From the NCBI GenBank assembly GCA_014799395.1, contig JAAVID010000081.1, positions 56,019-120,018 of the forward strand: a stretch of DNA of 64,000 nt. Direction: 5' to 3'. Source of the stretch: Oscillospiraceae bacterium. Lineage in GTDB: Bacteria; Bacillota; Clostridia; Oscillospirales; Ruminococcaceae. The notes under the pieces are model-generated. The model had not been told where the DNA came from and did no database searches. It was given only the letters and a program-made list of their open reading frames with translations. The position numbers were made by a program, and so were the translations under genes. This document shows positions 1 to 64,000 of the stretch, piece by piece (position 1 is the first letter of the stretch; every line of letters begins with the position of its first letter).

Positions 1-821
1 TCGGGCTTGACGGAAAGCCGATACTCACAAGCGAGATAACAAGCCTCGAAAACACGGACAAAACCGCCGAAACGCTCACCCCCGAGGACGACTACGCTCT
101 CGTGTACTGCGAGGGGTTTACTTACCTTAAAGAGCCAACGGGCATAGCGTTCAACAGCTACAAGAACCCCGAGTTATTTGACGACTGTTATTTAATTGAC
201 GAAAGCCCGGAAAACACAAACGAGTGGAAGCGCGTCAATGTCGGCGACGAGATCTGCGGGCTTACCGTTTCCAAAGCCATTGCCGCTTTTGAGGTCAACA
301 CCTCGTACTGCTCCGCACATTTCCCCGAGCAATATTGCATTCCAAAGGCATACGACGAGCAAGGCAATATTATGAGTATGTGCGAATTTGACGGCTCGAT
401 AACAATGGAGGGATTTCTTACCATAAATCAGCTCGACTTGTATTCCGATGACGGCGAAATGGTATTCACTCCCACCGAGAATAAGCTCCCTATTATTTTA
501 CAGCAAGACCCGAGAGCCTTTGACGAGGATCAGGTCTTTTCAACACGGCATTACGGAACGGGATTTGTAGGCGACGACATTTACTTTACCAGCAACGAAA
601 CATCGCAGATAACGTTTCAGAATTTCTTAGACGCAACGTGCGATATGGACGGACTGACAAAGGGCGATACCGCGTATGTCCGCGCGACGTTCAGCAATAT
701 AAAATACTTTTATACTTGGCCGCTTATCGAGGCTCAGCTTGATGAGGTCGAGGTTCTTTCGGATATTCTTGAGCATAAGGAGCCTGTGGAGGAGATACGG
801 GGACCGGCGCCTACTCTCTGA
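1..821 (+). CDS. C-terminal part of an unrecognised protein
   Basis: The reading frame is open from base 3 to the TGA at 819-821, so this is the last roughly 270 residues of a protein whose start lies before the window. I do not recognise the family. The visible part is acidic, has no membrane segment and is rich in Asp, Glu, Phe and Tyr, like the extracellular part of a secreted protein or lipoprotein; that is only an impression. There are two short Cys-bearing stretches but no CxxC pair. It is followed within 40 bases by a hairpin terminator shared with the convergent small gene at 891. Confidence 0.6.
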   Translation, partial: GLDGKPILTSEITSLENTDKTAETLTPEDDYALVYCEGFTYLKEPTGIAFNSYKNPELFDDCYLIDESPENTNEWKRVNVGDEICGLTVSKAIAAFEVNTSYCSAHFPEQYCIPKAYDEQGNIMSMCEFDGSITMEGFLTINQLDLYSDDGEMVFTPTENKLPIILQQDPRAFDEDQVFSTRHYGTGFVGDDIYFTSNETSQITFQNFLDATCDMDGLTKGDTAYVRATFSNIKYFYTWPLIEAQLDEVEVLSDILEHKEPVEEIRGPAPTL

Positions 822-860
822 AGAACGAATATCAACAATTTTCGCGGCGAATAAACAAAA

Positions 861-885
861 CGGAGAAGTCCTTGCGGCTTCTCCG
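861..885. terminator. Bidirectional terminator between convergent genes
   Basis: CGGAGAAG (861-868) pairs perfectly with CTTCTCCG (878-885) around a 9-base loop. An A-rich run lies on the left and a moderately T-rich run on the right, so it could stop transcription from both sides. Confidence 0.6.
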
Positions 886-890
886 TAAAC

Positions 891-1109
891 TTATTCGTCC
901 TCGTCGTTTTTCTCAAGCAAAACAAAAGAAACATAGGATTCTTTATGCTTTATCTGATCCGGATCGTTTACCAACACATCGTGCGTCATATGTGCGACAT
1001 TCCAACCTTGCTCTAACAGACCGTTGATGTAAGTGAAATATTTGTTTTCGTTGATGTTACCCTGCTCGGTGTAATCTCTGCTGTTGCTCAAATAGACTAA
1101 TTTCTGCAT
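891..1109 (-). CDS. Small conserved-looking hypothetical protein, 72 aa
   Basis: A 72-residue protein of unknown function. It begins MQKLVYLSNS and contains a central NENKYFTYINGLLEQGWNV stretch, suggesting a small alpha/beta fold, possibly two strands around an amphipathic helix; it has no signal peptide or membrane segment. I chose ATG 1109 because GAGGTG lies 9 bases upstream; the GTG at 1121 falls inside that ribosome site. It faces the partial gene at the window start and is separated from the tRNA-Ser gene behind it by the tRNA terminator. The family is not recognised. Confidence 0.6.
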   Translation of the reverse strand: MQKLVYLSNSRDYTEQGNINENKYFTYINGLLEQGWNVAHMTHDVLVNDPDQIKHKESYVSFVLLEKNDEDE

Positions 1110-1135
1110 TTTATGTATCACCTCAAATATTGCAA

Positions 1136-1167
1136 AATTGCTTCACGGCTAAACCCGTGAAGCAATT
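1136..1167 (-). terminator. Terminator of tRNA-Ser
   Basis: A 13-bp perfect stem, AATTGCTTCACGG with CCGTGAAGCAATT, lies just past the 3' end of the minus-strand tRNA and is followed on that strand by TTGC. It overlaps the upstream side of the small gene at 1109. Confidence 0.7.
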
Positions 1168-1176
1168 CTGATTCTC

Positions 1177-1266
1177 TGGCGGAGAACGAGGGATTTGAAC
1201 CCTCGCGCCGGTCACCCGACCTACTCCCTTAGCAGGGGAGCCCCTTCACCACTTGGGTAGTTCTCC
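1177..1266 (-). tRNA. tRNA-Ser (anticodon GCT)
   Basis: The minus strand folds as a class II tRNA: acceptor GGAGAAC/GTTCTCC, discriminator G and an encoded CCA (complement of 1177-1179), a long variable arm, T-loop TTCAAAT, and an anticodon loop CTGCTAA giving anticodon GCT, which reads AGC/AGU serine codons. Length with CCA is 90 nt. It has its own hairpin terminator. Confidence 0.95.
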
Positions 1267-1385
1267 AAATGCTGACTTGAAATATCAATCGCATATAATA
1301 TTATATCACACTGTATTTGATTTGTCAAGCACTTTTTGAATTTTTTTCACGGCGGCGGAAAATGTCAAAAACCGGCGGCAAAACC

Positions 1386-1414
1386 TTGACAAGGTATTTT
1401 CGTTTTAGTATAAT
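1386..1414 (+). promoter_or_regulatory. Sigma-A promoter for the Rsm22-like gene
   Basis: TTGACA at 1386-1391 and TATAAT at 1409-1414 are both perfect and separated by 17 bases. Transcription would start near 1421, about 50 bases before the gene at 1470. Confidence 0.85.
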
Positions 1415-1469
1415 GTATTTATGAACGCCGTTTGCGCGATAGATTATCTCAAATGTTTAAGGTGAGGAT

Positions 1470-2411
1470 ATGGAATTTCCCGTTCAGCTCCGTAATAGAA
1501 TAAATTCGCTTACCGAAAGCGAGGACATAAAGGCGCTTGCGAAAGCCGCGGAGACGCTCTCCGAACGCTACCGCGACGAGCGCGGCGACGGCAAGCGCTC
1601 CGCCTCCGAGCGCCGCGACATTCTCGCGTACGCGGCGGTGAGAATGCCCGCGACGTTCGCCGCCGTGAGCCGCGCGCTGGAGCTCGCCTTGGAGTGCTTT
1701 GACGGCGAGATACGCTCGGTGCTTGACGTTGGCGCGGGGACGGGCGCGGGGGCTATCGCCGCGGCTATGCTCACGGACTGCGAAAAAATCACCTGCATTG
1801 AGCGCGAGCCGAATATGATAACGCTCGGACGTGAATTTTTCGACTGTATGGACATTCGGGGCGAATGGATACGGCGCGATATTTCCGCGGGAATTAACGA
1901 AAAGGCGGATCTGGTCATCTGCTCGTACTGCCTTAATGAGCTTACGGCGGCGCAGAGGAAGTCCGCCGTCGCGGAGCTTGCCGCCGCCGCGGACGGGCTT
2001 TTGCTTATCGTTGAGCCGGGGACTCCGAACGCGTTTTCGGGTATCGGGCAAATGCGCGGGCAGCTTATGGAGGGCGGAATGACTATCGCCGCGCCTTGTC
2101 CGAATGTCAGAGAATGTCCGCTCCCGGAGGGCGACTGGTGTCACTTCTCGGCGAGGGCGGCGCGCTCGCGTATTCACAAGCAGTTAAAGGGCGCGGACGT
2201 TCCGTATGAGGACGAAAAGTTCTGCTTTCTCGCCGCGACAAGGGAAAACGCGCAGCCCTGCACGGGCAGAATTCTCCGCCGCCCGTTTATAGAGACGGGG
2301 AAAGTTACGCTTGTGTTATGCTCGGAAAACGCGGTCTCAACGCGGTTAGTCACGAAAAAAGACCCGCGGTTCAAGTCGGCGAGAAAAGCCGAGACGGGGG
2401 ATAAATTTTAA
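1470..2411 (+). CDS. Rsm22/METTL17-like rRNA methyltransferase-related protein
   Basis: A 313-residue SAM-dependent methyltransferase-like protein of the Rsm22 family, associated with small-ribosomal-subunit assembly in mitochondria and found in many Clostridia. The SAM-binding loop DVGAGTGAG sits near residue 85, and an ICSYCLNEL segment follows the core strands. Near residue 210 comes the family's cysteine-rich piece CPNVRECP...DWCHF, with a further Cys near residue 250; in METTL17 such cysteines hold a 4Fe-4S cluster. The start ATG 1470 follows GGTGAGG. It is cotranscribed with the phosphopantetheinyl transferase 18 bases downstream. Catalytic activity is uncertain because several family members appear to be assembly factors. 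Confidence 0.8.
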   Translation: MEFPVQLRNRINSLTESEDIKALAKAAETLSERYRDERGDGKRSASERRDILAYAAVRMPATFAAVSRALELALECFDGEIRSVLDVGAGTGAGAIAAAMLTDCEKITCIEREPNMITLGREFFDCMDIRGEWIRRDISAGINEKADLVICSYCLNELTAAQRKSAVAELAAAADGLLLIVEPGTPNAFSGIGQMRGQLMEGGMTIAAPCPNVRECPLPEGDWCHFSARAARSRIHKQLKGADVPYEDEKFCFLAATRENAQPCTGRILRRPFIETGKVTLVLCSENAVSTRLVTKKDPRFKSARKAETGDKF

Positions 2412-2429
2412 TAATAGGGGTGAATTATT

Positions 2430-3059
2430 TTGGATATTCTTTTATTACAAGTCGATGAAAATTTAACGTGGCGCGAGCTGGAGGGGTATATGGGCTGTCT
2501 GTCGGGCGCTCGCCGGCGCGGGATAATGAAGAAGAAAAGCGACGGCGACAGGATAAACGCCTTGCTTTCGCAATTGCTGATACTGTCGGAGCTGTCGAGA
2601 CGGACAAAGCTTCCGTTGAAAAAACTGAAATTTGAGCTTGGCGCTCACGGAAAGCCTTATCTCAAGGAGGGGGAGGTGCAGTTTTCGCTGTCGCATACGC
2701 GCGGCGCAATTTGCGCGGCGTTCTCGGATAAGGAGGAGATCGGCGTTGACATTGAGCGCAAGGACAGGCGCGTAAACGAGGGAATGTACAAGCGCGTGCT
2801 GTCGGACGAGGAGATGTTCCACCTTACCTCAAACGGCGATTTCCTGCGGTTCTGGGTGCAGAAGGAGGCGTTTCTGAAACGTCTCGGTATCGGCATAACG
2901 CGCGATCTGCGCGGCGTGAATTCGCTTGAACTGCCCGATACCACCGCGGCGGAGTTCGGGGATTATTTCGTCGGCGCTTCGGGAAAGGGGGCGCTTGACG
3001 CGGCGGTGAGGGAGATCTCTCTTAAAGAACTGTTGAGCAGGTATGTTCTTGAGGTTTGA
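2430..3059 (+). CDS. 4'-phosphopantetheinyl transferase, Sfp type
   Basis: A 209-residue enzyme that moves phosphopantetheine from CoA onto a carrier-protein serine. The family signature is complete: GAHGKPYL near residue 71, FSLSHT near 84, the Mg-binding GVDIE near 105, and WVQKEAFLK near 145. Length fits the Sfp group rather than the short AcpS group, so peptide or polyketide carrier proteins, or a general ACP, are possible targets; none is encoded here. The start is TTG 2430 behind AGGGGTG. It follows the Rsm22-like gene in the same transcription unit. Confidence 0.85.
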   Translation: MDILLLQVDENLTWRELEGYMGCLSGARRRGIMKKKSDGDRINALLSQLLILSELSRRTKLPLKKLKFELGAHGKPYLKEGEVQFSLSHTRGAICAAFSDKEEIGVDIERKDRRVNEGMYKRVLSDEEMFHLTSNGDFLRFWVQKEAFLKRLGIGITRDLRGVNSLELPDTTAAEFGDYFVGASGKGALDAAVREISLKELLSRYVLEV

Positions 3060-3078
3060 ATATTCATAAATCTTTTGC

Positions 3079-3107
3079 TTGACATTTACGTTGCAATATG
3101 ATATAAT
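3079..3107 (+). promoter_or_regulatory. Sigma-A promoter of the leader peptide/GNAT unit
   Basis: TTGACA (3079-3084) and TATAAT (3102-3107), both perfect, 17-base spacing. The transcript would begin about 25 bases before the leader peptide start. Confidence 0.85.
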
Positions 3108-3137
3108 TTAGTCAATAATGAAAGAGAGGTGAATGAC

Positions 3138-3194
3138 ATGAAGAAATATTATAGTCCTATTCGGGAATATCTGTCATTCACATCTGCGGCTTAA
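3138..3194 (+). CDS. 18-residue leader peptide upstream of a GNAT gene
   Basis: A short frame ATG 3138 to TAA 3194 encodes MKKYYSPIREYLSFTSAA. It has a good ribosome site (GAGAGGTG, 6 bases before ATG) and lies right after a strong promoter. Its stop codon sits on the 5' strand of an 11-bp stem (3191-3201/3260-3270), and an intrinsic terminator follows. This is the layout of transcription or translation attenuation, where ribosome behaviour on the peptide decides whether the downstream gene is expressed. Two adjacent Tyr codons and a third Tyr are present, so tRNA-Tyr sensing is possible; stalling by a ribosome-binding drug is the alternative. The peptide itself probably has no other job. Confidence 0.65.
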   Translation: MKKYYSPIREYLSFTSAA

Positions 3195-3274
3195 TGCGGT
3201 CGGGTCTGCTGTGTGATACGGAAATTTCGGCGTTCTCGTTTGGGGGAACGCCGTTTTTTGACCGCATTAAGGAG
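3191..3274 (+). promoter_or_regulatory. Attenuator: outer stem overlapping leader stop and GNAT ribosome site
   Basis: TTAATGCGGTC (3191-3201) is perfectly complementary to GACCGCATTAA (3260-3270). The 5' arm contains the leader stop codon, and the 3' arm overlaps the first bases of AAGGAG (3269-3274), the GNAT ribosome site. A ribosome sitting at the leader stop would keep the stem open. The terminator hairpin at 3228-3259 is nested inside. Confidence 0.6.
3228..3259 (+). terminator. Intrinsic terminator inside the GNAT leader
   Basis: CGGCGTTC (3228-3235) pairs with GAACGCCG (3246-3253) and is followed directly by six T. It lies between the leader peptide and the GNAT start, so readthrough must be controlled for the gene to be expressed. 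Confidence 0.8.
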
Positions 3275-3280
3275 AATTAT

Positions 3281-3787
3281 ATGCAGGAGAATTATTTCAA
3301 TCACTGCCGGCAACCGTATACGGTAGTTCCCGTGACGGAAGGAGCGGCTCTGTATATTTGCGAAATATGCGAAAAATGTGCCGAACCTCTGCATATCGGG
3401 GAGATAACGTACCCCGAATTTTATAATGAAATCGTACAAATGCGGAATGATACCGATGAGAAAAATTTCTTGATCTATCGGGGCGCGTTTCCCTGCGCGT
3501 GGCTGAAGCTGAACGGCTTCACCGACGACACGGGTTGGCTGTCAATGCTTGCCGTTATGCCGTCTTTTCAGCGGCGCGGCGTTGGGGAATTCGCGGTCGG
3601 GTTCGCCGAAAAATATCTGACGGATAAAGGCATAAGGTATATCAGAATGCACACAGACGAGGACAATGCTCCGGCAAGGGCGCTGTACGAAAAATGCGGA
3701 TACGCGCTTGTTGACCGCCGCCGTACTTCGGAGCGCACGACCCTTACATTTGAAAAGACATTGACAAACTTACGGCAATTCCGTTAA
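3281..3787 (+). CDS. GNAT-family N-acetyltransferase under leader-peptide control
   Basis: A 168-residue acetyl-CoA-dependent acetyltransferase. The C-terminal half carries the GNAT acetyl-CoA loop QRRGVGEFAV around residue 100 and the late-strand motif DNAPARALYEKCGY around residue 133, typical of the RimI-like fold. The N-terminal third has three Cys, including CEICEKC, which is unusual. I chose ATG 3281 because AAGGAG lies 6 bases upstream and the longer frame would run through the terminator hairpin. The substrate is unknown; the inducible leader makes an antibiotic or other toxic amine a reasonable guess, not shown by sequence. Confidence 0.75.
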   Translation: MQENYFNHCRQPYTVVPVTEGAALYICEICEKCAEPLHIGEITYPEFYNEIVQMRNDTDEKNFLIYRGAFPCAWLKLNGFTDDTGWLSMLAVMPSFQRRGVGEFAVGFAEKYLTDKGIRYIRMHTDEDNAPARALYEKCGYALVDRRRTSERTTLTFEKTLTNLRQFR

Positions 3788-3793
3788 AGAATA

Positions 3794-3823
3794 TTGACAA
3801 CCCCGCGCCGAATATGCTATAAT
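3794..3823 (+). promoter_or_regulatory. Sigma-A promoter of glmM
   Basis: TTGACA (3794-3799) and TATAAT (3818-3823), 18-base spacing. The transcript would carry the whole repeat element at 3841-4004 as its 5' leader before reaching glmM. Confidence 0.75.
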
Positions 3824-3840
3824 ATACAAGTATGCAACTT

Positions 3841-4004
3841 AGAACTTGTTCTCATAGACCGAAATGCTTGGATTGCAAAGCAAATTTTTTTCGAGGACAA
3901 GGAAAAGCGACGACGGCGTACTGTATGTACGCCTAGGAGCTTTGACGCAGTACTCGAAAAAATTTGCTGCAAGACAAGCGTTGAGCGTCTATGAGAACGA
4001 GTTC
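3841..4004 (+). repeat. Inverted-repeat element, family A, copy 1 (164 bp)
   Basis: The ends are imperfect inverted repeats of about 30 bp: AGAACTTGTTCTCATAGAC at the left and GTCTATGAGAACGAGTTC at the right. The interior shares long blocks with copy 2 at 36327-36535, including the hairpin GGCGTACTGTATGTACGCC and AGCTTTGACGCAGTACTCG. There is no coding capacity, so it resembles a MITE or a large REP-like element. It sits in the 5' leader of glmM. Confidence 0.8.
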
Positions 4005-4024
4005 CTATGAAAAGAGGCTTTGTT

Positions 4025-5371
4025 ATGGCAAAATATTTCGGCACGGACGGTTTTCGCGGTGAGGCTAACGTTGGGCTTACCGTTGAGCACGCTTTTAAAA
4101 TCGGGCGGTTTATCGGATATTATTACGGCAAGGACCACCGCTGTCAGGTGGTTATCGGAAAGGACACGCGCCGCAGCTCGTATATGTTTGAGTACGCGCT
4201 CACGGCGGGGCTTACCGCTTCGGGAGCGGACGCGTATCTGCTGCACGTTACGACTACTCCGAGCGTTTCTTATGTCGTGCGCACGGACGATTTCGACTGC
4301 GGCATTATGATCTCCGCCTCGCACAATCCATATTACGACAACGGTATCAAGCTGTTCAATTCCAAGGGCGAAAAAATGGACGAGGATTTTATTGACGAGG
4401 TGGAAAAATACCTTGACGGCGAGATTCCCGAGCTGCCTTTGTCGCAGGGGGAGGAGATAGGGCGCGCCTCGGATTATTCCGCGGGGCGCAACCGCTATAT
4501 CGGCTATCTGATCTCATTGGCTACTCATTCGTTCAAGGGCAAGCGCATAGGGCTTGACTGCGCAAACGGCTCGGCGTTCACGATCGCGAAAAGCGTTTTT
4601 GACGCGCTCGGAGCGAAAACCTATGTTGTGAGCAACAAGCCCGACGGATTTAATATCAACACAAACTGCGGTTCAACGCATATCGAGAATTTGATAAAGC
4701 TCGTTGAGGAGGAGCAGCTCGACTGCGGCTTCGCGTTCGACGGCGACGCCGACCGCTGCCTCGCGGTGGATGAAAAAGCTCAGCTCGTTGACGGCGACAA
4801 AATTCTGTACATATACGGAAGCTATCTCAAGGAGCGCGGAAAGCTCGAGGGAAATACCGTTGTTACCACCGTTATGTCAAATATCGGGCTGTACAAAGCG
4901 TTTGACGAGCTTGGTATCGCCTATGAAAAGACCGATGTCGGCGATAAGTACGTTTACGAGTGTATGAACGAAAAGGGGTACATTCTCGGCGGAGAGAACA
5001 GCGGGCATATCATTTTCAGCAAGTACGCGAATACGGGAGACGGCATTCTGACGGCGCTGAAAATTATGCAGGTCATCTGCGCGAAAAAGACCACGCTTTC
5101 CGAGCTCGCAAAGGGAATGACGGTGTATCCGCAGATCTTGAAGAACGTGCGCGTTACCGATAAGAACACCGTGCTGAACGATACCGACGTACAGGCGGCG
5201 GTAAAGGCGGCGGAAAACGCTCTCGGCGCTGACGGCAGAGTGCTTGTCCGCCCGAGCGGAACGGAGCCGCTTCTCCGCATAATGACCGAGGCGAAGTCAA
5301 AGGATATTTGCGCAAGGCATATCGCGGATATTGAGAAAGTCGTCCGCGATAAGGGTTACGCGGTCGATTAA
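4025..5371 (+). CDS. glmM: Phosphoglucosamine mutase
   Basis: A 448-residue cytoplasmic enzyme converting glucosamine-6-phosphate to glucosamine-1-phosphate, the precursor step to UDP-GlcNAc for peptidoglycan. It starts with the hallmark MAKYFGTDGFRG, has the phosphoserine loop SASHNPYYDNGIK near residue 100, the metal loop DGDADR near 240, and the phosphate-binding RPSGTEPLLRIM near 415. ATG 4025 is preferred over ATG 4007: it has AGAGG at proper spacing and gives the usual family N-terminus and length. It is expressed from the promoter at 3794 through a repeat element and ends in a strong terminator. Confidence 0.93.
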   Translation: MAKYFGTDGFRGEANVGLTVEHAFKIGRFIGYYYGKDHRCQVVIGKDTRRSSYMFEYALTAGLTASGADAYLLHVTTTPSVSYVVRTDDFDCGIMISASHNPYYDNGIKLFNSKGEKMDEDFIDEVEKYLDGEIPELPLSQGEEIGRASDYSAGRNRYIGYLISLATHSFKGKRIGLDCANGSAFTIAKSVFDALGAKTYVVSNKPDGFNINTNCGSTHIENLIKLVEEEQLDCGFAFDGDADRCLAVDEKAQLVDGDKILYIYGSYLKERGKLEGNTVVTTVMSNIGLYKAFDELGIAYEKTDVGDKYVYECMNEKGYILGGENSGHIIFSKYANTGDGILTALKIMQVICAKKTTLSELAKGMTVYPQILKNVRVTDKNTVLNDTDVQAAVKAAENALGADGRVLVRPSGTEPLLRIMTEAKSKDICARHIADIEKVVRDKGYAVD

Positions 5372-5407
5372 AAATTTTCCCCCTGTATTCGGCAGGGGGA
5401 AATTTTT
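5371..5407. terminator. Bidirectional terminator, glmM / MATE
   Basis: A long perfect hairpin of CCCCCTG/CAGGGGG flanked by A-runs and T-runs on both strands lies between the convergent glmM and MATE genes. Confidence 0.85.
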
Positions 5408-6739
5408 AGTAACCGTATTTTTTCCGTTTTGTGATAATGAATATCAGCGTTATGACGAACGCGGCAAGCTCGGCGACAACAACGGAAGCCCATATGCCGT
5501 CGACCTTGAATATAAGCGGCAGGATAAGCACAGACGAGATCTGAAAAACGAGCGTTCTCAAAAACGAGATGAGCGCGGAGATAAGCCCGTTGTTGAGCGC
5601 GGTGAACATCGACGAGCCGAAAATATTCACGCCCGCGAACAGGAACAAAAACGAGAAAATTCTGAACCCGTGTACCGTCAATTCGAGAAGCTCCGCGTCG
5701 TAGCCGACGAATATCCCCGCGAGCGGCGAGGCGAGCAGCTGCGAGGCGGCGAACATCGTGAGCGATGCGCAGCCGATTATCTTGAAGCTCTTTTTGCGGA
5801 GACTTTTCAGCTCGTCGGTGTTTTTCGCGCCGAAATTGAAACCGATTATAGGCGCGGTGCCTATGCTGTAACCGATAAATATCGCGAGAAATACGAGGTT
5901 TACATACATCATAACGCCGTAAGCCGCAACTCCGTCGTCGCCCGCGAAGTGCTTAAGCTGGGTGTTGTACAGCATATTTACGACCGACATTGAGCTTTGC
6001 GAAACGAACTCCGAAGAGCCGTTCGAGCAAGCCTTGCCGATAGCGCGGAGGTCGAATTCCGCTTTACCGAGACGGAGCAGGCTCTTGTTTTGGCGGAAGA
6101 AGTAGATCAGCGGAACGCAGCCGCCGACCACCTGGCTCAGCGCGGTAGCAAGCGCCGCGCCCGCTATTCCCCACTTGAACGCCCACATAAACAGCGCATC
6201 GAGTATCATATTCAGCACGCCCGAAGCGACTGTTACGGCAAGTCCGAGCTTGGGTTTTTCGGCGGTGATGAACAGGCTCTGGAACTCCATTTGGAGCATA
6301 AACATCGGCATTGCGGAAACGACTATACGTCCGTATATGACGCAGTTTTTCAGCAGTTCGCCGTCTGCGCCGAGCGCCGAGGCTATAACGGGCATAAGCG
6401 CAAACCCCGTCACGGCGAGCACAACGCCGAGTCCCGCCGAAACGTAGACCAGCAGCGAAAACAGGCTGTTCGCCTTTTCGCGCCTGCCCTCGCCGAGGGT
6501 CTTGGAGACCAGCGCGCTTCCGCCCGCGCCGAACATAAAGCCTACCGAGCCCGTTATCATCAGCACGGGCATTATAAAGTTTACGGCGGTAAACTCGGCT
6601 TTTCCGACGATATTCGACACGAAAAGCCCGTCTACCACGCCGTATATCGACGTAAAGATCATCATCGCTTCGACGGCAGGGTAAAGCGGAAGAGCTTGCC
6701 GTAATCGAAATGCTCCGATAACGCTATTGCTTTTTTCAT
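5406..6739 (-). pseudogene. MATE-family multidrug efflux gene with a frameshift near its start
   Basis: The product would be a 12-helix MATE (NorM/MepA-like) drug/Na+ or H+ antiporter of about 444 residues. The natural start is ATG 6739 (AGAGGTG upstream, just after the MarR stop). That frame gives MKKAIALSEHFDYGKLFRF and then hits TGATGA, while the rest of the protein (from AMMIFTSIYGVVDGL on) continues in another frame. One base appears lost at about 6669-6670, where TCG-AA-GCG replaces an expected TCG-ATA-GCG-like sequence. The body is otherwise intact to the stop at 5406, so this is a recent mutation, phase variation, or a sequencing error. The pair with MarR suggests drug-inducible export. 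Confidence 0.8.
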
Positions 6740-6754
6740 TGTTTTGTTCACCTC

Positions 6755-7192
6755 TTAAAGTTTGTCTATCTCGGCGCGGAACGCGTTCAGATAATTCTGC
6801 GTAAGGCGGATATATTCCGTGCGCTCGCGCTCCGTCCACGAGTCGAAAATGCGGTTTTCCGCGGAAATAATTTTTGATACCGTATGCTCGGCAAGCGTTC
6901 TGCCCTTGTCGGTGAGGGCGGCGGATTTTTGTTTTCCGTCGACCGCTTCGAGCCGTATAACGCCGCTGTTTTCGAGCTTGCGGAGCGCGGAGTTCGCCGT
7001 CTGCTTGCTCAATCCCGCAAGGCGGCAGATAAGGCTTAACGGGCAGGGCTTGCCCTCGCCGCATATCGTGTACAGCACCGCCATTTCGCTGTCGGATAAT
7101 CCCAGCTTCAGCGCGGCTTCGTGATATACTTGGTCTATTCCGCCGACAAGGTAATTGAACCTCCGAAGCTCCTCCGTTAATTTATTTTCCAT
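6755..7192 (-). CDS. MarR-family transcriptional regulator
   Basis: A 145-residue winged-helix repressor. The helix-turn-helix lies around LSLICRLAGLSKQTANSALRKL, followed by the wing segment with EAVDGKQKSAALTDKG, as expected for MarR proteins, with dimerisation helices at both ends. ATG 7192 follows GGGGAGG closely; the upstream ATG at 7213 has no ribosome site. It is cotranscribed with the MATE gene, whose start lies 15 bases after its stop. The promoter region contains a long perfect inverted repeat covering the spacer and -10 box, so autorepression and control of the efflux gene are likely. MarR ligands are often phenolic compounds or drugs. Confidence 0.85.
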   Translation of the reverse strand: MENKLTEELRRFNYLVGGIDQVYHEAALKLGLSDSEMAVLYTICGEGKPCPLSLICRLAGLSKQTANSALRKLENSGVIRLEAVDGKQKSAALTDKGRTLAEHTVSKIISAENRIFDSWTERERTEYIRLTQNYLNAFRAEIDKL

Positions 7193-7223
7193 TTTTCCTC
7201 CCCAAACGTTCAAATACGCTCAA

Positions 7224-7276
7224 AAACGTCCGAAATCGTACCTTACTATTATAGTACGATTTCGGACGTTTGTCAA
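7224..7276 (-). promoter_or_regulatory. marR-MATE promoter with large operator palindrome
   Basis: On the minus strand TTGACA (7276-7271) and TATAAT (7253-7248) are 17 bases apart. The 18-bp sequence at 7254-7271 fills the spacer and is repeated in perfect inverted form at 7224-7241; the 12-base centre contains the -10 box. This is the probable binding site of the MarR protein. Confidence 0.8.
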
Positions 7277-7337
7277 TAGTACGCGAGAGATTTTCGTTAG
7301 AAAAAGAAGATATTCAAGTAAAATTATTTGTGGAATA

Positions 7338-7366
7338 TTGACAATAATTCTCGAATATGGTATTAT
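7338..7366 (+). promoter_or_regulatory. Sigma-A promoter for the TauE/SafE gene
   Basis: TTGACA (7338-7343) and TATTAT (7361-7366), 17-base spacing, about 20 bases before the start of the gene at 7387. Confidence 0.75.
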
Positions 7367-7386
7367 TTAATGTGAGGAGTGAGGGA

Positions 7387-8154
7387 ATGTTTTCATTTAT
7401 AATATGCTTTATCGCCGGGATAGGCGCGGGGCTTGGCACGGGGTTTGCGGGAATGAGCGCGGCGGCGGTCATTTCGCCTATGCTTATAACGTTTCTTGAT
7501 ATGCCCGCCTATGACGCGGTCGGCATCGCGCTGGCGAGCGACGTTCTGGCAAGCGCGGTCTCGGCGTATACGTATGGGAAAAACAAAAATCTCGACATAA
7601 AAAACGGGCTTGTGATGATGTCGGCGGTGCTTGTGTTTACGCTTGTCGGGAGCTGGCTTGCGAAGCTGGTGCCGAACGAGACTATGGGCGGATTTTCCGT
7701 TGTTATGACGTTTTTCCTCGGCATTAAGTTTATCGTCAAGCCCGTGATGACCACCAAGGAAAGTATGGGCGCGGTATCGGCGAAAAAGCGCGTTGCGCAG
7801 TCGATAATATGCGGCACGCTGATAGGGCTTATCTGCGGATTTGTCGGCGCGGGCGGCGGTATGATGATGCTGTTGATACTGACGAGCGTTCTCGGCTACG
7901 AGCTGAAAACCGCTGTCGGGACATCGGTTTTTATTATGACGTTCACGGCGCTGACGGGAGCGGTGAGCCATTTCGCGATAGGCGGAATGCCCGATGTGTT
8001 CTGCCTTGTGTGCTGTATTCTCAGTACGCTTTTATGGGCAAGGATAGCCGCCGTTTTCGCGAACAAAGCCTCGCCCAAGACATTAAACCGCGCTACGGGA
8101 ATTGTGCTTGCGGTGCTTGGGGCTTCGATAATGGTCGTGAATTTTATCAAATAA
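7387..8154 (+). CDS. TauE/SafE-family membrane exporter
   Basis: A 255-residue integral membrane protein with about eight hydrophobic helices. The two Gly-rich repeats GIGAGLGTGFAGMSAA (near residue 9) and GFVGAGGGMMM (near 145) mark the two halves of the TauE/SafE (DUF81) fold, whose members move sulfite, sulfoacetate or other organic anions across the membrane. ATG 7387 has AGGAGTGAGGG upstream. It is divergent from marR, so the operator between them might touch both, but it has its own promoter further downstream. The substrate cannot be told from sequence. Confidence 0.8.
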   Translation: MFSFIICFIAGIGAGLGTGFAGMSAAAVISPMLITFLDMPAYDAVGIALASDVLASAVSAYTYGKNKNLDIKNGLVMMSAVLVFTLVGSWLAKLVPNETMGGFSVVMTFFLGIKFIVKPVMTTKESMGAVSAKKRVAQSIICGTLIGLICGFVGAGGGMMMLLILTSVLGYELKTAVGTSVFIMTFTALTGAVSHFAIGGMPDVFCLVCCILSTLLWARIAAVFANKASPKTLNRATGIVLAVLGASIMVVNFIK

Positions 8155-8189
8155 AACAATAGCCGTTCCTATTGTGAACGGCTATTGTT
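8155..8189. terminator. Bidirectional terminator, TauE / flippase-like gene
   Basis: AACAATAGCCGTTC (8155-8168) pairs perfectly with GAACGGCTATTGTT (8176-8189). The stop codon of the minus-strand gene (8169-8171) lies in the loop, so that gene's last residues are encoded by the right arm. Confidence 0.8.
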
Positions 8190-9122
8190 TTGTCTTTTTC
8201 GTCTTTTCATAACTAGCGTTGCTACAAATGCTCCGCCCGCAAGTATCAGCTCCGCGACGGTCTGCCACAGCCGCGATATTACCGAGATGACCACCGCGTC
8301 GCTCTCGGGCATTATCAGCATAAGCCCCGCGAGAATTATCCCCTCGCGTACTCCAAGACCGGACGGCGCGAATATCGCAAGTATGCCCATTATCGCCGAA
8401 ATGCCGTAAATGCCCGCGCAGAACAGCATTTCGTTCCAACCGACTGCGGGGTTCACAGACTTTACAAGCATAAAAAATCCGAACCCGACCACCAGCCAGT
8501 TGCCGATAAACATAAGCACCACCTTTAATATCTGCGTATACTTCATCGGAATTTCCAAGTCTTTTTTGAAAATTTTTCCGAGAATTTTCAAAGCGAAATT
8601 GATTATTTTCGGGTGAATACAGATAAAAAACGCCGCTATCAGCAGTACCGTAAGCCACCTGTAATTGTCGAGCAGCTCATTCGGGAAAAAGAACAGCGAC
8701 AGAATAAACAGCAGCGCCGCGCCGAGCAAGGTACAGATATTCTCGATAAAAAAGCAGACCGTCACCTTGGACAGGGGCGCGTTTTCCTCCTTGTAGTATG
8801 TAAGCCGCGCAGCTAGTAAAAACACCTTGCCCGGGATATACTTGCCGAGTATTGAAAGCAGGTACGCCGTGAGCGCCTTGCCGTAGGGTATCGAACAGCC
8901 GTTTATTTTCGTGATGTAATGAAACAGCGACGCGAGCGAGAGCTTATACGCGAAATAAAACAACATAGAGACCGCGAAAACGCCGAAGTCGACGCTCATT
9001 ATCTTTTCGGAGAACTCGTCCCAATGGCTGTAAAAATACCACGCGATAAAGATGACCGCCAGCGCTCCGAAAACGAGCTTTACGATTTTCAGGACGGCGG
9101 TTTTGTTGATTTTTTTTGTCAT
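8169..9122 (-). CDS. Lysylphosphatidylglycerol-synthase-type flippase-like membrane protein
   Basis: A 317-residue protein with about eight membrane helices and a Lys/Arg-rich C-terminal tail. The FAPSGLGVREG motif near residue 255 and the GKYIPGKVF loop near residue 95 are typical of the transmembrane part of MprF/AglD-like proteins (UPF0104), which flip lipids or lipid-linked sugars. It lacks the lysyl-transfer domain. It overlaps no gene but starts 8 bases after the stop of the polysaccharide pyruvyl transferase fusion at 9131, and the pair probably act in making a surface glycan or glycolipid. That is inferred from family and neighbour only. Confidence 0.75.
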   Translation of the reverse strand: MTKKINKTAVLKIVKLVFGALAVIFIAWYFYSHWDEFSEKIMSVDFGVFAVSMLFYFAYKLSLASLFHYITKINGCSIPYGKALTAYLLSILGKYIPGKVFLLAARLTYYKEENAPLSKVTVCFFIENICTLLGAALLFILSLFFFPNELLDNYRWLTVLLIAAFFICIHPKIINFALKILGKIFKKDLEIPMKYTQILKVVLMFIGNWLVVGFGFFMLVKSVNPAVGWNEMLFCAGIYGISAIMGILAIFAPSGLGVREGIILAGLMLIMPESDAVVISVISRLWQTVAELILAGGAFVATLVMKRRKRQNNSRSQ

Positions 9123-9130
9123 AATTTCAC

Positions 9131-11476
9131 CTAAAAGCTAAGCAGAAAACGGATAAAACACATATATAAAAACACAACCGGAAGCGGGATTTTTTCGAGG
9201 CGCTTCGCGTTTTCCTCAGCGAACCGCATATTCCGCTGCGCCAATCCGAACGCAAGCCTGTGATTCCAATTGCATTTGTCCGTACAGTCTATCTTCAATG
9301 CTTTGCCGAGCTTCGCAAAATATTCACGCTTTGCGCGTGCGCAGTTGTATTTGAAAACAAGAGCACGCTTCTGACTTCGCAGAAGTTTTTCGTCGGTGAA
9401 CTTCTTATCGGATATTACTCCCGAATCCACTGCCGATCGATACATTTCGTACGCCCTCTCCGTACGGATAACGCAGGACGTGTGCTTGACGGGATTCTTC
9501 TTCATCTCCTTTAGCCACACGTCGCCGAACGAAATGTCCGCGTATTCCGCAAACTGATCTTGGCAGAGCAGACACTGCGGGAGCGCGAAAAAGTAAGCGT
9601 TCTTGTAAGCGCAGATAGTTTTTGAATACGACATACGTTTTTCACTGCCGTCCGAATAGACTACCGTCGAAAATCCTCTCCAATGCCCACGCTTATAATA
9701 TATCCGCTTGGCATTCTCAAGAGATATTTTGTGCTTTTTCAGAGGCAGCAGAGCCGAGTTTTCATTATCCTCGCCGCTGCAGTACAGCCCTATCTTGAGA
9801 GCGATCTTCCCGTTAAGTTCGGGACGGTTTTCGAGTATTTTTGAAAGCGCCCTCAGCTGACACGGAACCATTACAACAGCGATCCTACCGTTGAAACTTT
9901 CGAGCAGATCAATATGCTTCAGCAGCGGAACAGGCATATAAACCGACGACGAGCAGCTGCGAATTTCCTCGGCAGTCACGGCGATAAATGTCTTGTATCC
10001 GAGTTTTCCGTTTACTATCTCGGAACGCGTGACCCATGCGCCGTCGATCTTCCCGCTTTCCAACAAATAGCACAGCAGCGCCGTTACCATACCGCCCGAC
10101 GCGGCGTTTTCGCGTATCGTTTCATCCTCCGCATATCCCATTCTGCTGCATAGATGAGCGCCGATGTATCTGTCGGGGTCGTTGAAGTCCAGCAATCGGA
10201 CAGGCTTGGGACGCCGAACTTGCTCGTCGATCTCGTTGCAGATAAGCTCGATGTTTTCACGTGAGCTTGCTTTGACGTTCGGAAGATTTTCCGCGATCTT
10301 CGCGCGTATCTCCTCCGAATTTTCTATCAGCCTTTGAAATTCCGTCCGCAATTTTTCCGGGGTCAGCTCCGAATAGTCCGCCGCGTATTCGCCCAAGCCG
10401 AACATATCCAAGACCTCCTTGTACTTGTGGCTCCACCCGACAAGCAGTACCGGAACGCCCTTTTCAAGCGCCCCTATCATCGCGTGAAATCGGCTCGCGA
10501 CAAGCGCCTTGCAGCGCGAGATAAGCAGCCTTATTTCCTCGGGGTACATCTCGCGCGGGTAATAGCGGACGTTGGTTTTATCGTGAATGTTCGCGTAAAC
10601 TTCGCCGCATATCGGCAGGTCGTTGTTTCGGGGCTTGGCGCTGTCCTCACGCGCGGCGTTGGCTATTATCAGCACGGAATAGCCCTCCGAGGTCAGCCGC
10701 TCGATAAACTCCGTCATAATAGCCTTGTAATTGATACCGAGCTTACGGCAGCGCTTTTCGACAACGCTCGAGATCGAAACGCCTACTACATATCCGTTGT
10801 AAAAGCTGTCGTTATCGCAGAGCGCTTTCACGCTTTCGGTATACTCTTCGCCCTCGGGCATAGAAAACGCGCCGTCTGCGCAAAGGCGGACGTTCTTGGT
10901 TATTCCTATTTCGGTCAGGTCGTTTTTCGTTATCTCTCCGCGTGCGCAGATGAGGCGCATTTTCGGCAGTATCCGGTTTGCGAGGAAGCGGTTATACGGG
11001 TTTTTGAAGCTGCCGAGCGCCTGCGAATACTTGCACACGGGCGCGCCGCACAGCATGGGAACGGCGGCGCAGACGAACGCGTAGGTGTTCATCACGAAGC
11101 CGCGGCTATCCACGAACGACACCCCCGCCATATCGACCACCATAGTACATTCCGAGTACGCGCGGATAATTTTGTTGCGGAGAAACAGCCTGCGGAATAA
11201 AGGAAAATGTCCGAAAAGTCCATACATCACCGCGAGAGGAAACGTGAGAAAAAGGAGCTTTTCGGGCTTGGCGTTCACGACGTTAATAAAGTCGTAACGC
11301 TCGGGGCTCGCCTTGATTATTTCGCGGTCGCGCTTGGGGTAGGTCGACATAAGCGTTATTTCCAGACGGTCTCCGTAACGCTCTTTAAGCTGTTTTATCC
11401 CCGATTGAAGCATTGCCGCCGCACCCTTGTTTCCGCAGAACGACGCGGCGGTTATCGCTATATTGATTGATTTCAT
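9131..11476 (-). CDS. Fusion of polysaccharide pyruvyl transferase and FrhB-type domain
   Basis: A 781-residue protein with two recognisable parts. Residues 1 to about 410 match the polysaccharide pyruvyl transferase family (CsaB/WcaK): ITAASFCGNKGAAAML at the N-terminus, then SRFHAMIGALEKGVPVLLVGWSHKY near residue 345. From about 430 to 781 it matches the coenzyme F420 hydrogenase/dehydrogenase beta-subunit family (NAASGGMVTALL near 460, VMVPCQLRAL near 540, CLLCQDQFAEYADISFGD near 650). The usual N-terminal ferredoxin part of FrhB-like proteins is missing. These two genes often sit side by side in surface-polysaccharide loci; here they are one frame. A role in pyruvylating or otherwise modifying a cell-surface glycan is likely. 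Catalysis by the FrhB part is unknown. Confidence 0.8.
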   Translation of the reverse strand: MKSINIAITAASFCGNKGAAAMLQSGIKQLKERYGDRLEITLMSTYPKRDREIIKASPERYDFINVVNAKPEKLLFLTFPLAVMYGLFGHFPLFRRLFLRNKIIRAYSECTMVVDMAGVSFVDSRGFVMNTYAFVCAAVPMLCGAPVCKYSQALGSFKNPYNRFLANRILPKMRLICARGEITKNDLTEIGITKNVRLCADGAFSMPEGEEYTESVKALCDNDSFYNGYVVGVSISSVVEKRCRKLGINYKAIMTEFIERLTSEGYSVLIIANAAREDSAKPRNNDLPICGEVYANIHDKTNVRYYPREMYPEEIRLLISRCKALVASRFHAMIGALEKGVPVLLVGWSHKYKEVLDMFGLGEYAADYSELTPEKLRTEFQRLIENSEEIRAKIAENLPNVKASSRENIELICNEIDEQVRRPKPVRLLDFNDPDRYIGAHLCSRMGYAEDETIRENAASGGMVTALLCYLLESGKIDGAWVTRSEIVNGKLGYKTFIAVTAEEIRSCSSSVYMPVPLLKHIDLLESFNGRIAVVMVPCQLRALSKILENRPELNGKIALKIGLYCSGEDNENSALLPLKKHKISLENAKRIYYKRGHWRGFSTVVYSDGSEKRMSYSKTICAYKNAYFFALPQCLLCQDQFAEYADISFGDVWLKEMKKNPVKHTSCVIRTERAYEMYRSAVDSGVISDKKFTDEKLLRSQKRALVFKYNCARAKREYFAKLGKALKIDCTDKCNWNHRLAFGLAQRNMRFAEENAKRLEKIPLPVVFLYMCFIRFLLSF

Positions 11477-11500
11477 AATCTTGTAAATACCACCTTTTCA

Positions 11501-12151
11501 TTAAGACCTTATTTTAGTTTTTATCTTGAACTTTTTACCGATTTTTCTCGCAAGATGGTCGCGCAGACCCATTGGCGTTCCCGCGAGGAAGAGCGTTTTG
11601 TCGCAGATTATGGTTTCGGCTTTTTCGGGGAACAGATAAAAGCTGTGTGCGCACTCCACCGCCATTGTTATCTTTTTGTACGGAAATTCGGTGACTTTTT
11701 CGGCTTCGCGCGGCGCGTTGCTGTCGGGGTCTTTGGGCGGGAGCTCGCGGAGTATCAGCTTGTCGTCGGCGAATTCCGCGTTCTGTATTTTGCCGTAGGA
11801 CTGCTCCAGCGAGTCGGCGTTTTTGTTGAAGTACCATATCTTCATATTGTGCGGAAGCGTTGCGAAAACGAGAAAAATCACGCCGAAAATGACCGTAAGA
11901 AGCCACTCGCGCGTCCATATCGCCGAGCCCGTGAGCAGGAAGAAAAATCCCGCCGCGTAATAGCAAAGGGTCTGTATGGGCTTTATCTTCAGCGCGTACA
12001 GGAAATCGGAGTACGCGCGAATTCTCGCCATTGTGCACTCCGTTTCTACGACGAGTTTGCCGTTGTCGGGGTGCCTTTCGGCATTCATTTCAACAAAAAG
12101 ATTGGCGAGCTTTTCCTCGCGCGACTGCAAGAGCTCTTTTTTATTTTTCAT
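11501..12151 (-). CDS. Membrane protein, YcxB-like
   Basis: A 216-residue protein with a charged N-terminal region, two adjacent hydrophobic segments near residues 62-100 (CYYAAGFFFLL and LLTVIFGVIFLVFATL), and a cytoplasmic C-terminal domain ending in a basic tail. The arrangement (two helices then a small beta-rich domain with a TEFPYKKITMAVE stretch) resembles YcxB-like proteins, whose function is unknown. The start overlaps the end of the esterase gene by 11 bases, and AAGGG precedes the ATG, so the genes are translationally coupled. Confidence 0.55.
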   Translation of the reverse strand: MKNKKELLQSREEKLANLFVEMNAERHPDNGKLVVETECTMARIRAYSDFLYALKIKPIQTLCYYAAGFFFLLTGSAIWTREWLLTVIFGVIFLVFATLPHNMKIWYFNKNADSLEQSYGKIQNAEFADDKLILRELPPKDPDSNAPREAEKVTEFPYKKITMAVECAHSFYLFPEKAETIICDKTLFLAGTPMGLRDHLARKIGKKFKIKTKIRS

Positions 12152-13202
12152 TTTGAATTCCCTTTATATACGCATACAGTTCCGTCGCCATTTCCGCCTG
12201 CTCGGTAGCGCGGGGGTGTCCGTCGGTAGCCGCTCCGCCGCGCTCGAATTTGAAGAACCGAACGCGCTTTTCGTTGACTTCCCCGGCTATCTCGCGAAGA
12301 GCGTCGTCCCAAGTCGGGTCGTGCTTGAGCACGGTGAGCAGAAGGATAAATGTCGCGTTCGGGTATTTGCCCATAAGGTCGCGGAGCATTTCGATGTACT
12401 TGTCCTTCCACATTCTGCGGTAGTCGGGGCGCTTTATCGCCTCGGGGTCGGGGCTTGCATCGTTCTGACCTATCGCGATTATAACGTAGTCGGGGATATA
12501 CTTTGAGAAATCCCACTGCTTTAATTCACCGTAAGGAGAATACTGAATTTTATCGTAGACCCTTGTCATTCCCCAGAGGTGGTCGGAAGTGAAATAGCCC
12601 GTGTCGTCCAACAGCGCTATACCGCCCTGCGCGACATCGTGAACCTCCGCGTTGAGCCGTCTCGCGAGCATTAACGGATAGGAAAAATAGGCGTTGTCCA
12701 AGGCGTTGTTGTGCCCTTCGGGATCGCATTGACTCTCGTTGAAGATAGCCTCAGTGACCTCGCCCGCGGAAACGCTGTCGCCGTAGACCTCGAGCTTCAG
12801 ATCGTACTTGTGGTTCGGGCAGGAGACCTCGGCGTTTTCGTCGATAACGATACCTACGAACTCAACATAATTATGAGAAGCCAGCGTCTTGACGAGCTTC
12901 AAAGTATGCTGCTTGTTTTCGAGATTTTCGGCGAGCGTGTACAGCTCGTCCTCCCAACTGTTTTTGAGGACGAATTTCTGCATTACGCCGTCGACAAGTG
13001 CGCCGAAATGAGTAAGCTCCTGGTGGTTGATGTTCTTGATGACAAGCGCGCAGGACGTGCCCGTGAAATTTACGTCGATCATAGTTCCGGGCCACACGAG
13101 AACGGGGCGCGAGGGGTCGTCAAAATCAATTCTGCCCATATATTCGAGGGCGGGGTTTTCGGGGGTTATCAGCTTTTTGTTTGCGGGTAATTCGCAGCTC
13201 AT
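12141..13202 (-). CDS. SGNH esterase, carbohydrate esterase family 2-like
   Basis: A 353-residue protein with no signal peptide. Residues 1-125 form a beta-rich domain like the jelly-roll of CE2 esterases (GRIDFDDPSRPVLVWPGT). The SGNH hydrolase part follows: the nucleophile Ser in VYGDSVSAGE near residue 135, IGQNDA near 245, and the His in TDGHPRATEQAEM near 330. CE2 enzymes remove acetyl groups from xylan or mannan sugars, which fits the mannan-related GH130 and GH26 genes elsewhere in the window. AGGAG precedes ATG 13202, only 2 bases after the hemW stop. A cytoplasmic location would suit deacetylation of imported oligosaccharides. Confidence 0.75.
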   Translation of the reverse strand: MSCELPANKKLITPENPALEYMGRIDFDDPSRPVLVWPGTMIDVNFTGTSCALVIKNINHQELTHFGALVDGVMQKFVLKNSWEDELYTLAENLENKQHTLKLVKTLASHNYVEFVGIVIDENAEVSCPNHKYDLKLEVYGDSVSAGEVTEAIFNESQCDPEGHNNALDNAYFSYPLMLARRLNAEVHDVAQGGIALLDDTGYFTSDHLWGMTRVYDKIQYSPYGELKQWDFSKYIPDYVIIAIGQNDASPDPEAIKRPDYRRMWKDKYIEMLRDLMGKYPNATFILLLTVLKHDPTWDDALREIAGEVNEKRVRFFKFERGGAATDGHPRATEQAEMATELYAYIKGIQNEK

Positions 13203-13204
13203 GG

Positions 13205-14278
13205 CTATTCTCCTTTTTCGTTATAATGCGCCAACAATGTGGAGATTATCTCGTTTGATACGAGAAAGCCCTCCGCCGTCAGCGACAAGCGTTCGTTTTC
13301 GATTTTGTAATACTGCTTCGGGATTAGCGGCAATGCGCTTTTTACGCGCTCCCAAAGCTCATTCGGAATACCCTCCGTCAGGCGCAGACCGAGCATAATT
13401 TTTTCCTCGGTCTCGTTCGGGTCGTCGTCGGTGATTATTTCGTTCTGATGTTCGCTTTCGATAAATTCGCGAAGATTACGGGCGATTGCGAAGCGCTTTC
13501 CCTTGTAGAAAGAATGCGCCGCCGCGCCTATACCGAGATACTCATCGCGCCGCCAGTATTTGAGATTGTGACGGCTTGTCATTCCGCCTTTGGCAAAACT
13601 GCTGATCTCATACTGCTTAAATCCGATACTCTCCAACATTCTTGCCGTTCTGAGATATATTTCCGCCGACTTGTCCTCATCGGGCAGTCCGTCGGGGGGA
13701 TTTTTTCCGAATGCGGTGTTCGGTTCGATTTTGAGCATATATGCCGAGATATGAGTTATCGGCAGCCCGCGCAGCTGTGAGATCGAATATACGAGCGACA
13801 CGCTGTCCTGCCTCGGAAGCCCGATCATTAAATCAGCCGAAATATCGCAGAAGCCGACCTCGCAAGCCGTCAATATCGCCTGCCGCGCCTGCTCGAACGT
13901 GTGCGCCCTGCCGAGTGTTCTGAGATCGCGATTGACCGCCGACTGCAACCCGACCGAGAGACGGTTCACCCCTGCATTGTAGAGTATGCCGAACGTTTCT
14001 CTGTCCATTTCGAGGGGGTTGCACTCCACCGTGACCTCCGCGCCGCGAGACCTGCGAACCTCGGCGAGTATACGCGGAATATGCCGCGCCAATAAAATCG
14101 GAGTTCCGCCGCCGAAATAAACGGTGTTATAGTCCTCGTTATAATAACGCAGATTTCGTATGACCGCGTCCGCGTATTGCTCCGCCGCGTCCTCGCGAAA
14201 ACCGACGGAATAAAAGTCGCAGTACGGACATTTTTTTCGGCAGAACGGAACGTGTATATACAGCCCGAGATCACTCAT
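13205..14278 (-). CDS. hemW: Radical SAM heme chaperone HemW-like
   Basis: A 357-residue radical-SAM protein. The iron-sulfur motif [12 protein letters not shown] (CxxxCxxC) is at residues 13-24, with GGGTP following near residue 55 and a C-terminal winged-helix-like domain. It matches HemW, formerly called HemN-like; HemW lacks the extra N-terminal cysteine region of true coproporphyrinogen oxidase HemN and delivers heme to respiratory enzymes. Its start overlaps the end of lepA by 8 bases, and lepA-hemW synteny is very common in Firmicutes. Confidence 0.9.
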
Positions 14279-16079
14279 CGTCGAGCTTGAGCACTGCCAT
14301 AAACGCCTCCTGCGGCACCTCTACCGTACCGAATTGGCGCATACGCTTTTTGCCCTCCTTCTGCTTTTCGAGGAGCTTTTTCTTACGCGTTATATCGCCG
14401 CCATAGCACTTTGCGAGAACGTCCTTGCGCAGCGCCTTTATGGTCTCGCGGGCGATTATCTTTCCGCCGACGCACGCTTGAATGGGTATCTCAAAAAGCT
14501 GCCGCGGGATATGCTCTTTCAGCTTCTCCGCCATTTTGCGCGCGCGCTCGTAAGCCTTGTCCGCGTGGACGATAAACGACAGCGCGTCAATGACCTCGCC
14601 GTTGAGCATTATGTCGAGCTTAACGAGCTTGGACGGCGCGAAGCCCATCATCTCGTAGTCGTAGCTTGCGTAGCCGCGCGTGCGCGATTTCAGCGCGTCA
14701 AAGAAGTCGTAGACTATCTCGTTGAGCGGCAGTTCGTAGTGGAGGTCAACGCGCTTGGCGTCGATATACTGCATATCCTTAAACACTCCGCGCCTGTTCT
14801 GGCATAGCTCCATAATGTTGCCGACATAGTCAGACGGCGCGTAAACGTGCGCGTTTACCATAGGCTCGTAGCTCTGCGCGATAAGCGTGGTGTCGGGGTA
14901 ATTTGTGGGGTTGTCTATCATCTGAACCGTGCCGTCCGTCATCTCGATCTTGTAAACGACCGAGGGCGCGGTGGTGATTATGTCGAGATTGTATTCGCGC
15001 TCGATACGCTCCTGTACAACGTCCATATGGAGCAGACCGAGAAATCCGCAGCGGAAGCCGAACCCGAGCGCGACGGAGCTTTCGGGCTCAAACGACAAGG
15101 ACGCGTCGTTTAATTGCAGCTTGTCCAGAGCGTCGCGGAGGTCGGGGTATTTCGCGCCGTCCGCGGGGTAGATACCGCTGAATACCATGGGGTTGACGTC
15201 GCGGTAGCCCGAAAGGGGCTCGGCGGCGGGATTTGCGGCGTTGGTCACGGTATCGCCGACCTTGGTGTCGCCGATAGACTTTATCGAAGCCGCGATATAG
15301 CCGACCTCGCCGGCGTTCAGGACGGAGCAGGGAACTAATTCGGTAGCTCCCATATAGCCGACCTCGACGGTGGTAAACTCCGCGCCCGAAGCCATCATTC
15401 GTATCTTATCGCCCGCCTTTATGCTTCCCTCTTTAACGCGAACGTAGACGATAACGCCCTTGTAGCTGTCATAATAGCTGTCGAAGATAAGCGCTTTGAG
15501 CGGCGCGGAGGAGTCGCCCTTGGGAGCGGGTATTTTGTGAACTATCTCCTCCATTACCGCGTGAATGTTCGTTCCCATTTTCGCGGATATTTCGGGCGCG
15601 TCCATTGCTTCAATGCCGATAACGTTCTCTATCTCCTCTTTGACCTCTTCGGGGTGAGCGCTCGGCAGGTCGATCTTATTGACGACGGGAACGACCTCGA
15701 GGTCGTTCTCCACCGCGAGATAGGTGTTCGCGAGGGTCTGCGCCTCGATACCCTGCGAAGCGTCGACTATCAGAATAGCGCCCTCGCAAGCAACGAGCGA
15801 ACGCGAGACCTCATAATTGAAGTCGACGTGACCGGGGGTGTCGATAAGGTTGAAGATGTACTCCTCCCCGTCGTCCGCCTTGTATTTCAGGCGGACTGCG
15901 CGGGCTTTTATCGTAATTCCGCGCTCGCGCTCAATGTCCATATTATCGAGAAGCTGTTCCTCCATATCGCGCTTTGCGACGGTCTCCGTCTGCTCGAGAA
16001 TCCTGTCCGCGAGCGTGGATTTTCCGTGGTCGATATGCGCGATAATGCAAAAATTCCGTATTTTATTCAAATTTTCCAT
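14271..16079 (-). CDS. lepA: Elongation factor 4
   Basis: A 602-residue translational GTPase, EF-4/LepA, which acts on the ribosome during initiation and elongation stress. All G motifs are present: [14 protein letters not shown] (G1), DTPGHVDF (G3), [12 protein letters not shown] (G4). The length is that of the family, and the C-terminal CTD ends with [22 protein letters not shown] lies 5 bases before ATG 16079, just after the stop of the upstream gene. It leads into hemW with an 8-base overlap. Confidence 0.96.
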
Positions 16080-16080
16080 T

Positions 16081-16563
16081 TTAACCTCCGATTACAGGCA
16101 GAATATAATGAAAAAACATAAAGGAGATAGCCGCCAAAATCGCGACGACAAAAAAGCCCATCACCGCGCACATTATCCTCTCGCGTTTGATGAGGAACCA
16201 CGGAATGGTGTTTTCGGTCGCGTTTTCGTCATAGACTATCTCAATTTCATCGCCGTATTCAAAATGCTTCGGGGGAATTTTTGTTGACGTAAATGCAAAG
16301 GTAATATCGTGGAAATTTCCCGATTTGTCCTCATAGGAATACTCAAGTTTACAATGATAACGCGTATGACGGCTGCCCGGCGCGCCTATCCTCTCTCGGA
16401 GCGTCTGCGATGTATTTATGACTGCGGTCGCTTTCGCCGCTTTTTTGAATTTGCGTTTCTCCCTGCTGTACCGACACGCAGCAACAATTATCACTGCGAA
16501 TATCAGCACCGCGATAGTCATCGGTATCAGAAAAGCTATTGTGTTCTCCAAATTTAAATCCAT
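16081..16563 (-). CDS. DUF3592-like small membrane protein
   Basis: A 160-residue protein with an N-terminal membrane helix (residues 8-28), a cytoplasmic or extracytoplasmic beta-rich middle, and a second helix near the C-terminus ([20 protein letters not shown]). The central part, with [13 protein letters not shown] and [17 protein letters not shown], is typical of DUF3592 domains, which have no known function. A GAGGT ribosome site precedes ATG 16563. Its stop is 2 bases from lepA's start, so the genes are likely cotranscribed. Confidence 0.6.
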
Positions 16564-16646
16564 TGTTTTACCTCGTTTTGTCTGTCAGGAAAAATCGCAT
16601 TATATCCTCCGCGCCGTCCTGCTCTGTGATATGCCAATGATACTGT

Positions 16647-17135
16647 TCATACGTCTGCCGCACTTTCCCGAATCTCCGCAACGAGATTTTGCTCTTTCTT
16701 TTTAAGCAGAGCCGCAAGCTCGGCGGCGGCGTTTTTGTCAATTTCGTTTTGAACGTGAGAACCCGAAAAAACTGCGTCGTTTTCCTCCAGCAGCTCCCTT
16801 TTCTTCCAGTCTCTCGCCAGTAATCCCGCAATGCTGTTAAGCCCCGCGGTATCGTCAAAGTCCGTGTTGAGGATTTCTTCCAACTGTTTCGGGTCAACGT
16901 GCTTTTCGAGCTGTAATACTATCTCCCAAATGCTCTTGGAGTCATCGTGCATAGACGCTATCGACTGCATAATATGCGCCATAATATCCTCGGTTAAAGC
17001 CGTATCGCCTATCTCAGCATCAGCCGTTTTTTCCGTGAGCATTTTCTCAAATCCGAGCTCGGGGTCGGCTTCTTTTGCGCCTACGGAAGTTGTTACCGTG
17101 CCGGATATTCCCGCGAAATTCGTTCCTGTTATCAT
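16647..17135 (-). CDS. Unrecognised 162-aa acidic protein
   Basis: A soluble, acidic, largely helical protein that I do not recognise. It begins MITGTNFAGISGTV, a Gly/Thr-rich start, and then has Leu-spaced helical stretches such as WEIVLQLEKHVDPKQLEEIL. There is no signal peptide or Cys. A GGGGG ribosome site lies upstream of ATG 17135. It shares direction with the two membrane proteins on either side, so it may belong with them. Confidence 0.55.
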   Translation of the reverse strand: MITGTNFAGISGTVTTSVGAKEADPELGFEKMLTEKTADAEIGDTALTEDIMAHIMQSIASMHDDSKSIWEIVLQLEKHVDPKQLEEILNTDFDDTAGLNSIAGLLARDWKKRELLEENDAVFSGSHVQNEIDKNAAAELAALLKKKEQNLVAEIRESAADV

Positions 17136-17150
17136 AATAAGATCCCCCTA

Positions 17151-17765
17151 TCAATCCTCATACTCCGCGTCAAGATACCACTCTATCTTTTCCAGTTTGT
17201 CGTAAAACTCCGTCTCGTTCTCCCAGGTCGGCAGGTCAAACTCTTTGTAGCGGTCGTTCTTCATAAGCTGACGGATAACGTACAGGTCGTTTTTGCGCTT
17301 GGTCGCGCTCTCCTTGTACTCGCGCAGCGGCGCGAACACGCCGTACTCGCCCTCAAGACGGTATATCACAAACTCGCCGAACTGATAGGCGTTGAGACCG
17401 TTGCCCGAAAAGAGCGTTTTTACGGTGGTGTTGTCCATATCGAGCGGCGTTTCGTTCAGCGTGAAGATGGCAAGCGGCTCGTCCGTCATATGCACTCTGT
17501 CGTGCTCCGAGGCGACTTTTTTGTACTTGTCTCCGTCATAGGAGAAATCGCCGGGCAGCAGATAATAGTGGCTCGCGGGGGTCTGATAGCACTGTATCAC
17601 GGTGAACTTGTCCTCGCCGTATTCCTTGATATATACCGTGTCCTTCGGCTCGTAGAAAATGCCGATAACAAGCTTTATCGCGAATATGAATATACCCGTC
17701 GATACCAGCACTATAAGCATTGGCAGGCATTTCAGAAACGCGGTCTTTATTTTTTCCTTTGTCAT
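17151..17765 (-). CDS. Membrane-anchored protein of unknown function
   Basis: A 204-residue protein with one N-terminal membrane helix (residues 12-34, CLPMLIVLVSTGIFIFAIKL) followed by an extracytoplasmic beta-rich domain containing many Tyr and Asp residues. The family is not recognised. AAGGTG precedes ATG 17765. It is followed by the unknown 16647 gene after a 16-base gap. The repeat element at 17865-18040 lies just upstream, between it and the WYL genes. Confidence 0.6.
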   Translation of the reverse strand: MTKEKIKTAFLKCLPMLIVLVSTGIFIFAIKLVIGIFYEPKDTVYIKEYGEDKFTVIQCYQTPASHYYLLPGDFSYDGDKYKKVASEHDRVHMTDEPLAIFTLNETPLDMDNTTVKTLFSGNGLNAYQFGEFVIYRLEGEYGVFAPLREYKESATKRKNDLYVIRQLMKNDRYKEFDLPTWENETEFYDKLEKIEWYLDAEYED

Positions 17766-17864
17766 TGTTTCACCTTATCACTAAAAACTCGGTTGTAATA
17801 CATACATTATTTATTATAACATATTTTTCCGCGCTTGTTAAGTACTTTTTGAAAATTTTTCTTT

Positions 17865-18040
17865 AGGCAACACCGCACAATTACCGCCCTACGGGCTTTG
17901 TTGTCCGCTTGCTTGCATATTTTCCGTCATATTGCACAATTCGTCCTAGCAAGGCATACAGCCTTGCGTCGTCCTCATTGTACAATCTGACGAAAAATCT
18001 GTCTGCGCAATCGAACGACAATAATTGTGCGGTATTGCCT
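17865..18040 (+). repeat. Inverted-repeat element, family B, copy 1 (176 bp)
   Basis: Ends: AGGCAACACCGCACAATTA at the left and TAATTGTGCGGTATTGCCT at the right. A second copy of the same length lies in the opposite orientation at 48511-48686, and the interiors match closely (for example the AAGGCATACAGCCTTGC hairpin). It is non-coding and MITE-like, and makes up most of the 309-base gap between the genes at 17765 and 18075. Confidence 0.85.
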
Positions 18041-18074
18041 ATATTTTCACGGGGAAAACGAAACGCCGCAGGAA

Positions 18075-19058
18075 TTACGGCGTTTCGTTATTATTGAAAG
18101 TGAGCTCAGCCTGCTTTGCTACGCGTTCTGCGGCTTGGCGGCGGAAGCTCTCGGGGGAGATTATCTCGACTGCCGCGCCGAAGCTGAGCAGACGTATCAG
18201 CAGCTCGGTCTCGTCGGCTTTGTCGAAGTACAGGCTGACCGTACACCCGCCGCTTTCGAGGTCGCGCTCGGTGCGCTTCTCGTAGTTCGCGAACGCCATA
18301 AGAAAGCGCTCCACCGCGTTGCGTTCGGGCGCGACGTACACCGTCACGCTGTCGCGGGGTTTTGCAAACGGCGCGTTGAGATCGCCCGTGAAAAATCTTC
18401 CCGTTCGCTCTATCGCGTCTATTCTGCCGAGATTTATCACGCCGCCGCTCGATATCCTGCCGTTGCGGTGCTTTCGGGTGAGCACGCGGAGCTTGTCGTT
18501 TTTCTCGGAGTACTCGATATTCAGCGGCAGACAGGTGAAGCATATTCGCTTGTCGTGACCGGAGGTGTACGATATTTTCAACAGTTCACGAGACTTTATC
18601 GCCGAGAGTATAACGCGGAAATTCTCGCGGTAACGAGGGTCGGAAAAATCGTCGCCGTCGGTGAATTTGTCGAAATAACGAAAATGTTCGCGGAAATACA
18701 GCGGCTTTATATCGGCAAGGCGCTCCTCCAGACGGCGGAGAGTTTCGTCGTCGAAAAACAGGCGGAAGCGGTCGTCCGCGAGCTTGGATTTGAGCCAGCG
18801 CTTTTGCAGTAAAGTAAGCACGGCGGGCGGAGGATTTTCGGTCACGCGAGAGAGCGTTCCGTCGGCGTTGCGGCGCAGCAATCCCCAATCCGAGCCGTCC
18901 TTCTGCGGCAGGAGCTTTTGCGGAAGAAACAGCGCCGAATCGCGGAAGCCGAGCGAGCGTATCAGCTCGTAGACCTCGTCGTCGGTCACGGATTTGTTCT
19001 TCATAGCGCGCGCGGCTATGCGGTAGTACGCGCCGTATATCTCACTGAATATCGTCAT
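18075..19058 (-). CDS. WYL-domain transcriptional regulator (second of a pair)
   Basis: A 327-residue protein with a WYL-type ligand domain in its middle and C-terminal part (ILSAIKSRELLKISYTS...LPLNIEY near residue 155), a fold seen in bacterial regulators that bind nucleic acids or nucleotides. The N-terminal 120 residues carry helical segments that could form a winged helix. ATG 19058 is chosen (GGTGAG upstream); the gene overlaps the end of the first WYL gene by 17 bases, so the two proteins are probably made together and may form a heteromer. The pair lies divergently upstream of the rtcB / RNA array / Ro-like locus and is a candidate regulator of it. Confidence 0.75.
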   Translation of the reverse strand: MTIFSEIYGAYYRIAARAMKNKSVTDDEVYELIRSLGFRDSALFLPQKLLPQKDGSDWGLLRRNADGTLSRVTENPPPAVLTLLQKRWLKSKLADDRFRLFFDDETLRRLEERLADIKPLYFREHFRYFDKFTDGDDFSDPRYRENFRVILSAIKSRELLKISYTSGHDKRICFTCLPLNIEYSEKNDKLRVLTRKHRNGRISSGGVINLGRIDAIERTGRFFTGDLNAPFAKPRDSVTVYVAPERNAVERFLMAFANYEKRTERDLESGGCTVSLYFDKADETELLIRLLSFGAAVEIISPESFRRQAAERVAKQAELTFNNNETP

Positions 19059-20307
19059 TTTGCTCACCACCGTTGTACATTTCGTTCATTCGCCGTATGT
19101 CGTTCTCGAAAAGCTCACGCGCTGCGGCGTTGCCGCCCTCCGGCTTGACTATCCTGCCGATAAAGGTCTTGACCCAGTGCATTGGCTCAACGGGGTCGAA
19201 CGCGTCTATCGTGAGCTTGTACAGCTCGTCGGAGAGCTTTTCGAGCGTGCCGCTGCGTTTTTCGCGTTCAATGCGGTTGATTATGAACTCCTCGCCCTTG
19301 CCGATATGTATCGTTATTTCGAGCGGAGTTACGTTGCCCGTTTCGCGGCGTTCGCCGAAAGATACGCCGAAACAGCGGTTTTCGTTTTTGAGGTACTTTT
19401 CGTAAATACCGTCAAATTCGGCAAACGGAGCGCCTGTTTTGACCGCGCGGATATAGTCGAGACGGAACGCGTTAAAACGGTTGTACAGCGGGATATACGC
19501 GACAAGATAACGCCGTCCCGTCTGCACGGAAGCGGAAACGCGCATGGGCACGACAAGATTTTCGCTCTCTTTTTTTGAACGGTTTTTCGCCGAAAATGTG
19601 TACAGCAGGAGCGTTTTTTTCTGCTCAACTGCGTTGAGTATTTCGAGAAGTATCTCGTCCTCAAGCGTGTGGACGATATAGTTGTGCTTCATAAAAAATA
19701 TGTCGTTTTCCATACCGACGGATTTTAAGATACTGTTGCCGACAACGCCGAATTCGCCTGTTTCGGAGAAGAATTTCACCGCGTCGGAAAGCCCGGCGAA
19801 CTCGCGGAAATACTCGTCGGCACGGTCGGGGGAGAGCGAGAAATAGGCGGTCTTGCCGCGCTTTTCCGAGATTATCAAGCCCTCGGCGACGTATTCTTTG
19901 AGCTTGTTGCGGACGGTCTGCTCGTCGAAGAGGATACCGTATCGGCGGTCGATCTCGTCCACAAGCTCGCGCAGGGAGAGCGGGCTGCCGTCATAGAGCA
20001 CGTCTTGTATCAGAAAGTGCAGGCGAATGTCGTTGTCGGTGAAGCTCTTGGAGTAGAACGCTTTATAGAGCGGGTTTTCGGGGATATGACCGCTGTCTAC
20101 GGAAATGGAAATTTGCCGTCCGCGCACGGAATCGTCGTAGCGGAGGAACTCGCCGAGCCAGCTTTCAACGCGGCGTTTTTCGTCGTCGTAGGTACGGGCG
20201 CTCTTGCGATTGAAGTCGCCGCGGACTTTAAAGCCGTAGATGAAGAAGTCGCGGACGTAGTCGCGGGTCTTTTCAAAATTTTTTATCAGCTCGGAAAAGC
20301 CGCTCAT
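19042..20307 (-). CDS. WYL-domain transcriptional regulator (first of a pair)
   Basis: A 421-residue regulator. The N-terminal half contains winged-helix segments (SLRELVDEIDRRYGILFDEQTVRNKLKEYV near residue 110) and a YFSLSPDRADEYF wing; the C-terminal half contains the WYL domain, with ILNAVEQKKTLLLYTF near 220 and YLVAYIPLYNRFNAFRLDYI near 265. WYL proteins commonly control DNA-damage, RNA-repair or phage-defence genes. AGGAGG-like bases precede ATG 20307. The CPBP protease gene ends 15 bases upstream, so protease and both WYL genes probably form one transcription unit opposite to rtcB. Confidence 0.8.
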   Translation of the reverse strand: MSGFSELIKNFEKTRDYVRDFFIYGFKVRGDFNRKSARTYDDEKRRVESWLGEFLRYDDSVRGRQISISVDSGHIPENPLYKAFYSKSFTDNDIRLHFLIQDVLYDGSPLSLRELVDEIDRRYGILFDEQTVRNKLKEYVAEGLIISEKRGKTAYFSLSPDRADEYFREFAGLSDAVKFFSETGEFGVVGNSILKSVGMENDIFFMKHNYIVHTLEDEILLEILNAVEQKKTLLLYTFSAKNRSKKESENLVVPMRVSASVQTGRRYLVAYIPLYNRFNAFRLDYIRAVKTGAPFAEFDGIYEKYLKNENRCFGVSFGERRETGNVTPLEITIHIGKGEEFIINRIEREKRSGTLEKLSDELYKLTIDAFDPVEPMHWVKTFIGRIVKPEGGNAAARELFENDIRRMNEMYNGGEQNDDIQ

Positions 20308-20321
20308 CGGTATTCCTCCTT

Positions 20322-21065
20322 TTATGTATTCTTGTGTTTTTTTGCGGTAACAACAAGCGCCACCGTAACCGCTAAGCTCAATAATACGACATTATATTGT
20401 ACGGGCGCGATAAAGCAAGTGTTAAACAGCATATGCAGCAGGGCGGTCGCTATTACGTTCTTATATGTTAGGAAAAACTTGCCAAGCACAAACGAGAGCA
20501 GAACCGTCCAGAGAAAATATAACGCCGTCTCTCCAATGCCGAGAGAGTTTCGTATCGTCCACATCGGTATATGCCAGACCGCCCACGCTATTCCCGTGTA
20601 TATCAGCGCGAACGGCGTTTCTTTGCCGTCAGAGAGCTTGTTCAGCAGATACCCTCTCCACGCGCTTTCCTCTGCCAGCGCCGTCAAAAACAAGTAGGCG
20701 CTGCCCGCTATAACAGAGAAGAATGTCGGGTAATTTTTCACAAACAGATCGCTTTCGTTCGCTATTAGCGAATACGCAAATGAAAACGCAAGACCTATCG
20801 CGCCCGTTACGGCACAAAAAATCAATGATTTCATTTTAATTCTTTCGGAAAACAAGCCCGCGAGCCACTTCTTTAATTCGCCGTGAGCCGCCGCAAAAAT
20901 CACCGATAACACAAGCGGAACGATCACAAATAAATATTTCGCCGCGGTCAGCACTTTGGGTACGTCTGCTCCGTTATTTTCGAGAAGCATTGGCAGATAG
21001 CAGACGAATGAAAACGTCCAGACCGATACTGTCCACAAAACTATTGTCAAAAAATATTTTTTCAT
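20322..21065 (-). CDS. CPBP-family intramembrane metalloprotease
   Basis: A 247-residue membrane protein with seven or eight helices. It carries the CPBP/Abi signature: EESAWRGYLL near residue 110 (the ExxxR motif), WAVWHIPMW near 145 and HMLFNT near 210, whose Glu and His residues bind the catalytic zinc. Family members include the Ras-converting enzyme type and bacteriocin self-immunity proteins. ATG 21065 follows AAAGGTGAG. It starts 155 bases from rtcB in the opposite direction and leads into the two WYL genes. A link with the rtcB system is only positional. Confidence 0.85.
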   Translation of the reverse strand: MKKYFLTIVLWTVSVWTFSFVCYLPMLLENNGADVPKVLTAAKYLFVIVPLVLSVIFAAAHGELKKWLAGLFSERIKMKSLIFCAVTGAIGLAFSFAYSLIANESDLFVKNYPTFFSVIAGSAYLFLTALAEESAWRGYLLNKLSDGKETPFALIYTGIAWAVWHIPMWTIRNSLGIGETALYFLWTVLLSFVLGKFFLTYKNVIATALLHMLFNTCFIAPVQYNVVLLSLAVTVALVVTAKKHKNT

Positions 21066-21176
21066 TGATCTCACCTTTAATTATTTTTACCTTATTAAAT
21101 AATAACAGAAACCAAAAATTTTTTCAACCCCTTTTAGTGTTCGCAGATTTTTTTATATGATTTTTTCGGAAATATA

Positions 21177-21185
21177 TGCTAGAAT
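21177..21185 (+). promoter_or_regulatory. Possible extended -10 promoter of rtcB
   Basis: TGCTAGAAT at 21177-21185 has the TGn extension and five of six bases of TATAAT. The -35 region (21157-21162) is poor, so an activator may be needed. There is no sigma-54 type GG...GC pair, unlike the RtcR-controlled rtc genes of Proteobacteria. Confidence 0.35.
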
Positions 21186-21219
21186 TAGAACATAACAAAA
21201 AACGAAAGGACTGAACGTA

Positions 21220-22446
21220 ATGTTTGTACATAAGCTCGACGACGGCGCGCCGATAAAGATATGGTCGGATATGGGAACGATCGAGGACGGCTGTCTGGCG
21301 CAGGCGGAGAACCTTTCGCGCTTGCCGTTTGTATATAAATGGGTCTCGCTTATGCCCGATACGCACAAGGGCAAGGGTATGCCGATAGGCGGCGTTATCG
21401 CCTGCGACGGCGTTGTTATCCCGAACGCGGTGGGCGTGGACATAGGCTGCGGAATGGCGTTTGTACAGACGAACGTTCCAACCGCGCTGCTCCGCGATAC
21501 TATGACGGGGAACGGAACTCTTGTTCAGGCGATATGCGGCGATATTCTCCGCAATATCCCGACAGGGTTCAACCACTACAAGAAGCCCCAGCCCTCCGCG
21601 GTGCTTGACAAGGCTAAGGAGCAGGGCGAGAAATACGAGTTCGACAAGGAGTTATTGCCGCAGATAGACGAGGGCTACTTTCAAGTGGGAACTCTCGGCG
21701 GCGGAAATCACTTCATTGAATTGCAGGAGGACGAGAACGGAATGTGCTGCATAATGCTCCATTCGGGAAGCCGTCACTTCGGGAACGTTGTCGGGCAGTA
21801 CTTCAACAAGATAGCTCACGAGCTTAACGACAAGTGGCACTCCAAGGTGCCGTCGGAATGGAATTTGCCGTTTTTGCCCGTTGATACCGACGAGGGGAGA
21901 CGCTATCTGGAGTGGATGCAGCTTTCGATGGATTTCGCGTATGAGAACCGCGCGGTCATGCTCGCGAAGATAAAGGAGACGTTCACGAAATACGCGCTCA
22001 AATACCTCAACATCGAGCCCGAGTACTCCTGCGAGATAAACTGCCACCACAACTACGCGGCTATCGAGAACCACTACGGGAAAAACGTTTACGTTCACCG
22101 CAAGGGCGCTATACGGGCGCGCGAGGGCGAGCTTGCGATAATCCCCGGCGCTATGGGGTCGTTCAGCTACATAGTTAAAGGAAAGGGCGAACCTATGAGC
22201 TTTATGTCCAGCTCGCACGGCGCGGGGAGAGCGTATTCGAGAACGGCGGCGGTCGCCAATTTCTCCGTCGAGAGCGTAATGTGCGACCTTAAGGAGCAGC
22301 ACGTCGTTCTGGCGAAGCACAACAAATCCGACGTTGCGGAGGAATCGCGGTTCGCTTACAAGGATATAGACCAAGTAATGGCTAATCAGACCGATCTCAC
22401 CGAGGCAGTCAAAAAGCTGTTTACGATAGGGGTGGTCAAGGGTTAA
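21220..22446 (+). CDS. rtcB: RNA-splicing ligase RtcB
   Basis: A 408-residue GTP- and Mn-dependent RNA ligase that joins 2',3'-cyclic-phosphate (or 3'-phosphate) ends to 5'-OH ends, used in tRNA splicing and RNA repair. The metal and active-site residues are in place: VDIGCGM near residue 78, GGGNHFIEL near 160, HSGSRHFG near 180, NCHHNY near 270 and the guanylylated-His loop SSHGAGRAYSR near 332. Its length is typical of the shorter bacterial RtcB group. AAAGGA precedes ATG 21220. Its stop is only 4 bases from the first hairpin of the RNA array, so gene and array almost certainly share one transcript with the Ro-like gene. Confidence 0.95.
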   Translation: MFVHKLDDGAPIKIWSDMGTIEDGCLAQAENLSRLPFVYKWVSLMPDTHKGKGMPIGGVIACDGVVIPNAVGVDIGCGMAFVQTNVPTALLRDTMTGNGTLVQAICGDILRNIPTGFNHYKKPQPSAVLDKAKEQGEKYEFDKELLPQIDEGYFQVGTLGGGNHFIELQEDENGMCCIMLHSGSRHFGNVVGQYFNKIAHELNDKWHSKVPSEWNLPFLPVDTDEGRRYLEWMQLSMDFAYENRAVMLAKIKETFTKYALKYLNIEPEYSCEINCHHNYAAIENHYGKNVYVHRKGAIRAREGELAIIPGAMGSFSYIVKGKGEPMSFMSSSHGAGRAYSRTAAVANFSVESVMCDLKEQHVVLAKHNKSDVAEESRFAYKDIDQVMANQTDLTEAVKKLFTIGVVKG

Positions 22447-22450
22447 AGGT

Positions 22451-22511
22451 ACGGCTCGCAGCTCGTCAGCAATTTCAGCAGCGGACTGAAAATCCGCGTC
22501 AACCGAGCCGT
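22451..22511 (+). ncRNA. Y-like RNA module 1, with Phe-type anticodon arm
   Basis: Closed by ACGGCTCG (22451-22458) and CGAGCCGT (22504-22511), 8 bp perfect. Inside is GCGGACTGAAAATCCGC (22481-22497), a perfect 5-bp stem with a 7-base loop reading CTGAAAA, that is, an anticodon arm with anticodon GAA (Phe). There is no T-arm or D-arm here. A GTCAGCA sequence stands where later modules have ACAGCA. It lies 4 bases after the rtcB stop. Confidence 0.75.
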
Positions 22512-22517
22512 GTAAAT

Positions 22518-22585
22518 ACGGTGTGTACAGCATTTGAGGAAACGCAAATGTTCCCGAAACGGGTTTTAAACATTTGTGACACCGT
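22518..22585 (+). ncRNA. Y-like RNA module 2
   Basis: Closed by ACGGTGT (22518-22524) and ACACCGT (22579-22585). ACAGCA follows at 22527-22532. The insert is a two-part hairpin, CAAATG/CATTTG enclosing CCCG-AAA-CGGG. It is followed by a linker ending in five T. Confidence 0.75.
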
Positions 22586-22598
22586 GTACATAATTTTT

Positions 22599-22656
22599 AA
22601 GGCACAGACAGCAGCAAGTTTAAACATCATAACCATAATGATTTAAAATGTGTCTT
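22599..22656 (+). ncRNA. Y-like RNA module 3
   Basis: Closed by AAGGCACA (22599-22606) and TGTGTCTT (22649-22656), 8 bp with one G-U pair. ACAGCA follows at 22608-22613. The insert is an AT-rich hairpin, TTTAAACATCAT with ATGATTTAAA, and an A-run precedes the 3' strand. Confidence 0.7.
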
Positions 22657-22678
22657 GTTTTCACAATTGGTTAATTGA

Positions 22679-22825
22679 ACGACCGTTACAGCAAAAATGT
22701 ACTTTATGCAAGATAAACGGCAATGTCATCGGCGGCTTTTGCTTTGACCGATGCGGATATAATATCCTGCCTTGAGCAAGGTCTCTTGCTCGTCTGCACA
22801 ATTGAATATTTTATTCAACGGTCGT
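22679..22825 (+). ncRNA. Y-like RNA module 4 (largest)
   Basis: Closed by ACGACCGTT (22679-22687) and AACGGTCGT (22817-22825), 9 bp perfect. ACAGCA follows at 22688-22693. The 120-base insert holds several hairpins: CATCGG/CCGATG, GGATA/TATCC, the perfect GAGCAAG-GTCT-CTTGCTC, and TTGAATA/TATTCAA. No clear tRNA arm is seen. Confidence 0.7.
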
Positions 22826-22838
22826 GTTTTTAAATTTT

Positions 22839-22906
22839 TCGGCTCGTACAGCATTTATTTGGTCGCGGGGTGCTCGGAAACGGGTCCCGTATGAAAACCG
22901 AGCCGA
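22839..22906 (+). ncRNA. Y-like RNA module 5
   Basis: Closed by TCGGCTCG (22839-22846) and CGAGCCGA (22899-22906), 8 bp perfect. ACAGCA follows at 22848-22853; GAAAAC precedes the 3' strand. The insert is GC-rich (GCGGGG... CCCGT) and may form one hairpin. Confidence 0.75.
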
Positions 22907-22909
22907 GTA

Positions 22910-23007
22910 ACGGCGCAGACAGCATTTTTTGTCGCGTGTCGCGGGTTCGACTCCCGCCGGGCTTATGCCCCGTAGCTCAGGTGGTAGAGCAGCAAAAACC
23001 GCGCCGT
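22910..23007 (+). ncRNA. Y-like RNA module 6, with permuted tRNA-like domain
   Basis: Closed by ACGGCGC (22910-22916) and GCGCCGT (23001-23007). ACAGCA is at 22919-22924. The insert has, in order, a perfect T-arm GCGGGTTCGACTCCCGC (22941-22957), an acceptor-like hairpin GGGC-TTAT-GCCC (22959-22970), then TA and a D-arm GCTC-AGGTGGTA-GAGC (22975-22990). This is a tRNA in circularly permuted order with the anticodon arm replaced by the module stem, the arrangement known for the effector domain of bacterial YrlA Y RNA. Confidence 0.85.
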
Positions 23008-23019
23008 GTACAAATTTTT

Positions 23020-23096
23020 TCGGCGTTCACCGCATTATTTCGGAGGAACGGAGCGAGGGGGGGTCTTGACTTACCCGCCGTTAAAAAACGCGCCGA
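23020..23096 (+). ncRNA. Y-like RNA module 7 (divergent)
   Basis: Closed by TCGGCG (23020-23025) and CGCCGA (23091-23096). The usual ACAGCA is replaced by CACCGCA (23028-23034). The insert has a purine-rich strand and a possible GGGG/CCC hairpin; A-runs precede the 3' strand. It is the weakest member of the series. Confidence 0.55.
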
Positions 23097-23101
23097 GTTT
23101 A

Positions 23102-23186
23102 AGACAGCAGCAGCAACAATCAGATTGGTTACTGCGGGTTCAAATCCCGCCGCTTCGGAGTGATCCGTTGAGGGAAAACGCTGTCT
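23102..23186 (+). ncRNA. Y-like RNA module 8, with permuted tRNA-like domain
   Basis: Closed by AGACAGC (23102-23108) and GCTGTCT (23180-23186), with GCAGCA repeats after the 5' strand. The insert contains a perfect T-arm GCGGGTTCAAATCCCGC (23134-23150), a short acceptor-like hairpin CGCT-TCGG-AGTG, and a D-arm-like TCC-GTTGAG-GGA, in the same permuted order as module 6. AAAAC precedes the 3' strand and six T follow within the next linker. Confidence 0.8.
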
Positions 23187-23202
23187 AGTTTGAATTTTTT
23201 GT

Positions 23203-23295
23203 AAGAGGGCAACAGCATAAAATTGACGGCTAATGTCGGTTCGAATCCGTACCTTGTATCCGTTAATATTCGGATACTTGCAAAAATGCCCTCTT
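23203..23295 (+). ncRNA. Y-like RNA module 9, with T-arm, next to the Ro-like gene
   Basis: Closed by AAGAGGGCA (23203-23211) and TGCCCTCTT (23287-23295), 9 bp perfect. ACAGCA is at 23212-23217. The insert has a T-arm with canonical loop TTCGAAT on an imperfect stem (about 23235-23252) and a perfect 7-bp hairpin GTATCCG/CGGATAC. The 3' strand ends 3 bases before AAGGAG of the next gene, so folding may affect translation. Confidence 0.75.
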
Positions 23296-23310
23296 GAAAG
23301 GAGAATTGAG

Positions 23311-24774
23311 ATGATAAATCTTATCAATAACGAAATGAATAAGACCTACACGCTGAACGGCGCGGTGACTAACCGCACCTCGGGCTCGTTCTGCCTTGAC
23401 CTGTTCTTCCGCGCGGGCGCTATGCGTTCGGCGAGCGAGGAGGAGATCGCGGCGGTTGTTACCCGCGCTTACGCGGAGGACCCCGTTAAGGCTATGAAGA
23501 TCGTGTTCTTCGCGCGTGACGCTAGGGGCGGTCTGGGCGAGCGCCGTTTTTTCCGCGCAGCTGTTAAGGCGCTGGCGGCTTACGCTCCCGCTGCCGTTGA
23601 GAGAAATATCCCCCTGTTCGCGGAGTACGGCAGATACGACGACCTCGTTTCGCTGCTCGGCACTCAGTGCGAGGGCAAGGCGGTCGAGGTTATCCGCGGG
23701 CGACTGGGCGAGGATATTAAGTCAATGGAGAACGGCGGTCAGGTATCGCTGCTGGCGAAGTGGCTGCCCTCGGTGAATACTTCTTCCGCTGCCGCGAGAG
23801 CGAACGCGAGAACCCTTGCGAAGCGCCTCGGCTACAACGAGAAGCAGTACCGTCAGACCCTGTCTAAGCTCCGCAAGTACTCGGACATTCTCGAAAACCG
23901 TCTGCGCGAGCGCGACTACACGTTCGACTACGGCAAGCAGCCCTCCTGCGCGATGTTCAAGTACAGACAGGCGTTTCTGCGCAACGACAACGAGCGCTAC
24001 ACCGAGTACCTCAACGCCGTAAACCGCGGCGAGGAGAAGATAAACACGGGCGCGCTGTTCCCTTATGACATAGTGCGCGCCTGCCTTGAGACCGAGGTCT
24101 CCGAGCAGGAGAAGCTCGCGCTCGACACGACCTGGAGAAATCTCCCCGTTTACGGCGAGGGCGGAAACGCTATCGCGGTGGTGGACGGCTCGGGCTCGAT
24201 GACCTATGCTCCCCGTCAGAGCGTAAGACCTCTTGACGCGGCGCTGTCGCTGGGCATTTACTTTGCGGAGCACAACAAGGGCGCGTTCGCAAATCACTTT
24301 ATCACGTTCTCGGCAACTCCCCGGCTGGTGGAGATAAAGGGCGCGGATATTGTTGAAAAAACGCGTTTCTGCGCGACGTTCAACGAGGTGGCGAACACCA
24401 ACCTCGAGGCGACGTTCCGTCTGATACTCTCGGCGGCGATCAACAATAACGTAAAGCAGGACGAAATGCCCGAGCGTATGTACATCATCTCCGACATGGA
24501 GTTTGACTGCTGCGTTGACGGCGGCAACGACAGCACGCTCTTCGATACGATGAAAGCGCTGTACGCCGAGCACGGCTACAAGCTCCCCGAGGTGGTTTTC
24601 TGGAATGTCAACAGCATTCACGAGAACTTCCCCGTGAGAATGTCCGATACGGGCGCGGCGCTGGTTTCGGGCTTCTCTCCCGCGATCTTCGATATGGTGG
24701 CAGGCGGCGAAATTTCCCCCGAGACCATAATGAACAGCGTTATCGAAAGCGAGCGGTATGCGGCGGTGAGCTAA
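23311..24774 (+). CDS. DUF2828-type Ro60/TROVE-like protein with vWA domain
   Basis: A 487-residue protein. The N-terminal two thirds consist of helical repeats with the TROVE/DUF2828 pattern (NRTSGSFCLDLFFRAG near residue 20; KIVFFARDARGGLGERRFFR near 65; PLFAEYGRYDDLVSLL near 100). The C-terminal third is a von Willebrand A domain with MIDAS motif DGSGSM near residue 290, then NTNLEATF and ISDMEFD. Ro60 and its bacterial relative Rsr form a ring that binds Y RNAs and misfolded RNA ends. I chose ATG 23311 (AAGGAG upstream); a longer frame would start inside RNA module 9. With rtcB and the RNA array it forms one probable operon for RNA quality control or repair. Confidence 0.85.
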   Translation: MINLINNEMNKTYTLNGAVTNRTSGSFCLDLFFRAGAMRSASEEEIAAVVTRAYAEDPVKAMKIVFFARDARGGLGERRFFRAAVKALAAYAPAAVERNIPLFAEYGRYDDLVSLLGTQCEGKAVEVIRGRLGEDIKSMENGGQVSLLAKWLPSVNTSSAAARANARTLAKRLGYNEKQYRQTLSKLRKYSDILENRLRERDYTFDYGKQPSCAMFKYRQAFLRNDNERYTEYLNAVNRGEEKINTGALFPYDIVRACLETEVSEQEKLALDTTWRNLPVYGEGGNAIAVVDGSGSMTYAPRQSVRPLDAALSLGIYFAEHNKGAFANHFITFSATPRLVEIKGADIVEKTRFCATFNEVANTNLEATFRLILSAAINNNVKQDEMPERMYIISDMEFDCCVDGGNDSTLFDTMKALYAEHGYKLPEVVFWNVNSIHENFPVRMSDTGAALVSGFSPAIFDMVAGGEISPETIMNSVIESERYAAVS

Positions 24775-24797
24775 AGCGTATTCACGCTCTAAAAATT

Positions 24798-24823
24798 ATC
24801 CCCCGAGAAAGTTCTCGGGGGAT
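24798..24823. terminator. Terminator of the rtcB/Ro-like operon
   Basis: ATCCCCCGAGAA (24798-24809) pairs perfectly with TTCTCGGGGGAT (24812-24823), followed by ATTTGTTT. It also serves the convergent anti-sigma gene. Confidence 0.85.
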
Positions 24824-24829
24824 ATTTGT

Positions 24830-25333
24830 TTATGCGTTTTCGCTGTAAGGAACAAAGCCCTCGCCGTATTCGGCAAGATAATCTATAAACAGCGGGTCTA
24901 TTTCGCCGTCCTCTGTGAAAGCGATCTTATCACTGTCAACTATCTTCATACCGTCAACATCATCGCCCTCAACAATGATTGTCATTGCGCCGCTCGCGTC
25001 ATCGGGCAGTTCCAGTTCGACCTCGGTCACATTGCCGTCGTCGTCAACGGCGTACTCGGTTATTGTTCCCGATACTTCCACGCCGTTCATAATGAAGCTG
25101 AACGTTTTGGAAATTCCGTCCATAACCGCGCCGTCGGTAGCCGCGTTTGCGGTCATAAGCGAAGCCGCGCCGGTTGCGGTGATAGCCGCCGCGATAAGCA
25201 GGGGCTTAATTGTAAAATGTTTCATTGGTTTTTCCTCCTCTATTCGCGACAAAACGGCGGTCTTGATATTCTCGGCGCTCTTGTCGGCAGCCGTTTCCTC
25301 GTCAAAGCATTTTTTAAGCAATTCTTCAAGCAT
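24830..25333 (-). CDS. Probable anti-sigma factor, single-pass membrane protein
   Basis: A 167-residue protein encoded directly after an ECF-like sigma factor, with an 8-base overlap. A 38-residue N-terminal cytoplasmic part, LEELLKKCFDEETAADKSAENIK, precedes one membrane helix (PLLIAAAITATGAASLMTANAA, near residues 44-65) and an acidic extracytoplasmic domain. Position and topology suggest it holds the sigma factor inactive until an envelope signal arrives. There is no zinc-binding HxxxCxxC anti-sigma motif. ATG 25333 follows AAGGGG. Function is inferred from position. Confidence 0.6.
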   Translation of the reverse strand: MLEELLKKCFDEETAADKSAENIKTAVLSRIEEEKPMKHFTIKPLLIAAAITATGAASLMTANAATDGAVMDGISKTFSFIMNGVEVSGTITEYAVDDDGNVTEVELELPDDASGAMTIIVEGDDVDGMKIVDSDKIAFTEDGEIDPLFIDYLAEYGEGFVPYSENA

Positions 25334-25880
25334 GATCAAAACCCCTTTTCGTCAGATATTCTTTAAGCTTGGTTCGCGTTCGGGAGAGCTCGGAGCGGAC
25401 GGTGCTTTCGGAAATATTCATTTTCCGCGCTATTTCGGGAGTGCTTTCTCCGTAGAAGTAGTACCTCGCGAAAATTTCGCTTTCCTTTTCGGGCAGCGTT
25501 GAAAGTCCCTTGTCGAGACAGCGCAGCATTTCGTGAATATCGGCGGCGTCCTCCACCAAAAAGCCGCTCGGAATCTCAAGCTCCGAGATGTCCTCGCACG
25601 GCGGCTTTGCGGACTTGAACCTGTCCTTTACCGCGTTCCTCGCCGCTGCCGAAAGGTAGGAGCGGAAGCCGATATTCACGTCAAGAGACCCGCGGTGCTG
25701 CCACAGCGAAAAGAACACGTCCGAGCACAATTCGTCGATATCTTGTTCGGATAACGTACCGCGCGAAAAATTGCGGATAACGGTGCGGACGTATCCCGTA
25801 TAGCAGTCGATGATCTCTTTAAGCGCCGCCGTATTGCCCTTTTTCAGCTTTACGGCGAGCTGTTTTTCCTTTGTATGCAT
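25326..25880 (-). CDS. ECF-like RNA polymerase sigma factor
   Basis: A 184-residue sigma factor with region 2 (DIDELCSDVFFSLWQHRGSL, near residue 45) and region 4 (LPEKESEIFARYYFYGESTPEIARKM... SESTVRSELSRTRTKLKEYL, near 125-175). ATG 25880 follows GGAGG. The size and two-domain structure fit the extracytoplasmic-function group. It is cotranscribed with the membrane protein downstream that probably restrains it. No target promoter can be deduced from one copy. Confidence 0.88.
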   Translation of the reverse strand: MHTKEKQLAVKLKKGNTAALKEIIDCYTGYVRTVIRNFSRGTLSEQDIDELCSDVFFSLWQHRGSLDVNIGFRSYLSAAARNAVKDRFKSAKPPCEDISELEIPSGFLVEDAADIHEMLRCLDKGLSTLPEKESEIFARYYFYGESTPEIARKMNISESTVRSELSRTRTKLKEYLTKRGFDHA

Positions 25881-26085
25881 GTCAGTCCTCCAAGCGAAAT
25901 GCTGCGCAGCAATCGTTTTTTGCCCTCTCAACCGTATATACGATAAAAAATCAAAAACGCTGCAAAATTTTTTGAAAAATTTTATTCCTTGTGAAAGTCA
26001 AATTTTACTATATTTCAAAATCGTATTTTTTCGCGTATTTTCAACAAAATATTCGTATAACTGAATTTGAAAGGAGCGATCTTTT

Positions 26086-26529
26086 ATGAATATATCAAAT
26101 CAGGAATACGGCGAGCTTGCTAAGCGGCATTCTCCGCCGTCGGCTATGTACAAGACCATTCCGCTGGCGTTTGCTATCGGCGGAGGTATATGCGTTATCG
26201 GCGAGGCTCTGCTGAATATGTATCAGGCGTTCGGGCTTGACCCGGACGAAGCGGGAATGTGGACTTCGATGTCGCTTATCTTCCTGTCCGCAATGCTTAC
26301 GGGCTTTAAGATATACGACCGCATTGCGCAGCACGCGGGCGCGGGTACTCTCGTGCCGATAACGGGCTTTGCCAACTCGGTGGTATCGCCCGCGCTGGAC
26401 TTTAAGAGCGAGGGTTATGTGCTCGGATTGGGCGCTAAGATGTTCGTTATCGCGGGTCCCGTAATAGTATACGGTATTTCGGCTTCGATAGTCTACGGAA
26501 TAATTTACTATATAACTACGCTGTTTTAA
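26086..26529 (+). CDS. spoVAC: Stage V sporulation protein AC
   Basis: A 147-residue inner-membrane protein of the SpoVA channel, which moves calcium dipicolinate into the developing spore and out at germination. It has four hydrophobic segments; the tail region VPITGFANSVVSPALDFKSEGYVLGLGAKMF is diagnostic. AAAGGAG precedes ATG 26086. It heads a spoVAC-spoVAD-spoVAE operon that in this group is transcribed in the forespore by sigma-G; I could not fix a sigma-G promoter by eye in the AT-rich 200 bases upstream. Confidence 0.93.
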   Translation: MNISNQEYGELAKRHSPPSAMYKTIPLAFAIGGGICVIGEALLNMYQAFGLDPDEAGMWTSMSLIFLSAMLTGFKIYDRIAQHAGAGTLVPITGFANSVVSPALDFKSEGYVLGLGAKMFVIAGPVIVYGISASIVYGIIYYITTLF

Positions 26530-26539
26530 GGGGGATATT

Positions 26540-27544
26540 ATGGCAATTTGCGAGGGAAAAACGTTTAAATTCAGCAACGCCTCAATATCCGAGTGGGCTT
26601 CCGTTGTCGGCAAGGTGGAGGGCGAGGGTCCTCACGGCGACGAGTTTGACGAGGTGCTTGACGACAACAAGGACGATATGGACACCTGGGAACAGGCGGA
26701 GGCGCAATTGCAGAAAAAGGCGTTACAGCACGCTATGGACAAGGCGAAGCTCTGCCCCGAAAAAATGGATCTGATTTTCGCGGGCGACCTGCTCAATCAG
26801 TGTACGGGCTCGTCCTACGGATTAAAGGAATTTTATATCCCGTTTCTGGGAGTGTACGGCGCTTGCTCGACGTTTGCGGAGTGTCTGCTTTTGTCGGCTT
26901 GTATGGTGAACGCGGGGTACGTTGACAACTGCTCGGCGGTGACCAGCTCGCACTTCTCGTCGGCGGAGCGGCAGTTCCGTTTTCCGCTGAACTACGGCGG
27001 AGTGCGCACTCCAACGTCGCAATGGACGGCGACCGCGGCGGGTGCGGCGATACTCAACTCGGCGCTCAAACCGCCGTATATCCGCGCGGGAACAGTCGGG
27101 AAAATTCAGGATATGGGTATCAACGATCTGAACAATATGGGCGCGGCAATGGCGGGCGCGGCTTACGATACTATCTCGCGCCATTTCAAGCACACGGGAA
27201 CTCACCCCGAAAGCTATGACGTTATTGTAACGGGAGACCTCGGGCAAGTCGGCAGCGATATGCTGTACGAGCTGTTTGAGCGCGACGGCGTGTCGTTAAA
27301 GGAACACCACCAAGACTGCGGACTGCTCCTCTACGACCGCGAACGGCAGGACGTTCACGCGGGCGGTTCGGGCTGCGGCTGCTCGGCTTCGATGATGTGC
27401 GCGCACTTCCTCGGTCGCGTAAAGAGCGGCGAGCTGAAACGGATACTGTATGTGGCAACGGGCGCGCTTATGTCGCCGACTATGGTGCAGCAGGGCGGCT
27501 CGATACCGGGCATTGCGCACGCGGTAGAGATAAGTTACACTTGA
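26540..27544 (+). CDS. spoVAD: Stage V sporulation protein AD
   Basis: A 334-residue soluble protein with a thiolase/ketosynthase-like fold that binds dipicolinic acid as part of the SpoVA complex. The N-terminus KTFKFSNASISEWASVVGKVEGEGP and internal GDLLNQCTGSSYGL and GVYGACSTFAECLLLS stretches are characteristic. It lies 10 bases after spoVAC with its own AGGGGG site. Length is that of the family. Confidence 0.94.
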   Translation: MAICEGKTFKFSNASISEWASVVGKVEGEGPHGDEFDEVLDDNKDDMDTWEQAEAQLQKKALQHAMDKAKLCPEKMDLIFAGDLLNQCTGSSYGLKEFYIPFLGVYGACSTFAECLLLSACMVNAGYVDNCSAVTSSHFSSAERQFRFPLNYGGVRTPTSQWTATAAGAAILNSALKPPYIRAGTVGKIQDMGINDLNNMGAAMAGAAYDTISRHFKHTGTHPESYDVIVTGDLGQVGSDMLYELFERDGVSLKEHHQDCGLLLYDRERQDVHAGGSGCGCSASMMCAHFLGRVKSGELKRILYVATGALMSPTMVQQGGSIPGIAHAVEISYT

Positions 27545-27558
27545 TAGGGGGCAAATTT

Positions 27559-27942
27559 ATGGATATGCTTATGGAATATGTCTGGGCTTTTCTGATCGGC
27601 GGGCTGCTTTGTGCGGTCGGTCAGGTGCTGATCGATCTGACTAAGCTCACGCCCGCGCGAATTCTCACGTCGTATGTAGTCGCCGGAGTGGTTCTCGGCG
27701 GACTGGGATTGTATCAGCCCATTATCGACCTTGCGGGCGGCGGCGCTACCGTGCCGCTTACGGGCTTCGGCAGTCTGCTCGCGAAGGGCGTTCGCAAGGC
27801 TGTTGATATGAACGGATTTATCGGTATCTTTATGGGCGGATTTACCTCGGCGGCTGTCGGTATTTCCGCGGCGATATTCTTCGGACTTATCGCGGCGATA
27901 GTGTTCAAGAGCGGAACAAAGATAAACGAATCTAAAAATTGA
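27559..27942 (+). CDS. spoVAE: Stage V sporulation protein AE (AEb type)
   Basis: A 127-residue membrane protein with four hydrophobic segments, third subunit of the core SpoVA channel. The motif GGGATVPLTGFGSLLAKGV near residue 65 parallels the VPITGFA motif of SpoVAC. ATG 27559 has AGGGGGC upstream; the longer frame has no ribosome site and overlaps spoVAD. It ends the operon before a terminator. Confidence 0.92.
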   Translation: MDMLMEYVWAFLIGGLLCAVGQVLIDLTKLTPARILTSYVVAGVVLGGLGLYQPIIDLAGGGATVPLTGFGSLLAKGVRKAVDMNGFIGIFMGGFTSAAVGISAAIFFGLIAAIVFKSGTKINESKN

Positions 27943-27943
27943 G

Positions 27944-27971
27944 AAAACGGGGGCTTAATGCTCCCGTTTTT
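27944..27971 (+). terminator. Terminator of the spoVA operon
   Basis: AAAACGGG-GC with GC-CCCGTTTTT, a near-perfect hairpin around a short loop. A run of T closes it. The convergent HAD gene ends 5 bases beyond. Confidence 0.8.
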
Positions 27972-27975
27972 GCGA

Positions 27976-28626
27976 TTATCCGAGAATTATTTCGCGTAAC
28001 ACGGAAACATTCTCCGCGATATGCGCGGGGGAGAACTGTTCGAGCTCGGCGCGGTCGCGGAAGCCCCAGAGCACTCCGCAGCCGTCGATCTTCGCGTTGA
28101 GCGCGGTCTGCATATCCACGCCGCTGTCTCCGACATAGAGCGGCTTTGCGCCCTCGACCGCGTACTTTTCGGCGAGGTACAGCGCCGCCGCGGGATCGGG
28201 TTTTACATTGTAACCGAGACCCGCGCCGACTATCTCCGCGAGTGTGTCGCCGTAGAACGAACGCAGCAGAGTCTCCGAAAAAACGTAGTCCTTGTTGGTG
28301 TTGCAGACTGCGATAATTCCGCGCTCTTTCAGCTCCGCGAGCAGCTCGGGCATTCCGTCGTAGGGCTTGGTGCGGTCGGATTTGTGCTGCTCGTAGTACT
28401 CGGCGAAAAGGGTATGTACGCGCTCCAACGTCTCGGCGGAGGAGTTCGGCGGACATATCCGCTCGATCAGCTTGGGTATGCCGTTGCCGACAAAGTAACG
28501 GTATTTCTCCTCGGCGTGGGTGGGGAAGTTCATCTGCTTCAGGGCGTGATTTCCTGCCGCGGATAAGTCGCCGAGGGTGTTTAATAATGTGCCGTCAAGG
28601 TCGAAAATTATCGGGTTGTAATTCAT
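27976..28626 (-). CDS. HAD-family phosphatase, phosphoglycolate-phosphatase-like
   Basis: A 216-residue HAD hydrolase. Motif I FDLDGTLLNT is at residues 8-17 with both catalytic Asp; a helical cap follows; motif II VCNTN is near residue 110, the Lys of motif III is near residue 145, and motif IV YVGDSGVDMQTA is near 170. The cap arrangement fits Gph/PpaX-type enzymes that remove phosphate from 2-phosphoglycolate or pyrophosphate-like small molecules. It is the last gene of a minus-strand operon and overlaps the upstream gene by 4 bases (ATGA). Confidence 0.85.
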   Translation of the reverse strand: MNYNPIIFDLDGTLLNTLGDLSAAGNHALKQMNFPTHAEEKYRYFVGNGIPKLIERICPPNSSAETLERVHTLFAEYYEQHKSDRTKPYDGMPELLAELKERGIIAVCNTNKDYVFSETLLRSFYGDTLAEIVGAGLGYNVKPDPAAALYLAEKYAVEGAKPLYVGDSGVDMQTALNAKIDGCGVLWGFRDRAELEQFSPAHIAENVSVLREIILG

Positions 28627-29222
28627 AATTGCTCCTTAAATTCGTTTAACCGCTCCGTAAATATCTCTTGGTAAAGCGGCTTTATTTTGGTGATGTACGG
28701 ACTTTTTAATTCCTCGTCGCCGCTTTTGAACTGCACGCGAACCGCGAAATAATTTGTATACTCGCCGTTATCGTCGACTTCGTTCCAGGTATCGGAAAAC
28801 TTAAAATAGCGCTTGCGGTCGTATTTGTTCGCGTCGTAGAACGCTTGGCGGTCGGTTATGCCGTCGAACTCCAGATAATAATATCTGTCATCTTCGGTGG
28901 AGAGAAGGCGCGGCTTGGCGTTCGGCTCGTTTTCGGGTATCACCATATCGAACGCTTCAAGCAGCCGCTCGGTCTCCTCGTCGGTGAAATCGACGACTAA
29001 ATTCTTATGCCAATACAGCCATACATCGTTGTGCAGACCGCCCTTTGCGGTTTCGGCGACCGAGGTTTCGTATGCCTCGCGGATTTCTCTCTGCTCGTTA
29101 AGCTCACGGGTCATCTGCCGAATATTGATCGTTAAAATATAGTAGACGGCGTACAGCACCGCAAAGCCGACAGCGCAGAGCGTTACTATCGCCCGTTTCG
29201 ACAGCTTTTTCGTTAGTTTCAT
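28623..29222 (-). CDS. Membrane-anchored protein of unknown function
   Basis: A 199-residue protein with a basic start, one membrane helix (residues 11-31, VTLCAVGFAVLYAVYYILTI) and a charged extracytoplasmic domain without cysteines. The family is not recognised. It overlaps its neighbours by 4 bases on each side, so it is translationally coupled to the zinc-ribbon protein before it and the HAD phosphatase after it. Confidence 0.65.
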   Translation of the reverse strand: MKLTKKLSKRAIVTLCAVGFAVLYAVYYILTINIRQMTRELNEQREIREAYETSVAETAKGGLHNDVWLYWHKNLVVDFTDEETERLLEAFDMVIPENEPNAKPRLLSTEDDRYYYLEFDGITDRQAFYDANKYDRKRYFKFSDTWNEVDDNGEYTNYFAVRVQFKSGDEELKSPYITKIKPLYQEIFTERLNEFKEQL

Positions 29223-30097
29223 TGTACCACCTCCGCTTTTCCGACGGGCTTGCCCTCGAATGTCAGCTCAAGCTCCGTGTATTCGGAAATCCGATTTTTG
29301 AGCTGTTCGCGCTCGCCGTCCTCGCAGCATATGGAGAATTCATAGTTGCCGTTTTTGTGTACAAGGTAGATGTGGACTTCTCCGTCGGCGAGCTTGGCGG
29401 CGAGGACATTGCCCTCGCGCAGATACGGGGAGCGGAGAGATGTGCTCAGCTTTATATCGGTCGGGGGATGGATCAGGTTGTCGACCTCGTTTGTTGGAAC
29501 AAAGTTGCTTAAAAACAGTTTTGCGTAAGCTAAGCCGAAAAAAGAAAAAATAATAAATAACGGACATATACCCGACATCACGCAAAACACTGCAAACGTT
29601 GCCGCCGAGTTAAACGCCCAAATCGCAGCAAACCCTGTCATACAGAAAAATATCAGAAAGATCAGACATATAAGCGACAGCCATAAGCAATCGTTCAGTA
29701 TGGTGAACGGATTATAATTGAGTGCGAGCTTTTGTCCGCAATTGCTGCAATGGAATACCATTTCCCACGAAAAAAGCCGCAAGTTGTCCTTCGAGAGCTT
29801 TTTTTGTGTGTTATATGTGGTGGCAATTCCCGTAAATTCGTTTCGCGTGGAACCCTTGTTGATAAAGCAATAGTCCTCTTTAACAGTCGCGGGCGAATAG
29901 TTGTCAAATCCGGCAGGATATGTAAAATTTGATTTTGGAGATATTGTATAGCTGAGAATTCGCTTTTTGGAGATCAGATAGAATTCCCGCCCGCCGATGG
30001 TCGATAATGTGCGTTTTGGCAACAGTTCTTTTGTCGGCGGCACAAGCTCGAGCTTTTTGCCGCAGCACGGGCAGATACGTTTGTTTTTTGGAAGCAT
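29219..30097 (-). CDS. Zinc-ribbon membrane protein of unknown function
   Basis: A 292-residue protein. The N-terminus has CPCCGKK (residues 9-15), and a second pair CSNCG stands near residue 117, together a split zinc ribbon. Two membrane helices follow (LIFLIFFCMTGFAAIWAF and the next hydrophobic run to about residue 200), then a beta-rich C-terminal domain. GGAGGG precedes ATG 30097. It lies between the polysaccharide deacetylase and an unknown membrane-anchored gene. Function unknown. Confidence 0.65.
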   Translation of the reverse strand: MLPKNKRICPCCGKKLELVPPTKELLPKRTLSTIGGREFYLISKKRILSYTISPKSNFTYPAGFDNYSPATVKEDYCFINKGSTRNEFTGIATTYNTQKKLSKDNLRLFSWEMVFHCSNCGQKLALNYNPFTILNDCLWLSLICLIFLIFFCMTGFAAIWAFNSAATFAVFCVMSGICPLFIIFSFFGLAYAKLFLSNFVPTNEVDNLIHPPTDIKLSTSLRSPYLREGNVLAAKLADGEVHIYLVHKNGNYEFSICCEDGEREQLKNRISEYTELELTFEGKPVGKAEVVQ

Positions 30098-30106
30098 AAG
30101 CCCTCC

Positions 30107-30733
30107 TCAGTACATCTCCGTCTGCAAAACATTCGAGTAGATAATTCCGCGCTTGGGCTCTACTCCCTCGGCGGCGAAAAGATTTGTTACTGTGAGGAAT
30201 TCGTAGCCGTCGTTCAGCAGCGCGGGGATAATAAGGTCAAGCGCGGCTACGGTTTGGGAGTTGCCCTGCGCGTCGTGGAGGAGGATAATGCTGCCGTTTT
30301 TCGCCTGCGCGAGGATTTTTTCGGCGCGCATTTCGGCGGTCACCTCGTCGAGCCAGTCCTCCGTGCCTATGCCCGCGATGAACGTTTTGTCGATATTGTC
30401 TATCATCACGTCGTTGACCGCGATATACGGCGGACGGAAAAAGCGCGGCGCTGCGCCGGTTATTTCCTTTATTTTGCCGTCGGTGAACTCGACCTCCGCG
30501 CGTATTTCCTCGGCGGAAAGCTCGGGCATTGACGGGTGGGAGCGGCTGTGGTTGCAGATCTCGCAGCCGTACTCAAACGCCGCCTTTGAGACCGCGGCGC
30601 TCTCGGGGGTGATGTTATTGCCGATAAGGAAAAAAGAGGCGGGTATTCCGTATTTTTTCAACTTTTCCAATACCTGCGGGGTCGTATCGGTGTTCGGTCC
30701 GTCGTCGAATGTCAATGCGATATGCTTATTCAT
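30107..30733 (-). CDS. Polysaccharide deacetylase (NodB domain)
   Basis: A 208-residue carbohydrate esterase family 4 protein, nearly just the catalytic domain. The motifs are complete: TFDDGPN at 8-14 (catalytic Asp and metal Asp), HSRSHPSM near 62 (metal His pair), RFFRPPY near 97 and LLHDAQG near 150. There is no signal peptide, so either it works in the cytoplasm or leaves the cell another way. Typical targets are N-acetyl groups on chitin-type or peptidoglycan glycans. AGGAGG precedes ATG 30733; it opens the minus-strand operon ending at 27976. Confidence 0.85.
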   Translation of the reverse strand: MNKHIALTFDDGPNTDTTPQVLEKLKKYGIPASFFLIGNNITPESAAVSKAAFEYGCEICNHSRSHPSMPELSAEEIRAEVEFTDGKIKEITGAAPRFFRPPYIAVNDVMIDNIDKTFIAGIGTEDWLDEVTAEMRAEKILAQAKNGSIILLHDAQGNSQTVAALDLIIPALLNDGYEFLTVTNLFAAEGVEPKRGIIYSNVLQTEMY

Positions 30734-30860
30734 AGCGTCCTCCTGTGAACTTAAACTTTATTGTATGCGGTTTTACCGGACTTCGGCGGGGAAAACCGCC
30801 GGTAAATTAACCATTTCCTTCATATTTTAATTATAACTCATAAAAAATGCTCTGTCAACC

Positions 30861-30889
30861 TTGAAATTCCAATAAAGATATGTTATAAT
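30861..30889 (+). promoter_or_regulatory. Sigma-A promoter of the GH130 operon
   Basis: TTGAAA (30861-30866) and TATAAT (30884-30889) with 17-base spacing, about 45 bases before the GH130 start. Confidence 0.75.
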
Positions 30890-30933
30890 AGAATAGATAT
30901 ATATTTTTTCAATGTGAAAGGAATTCAGCATCT

Positions 30934-32121
30934 ATGTTTACTAAGGAACAATTTGACGCGCAGCTCGCCGAGCTTGTGAAAAAGCAGGAGCTGCTGCTCG
31001 ATAAGCCTAACCCGAAAGCGGACTTCTACAACGGGGTTTACGACCGTTACGAGAACCCCGTCCTCACCGCCGCGCACGCGCCCATTCTCTGGAGGTATGA
31101 CCTTGACTATTCCACTAACCCAAATCTTCAGGAGAGACTTGGGATAAACGCCGTGATGAACTCGGGCGCTATTTACCTCAACGGTAAGTACTGCCTGATC
31201 GCCCGTGTAGAGGGCTCGGACAGAAAGAGCTTTTTCGCGGTAGCCGAGAGCGACAAGCCCACCGAGGGCTTCCGTTTCCGCGACTATCCCGTGCAGCTCC
31301 CCGATACTTGCCCCGAGGAGACCAATGTCTACGATATGCGCGTTACTCAGCACGAGGACGGCTGGATATACGGCGTGTTCTGCTCCGAGAGCAAGGACAC
31401 GACTTCCGGCGATCTGTCGGCTGCCGTGGCGCAGGCGGGTATCGTCCGCACAAAGGACTTGGTGACTTGGGAGCGTTTGCCGAACCTTATTTCCAAATCG
31501 CCGCAGCAGCGCAACGTTTGTCTGCACCCCGAGTTCGTTGACGGAAAGTACGCGTTCTACACCCGTCCGCAGGACGACTTTATTCAGACGGGAAGCGGCG
31601 GAGGTATTTGCTTTGCGCTGTGCGAGGACATAACGAACCCCGTGCTGTGTACCGACGAAAAGGTCATCTCGCCGAGAATTTACCATACGCTCACCGAGGT
31701 AAAGAACGGCGCGGGCGCTGTGCCGATAAAGACCCCCAAGGGCTGGATACACATCGCGCACGGCGTAAGAAATACGGCGGCGGGTCTGCGTTACGTTATC
31801 TACGTTTTCGCGACCGATCTCAACGACCCGTCCAAGCTCATCGCTTCGCCGTCGGGGTTGTTTATCGCGCCGCACGGCATTGAGAGAGTGGGCGACGTTT
31901 CCAACGTATGCTTCACAAACGGCTGTATAGTTAAAGACGATAATGTTTATATTTACTACGCGTCCTCCGACACCAGACTTCACGTTGCCTCCACGACTAT
32001 CGAGAAGCTGATGGACTACACCTTCAATACTCCGGAGGATCCGCACCGCTCGGCGGACTGCGTAAAGCAGCGCTGCGAGCTTATCCGCAAAAATCTCGAA
32101 AACGGAGCGAAAAGCATATAA
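30934..32121 (+). CDS. GH130 phosphorylase, probably mannosylglucose phosphorylase
   Basis: A 395-residue cytoplasmic enzyme of glycoside hydrolase family 130. It has the five-bladed propeller sequence pattern and the probable catalytic Asp in [14 protein letters not shown] near residue 132. The length and [23 protein letters not shown] segments match the GH130_1 group, including the Ruminococcus albus enzyme that splits beta-1,4-mannosyl-glucose with phosphate to mannose-1-phosphate and glucose. The AAAGGAATT ribosome site precedes ATG 30934. It heads an operon whose other genes are not sugar genes, with the Nudix start overlapping its stop codon. Mannan breakdown would also be served by the CE2-like esterase and the GH26 protein. 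Confidence 0.85.
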
Positions 32122-32651
32122 TGGAGTTTTTCGATCTCTATTCGGTCAACAGGCAGCCTTTGGGCAGGAGGATACTCAGAGGCGCGCCTATACCGCACGG
32201 GGAATATCATATCGTCGTGCAGGTTATGACCATTAACAGCAACGGCGAGATCCTGCTGACCCAACGCGTTCCCGAAAAAACAAGCGGAGGCAAATGGGAA
32301 TGCTCGGGCGGCTGCGCCGTTTCGGGAGAAACAAGCCGCGAGGCGGCAGTGCGCGAACTGTTTGAGGAGACGGGCATTCGCGCGGAAGAAAACGAGCTCG
32401 GTCTCGAATGGTCGCTTACAACGGACAGTATGCTCCGCGACTTCTATATTCTGGTAAAGGACGTGCCGCTAAGCGCTATGCGGTTACAGTCGATAGAGGT
32501 CTGCGCGGCAAAGTGGGTGAGCTTTGAGCGCCTGTGCGAAATGGCGCGGTGCGGACAGACAACGCGTACGGTCGCGCGCTGGCTCGATAACCGCGGTACG
32601 GAGCTTCTCGAGATAACATCTCAGGCAAAACGTCATAATTCGGCAAGTTAA
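32121..32651 (+). CDS. Nudix hydrolase
   Basis: A 176-residue Nudix protein. The Nudix box is perfect (GCAVSGETSREAAVRELFEETGI spans residues 55-77, fitting Gx5Ex7REUxEExGU). The N-terminus DLYSVNRQPLGR resembles Nudix enzymes of the isopentenyl-diphosphate-isomerase-like/YfcD group, which cleave nucleoside or other diphosphates; the exact substrate is unclear. Its ATG shares the last A of the GH130 stop codon, so translation is coupled. Confidence 0.85.
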   Translation: MEFFDLYSVNRQPLGRRILRGAPIPHGEYHIVVQVMTINSNGEILLTQRVPEKTSGGKWECSGGCAVSGETSREAAVRELFEETGIRAEENELGLEWSLTTDSMLRDFYILVKDVPLSAMRLQSIEVCAAKWVSFERLCEMARCGQTTRTVARWLDNRGTELLEITSQAKRHNSAS

Positions 32652-32662
32652 GGGGACAAACA

Positions 32663-34963
32663 TTGGATAAGAAAAATACTATCGCAAAGATAAAATCGTT
32701 TGCTCAAAGCGGCAAATGTTCGGGTAATTCGCTTGAAGAGGTTTTCGCGCGGTGTTACCTTGCGGTTCAAGAAACGCTTGGGATAACGCCGTTTGACGAA
32801 CAGCTCTCGGCGGCTTTGTCGCTGTCGAACGGCAGAATGGTACAGATGCAGACGGGCGAGGGCAAAACTCTCTGCGCGGTGTTTGCGGCGTGCTATGAGG
32901 TGATCAGCGGCGGCGCTGCACCAAATGGCGGAATAGTGCATATTCTCACGTTCAACGATTATCTGGCAGACCGCGACTGTAACTGGATGCGTCCCGTCTA
33001 CGAGGAAATGGGCGTGACGGTGGGCTGTATTACGGGAGATACTCCGCGCGAGGAGCGGGGGGCGCTGTATAAAAAGCAGGTCCTGTACATTACCGCGAAA
33101 GAGGCGGGATTTGATTATCTGCGCGATTTTGTGTGTTACAGAGCGGGAGGAACTATCTTCCCGGAAAAGCTCAACCTCGCGATAGTCGACGAGGCGGACA
33201 GTATCCTTATCGACGAGGCGAGGATACCGCTGGTTATCGCGGGAGACGTTGCCGTAAAGGAAAGCGGCGACATCGCGGAGTTCTATTACAGGGTCTCCGC
33301 GCTCGGCAAGGGCGATTTTGAGGTCGACAAGGAAACGAGAAACGTTTATCTTACCGACAACGGCGCGGACAAGGCGGAGGAGATATTCGGCTGCAACATC
33401 TACGCCGCGGACGGAGCGGAAGTCCTCGCGAAGATATGCGCGTGTCTTAAAGCGCGCGAGGTGCTTGCCGAAAACAAGGACTACATCGTCAGCGACGGCA
33501 ACATACTGCTTGTGGACGAGTTTACGGGCAGAGCCGCGCCGGGACGCGTTTTCCCGGGCGACTTGCAGGCGGCGGTCGAGGCTAAGCACGATCTGAGGAT
33601 AACGTCGCGCGGACGAATTATGGGAAATATCGCGCTCCAGTATTTCGTGCGGCTGTATCCCAAGCTCGCGGGAATGACGGGTACCGCCGAGGAAGCCCGT
33701 GAGGAATTTGAGAAATTTTACGGCATACTCACCGACGTTATCCCGACAAGACTGCCCTGTACACGTATCGACAGACCGCTCGAGCTCTATTACGACAAGA
33801 CCGAAAAGCGCAAGGCTATACTCGAGGCGATAATAGAAGCCGTGAAAATTCAGCGCCCCGTGCTTGTCGGAAGCGAGAGCATAGAGGAGAGCGAGAGGAT
33901 CGCCGAGGACTTGTGGAGACTGGGTATCGGCTGTAAGGTGCTCAATGCGAAAAATAACGCTGAGGAAGCGGCTATTATCGCAAGGGCGGGCGAACGCGGC
34001 GCGGTGACTATCTCAACAAATATGGCAGGGCGCGGCGTTGATATAAAGCTGGGCGGCGTTGACTGCGCGGACAAGGCTTTTGTAGTCGGCGTGGGCGGAC
34101 TGCTGGTCCTGGCAACGTCTATGCGCGAAAGCTCGCGTATCACAAAACAGCTGCGCGGTCGTGCGGGACGACAGGGCGACGTTGGCGAGAGCAGATTTTT
34201 CGCTTCGCTTGACGACGTGATCATGCAGAAGCACGAATTGCGGAAGCTCGCAGGGCGGCATTATCCCACCTCTAAGATAGAGGGGAGATTGACGGATAAG
34301 ACGCTGCTTAAAGAAGCGGAGCGCGTTCAGCGTATCTCCGAGGGCGATACGTTTGACGAGCGCGTAAACCTGATGAAGTACACGATGATAGGCGAAAAGC
34401 ACCGCGAGACGACGTTCGCGCGGAGGAGCTCGCTGCTCGACGGCAGCTATAAAGCCGAAATGTGGCAGAAAAACGCGAACGAAATGTACAGAGTGGCGCT
34501 CGGAATGTTCCCCGAGCAGGAGCTTCAGAGCCTGCAAAACCATATTCTCGCGGCTTTGCTGAACGAGTTCTGGAGCGACTATCTTGACTACACGACTTAT
34601 CTGCGCGAGGGCATACATCTTACGCAGGTGGCGGGAAGAAATCCCGCGGAGGAGTACAATATCGCGTGCGAGGAGTATTACGAGAACGCCGCGGAATCCA
34701 TTCCCGACAGAATGACAGATAAACTCCGAGACGTTATGGAATGTGATAATCTCGGCGAATACAGGCTGGATATGCCGACAAGAACGTACACGTATCTGCT
34801 CAACGATATGGGCGAGGAATTCAAGGCTAAGCCTATTTTAATGGGTATGTTCGACGATTACGAAACAGAGGCGGAAAAGCTCTCGGACAATCCCGTTGAT
34901 AACGGGGATAACGAAGCCGGGAAAAAGGGATTTTTCGGGAAACTGTTCGGAAAGAAAAAATGA
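32663..34963 (+). CDS. Short SecA-like preprotein translocase ATPase
   Basis: A 766-residue SecA relative. The motor is intact: Walker A MQTGEGKT near residue 62, Walker B region DEADSILIDEARIPL near 175, TNMAGRGVDIKLGG near 453 and QLRGRAGRQGD near 495. It is shorter than housekeeping SecA (about 830-900 residues): the C-terminal zinc tail CxCx8CH/C is absent and replaced by a basic GKKGFFGKLFGKKK. That fits a SecA2-type accessory motor or a divergent main SecA; no SecY2 or accessory genes lie near. The start is TTG 32663 with AAGGGG upstream. It overlaps mnmE by 4 bases. Confidence 0.8.
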   Translation: MDKKNTIAKIKSFAQSGKCSGNSLEEVFARCYLAVQETLGITPFDEQLSAALSLSNGRMVQMQTGEGKTLCAVFAACYEVISGGAAPNGGIVHILTFNDYLADRDCNWMRPVYEEMGVTVGCITGDTPREERGALYKKQVLYITAKEAGFDYLRDFVCYRAGGTIFPEKLNLAIVDEADSILIDEARIPLVIAGDVAVKESGDIAEFYYRVSALGKGDFEVDKETRNVYLTDNGADKAEEIFGCNIYAADGAEVLAKICACLKAREVLAENKDYIVSDGNILLVDEFTGRAAPGRVFPGDLQAAVEAKHDLRITSRGRIMGNIALQYFVRLYPKLAGMTGTAEEAREEFEKFYGILTDVIPTRLPCTRIDRPLELYYDKTEKRKAILEAIIEAVKIQRPVLVGSESIEESERIAEDLWRLGIGCKVLNAKNNAEEAAIIARAGERGAVTISTNMAGRGVDIKLGGVDCADKAFVVGVGGLLVLATSMRESSRITKQLRGRAGRQGDVGESRFFASLDDVIMQKHELRKLAGRHYPTSKIEGRLTDKTLLKEAERVQRISEGDTFDERVNLMKYTMIGEKHRETTFARRSSLLDGSYKAEMWQKNANEMYRVALGMFPEQELQSLQNHILAALLNEFWSDYLDYTTYLREGIHLTQVAGRNPAEEYNIACEEYYENAAESIPDRMTDKLRDVMECDNLGEYRLDMPTRTYTYLLNDMGEEFKAKPILMGMFDDYETEAEKLSDNPVDNGDNEAGKKGFFGKLFGKKK

Positions 34964-36327
34964 TTATGTCTACTGTTTGTGCAATTGCGACCCCTGCCGC
35001 AGTCGGCGGTATCTCGGTGGTGAGAATATCGGGAGAGAACGCGTTTGCCGTTGCGGAGAGGGTCTTTAAGCCCGTTTCGGGCAGAGCCGTCGCCGAAATG
35101 CGCGGATATACCGCAGCTTACGGCAAGATCTGTGACGGTGAAGAGCGGCTTGACGACGGGGTCTTGCTGGTGTTTAAAGCGCCTCATTCGTACACGGGCG
35201 AGGACGTTTGCGAAATATCCTGTCACGGGGGGATCTACGTCACGCGGCGCGTGCTGACGGCTTGTCTGAAAGCGGGCGCGGAGCCGGCGGCGGCGGGCGA
35301 ATTCACCAAACGAGCGCTGCTCAACGGCAAGATGTCGCTGACGCAGGCGGAGGCGGTCGCGGATATAATCTCGGCGCAGGGAGAACAGCTTCTGGCTTGC
35401 TCGAACAGTCAGCGCGAGGGTGCGCTGTACCGCCGCGCGGAAAAGATCGCCGATATGATAATGGACGTTTCGGCGCAGATCTCCGCTTGGATCGACTACC
35501 CCGAGGACGATACGCCCGTAGTCACCGAGGAGTGGCTGACGGAGCGTTTGACGGCGGTCAAGGCGGAGTTTGACGAGCTGCTTTCGGGCTACGATACGGG
35601 GCGGCTTATCCGCGACGGAATCTCGTGCGCTATCGTCGGCAAGCCGAACGTGGGTAAGTCTACGATAATGAATTTGCTGTCGGGAAGCCGGCGGAGCATT
35701 GTGAGCGATATTGAGGGAACGACGCGCGATATAGTTGAGGAGACCGTGAATTTATGCGGCGCGGTCCTTCTGCTTTCGGACTGCGCGGGAATTCGAGAGA
35801 CCGAGGACGAGGTTGAAAAGATCGGCGTGGAGATAATGCTGGAAAAGCTCCGAAACGCGGACGTCGTGCTGGCGGTTTTCGACGGCTCGCGGCGGCTCTC
35901 CGACGAGGATCGGCGGCTGTTCGGACTGTTGGAGGGCAAGGTCGTTATCCCCGTTGTCAACAAGAGCGACCTTGAAAACGTGCTTGAGTTCGGCGAGCTT
36001 GAAAGCCGTCTCGGGAAAGCCGTGACTATCTCGGCTAAGGACGAAAAATGCGCGGAAATTCTCGGCGGGGAGATAACCTCGCGGCTCGATCTGGACAGTC
36101 TGAACGCGAATTCGGGCTTTCTCGCGAACGAGCGGCAGAGGGCGTGCGTTATCCGCGCGGCGGAGTCGGTCGACAGAGCGCTTGGCGCGGTTCGTTCGGG
36201 GATAACTCCCGACGCGGTGGGCGTTGACCTCGAACAGGCGCTTGACGCGGTGTACGAGCTGTCGGGGAAAAAGGCGAGCGAGGAAGTTATCGCGGAGGTT
36301 TTCAAGAGGTTCTGCGTAGGCAAATAA
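34960..36327 (+). CDS. mnmE: tRNA modification GTPase MnmE
   Basis: A 455-residue enzyme that, with MnmG, modifies the wobble uridine of certain tRNAs (5-carboxymethylaminomethyl group). The N-terminal folate-binding domain starts CAIATPAAVGGISVVRISG; the G domain has GKPNVGKSTIMN near residue 226, DCAG (usually DTAG) near 270 and NKSD near 335; the C-terminus is FKRFCVGK, with the conserved Cys of the CIGK motif (here CVGK). ATG 34960 overlaps the secA stop; ATG 34966 is equally possible. MnmG is not in the window. The stop codon's last base is the first base of a family A repeat. Confidence 0.93.
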   Translation: MIMSTVCAIATPAAVGGISVVRISGENAFAVAERVFKPVSGRAVAEMRGYTAAYGKICDGEERLDDGVLLVFKAPHSYTGEDVCEISCHGGIYVTRRVLTACLKAGAEPAAAGEFTKRALLNGKMSLTQAEAVADIISAQGEQLLACSNSQREGALYRRAEKIADMIMDVSAQISAWIDYPEDDTPVVTEEWLTERLTAVKAEFDELLSGYDTGRLIRDGISCAIVGKPNVGKSTIMNLLSGSRRSIVSDIEGTTRDIVEETVNLCGAVLLLSDCAGIRETEDEVEKIGVEIMLEKLRNADVVLAVFDGSRRLSDEDRRLFGLLEGKVVIPVVNKSDLENVLEFGELESRLGKAVTISAKDEKCAEILGGEITSRLDLDSLNANSGFLANERQRACVIRAAESVDRALGAVRSGITPDAVGVDLEQALDAVYELSGKKASEEVIAEVFKRFCVGK

Positions 36328-36535
36328 GAACCTGTCCATATAGCCCGAAATGCTTGGATTGCGCCAGAATTGCGAAGCAATTCTTTGCAAATTTTTTCGA
36401 GTACAAGGACGCATTATGCGCTGCGCGCAAAACGCTGCGACGCAGGCGTACTGTATGTACGCCAAGGAGCTTTGACGCAGTACTCGGAAAAATTTGCCGC
36501 AAGACAAGCGTTGAGCGGCTATGTGGACGGGTTCT
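36327..36535 (+). repeat. Inverted-repeat element, family A, copy 2 (209 bp)
   Basis: Left end AGAACCTGTCCATATAGCC, right end GGCTATGTGGACGGGTTCT. Interior blocks match copy 1 at 3841-4004, with extra sequence around 36362-36445. The first base completes the mnmE stop codon. The end sequences differ from copy 1 but still pair with each other, so the terminal pairing is conserved although the bases are not. Confidence 0.85.
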
Positions 36536-36555
36536 AACGACGGGAGATATGGCTT

Positions 36556-37176
36556 ATGAATGTTTTGGTTATCGGCTGCGGAATGGTCGGCTCGGCGCTT
36601 GCGCAAACGCTTGACGAAATGGGTCACGACGTTTCGGTCATTGACAAGAACGAGACAAGATTTGACGCGCTTTCGCCGAAATTCGGCGGTTTTACGACAA
36701 CGGGAGTGCCGATAGACCGCGACGTTCTCAAACGCGCGGGAATACAGACCTGCGACGCGCTGTTCGCCGTTACCGCACAGGACGATATGAACATTATGGT
36801 ATCGCAGCTTGCGCGGCAGACGTTTAAAGTGCCGAAGATATTCGCGAGGATAACGGACATCGAAAAGGGCAAGGTTTTCGAGCAGCTGGGGGTAAACATT
36901 ATCTGCCCGACCAAGCTTACGGTAAGCGCCGCCTGCGCGGCTCTCGAGGACGACGACGGACTTATCGACGAGGTAAATTTTGAGAACCACACCGTGCATT
37001 TTTCCTCGATAGACGTTCCCGAGGAGTTTATCGGCGCTGAACCCGGCGATATTGAATACGAGGACGAGGAAATGCTTTTCGGCGTTCTGCGCGAGGGCTC
37101 GGGGCTGATATTGTACCGCGGTCAGCCGTTGAATTTCATTAACGGCGATAAGCTGATATTCGCCAAAAAAGGGTAA
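36556..37176 (+). CDS. TrkA/KtrA-type NAD-binding potassium-channel regulator 1
   Basis: A 206-residue cytoplasmic gating subunit of a Trk/Ktr potassium uptake system. The N-terminal Rossmann fold has NVLVIGCGMVGSALAQTL (GxGxxG) and the ribose-binding IDKNE; the C-terminal RCK_C domain begins near residue 135. GGGAG precedes ATG 36556. It is followed after 18 bases by a second, similar protein; the membrane TrkH/KtrB subunit is not next to them in the window. The family A repeat lies directly upstream. Confidence 0.88.
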   Translation: MNVLVIGCGMVGSALAQTLDEMGHDVSVIDKNETRFDALSPKFGGFTTTGVPIDRDVLKRAGIQTCDALFAVTAQDDMNIMVSQLARQTFKVPKIFARITDIEKGKVFEQLGVNIICPTKLTVSAACAALEDDDGLIDEVNFENHTVHFSSIDVPEEFIGAEPGDIEYEDEEMLFGVLREGSGLILYRGQPLNFINGDKLIFAKKG

Positions 37177-37194
37177 GATCCCGGAGGTGTCTTT

Positions 37195-37857
37195 TTGAGA
37201 GCAATAATTGTCGGCGGCGGCAAGGTCGGTTTTTATCTTGCCAAGACGCTGCCCGAGCACGGATATTCCGTAACGATAATCGAACAGGACAGAGAGCAGA
37301 GCCGCTACTGCGCCAACAATCTCGACGCGGAGGTGAGCTGCGGAAACGGTACGACCGTTGAGGCTCTCGAGGCTTGTCGAGCGGAAAAAGCGGACTGCGT
37401 TATCGCGGTTATGGGGCGGGACGAAAGCAACCTCGTGTGCTGTCAGATAGCCAAGCATAAGTTCGGCGTGAAAAAGACGATAGCCAAGGTAAACAATCCC
37501 AAAAACGCGGCGGCGCTGAAGGAGCTTGGCGTGGATATTGTCATCTCGGCGACGGATAATATTATCCAGACGCTTGAATACGAGGTCGACATCAGCGCAA
37601 TGAAAAGGCTTCTCCGGCTTGACGGCGAGGACGCTTCGCTTATGGAGTTTACCGTGCCGAAAAACTACGCGCTGGAGGGCAAAAAGCTGATGGAGCTCAA
37701 CCTGCCCGCGGGGTGTCTTATCGCCTGTATTACGCGCGGCACGAAAACCGTTATCCCGTCGGGTCAGACGACCCTGCAAAGCGGCGACGCGGCGCTCGTG
37801 GTGATGATGAACTCGGCGGAAAAGGAGCTGCGTAAGGCTCTGAAAATAAAGGACTGA
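37195..37857 (+). CDS. TrkA/KtrA-type NAD-binding potassium-channel regulator 2
   Basis: A 220-residue paralogue of the gene before it. The Rossmann motif AIIVGGGKVGFYLAKTL starts at residue 3 and IEQDREQSRYCANNL follows; an RCK_C domain ends the protein with QTTLQSGDAALVVMM. The start is TTG 37195 with GGAGGTG upstream. Tandem TrkA proteins in Clostridia usually partner one TrkH. Its stop codon ends in the first base of the small repeat at 37857. Confidence 0.88.
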   Translation: MRAIIVGGGKVGFYLAKTLPEHGYSVTIIEQDREQSRYCANNLDAEVSCGNGTTVEALEACRAEKADCVIAVMGRDESNLVCCQIAKHKFGVKKTIAKVNNPKNAAALKELGVDIVISATDNIIQTLEYEVDISAMKRLLRLDGEDASLMEFTVPKNYALEGKKLMELNLPAGCLIACITRGTKTVIPSGQTTLQSGDAALVVMMNSAEKELRKALKIKD

Positions 37858-37913
37858 GAACCTATCCACATAGCCGCTCAACGCTTGTCTTTCGGTCTAT
37901 GTGGACAGGTTCT
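37857..37913 (-). repeat. Inverted-repeat element, family A, copy 3 (57 bp, internally deleted)
   Basis: Left end AGAACCTATCCACATAGCC, right end GTCTATGTGGACAGGTTCT. The left half is the reverse complement of the right ends of copies 1 and 2, and the right half the reverse complement of the left end, so this copy is inverted and has lost its middle. Its first base completes the trkA stop codon. Confidence 0.8.
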
Positions 37914-37941
37914 GAAAAATAACATTTAAGGAGAAAAAATT

Positions 37942-38733
37942 ATGGCTTTATTCAATAACGGCAACTCACCGAAAGAGGATAGAAAAGAGATCGGCAACTT
38001 CGCGGGATTTGCGCTGCTGTCCGAGGCTAAGCTGGACAAGGCGAAATTATTTGCCGACCTGAAAGCCGACTGGGGTATCGACATTCCAGACGGCTCCAAG
38101 CAGGAGGACGACGTTGTCTATGTGGACATTGACGGGTACAGAGTGGTGATAGGACTTATGCCCGCGCCCGTTCCCGACGGCGAGGCGGAGTACTGGGCAA
38201 AGGGCAACTATATGTGGCAGGACGCGGAGACGGTAACGGCTTCGCATAAGGCGCACGCTATAATCGCCATTCTCGGAAAAGAGGACGACCTTGTGAAAAA
38301 GGGCGAACTGTTTGTAAAGGTGGTCTGCGCGATGATGAAGCAGGAGACCGCCGTTGCGTTTTACAACGAGGGCGCGGTGTTCCCGCCGAAGATGTATATT
38401 GATTTTGCGGGGCTGCTCAGCGACGGTCACGTTCCCGTGCTCAATCTTGTATGGCTCGGTATATTCGGCGACGGCAAACAGGCGGGCGTGTACACATACG
38501 GTATGCGCCGTCTCGGCAGGGAGGAAATGGAAGTCTATGTCAGCGCGGACAAGGCGGATTTCAACGAGCTCCGCGAGTTTATGCTGATGATAGCGTCCTA
38601 CGTTCTCGAGACGGGCGCAACGCTCCACGACGGCGAAACGATAGGCTTCTCCGAGGATCAGAAGCTCCCGATAAAGCTCAGCAAGGGCGTTGCCGTTGAC
38701 GGAAATACTTTGAAGATCGGCTACGAAAAGTAA
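37942..38733 (+). CDS. DUF4261-like protein
   Basis: A 263-residue soluble protein. It contains FALLSEAKLDKAKLFADLKADWGID at the start and GMRRLGREEMEVY near residue 188, which fits DUF4261, a family of unknown function often found near cell-envelope or stress genes. There is no signal peptide. AAGGAG lies 10 bases before ATG 37942. It sits between the TrkA pair and the FtsA/PilM-like gene and could be cotranscribed with the latter. Confidence 0.6.
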   Translation: MALFNNGNSPKEDRKEIGNFAGFALLSEAKLDKAKLFADLKADWGIDIPDGSKQEDDVVYVDIDGYRVVIGLMPAPVPDGEAEYWAKGNYMWQDAETVTASHKAHAIIAILGKEDDLVKKGELFVKVVCAMMKQETAVAFYNEGAVFPPKMYIDFAGLLSDGHVPVLNLVWLGIFGDGKQAGVYTYGMRRLGREEMEVYVSADKADFNELREFMLMIASYVLETGATLHDGETIGFSEDQKLPIKLSKGVAVDGNTLKIGYEK

Positions 38734-38755
38734 TTTGAAAATACGAGGGTAGAAT

Positions 38756-40852
38756 ATGAACGAGAAGAAAGCTGTCGGGAGAAAGCCGACCAAGTCTAAG
38801 AGCGCAAAGAAAACCGAAAGCTCCGCGATAAAGAAAAATCCGCAGGGCGATGTTATCTTCGCGCTTGACATAGGCACGCGGACGGTAGTGGGCGTGCTCG
38901 CGCGGAAAACTCCGCAGGGCTGCAAGATACTCGATATGGAAACGGTCGTTCACGAAAAGCGTTCTATGGCGGACGGGCAGATCGAGGATATAAAGTCGGT
39001 CTCGGGCGATATTAAAAAGGTAAAGCGCGCGCTTGAGGCGCGTAACCGCATTCAGCTCCGCGACGTGTGCGTGGCGGCGGCGGGACGCGCGCTGAGGACG
39101 GTTCGCGCTTCGTGGGAGTACAGCCTCCCCGAAAGCAAAATGATCACCGTCGAGATCCTGCAAACTGCGGAGCTTGACGCGGTGCGCCGTACCTGCGACA
39201 GCTTCTCGCAGAGCAACGACGCGGCGGCTTTCTATTGCGTGGGTCACAACGTTATCTCACTCTCGCTGGACGGCTTTAAGGTGAATAAGCCCGAGGGTCA
39301 CCGCGGCGAAAAGCTGGTGACGGAGATAATCGCGGCGTTTCTGCCCGCGTATGTGGTGGAGAGCCTTTGCGCGGCGGTCTACGGGGCTAATCTCGAGGTC
39401 GCGAACATCACGCTTGAGCCTATCGCGGCTATGAACGCGGTTATCCCGCAGGAGCTTCGGCTTATCAATATCGCGCTCTGCGATATTGGCGCGGGAACGT
39501 CCGACGTTGCGGTCTCGCGCGACGGAAGCGTTGTGGCTTACGGAATGGCGACGACAGCGGGCGACGAGATAACGGAAACGATAATGAAAGAGCTTCTCGT
39601 TGACTTTAACACCGCCGAAATGCTGAAAACCTCCGACGACAAGGAGGTCGCGTTCAAGGATATTCTGCTCCGCGAAAATAAGGTAACGCGCGAGCGCATA
39701 GACAGTATAATCGCGCCCGCGGCACGCGAGCTCGCAAGGGTCATAGCCGAGGAAATAATCAACGCGAACGCCGTTCCGCCGCAAGCTATCTTCCTCGTTG
39801 GCGGCGGAAGCAAGCTGAAAAATCTCGCGGCATTGGTCGCGGAGGAATTAAAGGTGGAAGCCTCGCACGTTATCACGGGCAGACGCGAGCTTTTGCGCGG
39901 AATTATCGCACCCGACGAAATGCCGCTCGACGCGGAACATTCCACTCCGCTCGGTATCGCGGTAAGCGCGGGCGAGGGCGTTTCCTACGACTTTACGACT
40001 ATCACCGTAAACGGCAAAAAGCTCCACGCGCTCGATACTAACAGGCTCACGGTTTTTGAGCTTATGGGATTTGCGAAGCTGAAGCCCGAGGATATGATAG
40101 CGGGCGCGGGAAAACCGCTCTCGTTTACGCTCTCGGGAGAGAAGATAACTCTGCGCGGCGAACACCCGAAGCCGTCGGAGATCATCGTAAACGACGAACC
40201 CGCGTCGATGAACACCGTCGTCACAAAGGGCGACGTGGTAACGATCGCCCCTGCCGTGAACGGCGCGGACGCGGCGGCGCATTTGTCGGATTACTTCGAC
40301 TTGAACACCATACGCGCGTTTACCGTCGTGCTTTTCGGCAATAAACAGCGCGCGGGAAAATACATACTCATAAACGGCAGGGAAGTCACCGCGGACCGCC
40401 GTATCTGGGAGGGCGACGAGATAGCGCTCGTACAGACGGAAAGCATTTCCGAGCTGCTGAGCTATCTCGGCATAGAGGAAAAGGTATTGCTTAACGGTAT
40501 GCCGCCCGCTCCCGAGGATATGCTGAAAAGCGGCGACATAATAGCCTATGAAAACCCTCCCGTTGTTGAGACCGCGCAGACCGTTCAGACCGTTGAAGCC
40601 GTCGAGAAAACGCTTATTACGGTTCCGGAAGCTCCCGTTGAACACAACGGACCTATGATCACGGTAAACGGTATCGAGACCGAGTTCCCCGCGCGCGGAG
40701 ACGGAAAACCTCCGATATTCCTTGACGTTGCGGCGGCGTTCTCGGACGACCCGACGGAGCTTTTGGCTCACGCCGGAACTATAACCGTAAACGGAAAGAT
40801 CGCGCGGCTCGACGAGGAAATACACGACGGCGACGTTATCATTATAGAATAA
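38756..40852 (+). CDS. FtsA/PilM-like actin-fold protein with C-terminal beta-grasp-like repeats
   Basis: A 698-residue protein. After a Lys-rich start, residues about 32-410 form an actin/Hsp70-type ATPase of the FtsA/PilM group: phosphate-1 loop FALDIGTRTVVGVL near residue 35, phosphate-2 ALCDIGAGTSDVAV near 240, adenosine loop FLVGGGSKLKNLAAL near 340. Residues 410-698 contain repeated small beta-rich units with the pattern ITVNGK...LxxGDxVxI (near 418, 538, 640 and 675), like ubiquitin-type beta-grasp modules. FtsA tethers FtsZ and PilM builds pilus bases; this long form is seen in Clostridia and its role is unclear. GAGGGT precedes ATG 38756. Confidence 0.75.
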   Translation: MNEKKAVGRKPTKSKSAKKTESSAIKKNPQGDVIFALDIGTRTVVGVLARKTPQGCKILDMETVVHEKRSMADGQIEDIKSVSGDIKKVKRALEARNRIQLRDVCVAAAGRALRTVRASWEYSLPESKMITVEILQTAELDAVRRTCDSFSQSNDAAAFYCVGHNVISLSLDGFKVNKPEGHRGEKLVTEIIAAFLPAYVVESLCAAVYGANLEVANITLEPIAAMNAVIPQELRLINIALCDIGAGTSDVAVSRDGSVVAYGMATTAGDEITETIMKELLVDFNTAEMLKTSDDKEVAFKDILLRENKVTRERIDSIIAPAARELARVIAEEIINANAVPPQAIFLVGGGSKLKNLAALVAEELKVEASHVITGRRELLRGIIAPDEMPLDAEHSTPLGIAVSAGEGVSYDFTTITVNGKKLHALDTNRLTVFELMGFAKLKPEDMIAGAGKPLSFTLSGEKITLRGEHPKPSEIIVNDEPASMNTVVTKGDVVTIAPAVNGADAAAHLSDYFDLNTIRAFTVVLFGNKQRAGKYILINGREVTADRRIWEGDEIALVQTESISELLSYLGIEEKVLLNGMPPAPEDMLKSGDIIAYENPPVVETAQTVQTVEAVEKTLITVPEAPVEHNGPMITVNGIETEFPARGDGKPPIFLDVAAAFSDDPTELLAHAGTITVNGKIARLDEEIHDGDVIIIE

Positions 40853-40874
40853 CGGAAACACCGATATAATAGTG

Positions 40875-40899
40875 GTTTTCCCACCCTTGGTGGGAAAAC
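40875..40899. terminator. Hairpin after the FtsA/PilM-like gene
   Basis: GTTTTCCCACC (40875-40885) pairs perfectly with GGTGGGAAAAC (40889-40899). There is no run of T directly after it, so termination may be weak. Confidence 0.5.
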
Positions 40900-40968
40900 G
40901 CATACAATAAAGCTTTTCGTTTTATAAAAAGATTTTATCGGAGTTTCTTGAAATAAAAAAGGTATGAT

Positions 40969-42564
40969 ATGGAAAAATACGCGAAAATTTTAATTGCTCT
41001 GCTGTTGGCGGGCGCTGTGTGCGCCTGCTCCAGAATACCAAGCTATATTCCGCCCGACACCGACGACAGCTCGGAAAGCTCCGAGAGCGTAAGCGTGCCC
41101 GATGTGATAAAGCCAAACGAGTTCCTTACGAGCGAGTACACCGTCACCAAAACCGACTACACCGCAAAGCTGAACGCGGAGGGCGGAGTGGTAAGCGGCG
41201 GCGAGATACTCGAGGGCGAGGACAACGGAATATTTGACGGAAAGGGCTTTGTGCGGCTGAACAAGGGCGGCTCGCTCTCGCATATCGTGACCGCCTCCGC
41301 GCCTCAGCATTACCGCGTGATAATTGCGGCGCGCTCGGAAAGCGGCGCGGTGGTGTCGCTTCAATACTCGGGTATGACGCAGGGAACGTACTACATTCCG
41401 CCTTACGACAGCAGCGAATTCAAACGCGGCGACTATGACTTCAAATATTACGGCGTGGACAACGTTTACCTTGCTGCGGGAAGCAACTCTATCGGCTTTA
41501 CCGTTGAGGACGGCTCGGTCGACATTGACTATCTGTTCGTGGAAAGCTCCGACAAGGTAAAGGACAGCCAATATACGGTAGGAAATGCCGTCGTTGACCC
41601 GAACCCCTCCTTGACGACCGTCGATTTTATGCTGTATCTTACGGAGCTCTACGGCAAAAGAGTACTCACCGCGCAGAACGTCACTATCGGCACAAACGCG
41701 GAGATAGACGCGATCTTCAAGGAGACGGGCAGATACCCGGCGATACGGGTGGGCGAGCTCGCAATGACCGTGCTTACCGACGAGGAAAGCACTAAAAGAG
41801 CCGAAAAGGAAATAGAGCTCGCGGAGCAATGGAGCAAGGACGGCGGAATATGCGCGTTTACGTGGCACTGGTACTCGCCGAATTCTCTGCATGGAACAGC
41901 GCCGAAAGATTTTAACCTTAAAGGGCTGTTTGACAATCAGAATGTCTCGGATATGGCGGCGTTAGGCGAGAACGAGATAGCGGCGCTGAAAGAAAACGGC
42001 TATATCGACGATAACCTTATCGGGCTTATCAACGCCATTGACAAGATAGCCGAACAGCTCAAAAAGTTTGACAAGCAGGATATTCCGATAATCTTCGAGC
42101 CTATTCCCGACGCGGATTCGGGGCTGTACTGGTGGGGCAACGACGCGGAGACCTACAAACAGCTCTGGACGCTTGTATTCGACAGGCTTTGCGTTTATCA
42201 CGGACTGAAAAATCTCATCTGGGTATGGAACGGAAGCAGTATAGAATATTACCCGGGCAACCGATATGTGGACATTATCGGGCAGAGCTTTTACGAAAAA
42301 TCCAAGGCATCGTTTGCGGGAAGATTTTCCGCGCTCGGCAATATGGACACCGCGAGAAAAATTCAGACTGTCACCGCCTGCGATATGCTCCCCAACATCG
42401 ACTTTATGTACCGCGACAACGCTATGTGGCTGTGGGCGGCTGTCGGAAACGGAGAGTTCATCATCAACGAAAACGGAGCGCTTGTCGAGACCTACAACAA
42501 CCGCTCCTCGCTGAATTATTTCTATAACCACGAGCTTACGATCACGCGCGATGAACTGAAATAA
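40969..42564 (+). CDS. GH26-like lipoprotein lacking the catalytic glutamates
   Basis: A 531-residue exported lipoprotein; the signal peptide KILIALLLAGAVCAC gives a lipid-modified Cys at residue 20. Residues 60-190 resemble a CBM35-type sugar-binding domain. Residues 205-520 have the GH26 beta-mannanase fold, with FTWHWYSPNSLHG near 300 and YWWGNDAETYKQLW near 388. In active GH26 enzymes the acid/base lies in a RPLHE-type motif and the nucleophile in a TE-G motif; here the aligned positions read FEPIPD (near 381) and TACD (near 470), so both Glu are replaced. It is probably a mannan- or glucan-binding surface protein, not an enzyme. It has its own terminator. Confidence 0.75.
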   Translation: MEKYAKILIALLLAGAVCACSRIPSYIPPDTDDSSESSESVSVPDVIKPNEFLTSEYTVTKTDYTAKLNAEGGVVSGGEILEGEDNGIFDGKGFVRLNKGGSLSHIVTASAPQHYRVIIAARSESGAVVSLQYSGMTQGTYYIPPYDSSEFKRGDYDFKYYGVDNVYLAAGSNSIGFTVEDGSVDIDYLFVESSDKVKDSQYTVGNAVVDPNPSLTTVDFMLYLTELYGKRVLTAQNVTIGTNAEIDAIFKETGRYPAIRVGELAMTVLTDEESTKRAEKEIELAEQWSKDGGICAFTWHWYSPNSLHGTAPKDFNLKGLFDNQNVSDMAALGENEIAALKENGYIDDNLIGLINAIDKIAEQLKKFDKQDIPIIFEPIPDADSGLYWWGNDAETYKQLWTLVFDRLCVYHGLKNLIWVWNGSSIEYYPGNRYVDIIGQSFYEKSKASFAGRFSALGNMDTARKIQTVTACDMLPNIDFMYRDNAMWLWAAVGNGEFIINENGALVETYNNRSSLNYFYNHELTITRDELK

Positions 42565-42565
42565 C

Positions 42566-42607
42566 AAAAAAAGAACCACGAAATTATAACTTCGCGGTTC
42601 TTTTTTT
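42566..42607. terminator. Bidirectional terminator, GH26-like / TetR
   Basis: AAAAAAAGAACC(A)CGAA pairs with TTCGCGGTTCTTTTTTT around ATTATAAC. Runs of A and T on both sides make it efficient in both directions. Confidence 0.85.
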
Positions 42608-43139
42608 ACCTTAATTTCGCCACTATTCCCTCCGCCATTTCTCCGATGACCGTTATCACCTTATCCGTATCATAATCGGAATTTTCGACATAGGCGTAGT
42701 AGCTGCCCTTTATCATATAGGTGAGCGCGATATTCAGCTCGGGAACGTCCTTGTACTGCGGATAGCGCTCGTAGATGAATTTCCGCACCTCTCTCTCGAG
42801 CTTGTCCGCGAGAATGCCTCGGCGGTCGTTTGAGAAAATAATGTCGATAAGTGACTGATTGGAAATAAAACCCTCGGTGAGCTCGCGGATAAAGAGCTTA
42901 GGCTCGGAAAGCGCGGAGTTCGCGTGCTCGATACTGTTGAACACGCGTTCAAAAAGCTCGTTCTCCAGCTGCTCGGACAGGTCGTATATATCCTTGTAGT
43001 GAAGATAGAACGTCGCCTTGTTTATCTCGGCGAGGTCGGACAGCTCCTTAACGGTTATGCGCTCCAGCGGCTTTTTCGCGCGTAATTGCAGAAACGCGTT
43101 GATAATACTGTTTTTCGTTTTTTTGACTCGTAAGTCCAT
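42606..43139 (-). CDS. TetR-family transcriptional regulator
   Basis: A 177-residue repressor. The DNA-binding part is LRVKKTKNSIINAFLQL...ITVKELSDLAEINKATFYLHYKDIYDL, residues 3-52, a clear TetR helix-turn-helix; the helical ligand domain follows. It is divergent from the branching-enzyme gene at 43291, with CGAC/GTCG palindromes in between (43172-43183, 43190-43198, 43259-43269). Control of itself and of the branching enzyme is probable. The ligand is unknown. Confidence 0.85.
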   Translation of the reverse strand: MDLRVKKTKNSIINAFLQLRAKKPLERITVKELSDLAEINKATFYLHYKDIYDLSEQLENELFERVFNSIEHANSALSEPKLFIRELTEGFISNQSLIDIIFSNDRRGILADKLEREVRKFIYERYPQYKDVPELNIALTYMIKGSYYAYVENSDYDTDKVITVIGEMAEGIVAKLR

Positions 43140-43171
43140 ATACCCAAATTTCCTCCAAAATAGATAATTTT

Positions 43172-43269
43172 CGACAACAGTCGTTTAATCGACTGTCGAC
43201 TAAAAAGGCTTATTGAAAGACAAAATCATCTTTGCTATAATGATTATAGCACAATAATCGACAGTAGTC
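43172..43269 (+). promoter_or_regulatory. glgB promoter with candidate TetR operators
   Basis: TTGAAA (43213-43218) and TATAAT (43236-43241), 17-base spacing, read towards glgB. Palindromic sites flank it: CGACAACAGTCG (43172-43183), CGACTGTCG (43190-43198) and CGACAGTAGTC (43259-43269), the last at the transcription start. Confidence 0.65.
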
Positions 43270-43290
43270 AATAAATTTGGAGGAAATTAT

Positions 43291-45048
43291 ATGGATTTTT
43301 ACGGTTTCTATACGGGAAAAATTTTTGACGCGTATGAATACCTCGGCGCACACCGCGCGGGAAACGGCTGGATATTCCGCGTGTTCGCGCCGGGCGCCGC
43401 GAGAGTTACCCTGCTCGGCGAGTTCACAGACTGGATAGAGTACGAGATGAACCGCGTGAACGACGGGAACTTCTTCGAGGTTTACGTCGACCACGGAAAC
43501 GACGGCGAAAAATACTTCCACCGTATCTACAACCGTTCGGGCGGATATACCGAGCACTGCGATATTTACGGCTTCGGAATGGAGCTTCGCCCCGATTTTA
43601 AGTCGGTGCTGCGCGATTTGTCGGCGTATAAATTCAACGATGGCAAATGGCTCGCCGCGCGCTCCGACTGCCGCGACAAGCCGCTGAATATCTACGAAAT
43701 GCACCTCGGCTCGTGGTGCAGAAAAGAGGACGGCTCGTGGTACCGCTACGACGAGATCGCCGATAAGCTCATAGACTATGTTAAGAAAGCGGGCTACAAT
43801 TACATAGAATTTCTGCCGCTCTCCGAGCACCCCTGCGACGAATCCTGGGGCTATCAGAACACTGGATTTTTCGCGCCGACTTCTCGTTACGGCACCGCCG
43901 CGCAGCTTATGGAGCTTATCGACAAGCTCCACCGTAACAACATCGGCGCGATAATGGATTTTGTTCCCGTTCACTTTGCCGTTGACGGATACGGTCTGAG
44001 AAATTACGACGGCACGGCGCTCTACGAGTACCCGAACAACGCCGTCGGGGTGAGCGAATGGGGGAGCTGCAACTTTATGCATTCCCGCGGAGAGGTCAGG
44101 AGCTTTCTGCAATCCTGCGCGTATTACTGGCTTAAGGAATTCCACTTCGACGGCATACGCATGGACGCTATCAGCCGCATTATCTACTGGCAGGGCGAGG
44201 AGGCGCGCGGCGTAAACGGAAACGGCGTCGACTTCATCAAGACCATGAACAAGGGGATAAAGGAGCGAATTCCGCACGCGCTCCTGTTCGCGGAGGACTC
44301 CACCAACTTCCCGAACGTCACCAAGCCCGTTGACTGGGGCGGTCTCGGGTACGACTACAAGTGGGACATGGGCTTTATGAACGACACGCTCAACTTCTTT
44401 AGAACCGCGCCCGAATACCGCTCGGATAACTATCACAAGCTGACGTTCTCGATGATGTACTATTATAACGAAAGCTATATCCTGCCGTTCTCGCATGATG
44501 AAAACGTTCACGGAAAGGCTACGATACTTCAGAAAATGAACGGTCAATACGACGACAAATTCCCGCAGGGCAAGGCGCTCTATTTATATATGTATATGCA
44601 CCCGGGCAAAAAGCTCAACTTTATGGGCGGCGAGATAGGGCAGCTCCGCGAATGGGACGAAAGCCGCGAACAGGATTGGGATATTCTCAAATACCCCAAG
44701 CACGACAGCTTCAACGTGTTTATGAAAACGCTCAACAACCTTTACTTGACCCACTCGGCGTTCTACGAGCAGGACTATCAGAACAACGGCTTCCGCTGGC
44801 TCGACTGCGACAACACTCAAAACTGCATTTACGCCATAGAGCGCAAAAGCTCCAAGGAAACGCTTGTCGCCGTGCTTAACCTCAGCGATACCGAAAAGGA
44901 GTATTCGATAGACGGCTATACAAAGTCGAAGCTCCTGCTCCATACCGACTGGAACAAATTCGGCGGCGATACTCCCGATAAGTGCAAATTCGGGCTGACA
45001 AAATTTACGATTCCCAAGTTTTCGGGGGTTCTTCTGCAAGTTGAATAA
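43291..45048 (+). CDS. glgB: 1,4-alpha-glucan branching enzyme
   Basis: A 585-residue GH13 enzyme that cuts alpha-1,4-glucan and reattaches the piece as an alpha-1,6 branch during glycogen synthesis. An N-terminal CBM48-like domain (WIFRVFAPGAARVTLLGEF) precedes the catalytic barrel: nucleophile Asp in FDGIRMDAIS near residue 288, acid/base Glu in LFAEDST near 335, and SHDENVHGK near 400. It is shorter than E. coli GlgB (about 730) because it lacks the extra N1 domain. GGAGG precedes ATG 43291. No other glycogen genes are adjacent; a TetR gene is divergent. Confidence 0.9.
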   Translation: MDFYGFYTGKIFDAYEYLGAHRAGNGWIFRVFAPGAARVTLLGEFTDWIEYEMNRVNDGNFFEVYVDHGNDGEKYFHRIYNRSGGYTEHCDIYGFGMELRPDFKSVLRDLSAYKFNDGKWLAARSDCRDKPLNIYEMHLGSWCRKEDGSWYRYDEIADKLIDYVKKAGYNYIEFLPLSEHPCDESWGYQNTGFFAPTSRYGTAAQLMELIDKLHRNNIGAIMDFVPVHFAVDGYGLRNYDGTALYEYPNNAVGVSEWGSCNFMHSRGEVRSFLQSCAYYWLKEFHFDGIRMDAISRIIYWQGEEARGVNGNGVDFIKTMNKGIKERIPHALLFAEDSTNFPNVTKPVDWGGLGYDYKWDMGFMNDTLNFFRTAPEYRSDNYHKLTFSMMYYYNESYILPFSHDENVHGKATILQKMNGQYDDKFPQGKALYLYMYMHPGKKLNFMGGEIGQLREWDESREQDWDILKYPKHDSFNVFMKTLNNLYLTHSAFYEQDYQNNGFRWLDCDNTQNCIYAIERKSSKETLVAVLNLSDTEKEYSIDGYTKSKLLLHTDWNKFGGDTPDKCKFGLTKFTIPKFSGVLLQVE

Positions 45049-45051
45049 TTT

Positions 45052-45079
45052 AAAGCTCCCGTTTTTTGGCGGGAGCTTT
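45052..45079. terminator. Bidirectional terminator, glgB / vapC
   Basis: AAAGCTCCCG (45052-45061) pairs with CGGGAGCTTT (45070-45079) around a T-rich loop, between convergent genes. Confidence 0.75.
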
Positions 45080-45083
45080 CGAT

Positions 45084-45494
45084 TTATGAAGTTACGGTCT
45101 CTGTCCAATTCTCGACAGTCAACCCGGGAACGCGCTCGAATTCCCGAACATTGTTGGTGACGAGCGTTATCCCGAGAGCCAGAGCGTGCGCGGCGATAAG
45201 CATATCCATTGCCCCTATCGGAGTACCGCGCCGACGGAGATAGGCGCGGATCTTTCCGTAATAAACAGCCGCCGTATTTTCAAACGGCACAACTTCAAGG
45301 ATAGTCATCAAGTTTTGCAGAGACCTGAGATTTTTGTCGTATGCCGCGCTTGCCTCCGCTCCGTAGTACAGCTCGGCAAGGGTCATTGACGAAATGACAA
45401 GCCCCTCTTCCCAATGTTCCGTGATTTTTTCCACGACCGACGGAACGCCCTTCTGAGCGTAAATGCACATATTTGTGTCAAGCATATATCTCAT
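45084..45494 (-). CDS. vapC: VapC-type PIN-domain toxin
   Basis: A 136-residue PIN-domain ribonuclease toxin. The acidic residues are present: YMLDTNMCIY (Asp6), the conserved Glu in TLAELYYG near residue 41, AMDMLIAAHAL near 97 and VTNNVREFERV near 115. VapC toxins cut tRNA or rRNA. It overlaps the antitoxin gene by 4 bases, the classic toxin-antitoxin arrangement. An rRNA/tRNA-cutting toxin and an RNA-repair locus (rtcB) in one window is notable but need not be linked. Confidence 0.9.
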   Translation of the reverse strand: MRYMLDTNMCIYAQKGVPSVVEKITEHWEEGLVISSMTLAELYYGAEASAAYDKNLRSLQNLMTILEVVPFENTAAVYYGKIRAYLRRRGTPIGAMDMLIAAHALALGITLVTNNVREFERVPGLTVENWTETVTS

Positions 45495-45730
45495 AATTCT
45501 TCCCTTTCGGACGGGATAAACGTTGAATGAACCTCCTCAACAGCGGCGACAAAATCATCGGTAAAGCCCTCAATGCCCTCTTTAAAAAGGTCTAAAGCCC
45601 TCTTTTTCGGGGTAAGCGTGATAACTTCCCCAACCTTGCTGACAATAAGCTCGTCACAGTCGAAACGATACTCCTTCGGCAGTCTGACCGCCTGACTTCC
45701 TCCGCTCATAAAAACCCTTGCCGTTTTCAT
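45491..45730 (-). CDS. vapB: VapB-type antitoxin, AbrB-like
   Basis: A 79-residue antitoxin with an N-terminal swapped-hairpin AbrB DNA-binding fold (TARVFMSGGSQAVRLPKEYRF) and a C-terminal acidic helix that would cover the PIN toxin's active site. ATG 45730 is preferred because GGGGTG lies 6 bases upstream. A good promoter with a perfect palindrome on its -10 box precedes it, as expected for autorepression by the VapBC complex. Confidence 0.88.
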   Translation of the reverse strand: MKTARVFMSGGSQAVRLPKEYRFDCDELIVSKVGEVITLTPKKRALDLFKEGIEGFTDDFVAAVEEVHSTFIPSEREEL

Positions 45731-45750
45731 AAATATCACCCCTTTATTAT

Positions 45751-45779
45751 AGTATATACTTTAATATATATTTTGTCAA
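45751..45779 (-). promoter_or_regulatory. vapBC promoter with operator palindrome
   Basis: On the minus strand TTGACA (45779-45774) and TATACT (45756-45751) are 17 bases apart. The perfect palindrome AGTATATACT (45751-45760) covers the -10 box. Confidence 0.7.
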
Positions 45780-45825
45780 GAGGTTTTTGATTATTCGTGT
45801 ATAATTCGATAATTTTGACATACTT

Positions 45826-45857
45826 AAACCGCCCCGATACGCAAATCGGAGCGGTTT
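45826..45857 (-). terminator. Hairpin after the 73-aa gene
   Basis: AAACCGC and CCGAT on the left pair with ATCGG and GCGGTTT on the right, with one mismatch. It lies just past the stop of the minus-strand gene at 45871. Confidence 0.55.
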
Positions 45858-45870
45858 ACTTGCTTTTTAT

Positions 45871-46092
45871 TTACTTATTGCCGCCGAACAATCCGCCGAT
45901 CTTGCCCATTATGCCGTCCACATTGACCTTAGCCTTTACGCCGTCGACAATGTTTTTGATAGCGTCGTCGGGGAGGTCTACTCCGAGAACCTCTTCAACC
46001 GCCTTTATCGGCTCCTTCTGGAACTTCTCGGCAAAGCCCTTGTCGCTCTTTACCTTGTTTACAACCTCGTCGATTTTTGCTTTAATGTCCAT
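45871..46092 (-). CDS. Small helical protein, 73 aa, leader-like
   Basis: A 73-residue charged protein. It has the run FAEKFQKEPIKAVEEVLGVDLP followed by a helical stretch and a Gly-rich tail ending GGLFGGNK. The KxPxxAxxEVLGVxLPDD pattern is reminiscent of nitrile-hydratase-like (NHLP) or Nif11 leader peptides, but no modifying enzyme or transporter is nearby, so this may be a free-standing small protein. AGAGGT precedes ATG 46092. Function unknown. Confidence 0.55.
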   Translation of the reverse strand: MDIKAKIDEVVNKVKSDKGFAEKFQKEPIKAVEEVLGVDLPDDAIKNIVDGVKAKVNVDGIMGKIGGLFGGNK

Positions 46093-46122
46093 TTTAGTAC
46101 CTCTTTCATATTATTAACGGCT

Positions 46123-47307
46123 TTAGTCGTCGTTTATGTGTTCTGCCGCGGCGTGAAGTCCTCGTTCTCCCGCTCGGCGAATGTTAAGGAATACAAGCTG
46201 ATCCTCGCTGAAATCACGGGGAAGGTCTCTCAGCGAAAGATTTATATACGCGTAAAAAACCGCCGTATGCTGCGCCGCCGCCTTTGCCCGCGCGAGAAGT
46301 TCGTCCGAAAGCTCGGTCGTTATCATTATGATCGCGGACGTGGTCTCAAGGTCCACATTATCAATGGTATAAATGAAATCCGCAACGTCAAGCCTTGCGG
46401 GAATCACCGACATAAACTCGAAAAATCTGTTGAACGTAGGCTCATCGTACACGGACACGGGGTCGTGAAGCGAAAGCTCGCCCGTCTCCACCGAGCAGTA
46501 AATCCCCTTGTTGACCGCCTCGCGGACAAACGCGAGCGCCGTCTCTATGACCGTATCGGAGCGGAGCATTACGTTGCACTCGCCGGGGTAAAGGTTGAAG
46601 TCGCAAAGCACCGCCGCGTGAACGTCGTTTACGCTGTCGAACTGCTTTATCATCAGCTCGTCCTGCTTTGCGGTGAGCTTCCAGTGTACGAGCTGCATAA
46701 TATCGCCCTCGCGGTAGCTGCGGACGTGGGAAAAATCCTCGCGCTCGGAGGTTATCGGCTTTTTCGGGGAAAAGCTCTGCTCACCCGCGGAGGTCGAAAG
46801 AATGTCCGCGAGCTTCAGCTTCCTCGGGAGGAATATCGTCGGCATAGCGAGCTTCTGCTTTTTCGTGAGCCGAACTATTCTCAAAGGGTCGACAAACGAC
46901 AGCGAGTGTACGCGGCAGGTGAAGCTCCCCCTGTACTTATGCACGCAGTTTATCGACAACCGCGCCTGTCCTAACGGGGAAATGGAAGCAAACACCCTTT
47001 TGTCCGCGAAAAGCCCGACCTCGCGATCGGGGATATGGCAATACACCTCGACGGGAACCCCCGGGAGGATTGAGTTGTTTTTCAGTGTTATGGAAATGTC
47101 AAACGGCTCGTTTTTATCCGTGACTATGCGGTTTGTCGTGAACTCCGCCTTAACGCCGAGCAGCAGCACAAACGCGAAAACCGCCGCGGCAACGGGATAT
47201 AACAGCACCGCAAACAACAGCACCGCCGATATTTTACTTGTGTACGCCATTGAAAAAATAATGCACCCGACTACCGTAAGAACATATAAAACCCGATTTC
47301 TTGCCAT
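46123..47307 (-). CDS. DUF58-domain membrane protein
   Basis: A 394-residue protein with two N-terminal membrane helices (residues 5-46) and a DUF58 domain, a vWA-like fold, with SPKKPITSEREDFSHVRSYREGDIMQLVHWKLTAKQDEL around residue 185 as its signature. DUF58 proteins partner MoxR ATPases in envelope assembly or protein-complex maturation. I start at ATG 47307, 2 bases after the moxR stop with GGAG before it; the open frame runs further upstream but only through moxR in another phase. Confidence 0.85.
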   Translation of the reverse strand: MARNRVLYVLTVVGCIIFSMAYTSKISAVLLFAVLLYPVAAAVFAFVLLLGVKAEFTTNRIVTDKNEPFDISITLKNNSILPGVPVEVYCHIPDREVGLFADKRVFASISPLGQARLSINCVHKYRGSFTCRVHSLSFVDPLRIVRLTKKQKLAMPTIFLPRKLKLADILSTSAGEQSFSPKKPITSEREDFSHVRSYREGDIMQLVHWKLTAKQDELMIKQFDSVNDVHAAVLCDFNLYPGECNVMLRSDTVIETALAFVREAVNKGIYCSVETGELSLHDPVSVYDEPTFNRFFEFMSVIPARLDVADFIYTIDNVDLETTSAIIMITTELSDELLARAKAAAQHTAVFYAYINLSLRDLPRDFSEDQLVFLNIRRAGERGLHAAAEHINDD

Positions 47308-47309
47308 GA

Positions 47310-48263
47310 TCAGCTCCGTTTTACGGGCGGCGTGACCGAGCTCACCACGTCCTCGAGAACCGAACGAACGGAGCGCCTGTTTACGCGCGTCTCCTGGCGG
47401 AGCACTATCCTGTGCTCGAAAACGGGAATCATCAGCCGCACGATGTCCTCGGGGATAACGTAATCTCTTCCGCGCAGATACGCGAACGCGCGCGAAGCCT
47501 GCATTATCGCGACGGACGCTCTCGGGCTTGCGCCGAGCGCAACGGCGGGGTGATTGCGCGTTGCGGCGGTAAGCTCCGCGACGTATTTGCAAAGGCTCTC
47601 GGCAAAGTTTATCTCTCCGATGTCCTCTATGCAGTCCGCGACCTGGTCTATGGTCATTACGTTTTCTATCTCGTTTACGGGGTTGCCCGAGAGACGGTCG
47701 AGCATTATCTGCTTTTCCTCCTCGATAGTGGGGTAGCCCATACTTATCTTCATCATAAAGCGGTCAAGCTGCGCCTCGGGCAGAGGGAACGTTCCGACAT
47801 AGCCCTGCGAGTTCTGCGTTGCGATTACCATAAACGGGTACGGAAGCTCGTGAACCATACCGTCGACCGTCACGCGCTTTTCCTCCATTGCCTCGAGAAG
47901 CGCCGACTGCGTTTTCGGCGAGGTACGGTTTATCTCGTCCGCGAGCAGGATATTCGTCATTACCAACCCCGCGCGGTATTCAAAGCGGTTTTCCTCTTTG
48001 TTGAACATTGTAAATCCCGTTATGTCCGAAGCCATAACATCGGGAGTAAACTGCGCACGTCTGAACGACAGCCCCGAAGCCTTTCCGAGCGCCATGGCAA
48101 GCGTGGTCTTTCCGACGCCGGGAACGTCCTCGATAAGAACGTGACCCTGCGCGAGAAGCCCCGTCAATATAATAAGCAGAGCGTCGTCCTTGCCCTTGAT
48201 GACCTTTGAGATCTCTTTCGCGAGATCGGCGAGCAGATATTGATTTTGAAATCTTTCCGACAT
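47310..48263 (-). CDS. MoxR-type AAA+ ATPase
   Basis: A 317-residue AAA+ ATPase. Walker A is VPGVGKTTLA near residue 44, Walker B ILLADEINR near 105, and sensor-type MVIATQNSQGYVGTFPLPEAQLDRF follows near 145. MoxR ATPases act as chaperone-like factors with DUF58 and vWA proteins, here the next gene. Its probable promoter lies about 200 bases upstream, so the message has a long structured leader. Confidence 0.9.
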   Translation of the reverse strand: MSERFQNQYLLADLAKEISKVIKGKDDALLIILTGLLAQGHVLIEDVPGVGKTTLAMALGKASGLSFRRAQFTPDVMASDITGFTMFNKEENRFEYRAGLVMTNILLADEINRTSPKTQSALLEAMEEKRVTVDGMVHELPYPFMVIATQNSQGYVGTFPLPEAQLDRFMMKISMGYPTIEEEKQIMLDRLSGNPVNEIENVMTIDQVADCIEDIGEINFAESLCKYVAELTAATRNHPAVALGASPRASVAIMQASRAFAYLRGRDYVIPEDIVRLMIPVFEHRIVLRQETRVNRRSVRSVLEDVVSSVTPPVKRS

Positions 48264-48343
48264 TTTTAACCTTTCCTTTTTCTTGATGTTAATGAAAATT
48301 TATTGCCTGTAAGTGTCAGGAAATATGTACTTAGACTGTCGAT

Positions 48344-48421
48344 AACCCCTCTCGGAGAGAGGGGGAGAGATAGAAGCGGGGGCTCCGCCCCGCACTCCGC
48401 CAAAGGGCTCCGCCCTTTGGA
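48344..48421 (-). repeat. Three GC-rich hairpins in the moxR leader
   Basis: Consecutive hairpins CCCCTCTC/GAGAGGGG, GCGGGG/CCCCGC and the perfect CAAAGGGC-TCC-GCCCTTTG. GC content is far above the surroundings. It resembles the REP-like intergenic hairpins common in gut Clostridia. Confidence 0.55.
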
Positions 48422-48460
48422 AACCCGAAAAGAACTTTATATACAGTCCGATACAAATAT

Positions 48461-48489
48461 ATTCTATCATATTCCGACGGGAAAATCAA
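48461..48489 (-). promoter_or_regulatory. Probable promoter of moxR-DUF58
   Basis: On the minus strand TTGATT (48489-48484) and TAGAAT (48466-48461) with 17-base spacing. The transcript would carry the hairpin cluster at 48344-48421. Confidence 0.45.
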
Positions 48490-48510
48490 GAAGTTTTTCC
48501 GTATTTTTTT

Positions 48511-48686
48511 AGGCAATACCGCACAATTATTGTCGTTCGATTGCGCAGTCAGATTTTTCGTCAGATTGTACAATGAGGACGACGCAAGGCTGTATGCCTT
48601 GCTAGGACGAATTGTGCAATATGGCGAAAAATATGCAAGCAAGCGGACGGCAAAGCCCGAAGGGCGGTAATTGTGCGGTGTTGCCT
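48511..48686 (-). repeat. Inverted-repeat element, family B, copy 2 (176 bp)
   Basis: The same length as copy 1 at 17865-18040 and in reverse orientation: left end AGGCAATACCGCACAATTA, right end TAATTGTGCGGTGTTGCCT. Most interior bases agree. It contains no gene. Confidence 0.85.
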
Positions 48687-48769
48687 TGACTGTGGAAAAC
48701 AATACGCCCGTTTTTTCAACATTACAGATAAAAATTCAAAAAAACGCCGAAATAATTTGACTATTACAC

Positions 48770-48798
48770 TTGACAATTTAGTAAATATGTAGTAAAAT
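48770..48798 (+). promoter_or_regulatory. Sigma-A promoter upstream of rny
   Basis: TTGACA (48770-48775) and TAAAAT (48793-48798), 17-base spacing. It would give a 5' leader of about 375 bases before RNase Y. Confidence 0.7.
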
Positions 48799-48804
48799 AT
48801 AAGT

Positions 48805-49179
48805 AGGCTCTTTTTGAGGCAGACAGCTTTGAAAATTGCTTTGACGTTTATGATGCTATTTTTATATAACGTTGTGGCGGGAAATGTACGATTTACGGAA
48901 ATGTCCTTAATTTTACATCCTTATCTTTCTCTGCGCGTATGCGCTTTATTTTATTAGAACGGCGGCTTTTACGGATTCGCTTGGCGAATTTTCCATATAT
49001 ATTTTTTCTGCCGTTCACAGAAATATATCGTTGAACATCATTAGGGGGTAGAATGACAGATGTCGGGAGAGCTTGGCTTCCCCGATTTAAAACTGTCATC
49101 AAAAAGCAAGAATTGTATAATTTTCCGCCGAATTATTTCCGTGCGTTGCGCGCGATCAAATAAGGAGGGGAAATCGACA
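48805..49179 (+). other. Long untranslated leader of rny
   Basis: No gene is apparent in this stretch between the promoter at 48770 and rny. It contains short hairpins, such as GGATTCGC/GCGAATTTTCC (near 48973) and CGGGGAAGCC-type pairing near 49063-49086, but no riboswitch class I recognise. RNase Y might regulate its own message through it, as some RNases do. Confidence 0.35.
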
Positions 49180-50784
49180 ATGCAAATGGAATTGTATGTC
49201 GCATTGATCGGTATGGTATCATCGCTGATACTCGGCGTGGTCGTTAGCGGGTACTTCTGCTTTCAGGCAGGAATAAAGCACCGCATAAAGTCCGCCGAAG
49301 CTCAGTTTGAGTCAGCCGAAAAGGAAGCGGCAAGAATTGTCGAAGAGGCAGGAGAGAAAGCCGAGTCGCTGAAAAAAACCGCGCTTGTCGAGGCAAAGGA
49401 CGAGATTTACGCAATGCGTTCCAATGCCGAGAAAGATATTCAGCGAATGAAAAACGAAGCGGAAAAGGAACTTAAAGAACGCAGGGGAGAGGTTTCGCGT
49501 TCGGAGCGCAGAATTGCTCAGAAAGAAGAAAATCTCGACAAAAAAACCGACAAAATGGAGAAGCTTGAGGAGCAGCTCCACCAGAAGCATAAGAAAGCCG
49601 ACGAAAAGATCGCCGAGGCAGAACAGCTCAAAGCGGGTCAGATGGATATTCTCGAAAGAATATCGGGCTTTACGCAGGAGCAGGCTAAGGAACATTTGCT
49701 TGAAATGCTCGACAGCGAGCTGAACCACGAAAAGGCGCTGAAGATAAGCGTATACGAGCAGAAGATGAAAGACGAGTGCGACGAAAGGGCGAGGGAATAC
49801 ATCTCGCTCGCTATCGCGAGACTGGCGGCGGATACCGTTTCCGAAATGGCTGTGTCGGTAGTCGCTATCCCGAACGACGAGATGAAGGGACGCATTATCG
49901 GGCGCGAGGGAAGAAATATCCGCGCTCTCGAAACGCTTACTGGCGTCGATCTTATCATCGACGACACTCCCGAGGCTATCACGCTTTCGTGCTTTGACCA
50001 CGTCCGCAGAGAGATCGCGCGTATCGCTCTGGAAAGACTTATTCAGGACGGACGTATCCACCCGGCGAGAATTGAAGAGACCGTCGAAAAGGCGCGTAAG
50101 GAAGTCGAGCTCCGCATTAAGCAGGAGGGCGAAAGAGCCGTTCTCGAGACAAATGTCAACGGTCTTAATCACGAGCTGGTGCGCCTTATCGGTCGTCTGA
50201 AGTACAGAACGTCGTTCAGACAGAACGTTCTCAACCACTCTATCGAGGTCGCTCATCTGGCGGGAATTATGGCAAGCGAGCTCGGAGTTGACCCCGCTCT
50301 CGCAAGACGCGCGGGACTTCTCCACGATATAGGAAAGTCGCTCGACCATGAAATTGAGGGCTCTCACGTTCAGATAGGCGTTGACGTATGTAAGAAGTAC
50401 AAGGAAAACCCCGAGGTCATTCACGCTATCGAGGCTCACCACGGAGACGTGGAGTGCCGCACCGTTATCGCGTGTCTGGTTCAGGCGGCGGACGCTATCA
50501 GCGCGGCACGTCCCGCGGCGCGTTCCGAAAACTACGAGAACTACATCAAGCGCCTTGAAAAGCTCGAGGAGATATGCAACTCGTACAGCGGCGTAGACAA
50601 ATCTTACGCTATCCAGGCGGGTCGCGAAGTCCGCATTATGGTAAAGCCCGAGCATATCACCGACGACGATATGAAGGTTCTCGCGCGCGATATTGCAAAG
50701 CGTATCGAGGACGAGATGGAGTACCCGGGTCAGATAAAGGTAAATCTCATTCGCGAAAGCAGAATGATAGAGTACGCAAAATAA
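49180..50784 (+). CDS. rny: Ribonuclease Y
   Basis: A 534-residue membrane-anchored endoribonuclease that starts mRNA decay in Firmicutes. The order is typical: N-terminal helix [20 protein letters not shown], a long coiled coil to about residue 200, KH domain with [13 protein letters not shown] near 230, and HD domain with [12 protein letters not shown] near 370. ATG 49180 follows AAGGAGGGG; an open frame extends to 49060 but has no ribosome site. It is followed by a hairpin terminator and then the hydrogenase-like chemoreceptor. Confidence 0.95.
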
Positions 50785-50804
50785 CGGCATTTTCACAAAA
50801 CATC

Positions 50805-50836
50805 ACCGCACGGATAGACCGCTTTATCTGTGCGGT
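50805..50836 (+). terminator. Terminator after rny
   Basis: ACCGCACGGATA (50805-50816) pairs with TATCTGTGCGGT (50825-50836), 12 bp with one G-U pair, followed by TAGTTTTAG. Confidence 0.6.
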
Positions 50837-50864
50837 TAGTTTTAGAAATATGGAGTGAACAATT

Positions 50865-52787
50865 ATGATTACTTTTGACGGCACAAAATGTGTTGCCTGC
50901 AACAACTGCATAAGAGTATGCCCGTCTATTGAGGCAAACACGGTTGAACACGATGAAAACGGAAACGTGCGCTTTAACATCAACCCCGACAAATGCATAC
51001 GCTGCGGTGCGTGCGTTAAGATATGCAATCACAACGCGCGAAGCTACGAGGACGATACGGACCGCTTCTGGGCCGACCTCAAGAGCGGACAGAAGATAGT
51101 CGTTATCTGCGCGCCCGCGGTCAAGGTATCGTTTGACGGTTGTTGGAGAAACGTTCTGGATATTCTCAAAAAGAACGGCGTGGAAAAAATTTACGACGTT
51201 TCTTTCGGCGCGGATATTTGCACCTGGGGTCATATCCGTTATCTCGAACAGCACCCGAAAACAAAGCTCATCTCCGCGCCGTGTCCCGCTATCGTCAATT
51301 ACATAAAGAAATTCTGCCACGAGGCGCTGAAAAATCTGTCGCCCGTTCATTCGCCTATGCTTTGCACCGCGATATATCTGAAAAAGTATCTCGGCGAAAA
51401 CGCGAAGATCGCGGCGCTTTCTCCGTGTATCGCGAAAATGGACGAGTTCCGCGAGACGGGTCTTGTCGATTATAATGTTACGTTTGAACGTCTCGGCGAG
51501 CTGCTGAAAAAGAACGGAACAAATCTCGACTCGCTGAGAAAGGTTCGCTCTAATTTCGAGTTCTCGGGTATACAGGGAAGTATGGGCGCCGTTTATCCGC
51601 GTCCGGGAGGACTTAAGGCTTGCCTGGAGCTTGAGAACCCGAACCTCAACGTAATCACCTCGGAGGGCACGGGAACGGTCTACCGCAACCTCGATATGTA
51701 CTCAACTATCGGCGCGCGCGACCTGCCCGACGTATTCGACGTTTTGTCCTGCGACAACGGCTGCGGAAGCGGTCCCGCTATCGGTACGCAGATGTCGATA
51801 TACCGTATGAGCGGTATTCTTAACGGTATTGAAAAGTACAACCGCACCAAACGCGTAAAATTCGACTACAAGCACCGCGACAAGCAGTTTTTGCAGTTCG
51901 ACAAGCAATTGAGACTTGATGATTTCATTCGGAAGTACACTCCCGAGGATATTAAAAAGATACACGTTTCCGAAGAGCAGATCGATGATATGCTCACGCA
52001 GATGGGCAAGAATACCGAGACGGAGCGCAACTACAACTGCCACTCCTGCGGCTTCCCGACCTGTCGGAAAATGGCGGAGGCTATCATCAAGGGAGTTTCG
52101 GCTATTACGAGCTGTGCGCAGTATATGCAACATGAGGCGGACGTCCGCCGCAGTCACATAGAGGAGACAAACACCGCTATCGGCGAGGTAACAAGCGAGC
52201 TTAATCAGGTGGTATCGCAGCTTACGCAGAATATCGGCGAGGTCAAGGAGGCTGTCGGAGATATTTCCGAGCTGAACAGCACCAACCATAACCAGATAAT
52301 CGGTCTATCCGAGATACTCGACGATCTCCGCCGTCAGAGCGAGGAAATTAACACCGCAATGGAATCGATAAACGGAAGCGTTGCGGGATTTTCCGATACT
52401 ACGCGCGACATCAGCGACATTGCGCGGCAGATAAATATCCTTTCGATAAACGCCAGCATAGAGGCGGCTCGCGCGGGCGACGCGGGCAAGGGCTTCGCGG
52501 TCGTAGCGCAGGAGGTCGGCAAGCTCGCAAACCACTCGCAGGAGGCTGTTGCGGAAGCGGAAAAGAGCAACGCGCTCGTATTCGGTGATATTAAGACGGT
52601 AAACGACATCGTCGAGAATATCAACAAGAAGATGAACGAGATACAGAAGATGATGAACGACGTCCGCGACAACATCTCCGTGACTATGGGCAAGGGCAAC
52701 GACATAAGCGCCGCTATGACCGAAGTCGCCGACATCAACAATCACGTTGACGGACTGGTTTCCAAGGCGGAAAGTATGCTTGAATAA
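50865..52787 (+). CDS. [FeFe]-hydrogenase-like protein fused to a chemoreceptor signalling domain
   Basis: A 640-residue soluble protein. Residues 1-65 hold two 4Fe-4S ferredoxin motifs ([22 protein letters not shown]). Residues 70-370 resemble the [FeFe]-hydrogenase H domain: SAPCP near 138, SPCIAKMDE near 187 and SCDNGCGSG near 296 keep the four H-cluster Cys, but the proton-transfer Cys of TSCCP is Pro and MPC is SPC. A further Fe-S segment CHSCGFPTC lies near 392. Residues 430-640 are a methyl-accepting signalling domain with [20 protein letters not shown] near 530. It has no membrane helix. It probably senses H2 or redox state and signals to CheA, rather than turning over H2. Confidence 0.85.
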
Positions 52788-52839
52788 TTTTTGCGGCTTG
52801 TTCTGTACGGACAAGCCGCGTGTACTAATGGAGAATAAA

Positions 52840-53565
52840 ATGTTATGGAACCCTTGGCACGGCTGTCATAAATGCAGTCCGGGCTGTATGAACTGTTACG
52901 TTTACTATATCGACGCTTACCGCGACAGAACCTCAAGCGTGGTGGTCAGAAACAAGACAAATTTCGACCTTCCGCTGAAAAAGAACCGTCAAAAGCAATT
53001 TAAGGTTCAGTCGGGTGAAACGCTCGCTACCTGTTTTACCTCGGATTTCTTTATCGAAGAGGCGGACGATTGGCGCGGCGAGGCTTGGGATATGATACGA
53101 AAGAGAAGCGACGTTTACTTTCTTATCCCCACGAAAAGGATAGCGCGGTTTTCGCGGTGCGTTCCCGAGGATTGGGGCGAGGGCTGGGATAACGTTGCGA
53201 TCGCGGTGAGCTGCGAAAATCAGGAAATGGCGGACAAGCGTATTCCGTTTTTGCTGGACGCTAAGATAAAGCACAGAATTCTTTTCATCTCGCCGATACT
53301 GGAATATGTCGAATTGGACAAATATCTTAAAAGCGGACTTATCGAGCAGGTCTCGGTTGGCGGAGAGAGCTACGAAAACGCGCGGACGTGCGACTTCGAT
53401 TGGGTAAGGCGTATCCGCGAGACCTGTCTTAAATACGGCGTGACGTTCGATTTTCATCAGACGGGGTCGAACTTCGTCAAGGACGGAAAGCGTTATCGGA
53501 TAAAGCACCGTGACGAGCACGATCAGGCGCGGAAAGGTATGGAATATCTTGAAAAAAACGGTTAA
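52840..53565 (+). CDS. DUF5131-family protein (phage Gp37/Gp68-like)
   Basis: A 241-residue protein. The start MLWNPWHGCHKCSPGCMNCY carries a CxxCxxxCxxC-type cysteine cluster and matches DUF5131, radical-SAM-like proteins found in phages and bacteria, with no firm function. GGESYENARTCDFDW near residue 175 is another family feature. I chose ATG 52840 (GGAG 6 bases before it); ATG 52828 has no ribosome site. It overlaps the lipoprotein gene at 53549 by 17 bases. Confidence 0.8.
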   Translation: MLWNPWHGCHKCSPGCMNCYVYYIDAYRDRTSSVVVRNKTNFDLPLKKNRQKQFKVQSGETLATCFTSDFFIEEADDWRGEAWDMIRKRSDVYFLIPTKRIARFSRCVPEDWGEGWDNVAIAVSCENQEMADKRIPFLLDAKIKHRILFISPILEYVELDKYLKSGLIEQVSVGGESYENARTCDFDWVRRIRETCLKYGVTFDFHQTGSNFVKDGKRYRIKHRDEHDQARKGMEYLEKNG

Positions 53566-54658
53566 ATCTTTCTTGGCATTATTCGCGTTGGTATGCTGTT
53601 TAAGCGGGTGCTCGCATATCAAGTCCATATCGGAGAATGACGAACGGCTTGCCGAAGCGGGAGACGAAAACGCTGAGCGTATCGTTCCTCTCGGTGCGTG
53701 GGCGGCGGTTTACGACGGGGAATACGAGGTTATCGAAGCGCCGCCGAATATCACGCGCGTTATAGCGCCGATAGGCGAGAATGGATTTCTTGTCGAAAAC
53801 GACGGCGAATACGGTATTTTTACTCCAAACGGGGAATACCGCGGGCTTTTTCCCAAGTACTCCGAGGTCGGCGGGAAAAAAATGTATTCGGCAATAACTT
53901 ACAACAATGATGAATATATCGTCTATTACACGAGCGAAGAAAATCCCGGCTATGTCGGCGAGCGCGAATACGAGCTTCATTTGCTCCGACTTTCCGATAT
54001 GGAGGACAAGCGCATTTATTTTCTGCCGATGATACCGAATTCCGACAATTGGGCGGTCATCTGCGATAACTGTGTGTATTTCGAGCGTGAGGAGATAAAG
54101 AGCGGCGGAACAAGCTCGTATGACGGAGACTATATCGGCTCGTCGATAATCAAGTATGACATTGAGAACGGAAAGCTCGAAAAGTTCTGTCGGAATGCGG
54201 GAAGCCCCGTGCTGTACAAGGGAAAGCTCGCGTTTTTCGTGGACGGCGGCAAGCTCGTCAGCCTTGCCGAGCCCGCGTTCATACCCGAGGAATACGGTCT
54301 TGAGGACAGCATAATTTTACCGTCCGAAAACACTATCGCCTATTCATACCGCCGAGACGGCGAGAGCTGCTGCGGATATATCAAGGACGGCAAGAAATTC
54401 GACATATTTCAATGCAAATTCGGTATATCGAGTGTGGACTTTTCGGACGGCTGCGCGGTTTGGAATAACGCGCGGTACCTGAACGAGACCGAGCTTTTGC
54501 CGATGTTTTACAGCGAAAAGCGAAACTCCATTGTCGTTGTCGACTGCGAAAGAGCGCGTTACAAGAGCTTTATCAACAACGGAAAAATGTTCTTTTTCGG
54601 GTATGATACGGACGGGAATATGGAACGCGTGCTGATTTTGGATACCGATAAAATTTAA
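53549..54658 (+). CDS. Lipoprotein with beta-propeller-like repeats
   Basis: A 369-residue exported protein. With TTG 53549 as start it opens KKTVKSFLALFALVCCLSGC, a lipoprotein signal with lipobox LSGC. The rest is beta-rich with repeated aromatic blocks such as NGFLVENDGEYGIFTPNGEYRG, suggesting a WD/DUF5050-like propeller. No upstream ATG in this frame has a ribosome site; translation is probably coupled to the overlapping DUF5131 gene. The binding partner is unknown. Confidence 0.6.
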   Translation: MKKTVKSFLALFALVCCLSGCSHIKSISENDERLAEAGDENAERIVPLGAWAAVYDGEYEVIEAPPNITRVIAPIGENGFLVENDGEYGIFTPNGEYRGLFPKYSEVGGKKMYSAITYNNDEYIVYYTSEENPGYVGEREYELHLLRLSDMEDKRIYFLPMIPNSDNWAVICDNCVYFEREEIKSGGTSSYDGDYIGSSIIKYDIENGKLEKFCRNAGSPVLYKGKLAFFVDGGKLVSLAEPAFIPEEYGLEDSIILPSENTIAYSYRRDGESCCGYIKDGKKFDIFQCKFGISSVDFSDGCAVWNNARYLNETELLPMFYSEKRNSIVVVDCERARYKSFINNGKMFFFGYDTDGNMERVLILDTDKI

Positions 54659-54669
54659 TAAAACCTTTC

Positions 54670-54800
54670 CAGACTGGTGAGAAACACTCGCAGACGAGGA
54701 AAAACCCTAACGGCAAGGCTTTGTGCCTGCCGTTAGGGTTTTGACGAAGTAAGCACCGCTGCAAAGCAGCGGTGCGGTGCGAGTGTTTATCACCAGTCTG
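54670..54800. repeat. Large cloverleaf: 22-bp outer stem around two perfect hairpins
   Basis: CAGACTGGTGAGAAACACTC (54670-54689) and three more bases pair with 54778-54800 with one mismatch. Inside, 54701-54715 pairs perfectly with 54728-54742 (15 bp), and GCACCGCTGC-AAA-GCAGCGGTGC (54753-54775) forms a 10-bp hairpin. It could be a structured RNA or an inserted inverted-repeat element. Confidence 0.75.
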
Positions 54801-54824
54801 ACCCGAGCAGTGTATTGCTCGGGT
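54801..54824 (+). terminator. Hairpin between lipoprotein gene and queT
   Basis: ACCCGAGCA (54801-54809) pairs with TGCTCGGGT (54816-54824), followed on the plus strand by CTCTTATTTT. It is adjacent to the cloverleaf. Confidence 0.65.
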
Positions 54825-54832
54825 CTCTTATT

Positions 54833-55348
54833 TTATACCATTGTTTTGCTCTTTCTTGTCGAGCCGATAAGGCGGAGCATTGCGGGGTTTTTGTCGAAGA
54901 TCAGCTTGAAAATAATCACGCCAAGGATTCCGACAACCACAAGCTCGCCGAAAGCAACCGTCAGCATATTGAACCACAACGGAGCTTCGGAATACACTAC
55001 CGTAAGCTCAATGCCGATGATAATTCCGTTGCTGATTACGGGAAGCAGCGCCGCAAGATATATGTTCCCCATATAGTACATAGGAACGACCGCGATCGCC
55101 GTCGCCAACGTTCCGACAACCACGTCGACAAGTCCCAGAGGGCTGAACATGTTTGCTATCGCGCAGCCTAAGATAAGCGCGGGCGCGTAGTCCTTGCGGT
55201 AGAAGCAAAGCAGCACAAGCACCTCCGAGAAACGGAACTGTATAGCTCCGAATGACAGCGGTTCTATTGCGACGGTCAGCGCCGCGTACATAGCCGCGAC
55301 TAAAGCAAGCCGCACAAGATTTTGCACATTTAAAGTCTCTTTACGCAT
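54833..55348 (-). CDS. queT: QueT-family queuosine-precursor transporter
   Basis: A 171-residue membrane protein with six hydrophobic segments, the substrate-binding subunit of an ECF-type transporter for queuosine precursors such as preQ1. The segment PLSFGAIQFRFSEVLVLLCFYRKDYAPALILGC is the family signature. The AAGGAG site is part of a preQ1-I riboswitch just upstream, which would shut it off when preQ1 is plentiful. The shared ECF energising subunits are elsewhere. Confidence 0.9.
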   Translation of the reverse strand: MRKETLNVQNLVRLALVAAMYAALTVAIEPLSFGAIQFRFSEVLVLLCFYRKDYAPALILGCAIANMFSPLGLVDVVVGTLATAIAVVPMYYMGNIYLAALLPVISNGIIIGIELTVVYSEAPLWFNMLTVAFGELVVVGILGVIIFKLIFDKNPAMLRLIGSTRKSKTMV

Positions 55349-55355
55349 AAAAAAT

Positions 55356-55396
55356 CTCCTTGTTTTTTAACGGTGGTTAGGCAAAGAAAACACCGT
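55356..55396 (-). promoter_or_regulatory. preQ1-I riboswitch controlling queT
   Basis: On the minus strand ACGGTG pairs with CACCGT (55396-55391 with 55375-55370), followed by the A-rich tail TTAAAAAAC. Loop bases CTTTG (55386-55382) pair with CAAGG (55362-55358), which overlaps the AAGGAG ribosome site. This is the H-type pseudoknot of preQ1-I aptamers. Confidence 0.85.
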
Positions 55397-55429
55397 ATTA
55401 AATTTTTATGACACTAAGCCACGAAAGAT

Positions 55430-55458
55430 ATTTTATCACGTTTCCGAAGAAATGTCAA
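55430..55458 (-). promoter_or_regulatory. Sigma-A promoter of queT
   Basis: On the minus strand TTGACA (55458-55453) and TAAAAT (55435-55430), 17-base spacing, about 35 bases before the riboswitch. Confidence 0.7.
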
Positions 55459-55536
55459 GCGGTTTTCCAAAAAAATCTTGCTTTTTATACTATTATAATG
55501 TATAATGTAAAAAGAATATTTTTAGGAGATGAACTT

Positions 55537-56016
55537 ATGATAATCAGAAAATATACCGAAAACGATTTGCGCGAAATGATCTCGGTCTGGAACGAGGTCG
55601 TCCGCGGCGGGATTGCGTTTCCGCAGGAGGACGAGCTGGACGAACGGTCGGGAGCGGATTTCTTCGCCGCGCAGAGCTATTGCGGAGTAGCCGAGGAGGA
55701 AGGAAGGGTCGTCGGGCTGTATATCCTGCACCCGAACAACGTCGGGAGGTGCGGTCATATCTGCAACGCGAGCTATGCCGTATCGTCGGAATGCCGCGGT
55801 CGGCATATCGGCGAGGCGCTTGTAATGGACTGTCTCGAACAGGGAAAGGCGCACGGTTTTCGGGTATTGCAGTTCAATGCGGTAGTCGCGACTAACGTTC
55901 ACGCACGGCATTTGTACGAGCGGCTCGGGTTTACGCAGCTCGGAACTATTCCCGGGGGATTTCGGCTTATTGACGGGAGATATGAGGATATTTGTCCTTA
56001 TTATAAGGTATTGTAA
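55537..56016 (+). CDS. GNAT-family N-acetyltransferase
   Basis: A 159-residue acetyltransferase, similar to phosphinothricin-type or RimI-like GNATs. The acetyl-CoA loop SSECRGRHIGEALVMDC lies near residue 85 and ARHLYERLGFTQLG near 128. It starts MIIRKYTENDLREMISVWNEV, typical of this subfamily. ATG 55537 has AGGAGATG in front; the frame upstream has no ribosome site. It is probably a stand-alone gene. The substrate is unknown. Confidence 0.82.
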   Translation: MIIRKYTENDLREMISVWNEVVRGGIAFPQEDELDERSGADFFAAQSYCGVAEEEGRVVGLYILHPNNVGRCGHICNASYAVSSECRGRHIGEALVMDCLEQGKAHGFRVLQFNAVVATNVHARHLYERLGFTQLGTIPGGFRLIDGRYEDICPYYKVL

Positions 56017-56093
56017 GGACAAATCTTAGCAAGCAAAGTCGGGAAATTGTTTTCGGGATATGGTATACTGTGTTTACAGCGGGAGGCGATACT

Positions 56094-56948
56094 ATGGAAT
56101 GGGCTGAGGCTATAAGCACGGCTATCGGGTATATTGAGGAAAACATCACCGAAAACATTACAGCCGAGGATATTGCGCGGCAGGTCAACATTTCGCCGTT
56201 TTATTTTCAAAAGGGCTTCGGTATGCTGTGCGGATTTACGATAACCGAGTATATACGAAACCGCAGACTTGCTCTCGCCGCGGGAGAGCTTATGAGCGGA
56301 GCGGCGGTCATCGACACGGCGCTGAAATACGGTTACGACTCGCCCGACAGCTTTGCCAAGGCTTTTTACCGATTTCACGGAGTAACGCCCTCTATGGCGC
56401 GGAAAAATTCAACAATGCTAAAAGCATTCGCGCCGCTGAAAATCAAATTATCATTGGAAGGCGGTTATATTATGGATTACAAAATCGTGAAAAAGGAAAG
56501 TTTTATCGTTTTGGGAACATTGAGAAAGTTCACCTACGAAAACGCACAAACGGATATTTCCAAGTTCTGGCAGGAACATTACAAGAACGGGAACGGCAAA
56601 TATGTCTGCGGAATGTTCGGCGTGAACATCGACGTTTCAATGGGGAACAGCGAGTTCGACTATATGATAGCGGACGCGTACAATCCGAGCGTTGATATTC
56701 CCGAGGGCTTTATAACAAAGACGATCCCCGCGTTTACATGGGCGGTGTTCCCGATAAAGGGAGCAATGCCCGACGCTTTGCAGGACGTGAATAACAAGAT
56801 ATTCTCGGAATGGCTTCCCGCGCTGAACGACTACGAGCTTGCCGCGGGGTACTGCATTGAAATGTACGATGACGCAAGCAAATATCCCAAGGGAACATTC
56901 GACGAGAATTATTACAGCGAGATCTGGATCCCCGTACAGAAAAAGTAA
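56094..56948 (+). CDS. AraC-family regulator with effector-binding domain
   Basis: A 284-residue regulator. The N-terminal AraC double helix-turn-helix has NITAEDIARQVNISPFYFQKGF and ALKYGYDSPDSFAKAFYRFHGVTP (residues 15-110). The C-terminal part from about residue 125 is a GyrI-like effector-binding fold, starting MDYKIVKKESFIVLG. This order is that of Rob/YdeE-type activators, which respond to small molecules or drugs. GGGAGGCG precedes ATG 56094. It follows the GNAT gene after 77 bases. Confidence 0.85.
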   Translation: MEWAEAISTAIGYIEENITENITAEDIARQVNISPFYFQKGFGMLCGFTITEYIRNRRLALAAGELMSGAAVIDTALKYGYDSPDSFAKAFYRFHGVTPSMARKNSTMLKAFAPLKIKLSLEGGYIMDYKIVKKESFIVLGTLRKFTYENAQTDISKFWQEHYKNGNGKYVCGMFGVNIDVSMGNSEFDYMIADAYNPSVDIPEGFITKTIPAFTWAVFPIKGAMPDALQDVNNKIFSEWLPALNDYELAAGYCIEMYDDASKYPKGTFDENYYSEIWIPVQKK

Positions 56949-57067
56949 CAACAATTCCGCTCCCGAAAAGGAGCGGAATATTTCTTCATTGTAACCCATT
57001 GACATTCCAACTATAATAATGTATAATATGTACGAAACTTACTTTACTTTTGAAAAGAGGTCTTACT

Positions 57068-58204
57068 ATGAAACACATCAAAGCACTAACAGCGATTTTA
57101 CTTTCCGCGGCGCTGATGACGGGGTGCGAGCTTATCTATCCCGAGAGTTCGGACAGCGAGAACACATTCTCCTCGGAGAGTTCTTCGGAAATCACAAGCA
57201 GTTCTTCCGAGAGCACCAACGATATTTCAACCGTAATATCAAGCACAAATAATAAACCCGAACCGCCCGAAATCAAGCCCGTCGAATATCCCGAAACGGA
57301 ATTAAAGCTGTCCTCGGAAATGGAGGAAATATTAGACTTGTTCGGAAAATTCGGAGCGTTTAACAGAGAATATCTTATTTTTGATAATATTGACAAGGTC
57401 GCTTCGGGAGAAGGCGGTTTCAGGGACGAGAACGATCTTTATTACGGTAAAGTCACAAACGCGAGTATCACCACATACAGCGCGCTTATTGAGACTTTAA
57501 ATAGTATGCTCACGGATAAATGCATTGAGGAGACCTCCGAGCATATTCTCGACTACTTCCGCACCAACGAAAACGACGAGCTTTTTTTGCGTTCATTTGG
57601 CGCGGGCGGTTACCTCGGAAGTGATTATATCCACATAAATTCAATCGGCTATCCCGATGATGAAACTATTTTGCTTGATATGTCGACAGTCGGCGAAAAA
57701 GAGAATTGGGGTGTTGAAAATGATTTGATAGATGATTTCAAAATTACTCTCAAAAGAACCGACGGCGATCTGCGTATAGATGAGATAGACGGACACCCTT
57801 ATCTTGATTTTGCGTGTTTGAACAATGTCGTTTACAATAACGTGTATATGGTTACGGACAACGCCCCCGAATTCGTCAAGCAAGCCCGCGAGGAAAGCGG
57901 CTGGCAAAGACCGCTCACCGAGACCGAGCAGATTTTCAAGCTGCTGGAGGAGCAGTCGGATTCTTCGACGCCGTCTGAGAGTAACGAAAAGTATAACAGG
58001 CTGTATCTTGATTCAATAGAGTACCCCGACGACAACACGATACTCATTACCGTGACTTCGTTTGATACCAACGACAATGCGGTTAATGCCGCCGCAACAT
58101 TGATCCGAACGGAGGACGGACTGCGTATAAGCGATTGCGACAGCAAAATTATAGACTACTTCGGTTATTATGACGAGATATTTTTCGGCGATACTCCGCA
58201 ATAA
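57068..58204 (+). CDS. Lipoprotein of unknown function
   Basis: A 378-residue exported protein. The signal peptide IKALTAILLSAALMTGC has lipobox MTGC. A Ser/Glu-rich low-complexity linker (residues 22-60) follows, then an acidic domain that seems to contain two similar halves with SIGYPDDETILL and SIEYPDDNTILI around residues 195 and 315, suggesting an internal duplication. The family is not recognised. AGAGGT precedes ATG 57068. It ends before a strong terminator. Confidence 0.65.
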   Translation: MKHIKALTAILLSAALMTGCELIYPESSDSENTFSSESSSEITSSSSESTNDISTVISSTNNKPEPPEIKPVEYPETELKLSSEMEEILDLFGKFGAFNREYLIFDNIDKVASGEGGFRDENDLYYGKVTNASITTYSALIETLNSMLTDKCIEETSEHILDYFRTNENDELFLRSFGAGGYLGSDYIHINSIGYPDDETILLDMSTVGEKENWGVENDLIDDFKITLKRTDGDLRIDEIDGHPYLDFACLNNVVYNNVYMVTDNAPEFVKQAREESGWQRPLTETEQIFKLLEEQSDSSTPSESNEKYNRLYLDSIEYPDDNTILITVTSFDTNDNAVNAAATLIRTEDGLRISDCDSKIIDYFGYYDEIFFGDTPQ

Positions 58205-58208
58205 CAAA

Positions 58209-58233
58209 ATCGGCTCCTTAACAAGGAGCCGAT
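58209..58233. terminator. Bidirectional terminator, lipoprotein / FlhB-like gene
   Basis: ATCGGCTCCTT (58209-58219) pairs perfectly with AAGGAGCCGAT (58223-58233), followed by AGCTTTATTT, between convergent genes. Confidence 0.85.
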
Positions 58234-58237
58234 AGCT

Positions 58238-58549
58238 TTATTTACGCATTTTATCCGATGTATAAACGACCTCCGCGTAGATCGCCGCGACTATCTGGTA
58301 GAGCTCTTTCGGGATAGTCTCTCCCGCGTTGAGCATTACGAGCAGGGCGGCTACGCTGTCGTCACGATAAACGGGAACGCCCGCCTCGTCCGCTATGTTT
58401 ACTATTCTCTGCGCCAGCTCGCCAAGTCCCGAAGCTACTACAACGGGCGCGTAATTCATATCGGGATTGTATTTCAGCGCGACCGCCGCGTTTTGTCCGT
58501 AAAGCCGCTTGTTGTTCGCGGGCGGCATTGGGTGCTTTTGTTTAGGCAT
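58238..58549 (-). CDS. FlhB C-terminal-domain-like protein
   Basis: A 103-residue cytoplasmic protein matching the C-terminal cytoplasmic domain of FlhB/YscU export-gate proteins, without the membrane part. It contains NAAVALKYNPDMNYAPVVVASG near residue 20 and AGVPVYRDDSVAALL near 56, but the autocleavage NPTH loop is replaced by NPDM, so it probably does not cleave itself. Free FlhB-C proteins (FhlB/EscU-like) accompany flagellar genes in many bacteria. It lies 18 bases after the FliK-like gene. Confidence 0.8.
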   Translation of the reverse strand: MPKQKHPMPPANNKRLYGQNAAVALKYNPDMNYAPVVVASGLGELAQRIVNIADEAGVPVYRDDSVAALLVMLNAGETIPKELYQIVAAIYAEVVYTSDKMRK

Positions 58550-58567
58550 AATATATTTCCTCCGTTT

Positions 58568-60793
58568 TTACACTCTCTTGCTGAGGGTGGTTCTCTTGTC
58601 TGTTATCTTCGGGAAAACCTCGACTAAGTTGTGAGGCTTTTTGAGCGGCGCGGTCTCGAACGTTCTCGCCTGATAGCCGCTGTTTCGGATAATTTTGGTA
58701 ACTCTGTCCTTCATCGGCTCGATCTCCTTTTCAAACCGCGGAGGATAGAGAAGCGAAAGATTGACCTCCTCGCCGAGCGCGTACATATCGACCTCAAAGC
58801 GCCCGATACTTTCAACATCGAACGTTAAAAACAGGTGATAGTTTCGCTGAGTTCCCGGGGTGTTGTTGGGGTTGTTTTCGTCGTTATCCACCCACAGCTC
58901 GCCGAACGCTCTCGTATTGTCCACCTGAAGCGGAAGAATGTAGTGCGCAAGCGGAGTGAATACTCCCGGCGCGTTAAGCAAGCTCTGGAGCAGGTTCGCG
59001 GCGTTGAAGCTGTCGAGGGATTTCAGCGCGGGGTTGTTTATGTTGTTCTGGATAAACTCGGTAAGGTTGTCGAGCGTCGAGCTTACGGGCGGTCTTATGC
59101 CGTGCTGAGGAAGCTCGTTCTTTACCGCCATTTTGTCGATAATGTCAACAAATACGCCGAAAAGACGTTCTCTCAGCGGAATATCGGGCATATCGCGGAG
59201 CAGCGAGTTCAGCGTGTCGATAAGCTCCTGCATTGTGTTTATCTTGGAGAAATCGGCGAACATCAAATTCATCTGCGCGGCGGCTTGTGCATTTTCACCG
59301 TCCGAGCCGTGGATAAACAATCCCTGTATTATCATCTGGAGAGCCTCTGTTCCGCTCATTCTGCCGCGGTTATAGCTCGACATAATATGCTCGATATTAT
59401 AGCCCGAGGCTTTCAGCTCCTGCATATACCCGCGGTCGGACATCATATCGCTGAGCATTTTATGCCAGCCCGAGACCTCCTGCTGAGGCTGCGCCATATG
59501 GTCGGCGAGAATATTGCCGTCCTCGTCGTAGCGCGAGTGGTTCATATCGACTTTATTTCCGAATTCGTCGTACAATTCATTAGCAGAATTTTCCAGAAGA
59601 TTGCCGTCGTCGTCAAAAAGAAACGGCTGAGTTTGAAAACCTATCCTGTTTCCGTTTTCATCAAACAGCGGTGAGCGCGGTTGAAGTCCGATAAAGTTAC
59701 CCTCGCTGTCAAAAATTGGTCTGGAGTTATCTGCATTTTCAACAAATTCTTCACCCAAATTTTTTACATTTTGCTGAATTTTGTTTGCAAGCTCATCAAA
59801 AGTTAAATTTTTATCGTCCGAATTCGCCGAAAGTGGTTGATTTTGTGATGAGTTTGTAGTATAATTATCAGTAGAGACTTGTTCCATTGTAGTTGAATTT
59901 TGAGGATCCTGCATCGGGTTCTTGTCGAATATCGCCGAGTAGAGGCGGTTGAACGAGTTTCTGAGGGATTCGCGGAGCGTTCCCGAGGAGATCTGCGTAA
60001 GAAGCAGATTGAAATACTCCTTGCACATATAAGGGCTGTTGTTATAGCGTGAAAGGTTGTGCGTGATAAGCGGGATAAGCATCTGGGTCTTATCGTCGTT
60101 CAGCAGGCTTCCGCTTACGTCCTTGAGTATCGAGAGCGTCTCGCCCTTTAAGTAGTCGAAATAATTTTCGGCGTCGTCCGCTCCCCATTCGGCAGAGAGA
60201 TTGAGCAGCTTTTCCGAGAGCTTCTCGTTCGGGGAATAATATTCCGAAAGAAATTTGAGATTAGCGCGCAGAGCGCCGAGTATCTCGTCCCTGTTCTGAG
60301 CGAAGTTTATGGACTTCAGAAGTCCTCCGATAAGTTCCTTTGTATTCGGGTCGGTGGTGGTCTGAGCCACCTCGCGGAGAACGTCATAGAACTCGTGACC
60401 CGAGAACATTGTGTTCTGCTGCTCTTGATTTACGATCTCCTGTACAAGCTGTTCGGGAGTAACGTAAAGCTCCTTGGCAAGACTTTCCAGACTGCCGTAC
60501 AGCTCGGTGTGACCCGTTATCAGCGCCTGATTTAAAACCTCGACATTGAGCAAGTCCTTAAGCATCTCAACCGCAAGGGTCGGATCTTTAGCAACAGCGA
60601 CCTGAAGCGGGATAAGCTCGCGGTTGCCCATTTCAAGACGGCTTTTCGCGGCTGAATCGCTGTTTACTCCGGCACTCCCAACGCTTGTGAGCTTGACAAT
60701 GTCAAACGGCTCGGTGTTCGCGTCCTGCTGACGAGGACTGTAATTATAGTTCTTGGACGTTATGGGATTATTTATCTGCGGAATTTGTGCCAT
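58568..60793 (-). CDS. FliK-like flagellar hook-length control protein, with five FDxxGN repeats
   Basis: A 741-residue protein, Asn/Gln/Leu-rich with a long variable N-terminal part. The C-terminal 200 residues (LAHYILPLQVDNTRAFGELWVD, near 615, and SIGRFEVDMYALGEEVNLSLL) have the FliK C-terminal pattern that switches export from hook to filament. Around residues 358-428 come five degenerate repeats of F/Y-D-x-x-G-N, which look like a repeated beta-turn unit. Pairing with the FlhB-C-like gene downstream supports this, since FliK acts on FlhB-C. It is divergent from cheA. Confidence 0.65.
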   Translation of the reverse strand: MAQIPQINNPITSKNYNYSPRQQDANTEPFDIVKLTSVGSAGVNSDSAAKSRLEMGNRELIPLQVAVAKDPTLAVEMLKDLLNVEVLNQALITGHTELYGSLESLAKELYVTPEQLVQEIVNQEQQNTMFSGHEFYDVLREVAQTTTDPNTKELIGGLLKSINFAQNRDEILGALRANLKFLSEYYSPNEKLSEKLLNLSAEWGADDAENYFDYLKGETLSILKDVSGSLLNDDKTQMLIPLITHNLSRYNNSPYMCKEYFNLLLTQISSGTLRESLRNSFNRLYSAIFDKNPMQDPQNSTTMEQVSTDNYTTNSSQNQPLSANSDDKNLTFDELANKIQQNVKNLGEEFVENADNSRPIFDSEGNFIGLQPRSPLFDENGNRIGFQTQPFLFDDDGNLLENSANELYDEFGNKVDMNHSRYDEDGNILADHMAQPQQEVSGWHKMLSDMMSDRGYMQELKASGYNIEHIMSSYNRGRMSGTEALQMIIQGLFIHGSDGENAQAAAQMNLMFADFSKINTMQELIDTLNSLLRDMPDIPLRERLFGVFVDIIDKMAVKNELPQHGIRPPVSSTLDNLTEFIQNNINNPALKSLDSFNAANLLQSLLNAPGVFTPLAHYILPLQVDNTRAFGELWVDNDENNPNNTPGTQRNYHLFLTFDVESIGRFEVDMYALGEEVNLSLLYPPRFEKEIEPMKDRVTKIIRNSGYQARTFETAPLKKPHNLVEVFPKITDKRTTLSKRV

Positions 60794-60973
60794 TTGTTTT
60801 CCCTCCTAAAAATATTGGCTCTTAATCTATTGTAGCATATTTTTTCGGAATAATAAAGGGCTTTTTGAAAAAAATTTTAGAATCGGACTTCGGAAGCTAT
60901 CCGACAACGGTTCTTTGATATATATTTCTTAAAAAATAAACGCCTTGTGCGTATTCGGAAAGGAATTGATATT

Positions 60974-63130
60974 ATGGCAAAAATTGAACCCGGCATGGAA
61001 GCAATGCTTGATATGTATTTCTTCGAGACAAACTCCCTGCTGGAGCAGCTTGACGAAATCTTGCTCCGTACAGAGCAGGCAAACGCTTTTGAGAGCGACG
61101 ACATTAAAGAAATATTCCGTATCATGCATACGATAAAGGGCTCTTCGGCAATGATGGGCTTTGACAACCTGTCTGTACTCGCTCATAAGGCTGAGGATAT
61201 GTTCTTCGTTATTCGTGAAAACCCCGACGTTATCACGGACGTAAGTTTTGTTTACGACCTTGTATTCCAGGTTTCCGACTCTTACAAGGCTCAGATAGAG
61301 GCTATCCAGAACAATATCGGCGGCGAATACGAGCAGATGGATTTCGACGAGCTTACCGATAAGCTCATCAAGGCGCGCGATAAACTCAATTCCGAGGCTT
61401 CGGGAGAAGCAGCGCCCGCTGCCGACGCGGCTCCCGCCGCAAGCTCGGGTTCCGCTCCCGCTCCCGCAGGCGGAAGCGACAAGGTCTCCGTGCGCGTGTT
61501 CTTTGAGGACGGCTGTCAGATGGAAAATCTGCGCGCGTTCCTGCTTATAAATACTATCCGCGAGGAGTGCTCCTTCCTGGAGTTCTTCCCCGAGGACGTT
61601 GAAACAAACGCGGAATCCTCTAAGGAGATCGTTGAACACGGCTTCCTTATCACGTTTTCCGCTAACGACGACCGCGACTATATACTTAAGCAGATCGAGA
61701 CCGCGCTTAATGTGCAGTCCTACGAGGTCGTTTCGGGCAACGACGCTGCGCCCGCGGCTGCCGCTGCCGCTCCCAAGGCTGAGATACCGCCCGAGCCCGT
61801 TCAGGAACTCAAGACCGAAAAGCCCGCTCCCGCTCCGAAAGCGCCCGCAAAGGCTCAGCCTACCAATCAGCCTACCGATCAGTCTATCGAAAAGGCACAG
61901 GCTGCCGTTGCCGTCGCAAACGCAAACGCCGCGGCACAGCAGGCAGGCGGAAACGCTCAGAAGCAGAGTCTTATCAGCGTAAATCTGGCAAAGCTGGACG
62001 CGCTGCACGATATTGTCGGCGAGATAATCACCACCGAGTCTATGGTTATTTCCAACCCCGACCTTGAGGGTCTTGAGCTGGAGAGCTTCAACAAGGCGGC
62101 TCGCGATCTGAGAAAGCTCACAAGCGAGCTCCAGGATACCGTTATGTCTATCAGAATGGTTCCGCTTGCAGGCGTGTTCCAGAAGATGAACAGAATTGTC
62201 CGCGATATGCGCAAAAAGCTCAACAAGGACGTTGAATTCGTTATGGAGGGCGAGGACACCGAGGTCGACAAGTCTATCGTAGACAGTCTGCAAGACCCGA
62301 TCATGCACCTTGTCCGTAACTGTATGGATCACGGTATCGAGGACGACGTAAACGACAGAATTTACGCGGGCAAGCCCGAAAAGGGTACTCTCACGCTTTC
62401 CGCTCAGAACGCTTCCGGCGAGGTAATTATTACCATTTCCGACGACGGCGTGGGTATCGACCCCGACAAGATCATGGCTAAAGCAAAGAGAATGAACCTC
62501 TTGACAAAGCCCGAGAGCGAGTACACCGAAAAGGAAATCCAGAATATGATCCTGCTGCCCGGCTTCTCGACGAACGAGCAGGTTACCGAGTTCAGCGGAC
62601 GTGGCGTTGGTATGGACGTTGTAAAGGCTAACGTTGAAAAGTGCAACGGTACTATTATCGTTGACTCCAAGAAGGGCGTCGGCACTAACTTCATTATTAA
62701 AATACCGCTCACGCTGGCTATTATCGACGGTATGGAAATCACCGTCGGCGGACTGGTATTCACCGTTCCTATCTCGACTATCCGCGAGAGCTTTAAGGTA
62801 GAGCCCGATCAGATCTTGCGCGATACCGGCGGAAACGAAATGATAATGATAAGAGGCGTATGCTATCCGATTTTGCGTATGCACGAGAAGTTTGGCATAG
62901 AGACCGAAGTCACCGATCTTATGGATGGCATTCTGCTGCTGGTTGAGACCGACAATAAGAGCATCTGCATCTTCGCCGACAGACTTATTGGCGAGCAGCA
63001 GGTCGTTGTAAAGCCGTTCCCGAAATATCTGTCGCGTTATGATATAAAGAGCGAGGGTCTGTCGGGCTGTACGATAATGGGCGACGGAAGCATTTCGCTT
63101 ATCATCGACACAAACACGCTTATCGGTTAA
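60974..63130 (+). CDS. cheA: Chemotaxis histidine kinase CheA
   Basis: A 718-residue kinase that phosphorylates CheY. The HPt domain has the phosphoacceptor His in IMHTIKGSSAM near residue 50; after an Ala/Pro linker (near 140-165) comes a P2-like region; the dimerisation helices and ATP domain follow with HLVRNCMDHGIE near 448 (N box), DDGVGIDPD near 490 and GRGVGMDVV near 540; the C-terminus is CheW-like. The second Ala/Pro-rich linker near 255-330 is long. ATG 60974 has AAAGGA upstream. It begins a cheA-cheW-cheR cluster and may receive signals from the hydrogenase-type receptor at 50865. Confidence 0.95.
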   Translation: MAKIEPGMEAMLDMYFFETNSLLEQLDEILLRTEQANAFESDDIKEIFRIMHTIKGSSAMMGFDNLSVLAHKAEDMFFVIRENPDVITDVSFVYDLVFQVSDSYKAQIEAIQNNIGGEYEQMDFDELTDKLIKARDKLNSEASGEAAPAADAAPAASSGSAPAPAGGSDKVSVRVFFEDGCQMENLRAFLLINTIREECSFLEFFPEDVETNAESSKEIVEHGFLITFSANDDRDYILKQIETALNVQSYEVVSGNDAAPAAAAAAPKAEIPPEPVQELKTEKPAPAPKAPAKAQPTNQPTDQSIEKAQAAVAVANANAAAQQAGGNAQKQSLISVNLAKLDALHDIVGEIITTESMVISNPDLEGLELESFNKAARDLRKLTSELQDTVMSIRMVPLAGVFQKMNRIVRDMRKKLNKDVEFVMEGEDTEVDKSIVDSLQDPIMHLVRNCMDHGIEDDVNDRIYAGKPEKGTLTLSAQNASGEVIITISDDGVGIDPDKIMAKAKRMNLLTKPESEYTEKEIQNMILLPGFSTNEQVTEFSGRGVGMDVVKANVEKCNGTIIVDSKKGVGTNFIIKIPLTLAIIDGMEITVGGLVFTVPISTIRESFKVEPDQILRDTGGNEMIMIRGVCYPILRMHEKFGIETEVTDLMDGILLLVETDNKSICIFADRLIGEQQVVVKPFPKYLSRYDIKSEGLSGCTIMGDGSISLIIDTNTLIG

Positions 63131-63145
63131 GGAGGATAAATTTCC

Positions 63146-63652
63146 ATGACTAATGATGTAATAAAAGAAGCCGTTGCCAAGCAGCAATCGGGCGACAGAA
63201 AGCTGGCTGCCGACAACAGTATTCTCGGTAAGGTAATGACCTTTAATATCGGCGAGCAGGTTTACGGAATTGAAATACAGTATGTTACCGAAATTATCGG
63301 TATGCAGCATATCACCAAGGTGCCGCACGTTCCCAATTATATTAAAGGTATAATCAACGTGCGTTCCAAGGTAGTTCCCATTGTCGATATAAGAACGCGT
63401 TTCGGCAAGCCCGAAATTCCGTACACAAGCCGCACCTGTATCATTACGCTCAACTTTAACGACATCGCTGTAGGTATTATAGTTGACAGCGTTGCGGACG
63501 TTGAGGATATTCACACGGGCGACATCTCGGCTACTCCCGAAAATAAGAACGTCAACACCAACGATTTTATCCAGTATATGATCCGCGGCGAGGGCGACAA
63601 TACAAAGTTAATTCTCGACGTCGCAAAGCTGCTTGACGAACAGGAGGATTAA
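63146..63652 (+). CDS. cheW: Chemotaxis coupling protein CheW
   Basis: A 168-residue adaptor that joins receptors to CheA. It has the CheW core beginning MTFNIGEQVYGIEIQYVTEI near residue 32, then HVPNYIKGIINVRSKVVPIVDI near 62 and DIAVGIIVDSVADVEDI near 112. GGAGGAT precedes ATG 63146, 15 bases after cheA. Confidence 0.95.
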   Translation: MTNDVIKEAVAKQQSGDRKLAADNSILGKVMTFNIGEQVYGIEIQYVTEIIGMQHITKVPHVPNYIKGIINVRSKVVPIVDIRTRFGKPEIPYTSRTCIITLNFNDIAVGIIVDSVADVEDIHTGDISATPENKNVNTNDFIQYMIRGEGDNTKLILDVAKLLDEQED

Positions 63653-63655
63653 ATT

Positions 63656-64000
63656 ATGGAGATAACCGAGGCCGAATTTCAACGATTAGTTAAATATATG
63701 TACGACAACTTCGGAATAAATCTTTCCGCGAAAAAGGTTCTCGTACAAGGCAGACTCGGAAATATGCTCAAGGAGCGCGGATATACAAACTATAACGATT
63801 ATCTCGACGACGTTATAAAGGATCAGTCGGGCGCGGAGGTCACTACTATATTAAATAAGCTGACCACCAACCACACGTTCTTTATGCGCGAGCCCGAGCA
63901 TTATACTTTCTTGCAGGAGACTATTCTGCCGTATATGGTGCAGACCTGCAGCAAGGATCACGTGCTGAGAATATGGAGCGCGGCGTGCTCTTCCGGCGAG
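63656..64000 (+). CDS. cheR: Chemotaxis methyltransferase CheR (runs off the window)
   Basis: The first 115 residues of a SAM-dependent enzyme that methylates chemoreceptor glutamates. The N-terminal helical domain (MEITEAEFQRLVKYMYDNFG) and linker TTNHTFFMREPEHYTFLQ are typical, and the frame ends in WSAACSSGE, the start of the SAM-binding loop. AGGAGG overlaps the cheW end, and ATG 63656 is 4 bases after its stop. Confidence 0.93.
   Translation, partial: MEITEAEFQRLVKYMYDNFGINLSAKKVLVQGRLGNMLKERGYTNYNDYLDDVIKDQSGAEVTTILNKLTTNHTFFMREPEHYTFLQETILPYMVQTCSKDHVLRIWSAACSSGE

Follow-up and report, generated by a model that had tools for sequence, protein, structure and literature searches.

A tandem array of Y-like hairpin RNAs, some with tRNA-like arms, beside a predicted Ro-like gene in an Oscillospiraceae bacterium, and related arrays in other bacteria and in phages

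Among the systems closest to the locus reported here, Rsr of D. radiodurans is described, in the available text of one article, as tethered to PNPase by a Y RNA, and Salmonella YrlA as carrying a tRNA-like domain (PMC7790460). Mimicry of tRNA by bacterial Y RNAs and the Y RNAs of mycobacteriophages are known, both being cited in the available portions of two articles (PMC7790460, PMC12282133), and a ROT/TROVE protein is reported, in the accessible part of another, from a small subset of jumbo phages (PMC7824862). Phage tRNA genes that evade nucleases are also RNA-based; in the available sections of two reports, T5 and SP15 tRNA-Tyr and T5 tRNA-Lys are working tRNAs that replace depleted ones (PMC11555353, PMC12409363). 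The arrays described below share with these genes that they would be an RNA answer to tRNA nucleases and that, in phages, many of them sit inside or beside tRNA clusters, but their arms lie within hairpins that have no ordinary acceptor stem and would not decode. In type III toxin-antitoxin (ToxIN) systems, tandem RNA units also stand immediately upstream of a protein gene; these units are near-identical repeats and their partner is a nuclease, whereas the units found here differ from each other and their partner is predicted to be Ro-like.

The locus resembles that of YrlA (RF02553) in the terminal stem, in a permuted T-arm followed by a D-arm (module 6) and in the adjoining Ro-like gene and rtcB, but its internal motif is ACAGCA rather than the YrlA consensus, module 6 scores under the Rfam cut-off, and each array holds several differing modules, including mimics of anticodon arms and of tRNAs in natural order. 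Such anticodon-arm and natural-order mimics have, to our knowledge, not been described for Y RNAs, for which tRNA mimicry, as well as their occurrence in mycobacteriophages, was reportedly described by Chen in 2014. The protein resembles Ro60/Rsr (TROVE) in its predicted helical-repeat and vWA fold (best structures 9kop, 9l5y, 1yvr, 2i91 and 2nvo), but has no Pfam TROVE match, shows 9-15% identity over the structural alignments and belongs to the DUF2828/DUF7788 family. In the searchable text of the open-licence literature (PMC), no tandem Y-like RNA arrays with anticodon-arm mimics beside DUF2828 proteins were found, and mentions of DUF2828 there were confined to four papers, all of them on plants judging by title.

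The window, as the whole analysed stretch of 64,000 nucleotides is called here, contains 864 bases between the stop of rtcB (22446) and the start of the DUF2828 gene (23311), and nine hairpin modules, all on the forward strand, lie within them (Table 1). A CAAX-protease gene and the WYL/WCX gene pair are found upstream of rtcB on the opposite strand (Pfam). A further ATG is present in the DUF2828 frame at 23233, 5' of 23311; the latter was taken as the start because it follows GAAAGGAG and because relatives begin there. The end of the last closing stem and this start codon are 15 nt apart. The preliminary description had called the tract between the two genes free of genes; a protein-coding tract was rejected, as only short overlapping frames occur on both strands. 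The central claim of that description, a tandem array of Y-like hairpin RNAs beside rtcB and a Ro-like gene, was supported, module 6 being a relative of YrlA and the neighbouring protein having a predicted Ro60 fold. Between 20900 and 25000, six promoters (3.6 in shuffles) and six terminators (5.5 in shuffles) were predicted, from which nothing is claimed.

Table 1. Genes and hairpin modules of the array locus, in coordinates of the window.
Feature	Position	Strand	Closing stem (5'/3')	Motif	Remarks
WCX-domain protein	18075-19070	-			partner of the WYL gene; Pfam WCX, E 1.1e-6
WYL-domain protein	19042-20307	-			one of a conserved pair; Pfam WYL, E 9.2e-6
rtcB, 3'-phosphate RNA ligase	21220-22446	+			Pfam PF01139, E 7.3e-110, profile 1-426 of 426
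Module 1	22451-22511	+	ACGGCTCG/CGAGCCGT	TCAGCA	motif after an apparent 7-nt insertion
Module 2	22518-22585	+	ACGGTGT/ACACCGT	ACAGCA	
Module 3	22599-22656	+	AAGGCACA/TGTGTCTT	ACAGCA	counterpart in L008, L009 and L010
Module 4	22679-22825	+	ACGACCGTT/AACGGTCGT (9 bp)	ACAGCA	longest module
Module 5	22839-22906	+	TCGGCTCG/CGAGCCGA	ACAGCA	
Module 6	22910-23007	+	ACGGCGC/GCGCCGT	ACAGCA	tRNA-like domain in circular permutation, with T-arm at 22941-22957 and D-arm at 22975-22990
Module 7	23020-23096	+	TCGGCG/CGCCGA (6 bp)	ACCGCA	
Module 8	23102-23186	+	AGACAGC/GCTGTCT	GCAGCA	T-arm mimic GCGGGTTCAAATCCCGC at 23134-23150
Module 9	23203-23295	+	AAGAGGGCA/TGCCCTCTT	ACAGCA	T-loop-like CGGTTCGAATCCG at 23237-23249, stem imperfect
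Ro-like protein, DUF2828 + DUF7788 (vWA)	23311-24774	+			Pfam PF25043, PF11443; PHROG 850 'RNA-binding protein'; predicted Ro60/TROVE fold

All nine modules, each with a closing stem of its own, were recovered at the starts originally proposed, and the stem length of 6-9 bp also holds as the stems are delimited here, with a G-U pair in that of module 3. The ACAGCA-type motif 3' of the 5' stem strand and the tRNA-arm content were absent from the preliminary description. A tRNA arm was recognised in four of the nine modules (1, 6, 8 and, imperfectly, 9). In module 1, positions 22481-22497 mimic the anticodon arm of tRNA-Phe(GAA), reading GCGGA.CTGAAAA.TCCGC compared with GGGGA.CTGAAAA.TCCCC in the host tRNA-Phe; the loop and three inner stem pairs are the same, and one G-C pair is replaced by C-G. 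The T-arm of module 8 was read off the sequence itself, and an arm like it is also present in modules of the loci L008, L009 and L010.

Module 6 matched the Rfam YrlA model with 53 bits (E 5.7e-11) at 22910-23010, which is below the gathering threshold of 69, and aligned over the full model (1-114) with a permuted T-arm, an acceptor-like hairpin and a D-arm in the terminal stem; the other eight modules of the window had no match to YrlA at E 1. Elsewhere, YrlA scores of 56.8 (L009), 53.8 (L008), 53.6 (L112) and 39.3 (L248) were obtained, all below 69. The permuted order of the YrlA type was seen in module 6, in L008, L009 and L112 and in mycobacteriophage Snenia. A module of L037 has a D-arm, a CAU anticodon arm and a T-arm in their natural order and scored 46.6 bits against the tRNA model, for which the cut-off is 29. 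Between the modules of the same locus, a further tRNA-like match (L037:4376-4447, 37.5 bits) lacks the closing stem and ACAGCA frame; aragorn calls it tRNA-Ile(aat), and calls a tRNA-Phe(aaa) at a like place in L038.

The modules of related loci share one build, in which the 5' strand of a closing stem of variable sequence is separated by two bases from an ACAGCA-type motif, and the 3' strand is in most cases followed by a G. A strict descriptor of this build (seven Watson-Crick pairs, NN, exact ACAGCA and a G after the 3' strand) was searched alongside five dinucleotide-preserving shuffles and the opposite strand, controls that matter because the descriptor itself demands pairing. It gave 5 matches in a 12-kb test stretch of the window and 84 in 27 loci (26 relatives and the window), with 0, 0, 0, 1 and 0 in the shuffles and none on the opposite strand. 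The best-scoring 80 named bacterial loci gave 246 matches (shuffles 0, 0, 0, 0 and 1; opposite strand 2), with at least one strict module in 78 of these 80. Both groups together form the bacterial set of 107 loci, in which L056 and L129, from the best-scoring 80 named loci, duplicate loci of the 27-locus group.

Upstream of the gene, a looser descriptor gave 600 matches compared with 121 in shuffles and 212 on the opposite strand, and 482 compared with 24 in shuffles once the G after the stem was made obligatory. After matches more than 1600 nt upstream of the gene were left out, 459 of the 482 modules remained, with a median length of 74 nt and distributed over 106 of the 107 loci, the best-scoring 80 named ones included. 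Their 5' strands come in 98 different sequences, and at every one of the seven positions of the stem each of the six standard pair types is represented. The preliminary description had named a lack of conserved stems in homologous loci as a refutation; by the strict and the looser descriptor, compared with shuffles, such stems are present, which is in its favour. The DUF2828 gene itself is patchily distributed, being found in 7 of 61 genomes and in 24 of 394 genomes sampled from the order, the window's own genome being included in both counts. The two TROVE loci, the only ones found in 149 genomes and each only about 3.2 kb long, contained no strict modules.

By structural prediction, the DUF2828 protein resembles the Ro proteins in fold. 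Its model has a mean pLDDT of 82.4 and a pTM of 0.73, and the nine best Foldseek rows and the ten best VIA-align rows are all Ro60/TROVE, with TM-scores of 0.34-0.55 by query length; the protein is hence predicted to have the Ro fold, a helical-repeat ring with a vWA domain. Residues D292, S294, G295 and S296 are invariant in 24 sequences, and we take them to be the MIDAS-type motif DxSxS of vWA domains. By sequence, a search of solved structures gave 0 matches, Pfam gave only DUF7788 and DUF2828 with no match to TROVE (PF05731) at E 0.001, and the window's own genome had no match to PF05731 at E 1e-10.

Operon partners were counted in 72 bacterial loci with enough flanking sequence, drawn partly from the best-scoring 80 named loci, after L056, L129 and 33 loci with short flanks had been dropped. 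An rtcB gene lies upstream or downstream in 45 of the 72, both genes of the WYL pair are present in 52 and neither rtcB nor the WYL pair in 15; RtcB and WYL thus often accompany the array without being indispensable to it. The association with RtcB that had been put forward for the window is thus real but not universal, and the Ro-like protein and the modules form a more constant pair than either has with RtcB or WYL. The WYL/WCX pair (18075-20307 in the window) may be a regulator of the operon.

Phages also carry the Ro-like gene. The protein family (PHROG 850) matches 677 of 50,697 phage records, which include Felixounavirus, Mycobacterium cluster L, Listeria, Campylobacter, Enterococcus, Staphylococcus, Vibrio and Bacillus phages; in the annotation rows inspected, the product is mostly named a hypothetical, RNA-binding or vWFA protein and, in Mycobacterium phages, 'Ro-like RNA binding protein'. 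The best-scoring 80 viral contigs, all counted with duplicates included, hold 158 strict modules (0-1 per shuffle, 2 on the opposite strand), with at least one in 59, at least two in 47 and none in 21. Eight named phages, picked from the match tables rather than at random, all showed the strict signature, with 25 modules, at least two of them in seven loci, and none in shuffles or on the opposite strand. Among the best-scoring 80 viral loci, 11 were removed because their 300 bp upstream were identical to those of another locus, and 69 distinct loci were left, of which 41 contain tRNA genes, 244 in all. By annotation, the Ro-like gene adjoins tRNA genes in fjerdesal, F207, VRE9_1 and BcoS-136, and modules are interspersed with tRNA genes in BcoS-136 and in the B. 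subtilis phage FADO. In these bacteria an array is the rule beside a DUF2828 Ro-like gene, and in phages it is common and in many cases close to tRNA genes, which the preliminary description had not noted. The rtcB of the window had no tblastn match in the best-scoring 80 viral loci at E 1e-15, a search that a divergent ligase would escape; in Listeria phage WIL-1 a gene named tRNA splicing ligase lies 1.3 kb downstream of the Ro-like gene.

One phage with such modules, Listeria phage CKA15, has been studied experimentally. In the available text of that study, Y RNAs are proposed near the Rsr-like gene CKA15_055, whose protein was present in purified particles, the most transcribed non-coding region is 26,236-26,727, and two other abundant RNAs are mentioned (PMC12282133). 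The modules found here lie at 25,290-25,552; because the most transcribed region excludes them, the study gives no direct evidence for the modules, and CKA15 transcription, as far as that text reports it, was dropped as experimental support. The region 26,236-26,727 (L256:2737-3228, OR088597.1) itself contains no ACAGCA module and no internal Rfam match at E 0.01, and represents an unexplained abundant RNA.

Mimicry of tRNA arms was counted after removal of duplicate loci and repeated inner sequences, with bacterial loci drawn partly from the best-scoring 80 named and viral loci from the best-scoring 80. The reference consisted of 311 tRNAs with 82 distinct anticodon loops, tRNA calls in or near modules being excluded, and a T-arm was defined by five pairs and a TTCRANN loop. 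Among 434 distinct bacterial modules there were 65 T-arms (0.2 in shuffled modules) and 82 anticodon-type hairpins (4.9 in shuffled modules), 46 of which had a loop identical to that of a reference tRNA (0.6 in shuffled modules). Among 128 phage modules near the Ro-like gene, 30 anticodon-type hairpins were found (2.2 in shuffled modules), 26 with a reference tRNA loop (0.1). When the reference was restricted to the window's own genome (27 loops), 24 such hairpins were counted in bacteria (0.2 in shuffled modules) and 15 in phages (0.2). In a test without selection on pairing, occurrences of real anticodon-loop 7-mers were closed by five pairs in 46/173 cases in bacterial and 39/113 cases in viral modules, compared with 10/998 in Ro coding sequences and 1/162 in shuffled modules. 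Taking T-arms, D-arms and real anticodon loops together, 108 of the 434 bacterial modules and 32 of the 128 from phages have at least one, and at least one arm-bearing module is present in 72/104 bacterial and 22/48 viral loci; by the descriptors used, no recognised arm was found in most modules (326/434 and 96/128, respectively).

The isoacceptors that are mimicked differ between phages and bacteria. In phages, 11/37 mimics are of Lys-UUU, to which 9/244 tRNA genes in these loci belong (Fisher p 3.5e-6); for Asn-GUU the figures are 7/37 and 10/244 (p 0.003). Both excesses are corrected for identical modules and duplicate loci but uncorrected for phage relatedness. The 17-mer ATAGA.CTTTTAA.TCTAT makes up 8 of 16 Lys mimics in a less strictly filtered count. 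According to the available text of one paper, tRNA-Lys is cut by PrrC, which also works on anticodon stem-loops of 17 nt and which a stable stem inhibits (PMC3014915). The stems of the mimics have a G+C content of 23% in phages and 36% in bacteria compared with 63% in the reference tRNAs, which could partly reflect composition. The favourite among bacterial mimics is Phe-GAA (10/46), and we know of no anticodon nuclease that would fit this preference. None of the counted mimics is of Thr-UGU. In the available portion of a further study, this tRNA is a main target of AriB, which also touches other parts of the tRNA (PMC12409363). A recurrent anticodon-like loop, CUGUCAA (nine counted), differs from the host Asp loop CUGUCAC at position 38.

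At the level of sequence, then, the modules, their conservation, the tRNA arms in some of them and their link to the Ro-like gene and, in many phages, to tRNA genes can be regarded as established. The preliminary description had also cast the RNAs as guides or decoys for RtcB-mediated repair. Nothing guide-like was found, and the arm content, the shared motif and the arrays near phage tRNA genes mean that the decoy idea is better supported than the guide idea. The array may, with about even probability, be a panel of tRNA mimics on a ring predicted to be Ro60-like that serve as decoys for tRNA-cutting nucleases. Because all are on the same strand and the last stem lies 15 nt from the start codon, the array is likely transcribed together with rtcB and the Ro-like gene. 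The stem and ACAGCA-type loop would be a likely binding site of the Ro-like protein, since they are the conserved part and accompany members of this protein family in bacteria as well as in phages. Judged from sequence, some modules display in their inner domains anticodon arms with authentic loops, T-arms and whole tRNA-like folds in natural or permuted order. Enzymes that recognise such arms, anticodon nucleases foremost, would be drawn away from real tRNAs; RtcB, where present, would rejoin cleaved tRNAs, and perhaps cleaved decoys as well, and the WYL pair might sense damage and regulate the operon. A broader proposal, that DUF2828 Ro-like proteins and stem-ACAGCA arrays are a widespread device whose anticodon arms soak up nucleases, including anti-phage ones that target tRNA-Lys and tRNA-Asn, with a content tuned to the nucleases met, is plausible but falls somewhat short of even probability.

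Several observations speak against the decoy reading. Anticodon nucleases do not read the T-arm and D-arm copies; most modules have no arm; Thr-UGU is missing, AriB has contacts elsewhere on its tRNA, and Phe-GAA is the favourite. In addition, rtcB and WYL are both lacking in 15 of 72 loci, 21 of the best-scoring 80 viral contigs are without a strict module, and the modules of CKA15 lie outside its most transcribed non-coding region. The T-arms and permuted domains are easier to reconcile with the recruitment of tRNA-binding proteins than with decoys for nucleases, and this fits a control of the Y RNA type over a Ro-like quality-control ring, in which the modules would sit in the ring or control access to it, or would use tRNA mimicry to attach nucleases or tRNA-modifying enzymes to it; the particle would then handle damaged or misfolded tRNAs, and decoying would not be its purpose. 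This explanation is nearest to known biology, namely the Rsr-Y RNA-PNPase tether and the tRNA-like domain of YrlA as given in the available text of PMC7790460, and the matches of module 6, L008, L009, L112 and L248 to YrlA, at 39-57 bits and all under 69, are in line with it. On its own, however, it leaves unexplained why each array has several differing modules, why the authentic anticodon loops of many isoacceptors occur, and why phages show an excess of Lys and Asn and frequent tRNA genes nearby, and it is considered possible but rather doubtful.

The frequency of rtcB (45/72 loci) and of both WYL genes (52/72 loci) would also be consistent with sacrificial anticodon-arm modules, whose cleavage fragments induce the operon through the WYL proteins, RtcB resealing after the attack. 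The tRNA splicing ligase gene near the Ro-like gene of WIL-1 agrees with this, as does Salmonella rtcBA, which is regulated by damaged tRNAs through RtcR in the available text of PMC7790460; yet the tblastn search at E 1e-15, which would miss a divergent ligase, matched rtcB in none of the best-scoring 80 viral loci, and most modules have no anticodon arm, so that such a sensor or repair substrate is judged unlikely. That the modules are remnants of tRNA genes in a repeat array, with hairpins kept only for mRNA stability or processing, is highly improbable. In FADO and BcoS-136, phage modules that sit between intact tRNA genes would accord with such an origin, as would the unframed tRNA-like match between the L037 modules, but the loops equal real anticodon loops while the stems differ and yet stay paired, and the ACAGCA motif recurs across phages and bacteria.

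With the conserved signature of stem, NN, ACAGCA, stem and G, these RNAs can be located in bacterial genomes and in those of phages such as Felixounavirus and the Mycobacterium cluster L, Bacillus and Campylobacter phages, and the embedded anticodon arms provide a direct prediction of the interaction partners of the particle. Through these arms, Ro particles are linked to the contest between bacteria and phages over tRNA. The decoy reading, if proven, would represent a new kind of defence and counter-defence device, and if the device is as widespread as proposed, Ro60 and Y RNA would be part of a larger family of tRNA-decoy particles.

Some arrays and their surroundings show additional features. 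Upstream of the Ro-like gene in L009 (G021), a small open frame of the size of a protein gene interrupts the array and separates its first module from those that follow; the array of L010 (G020) has a comparable gap at this point. In the viral locus L175, a gene for a calcineurin-like phosphoesterase (L175:7524-8339) overlaps the end of the Ro-like gene and is similar to a phage RNA-ligase family profile; its product may heal RNA ends. Band 7 genes are found near the Ro-like gene in L175 and L195.
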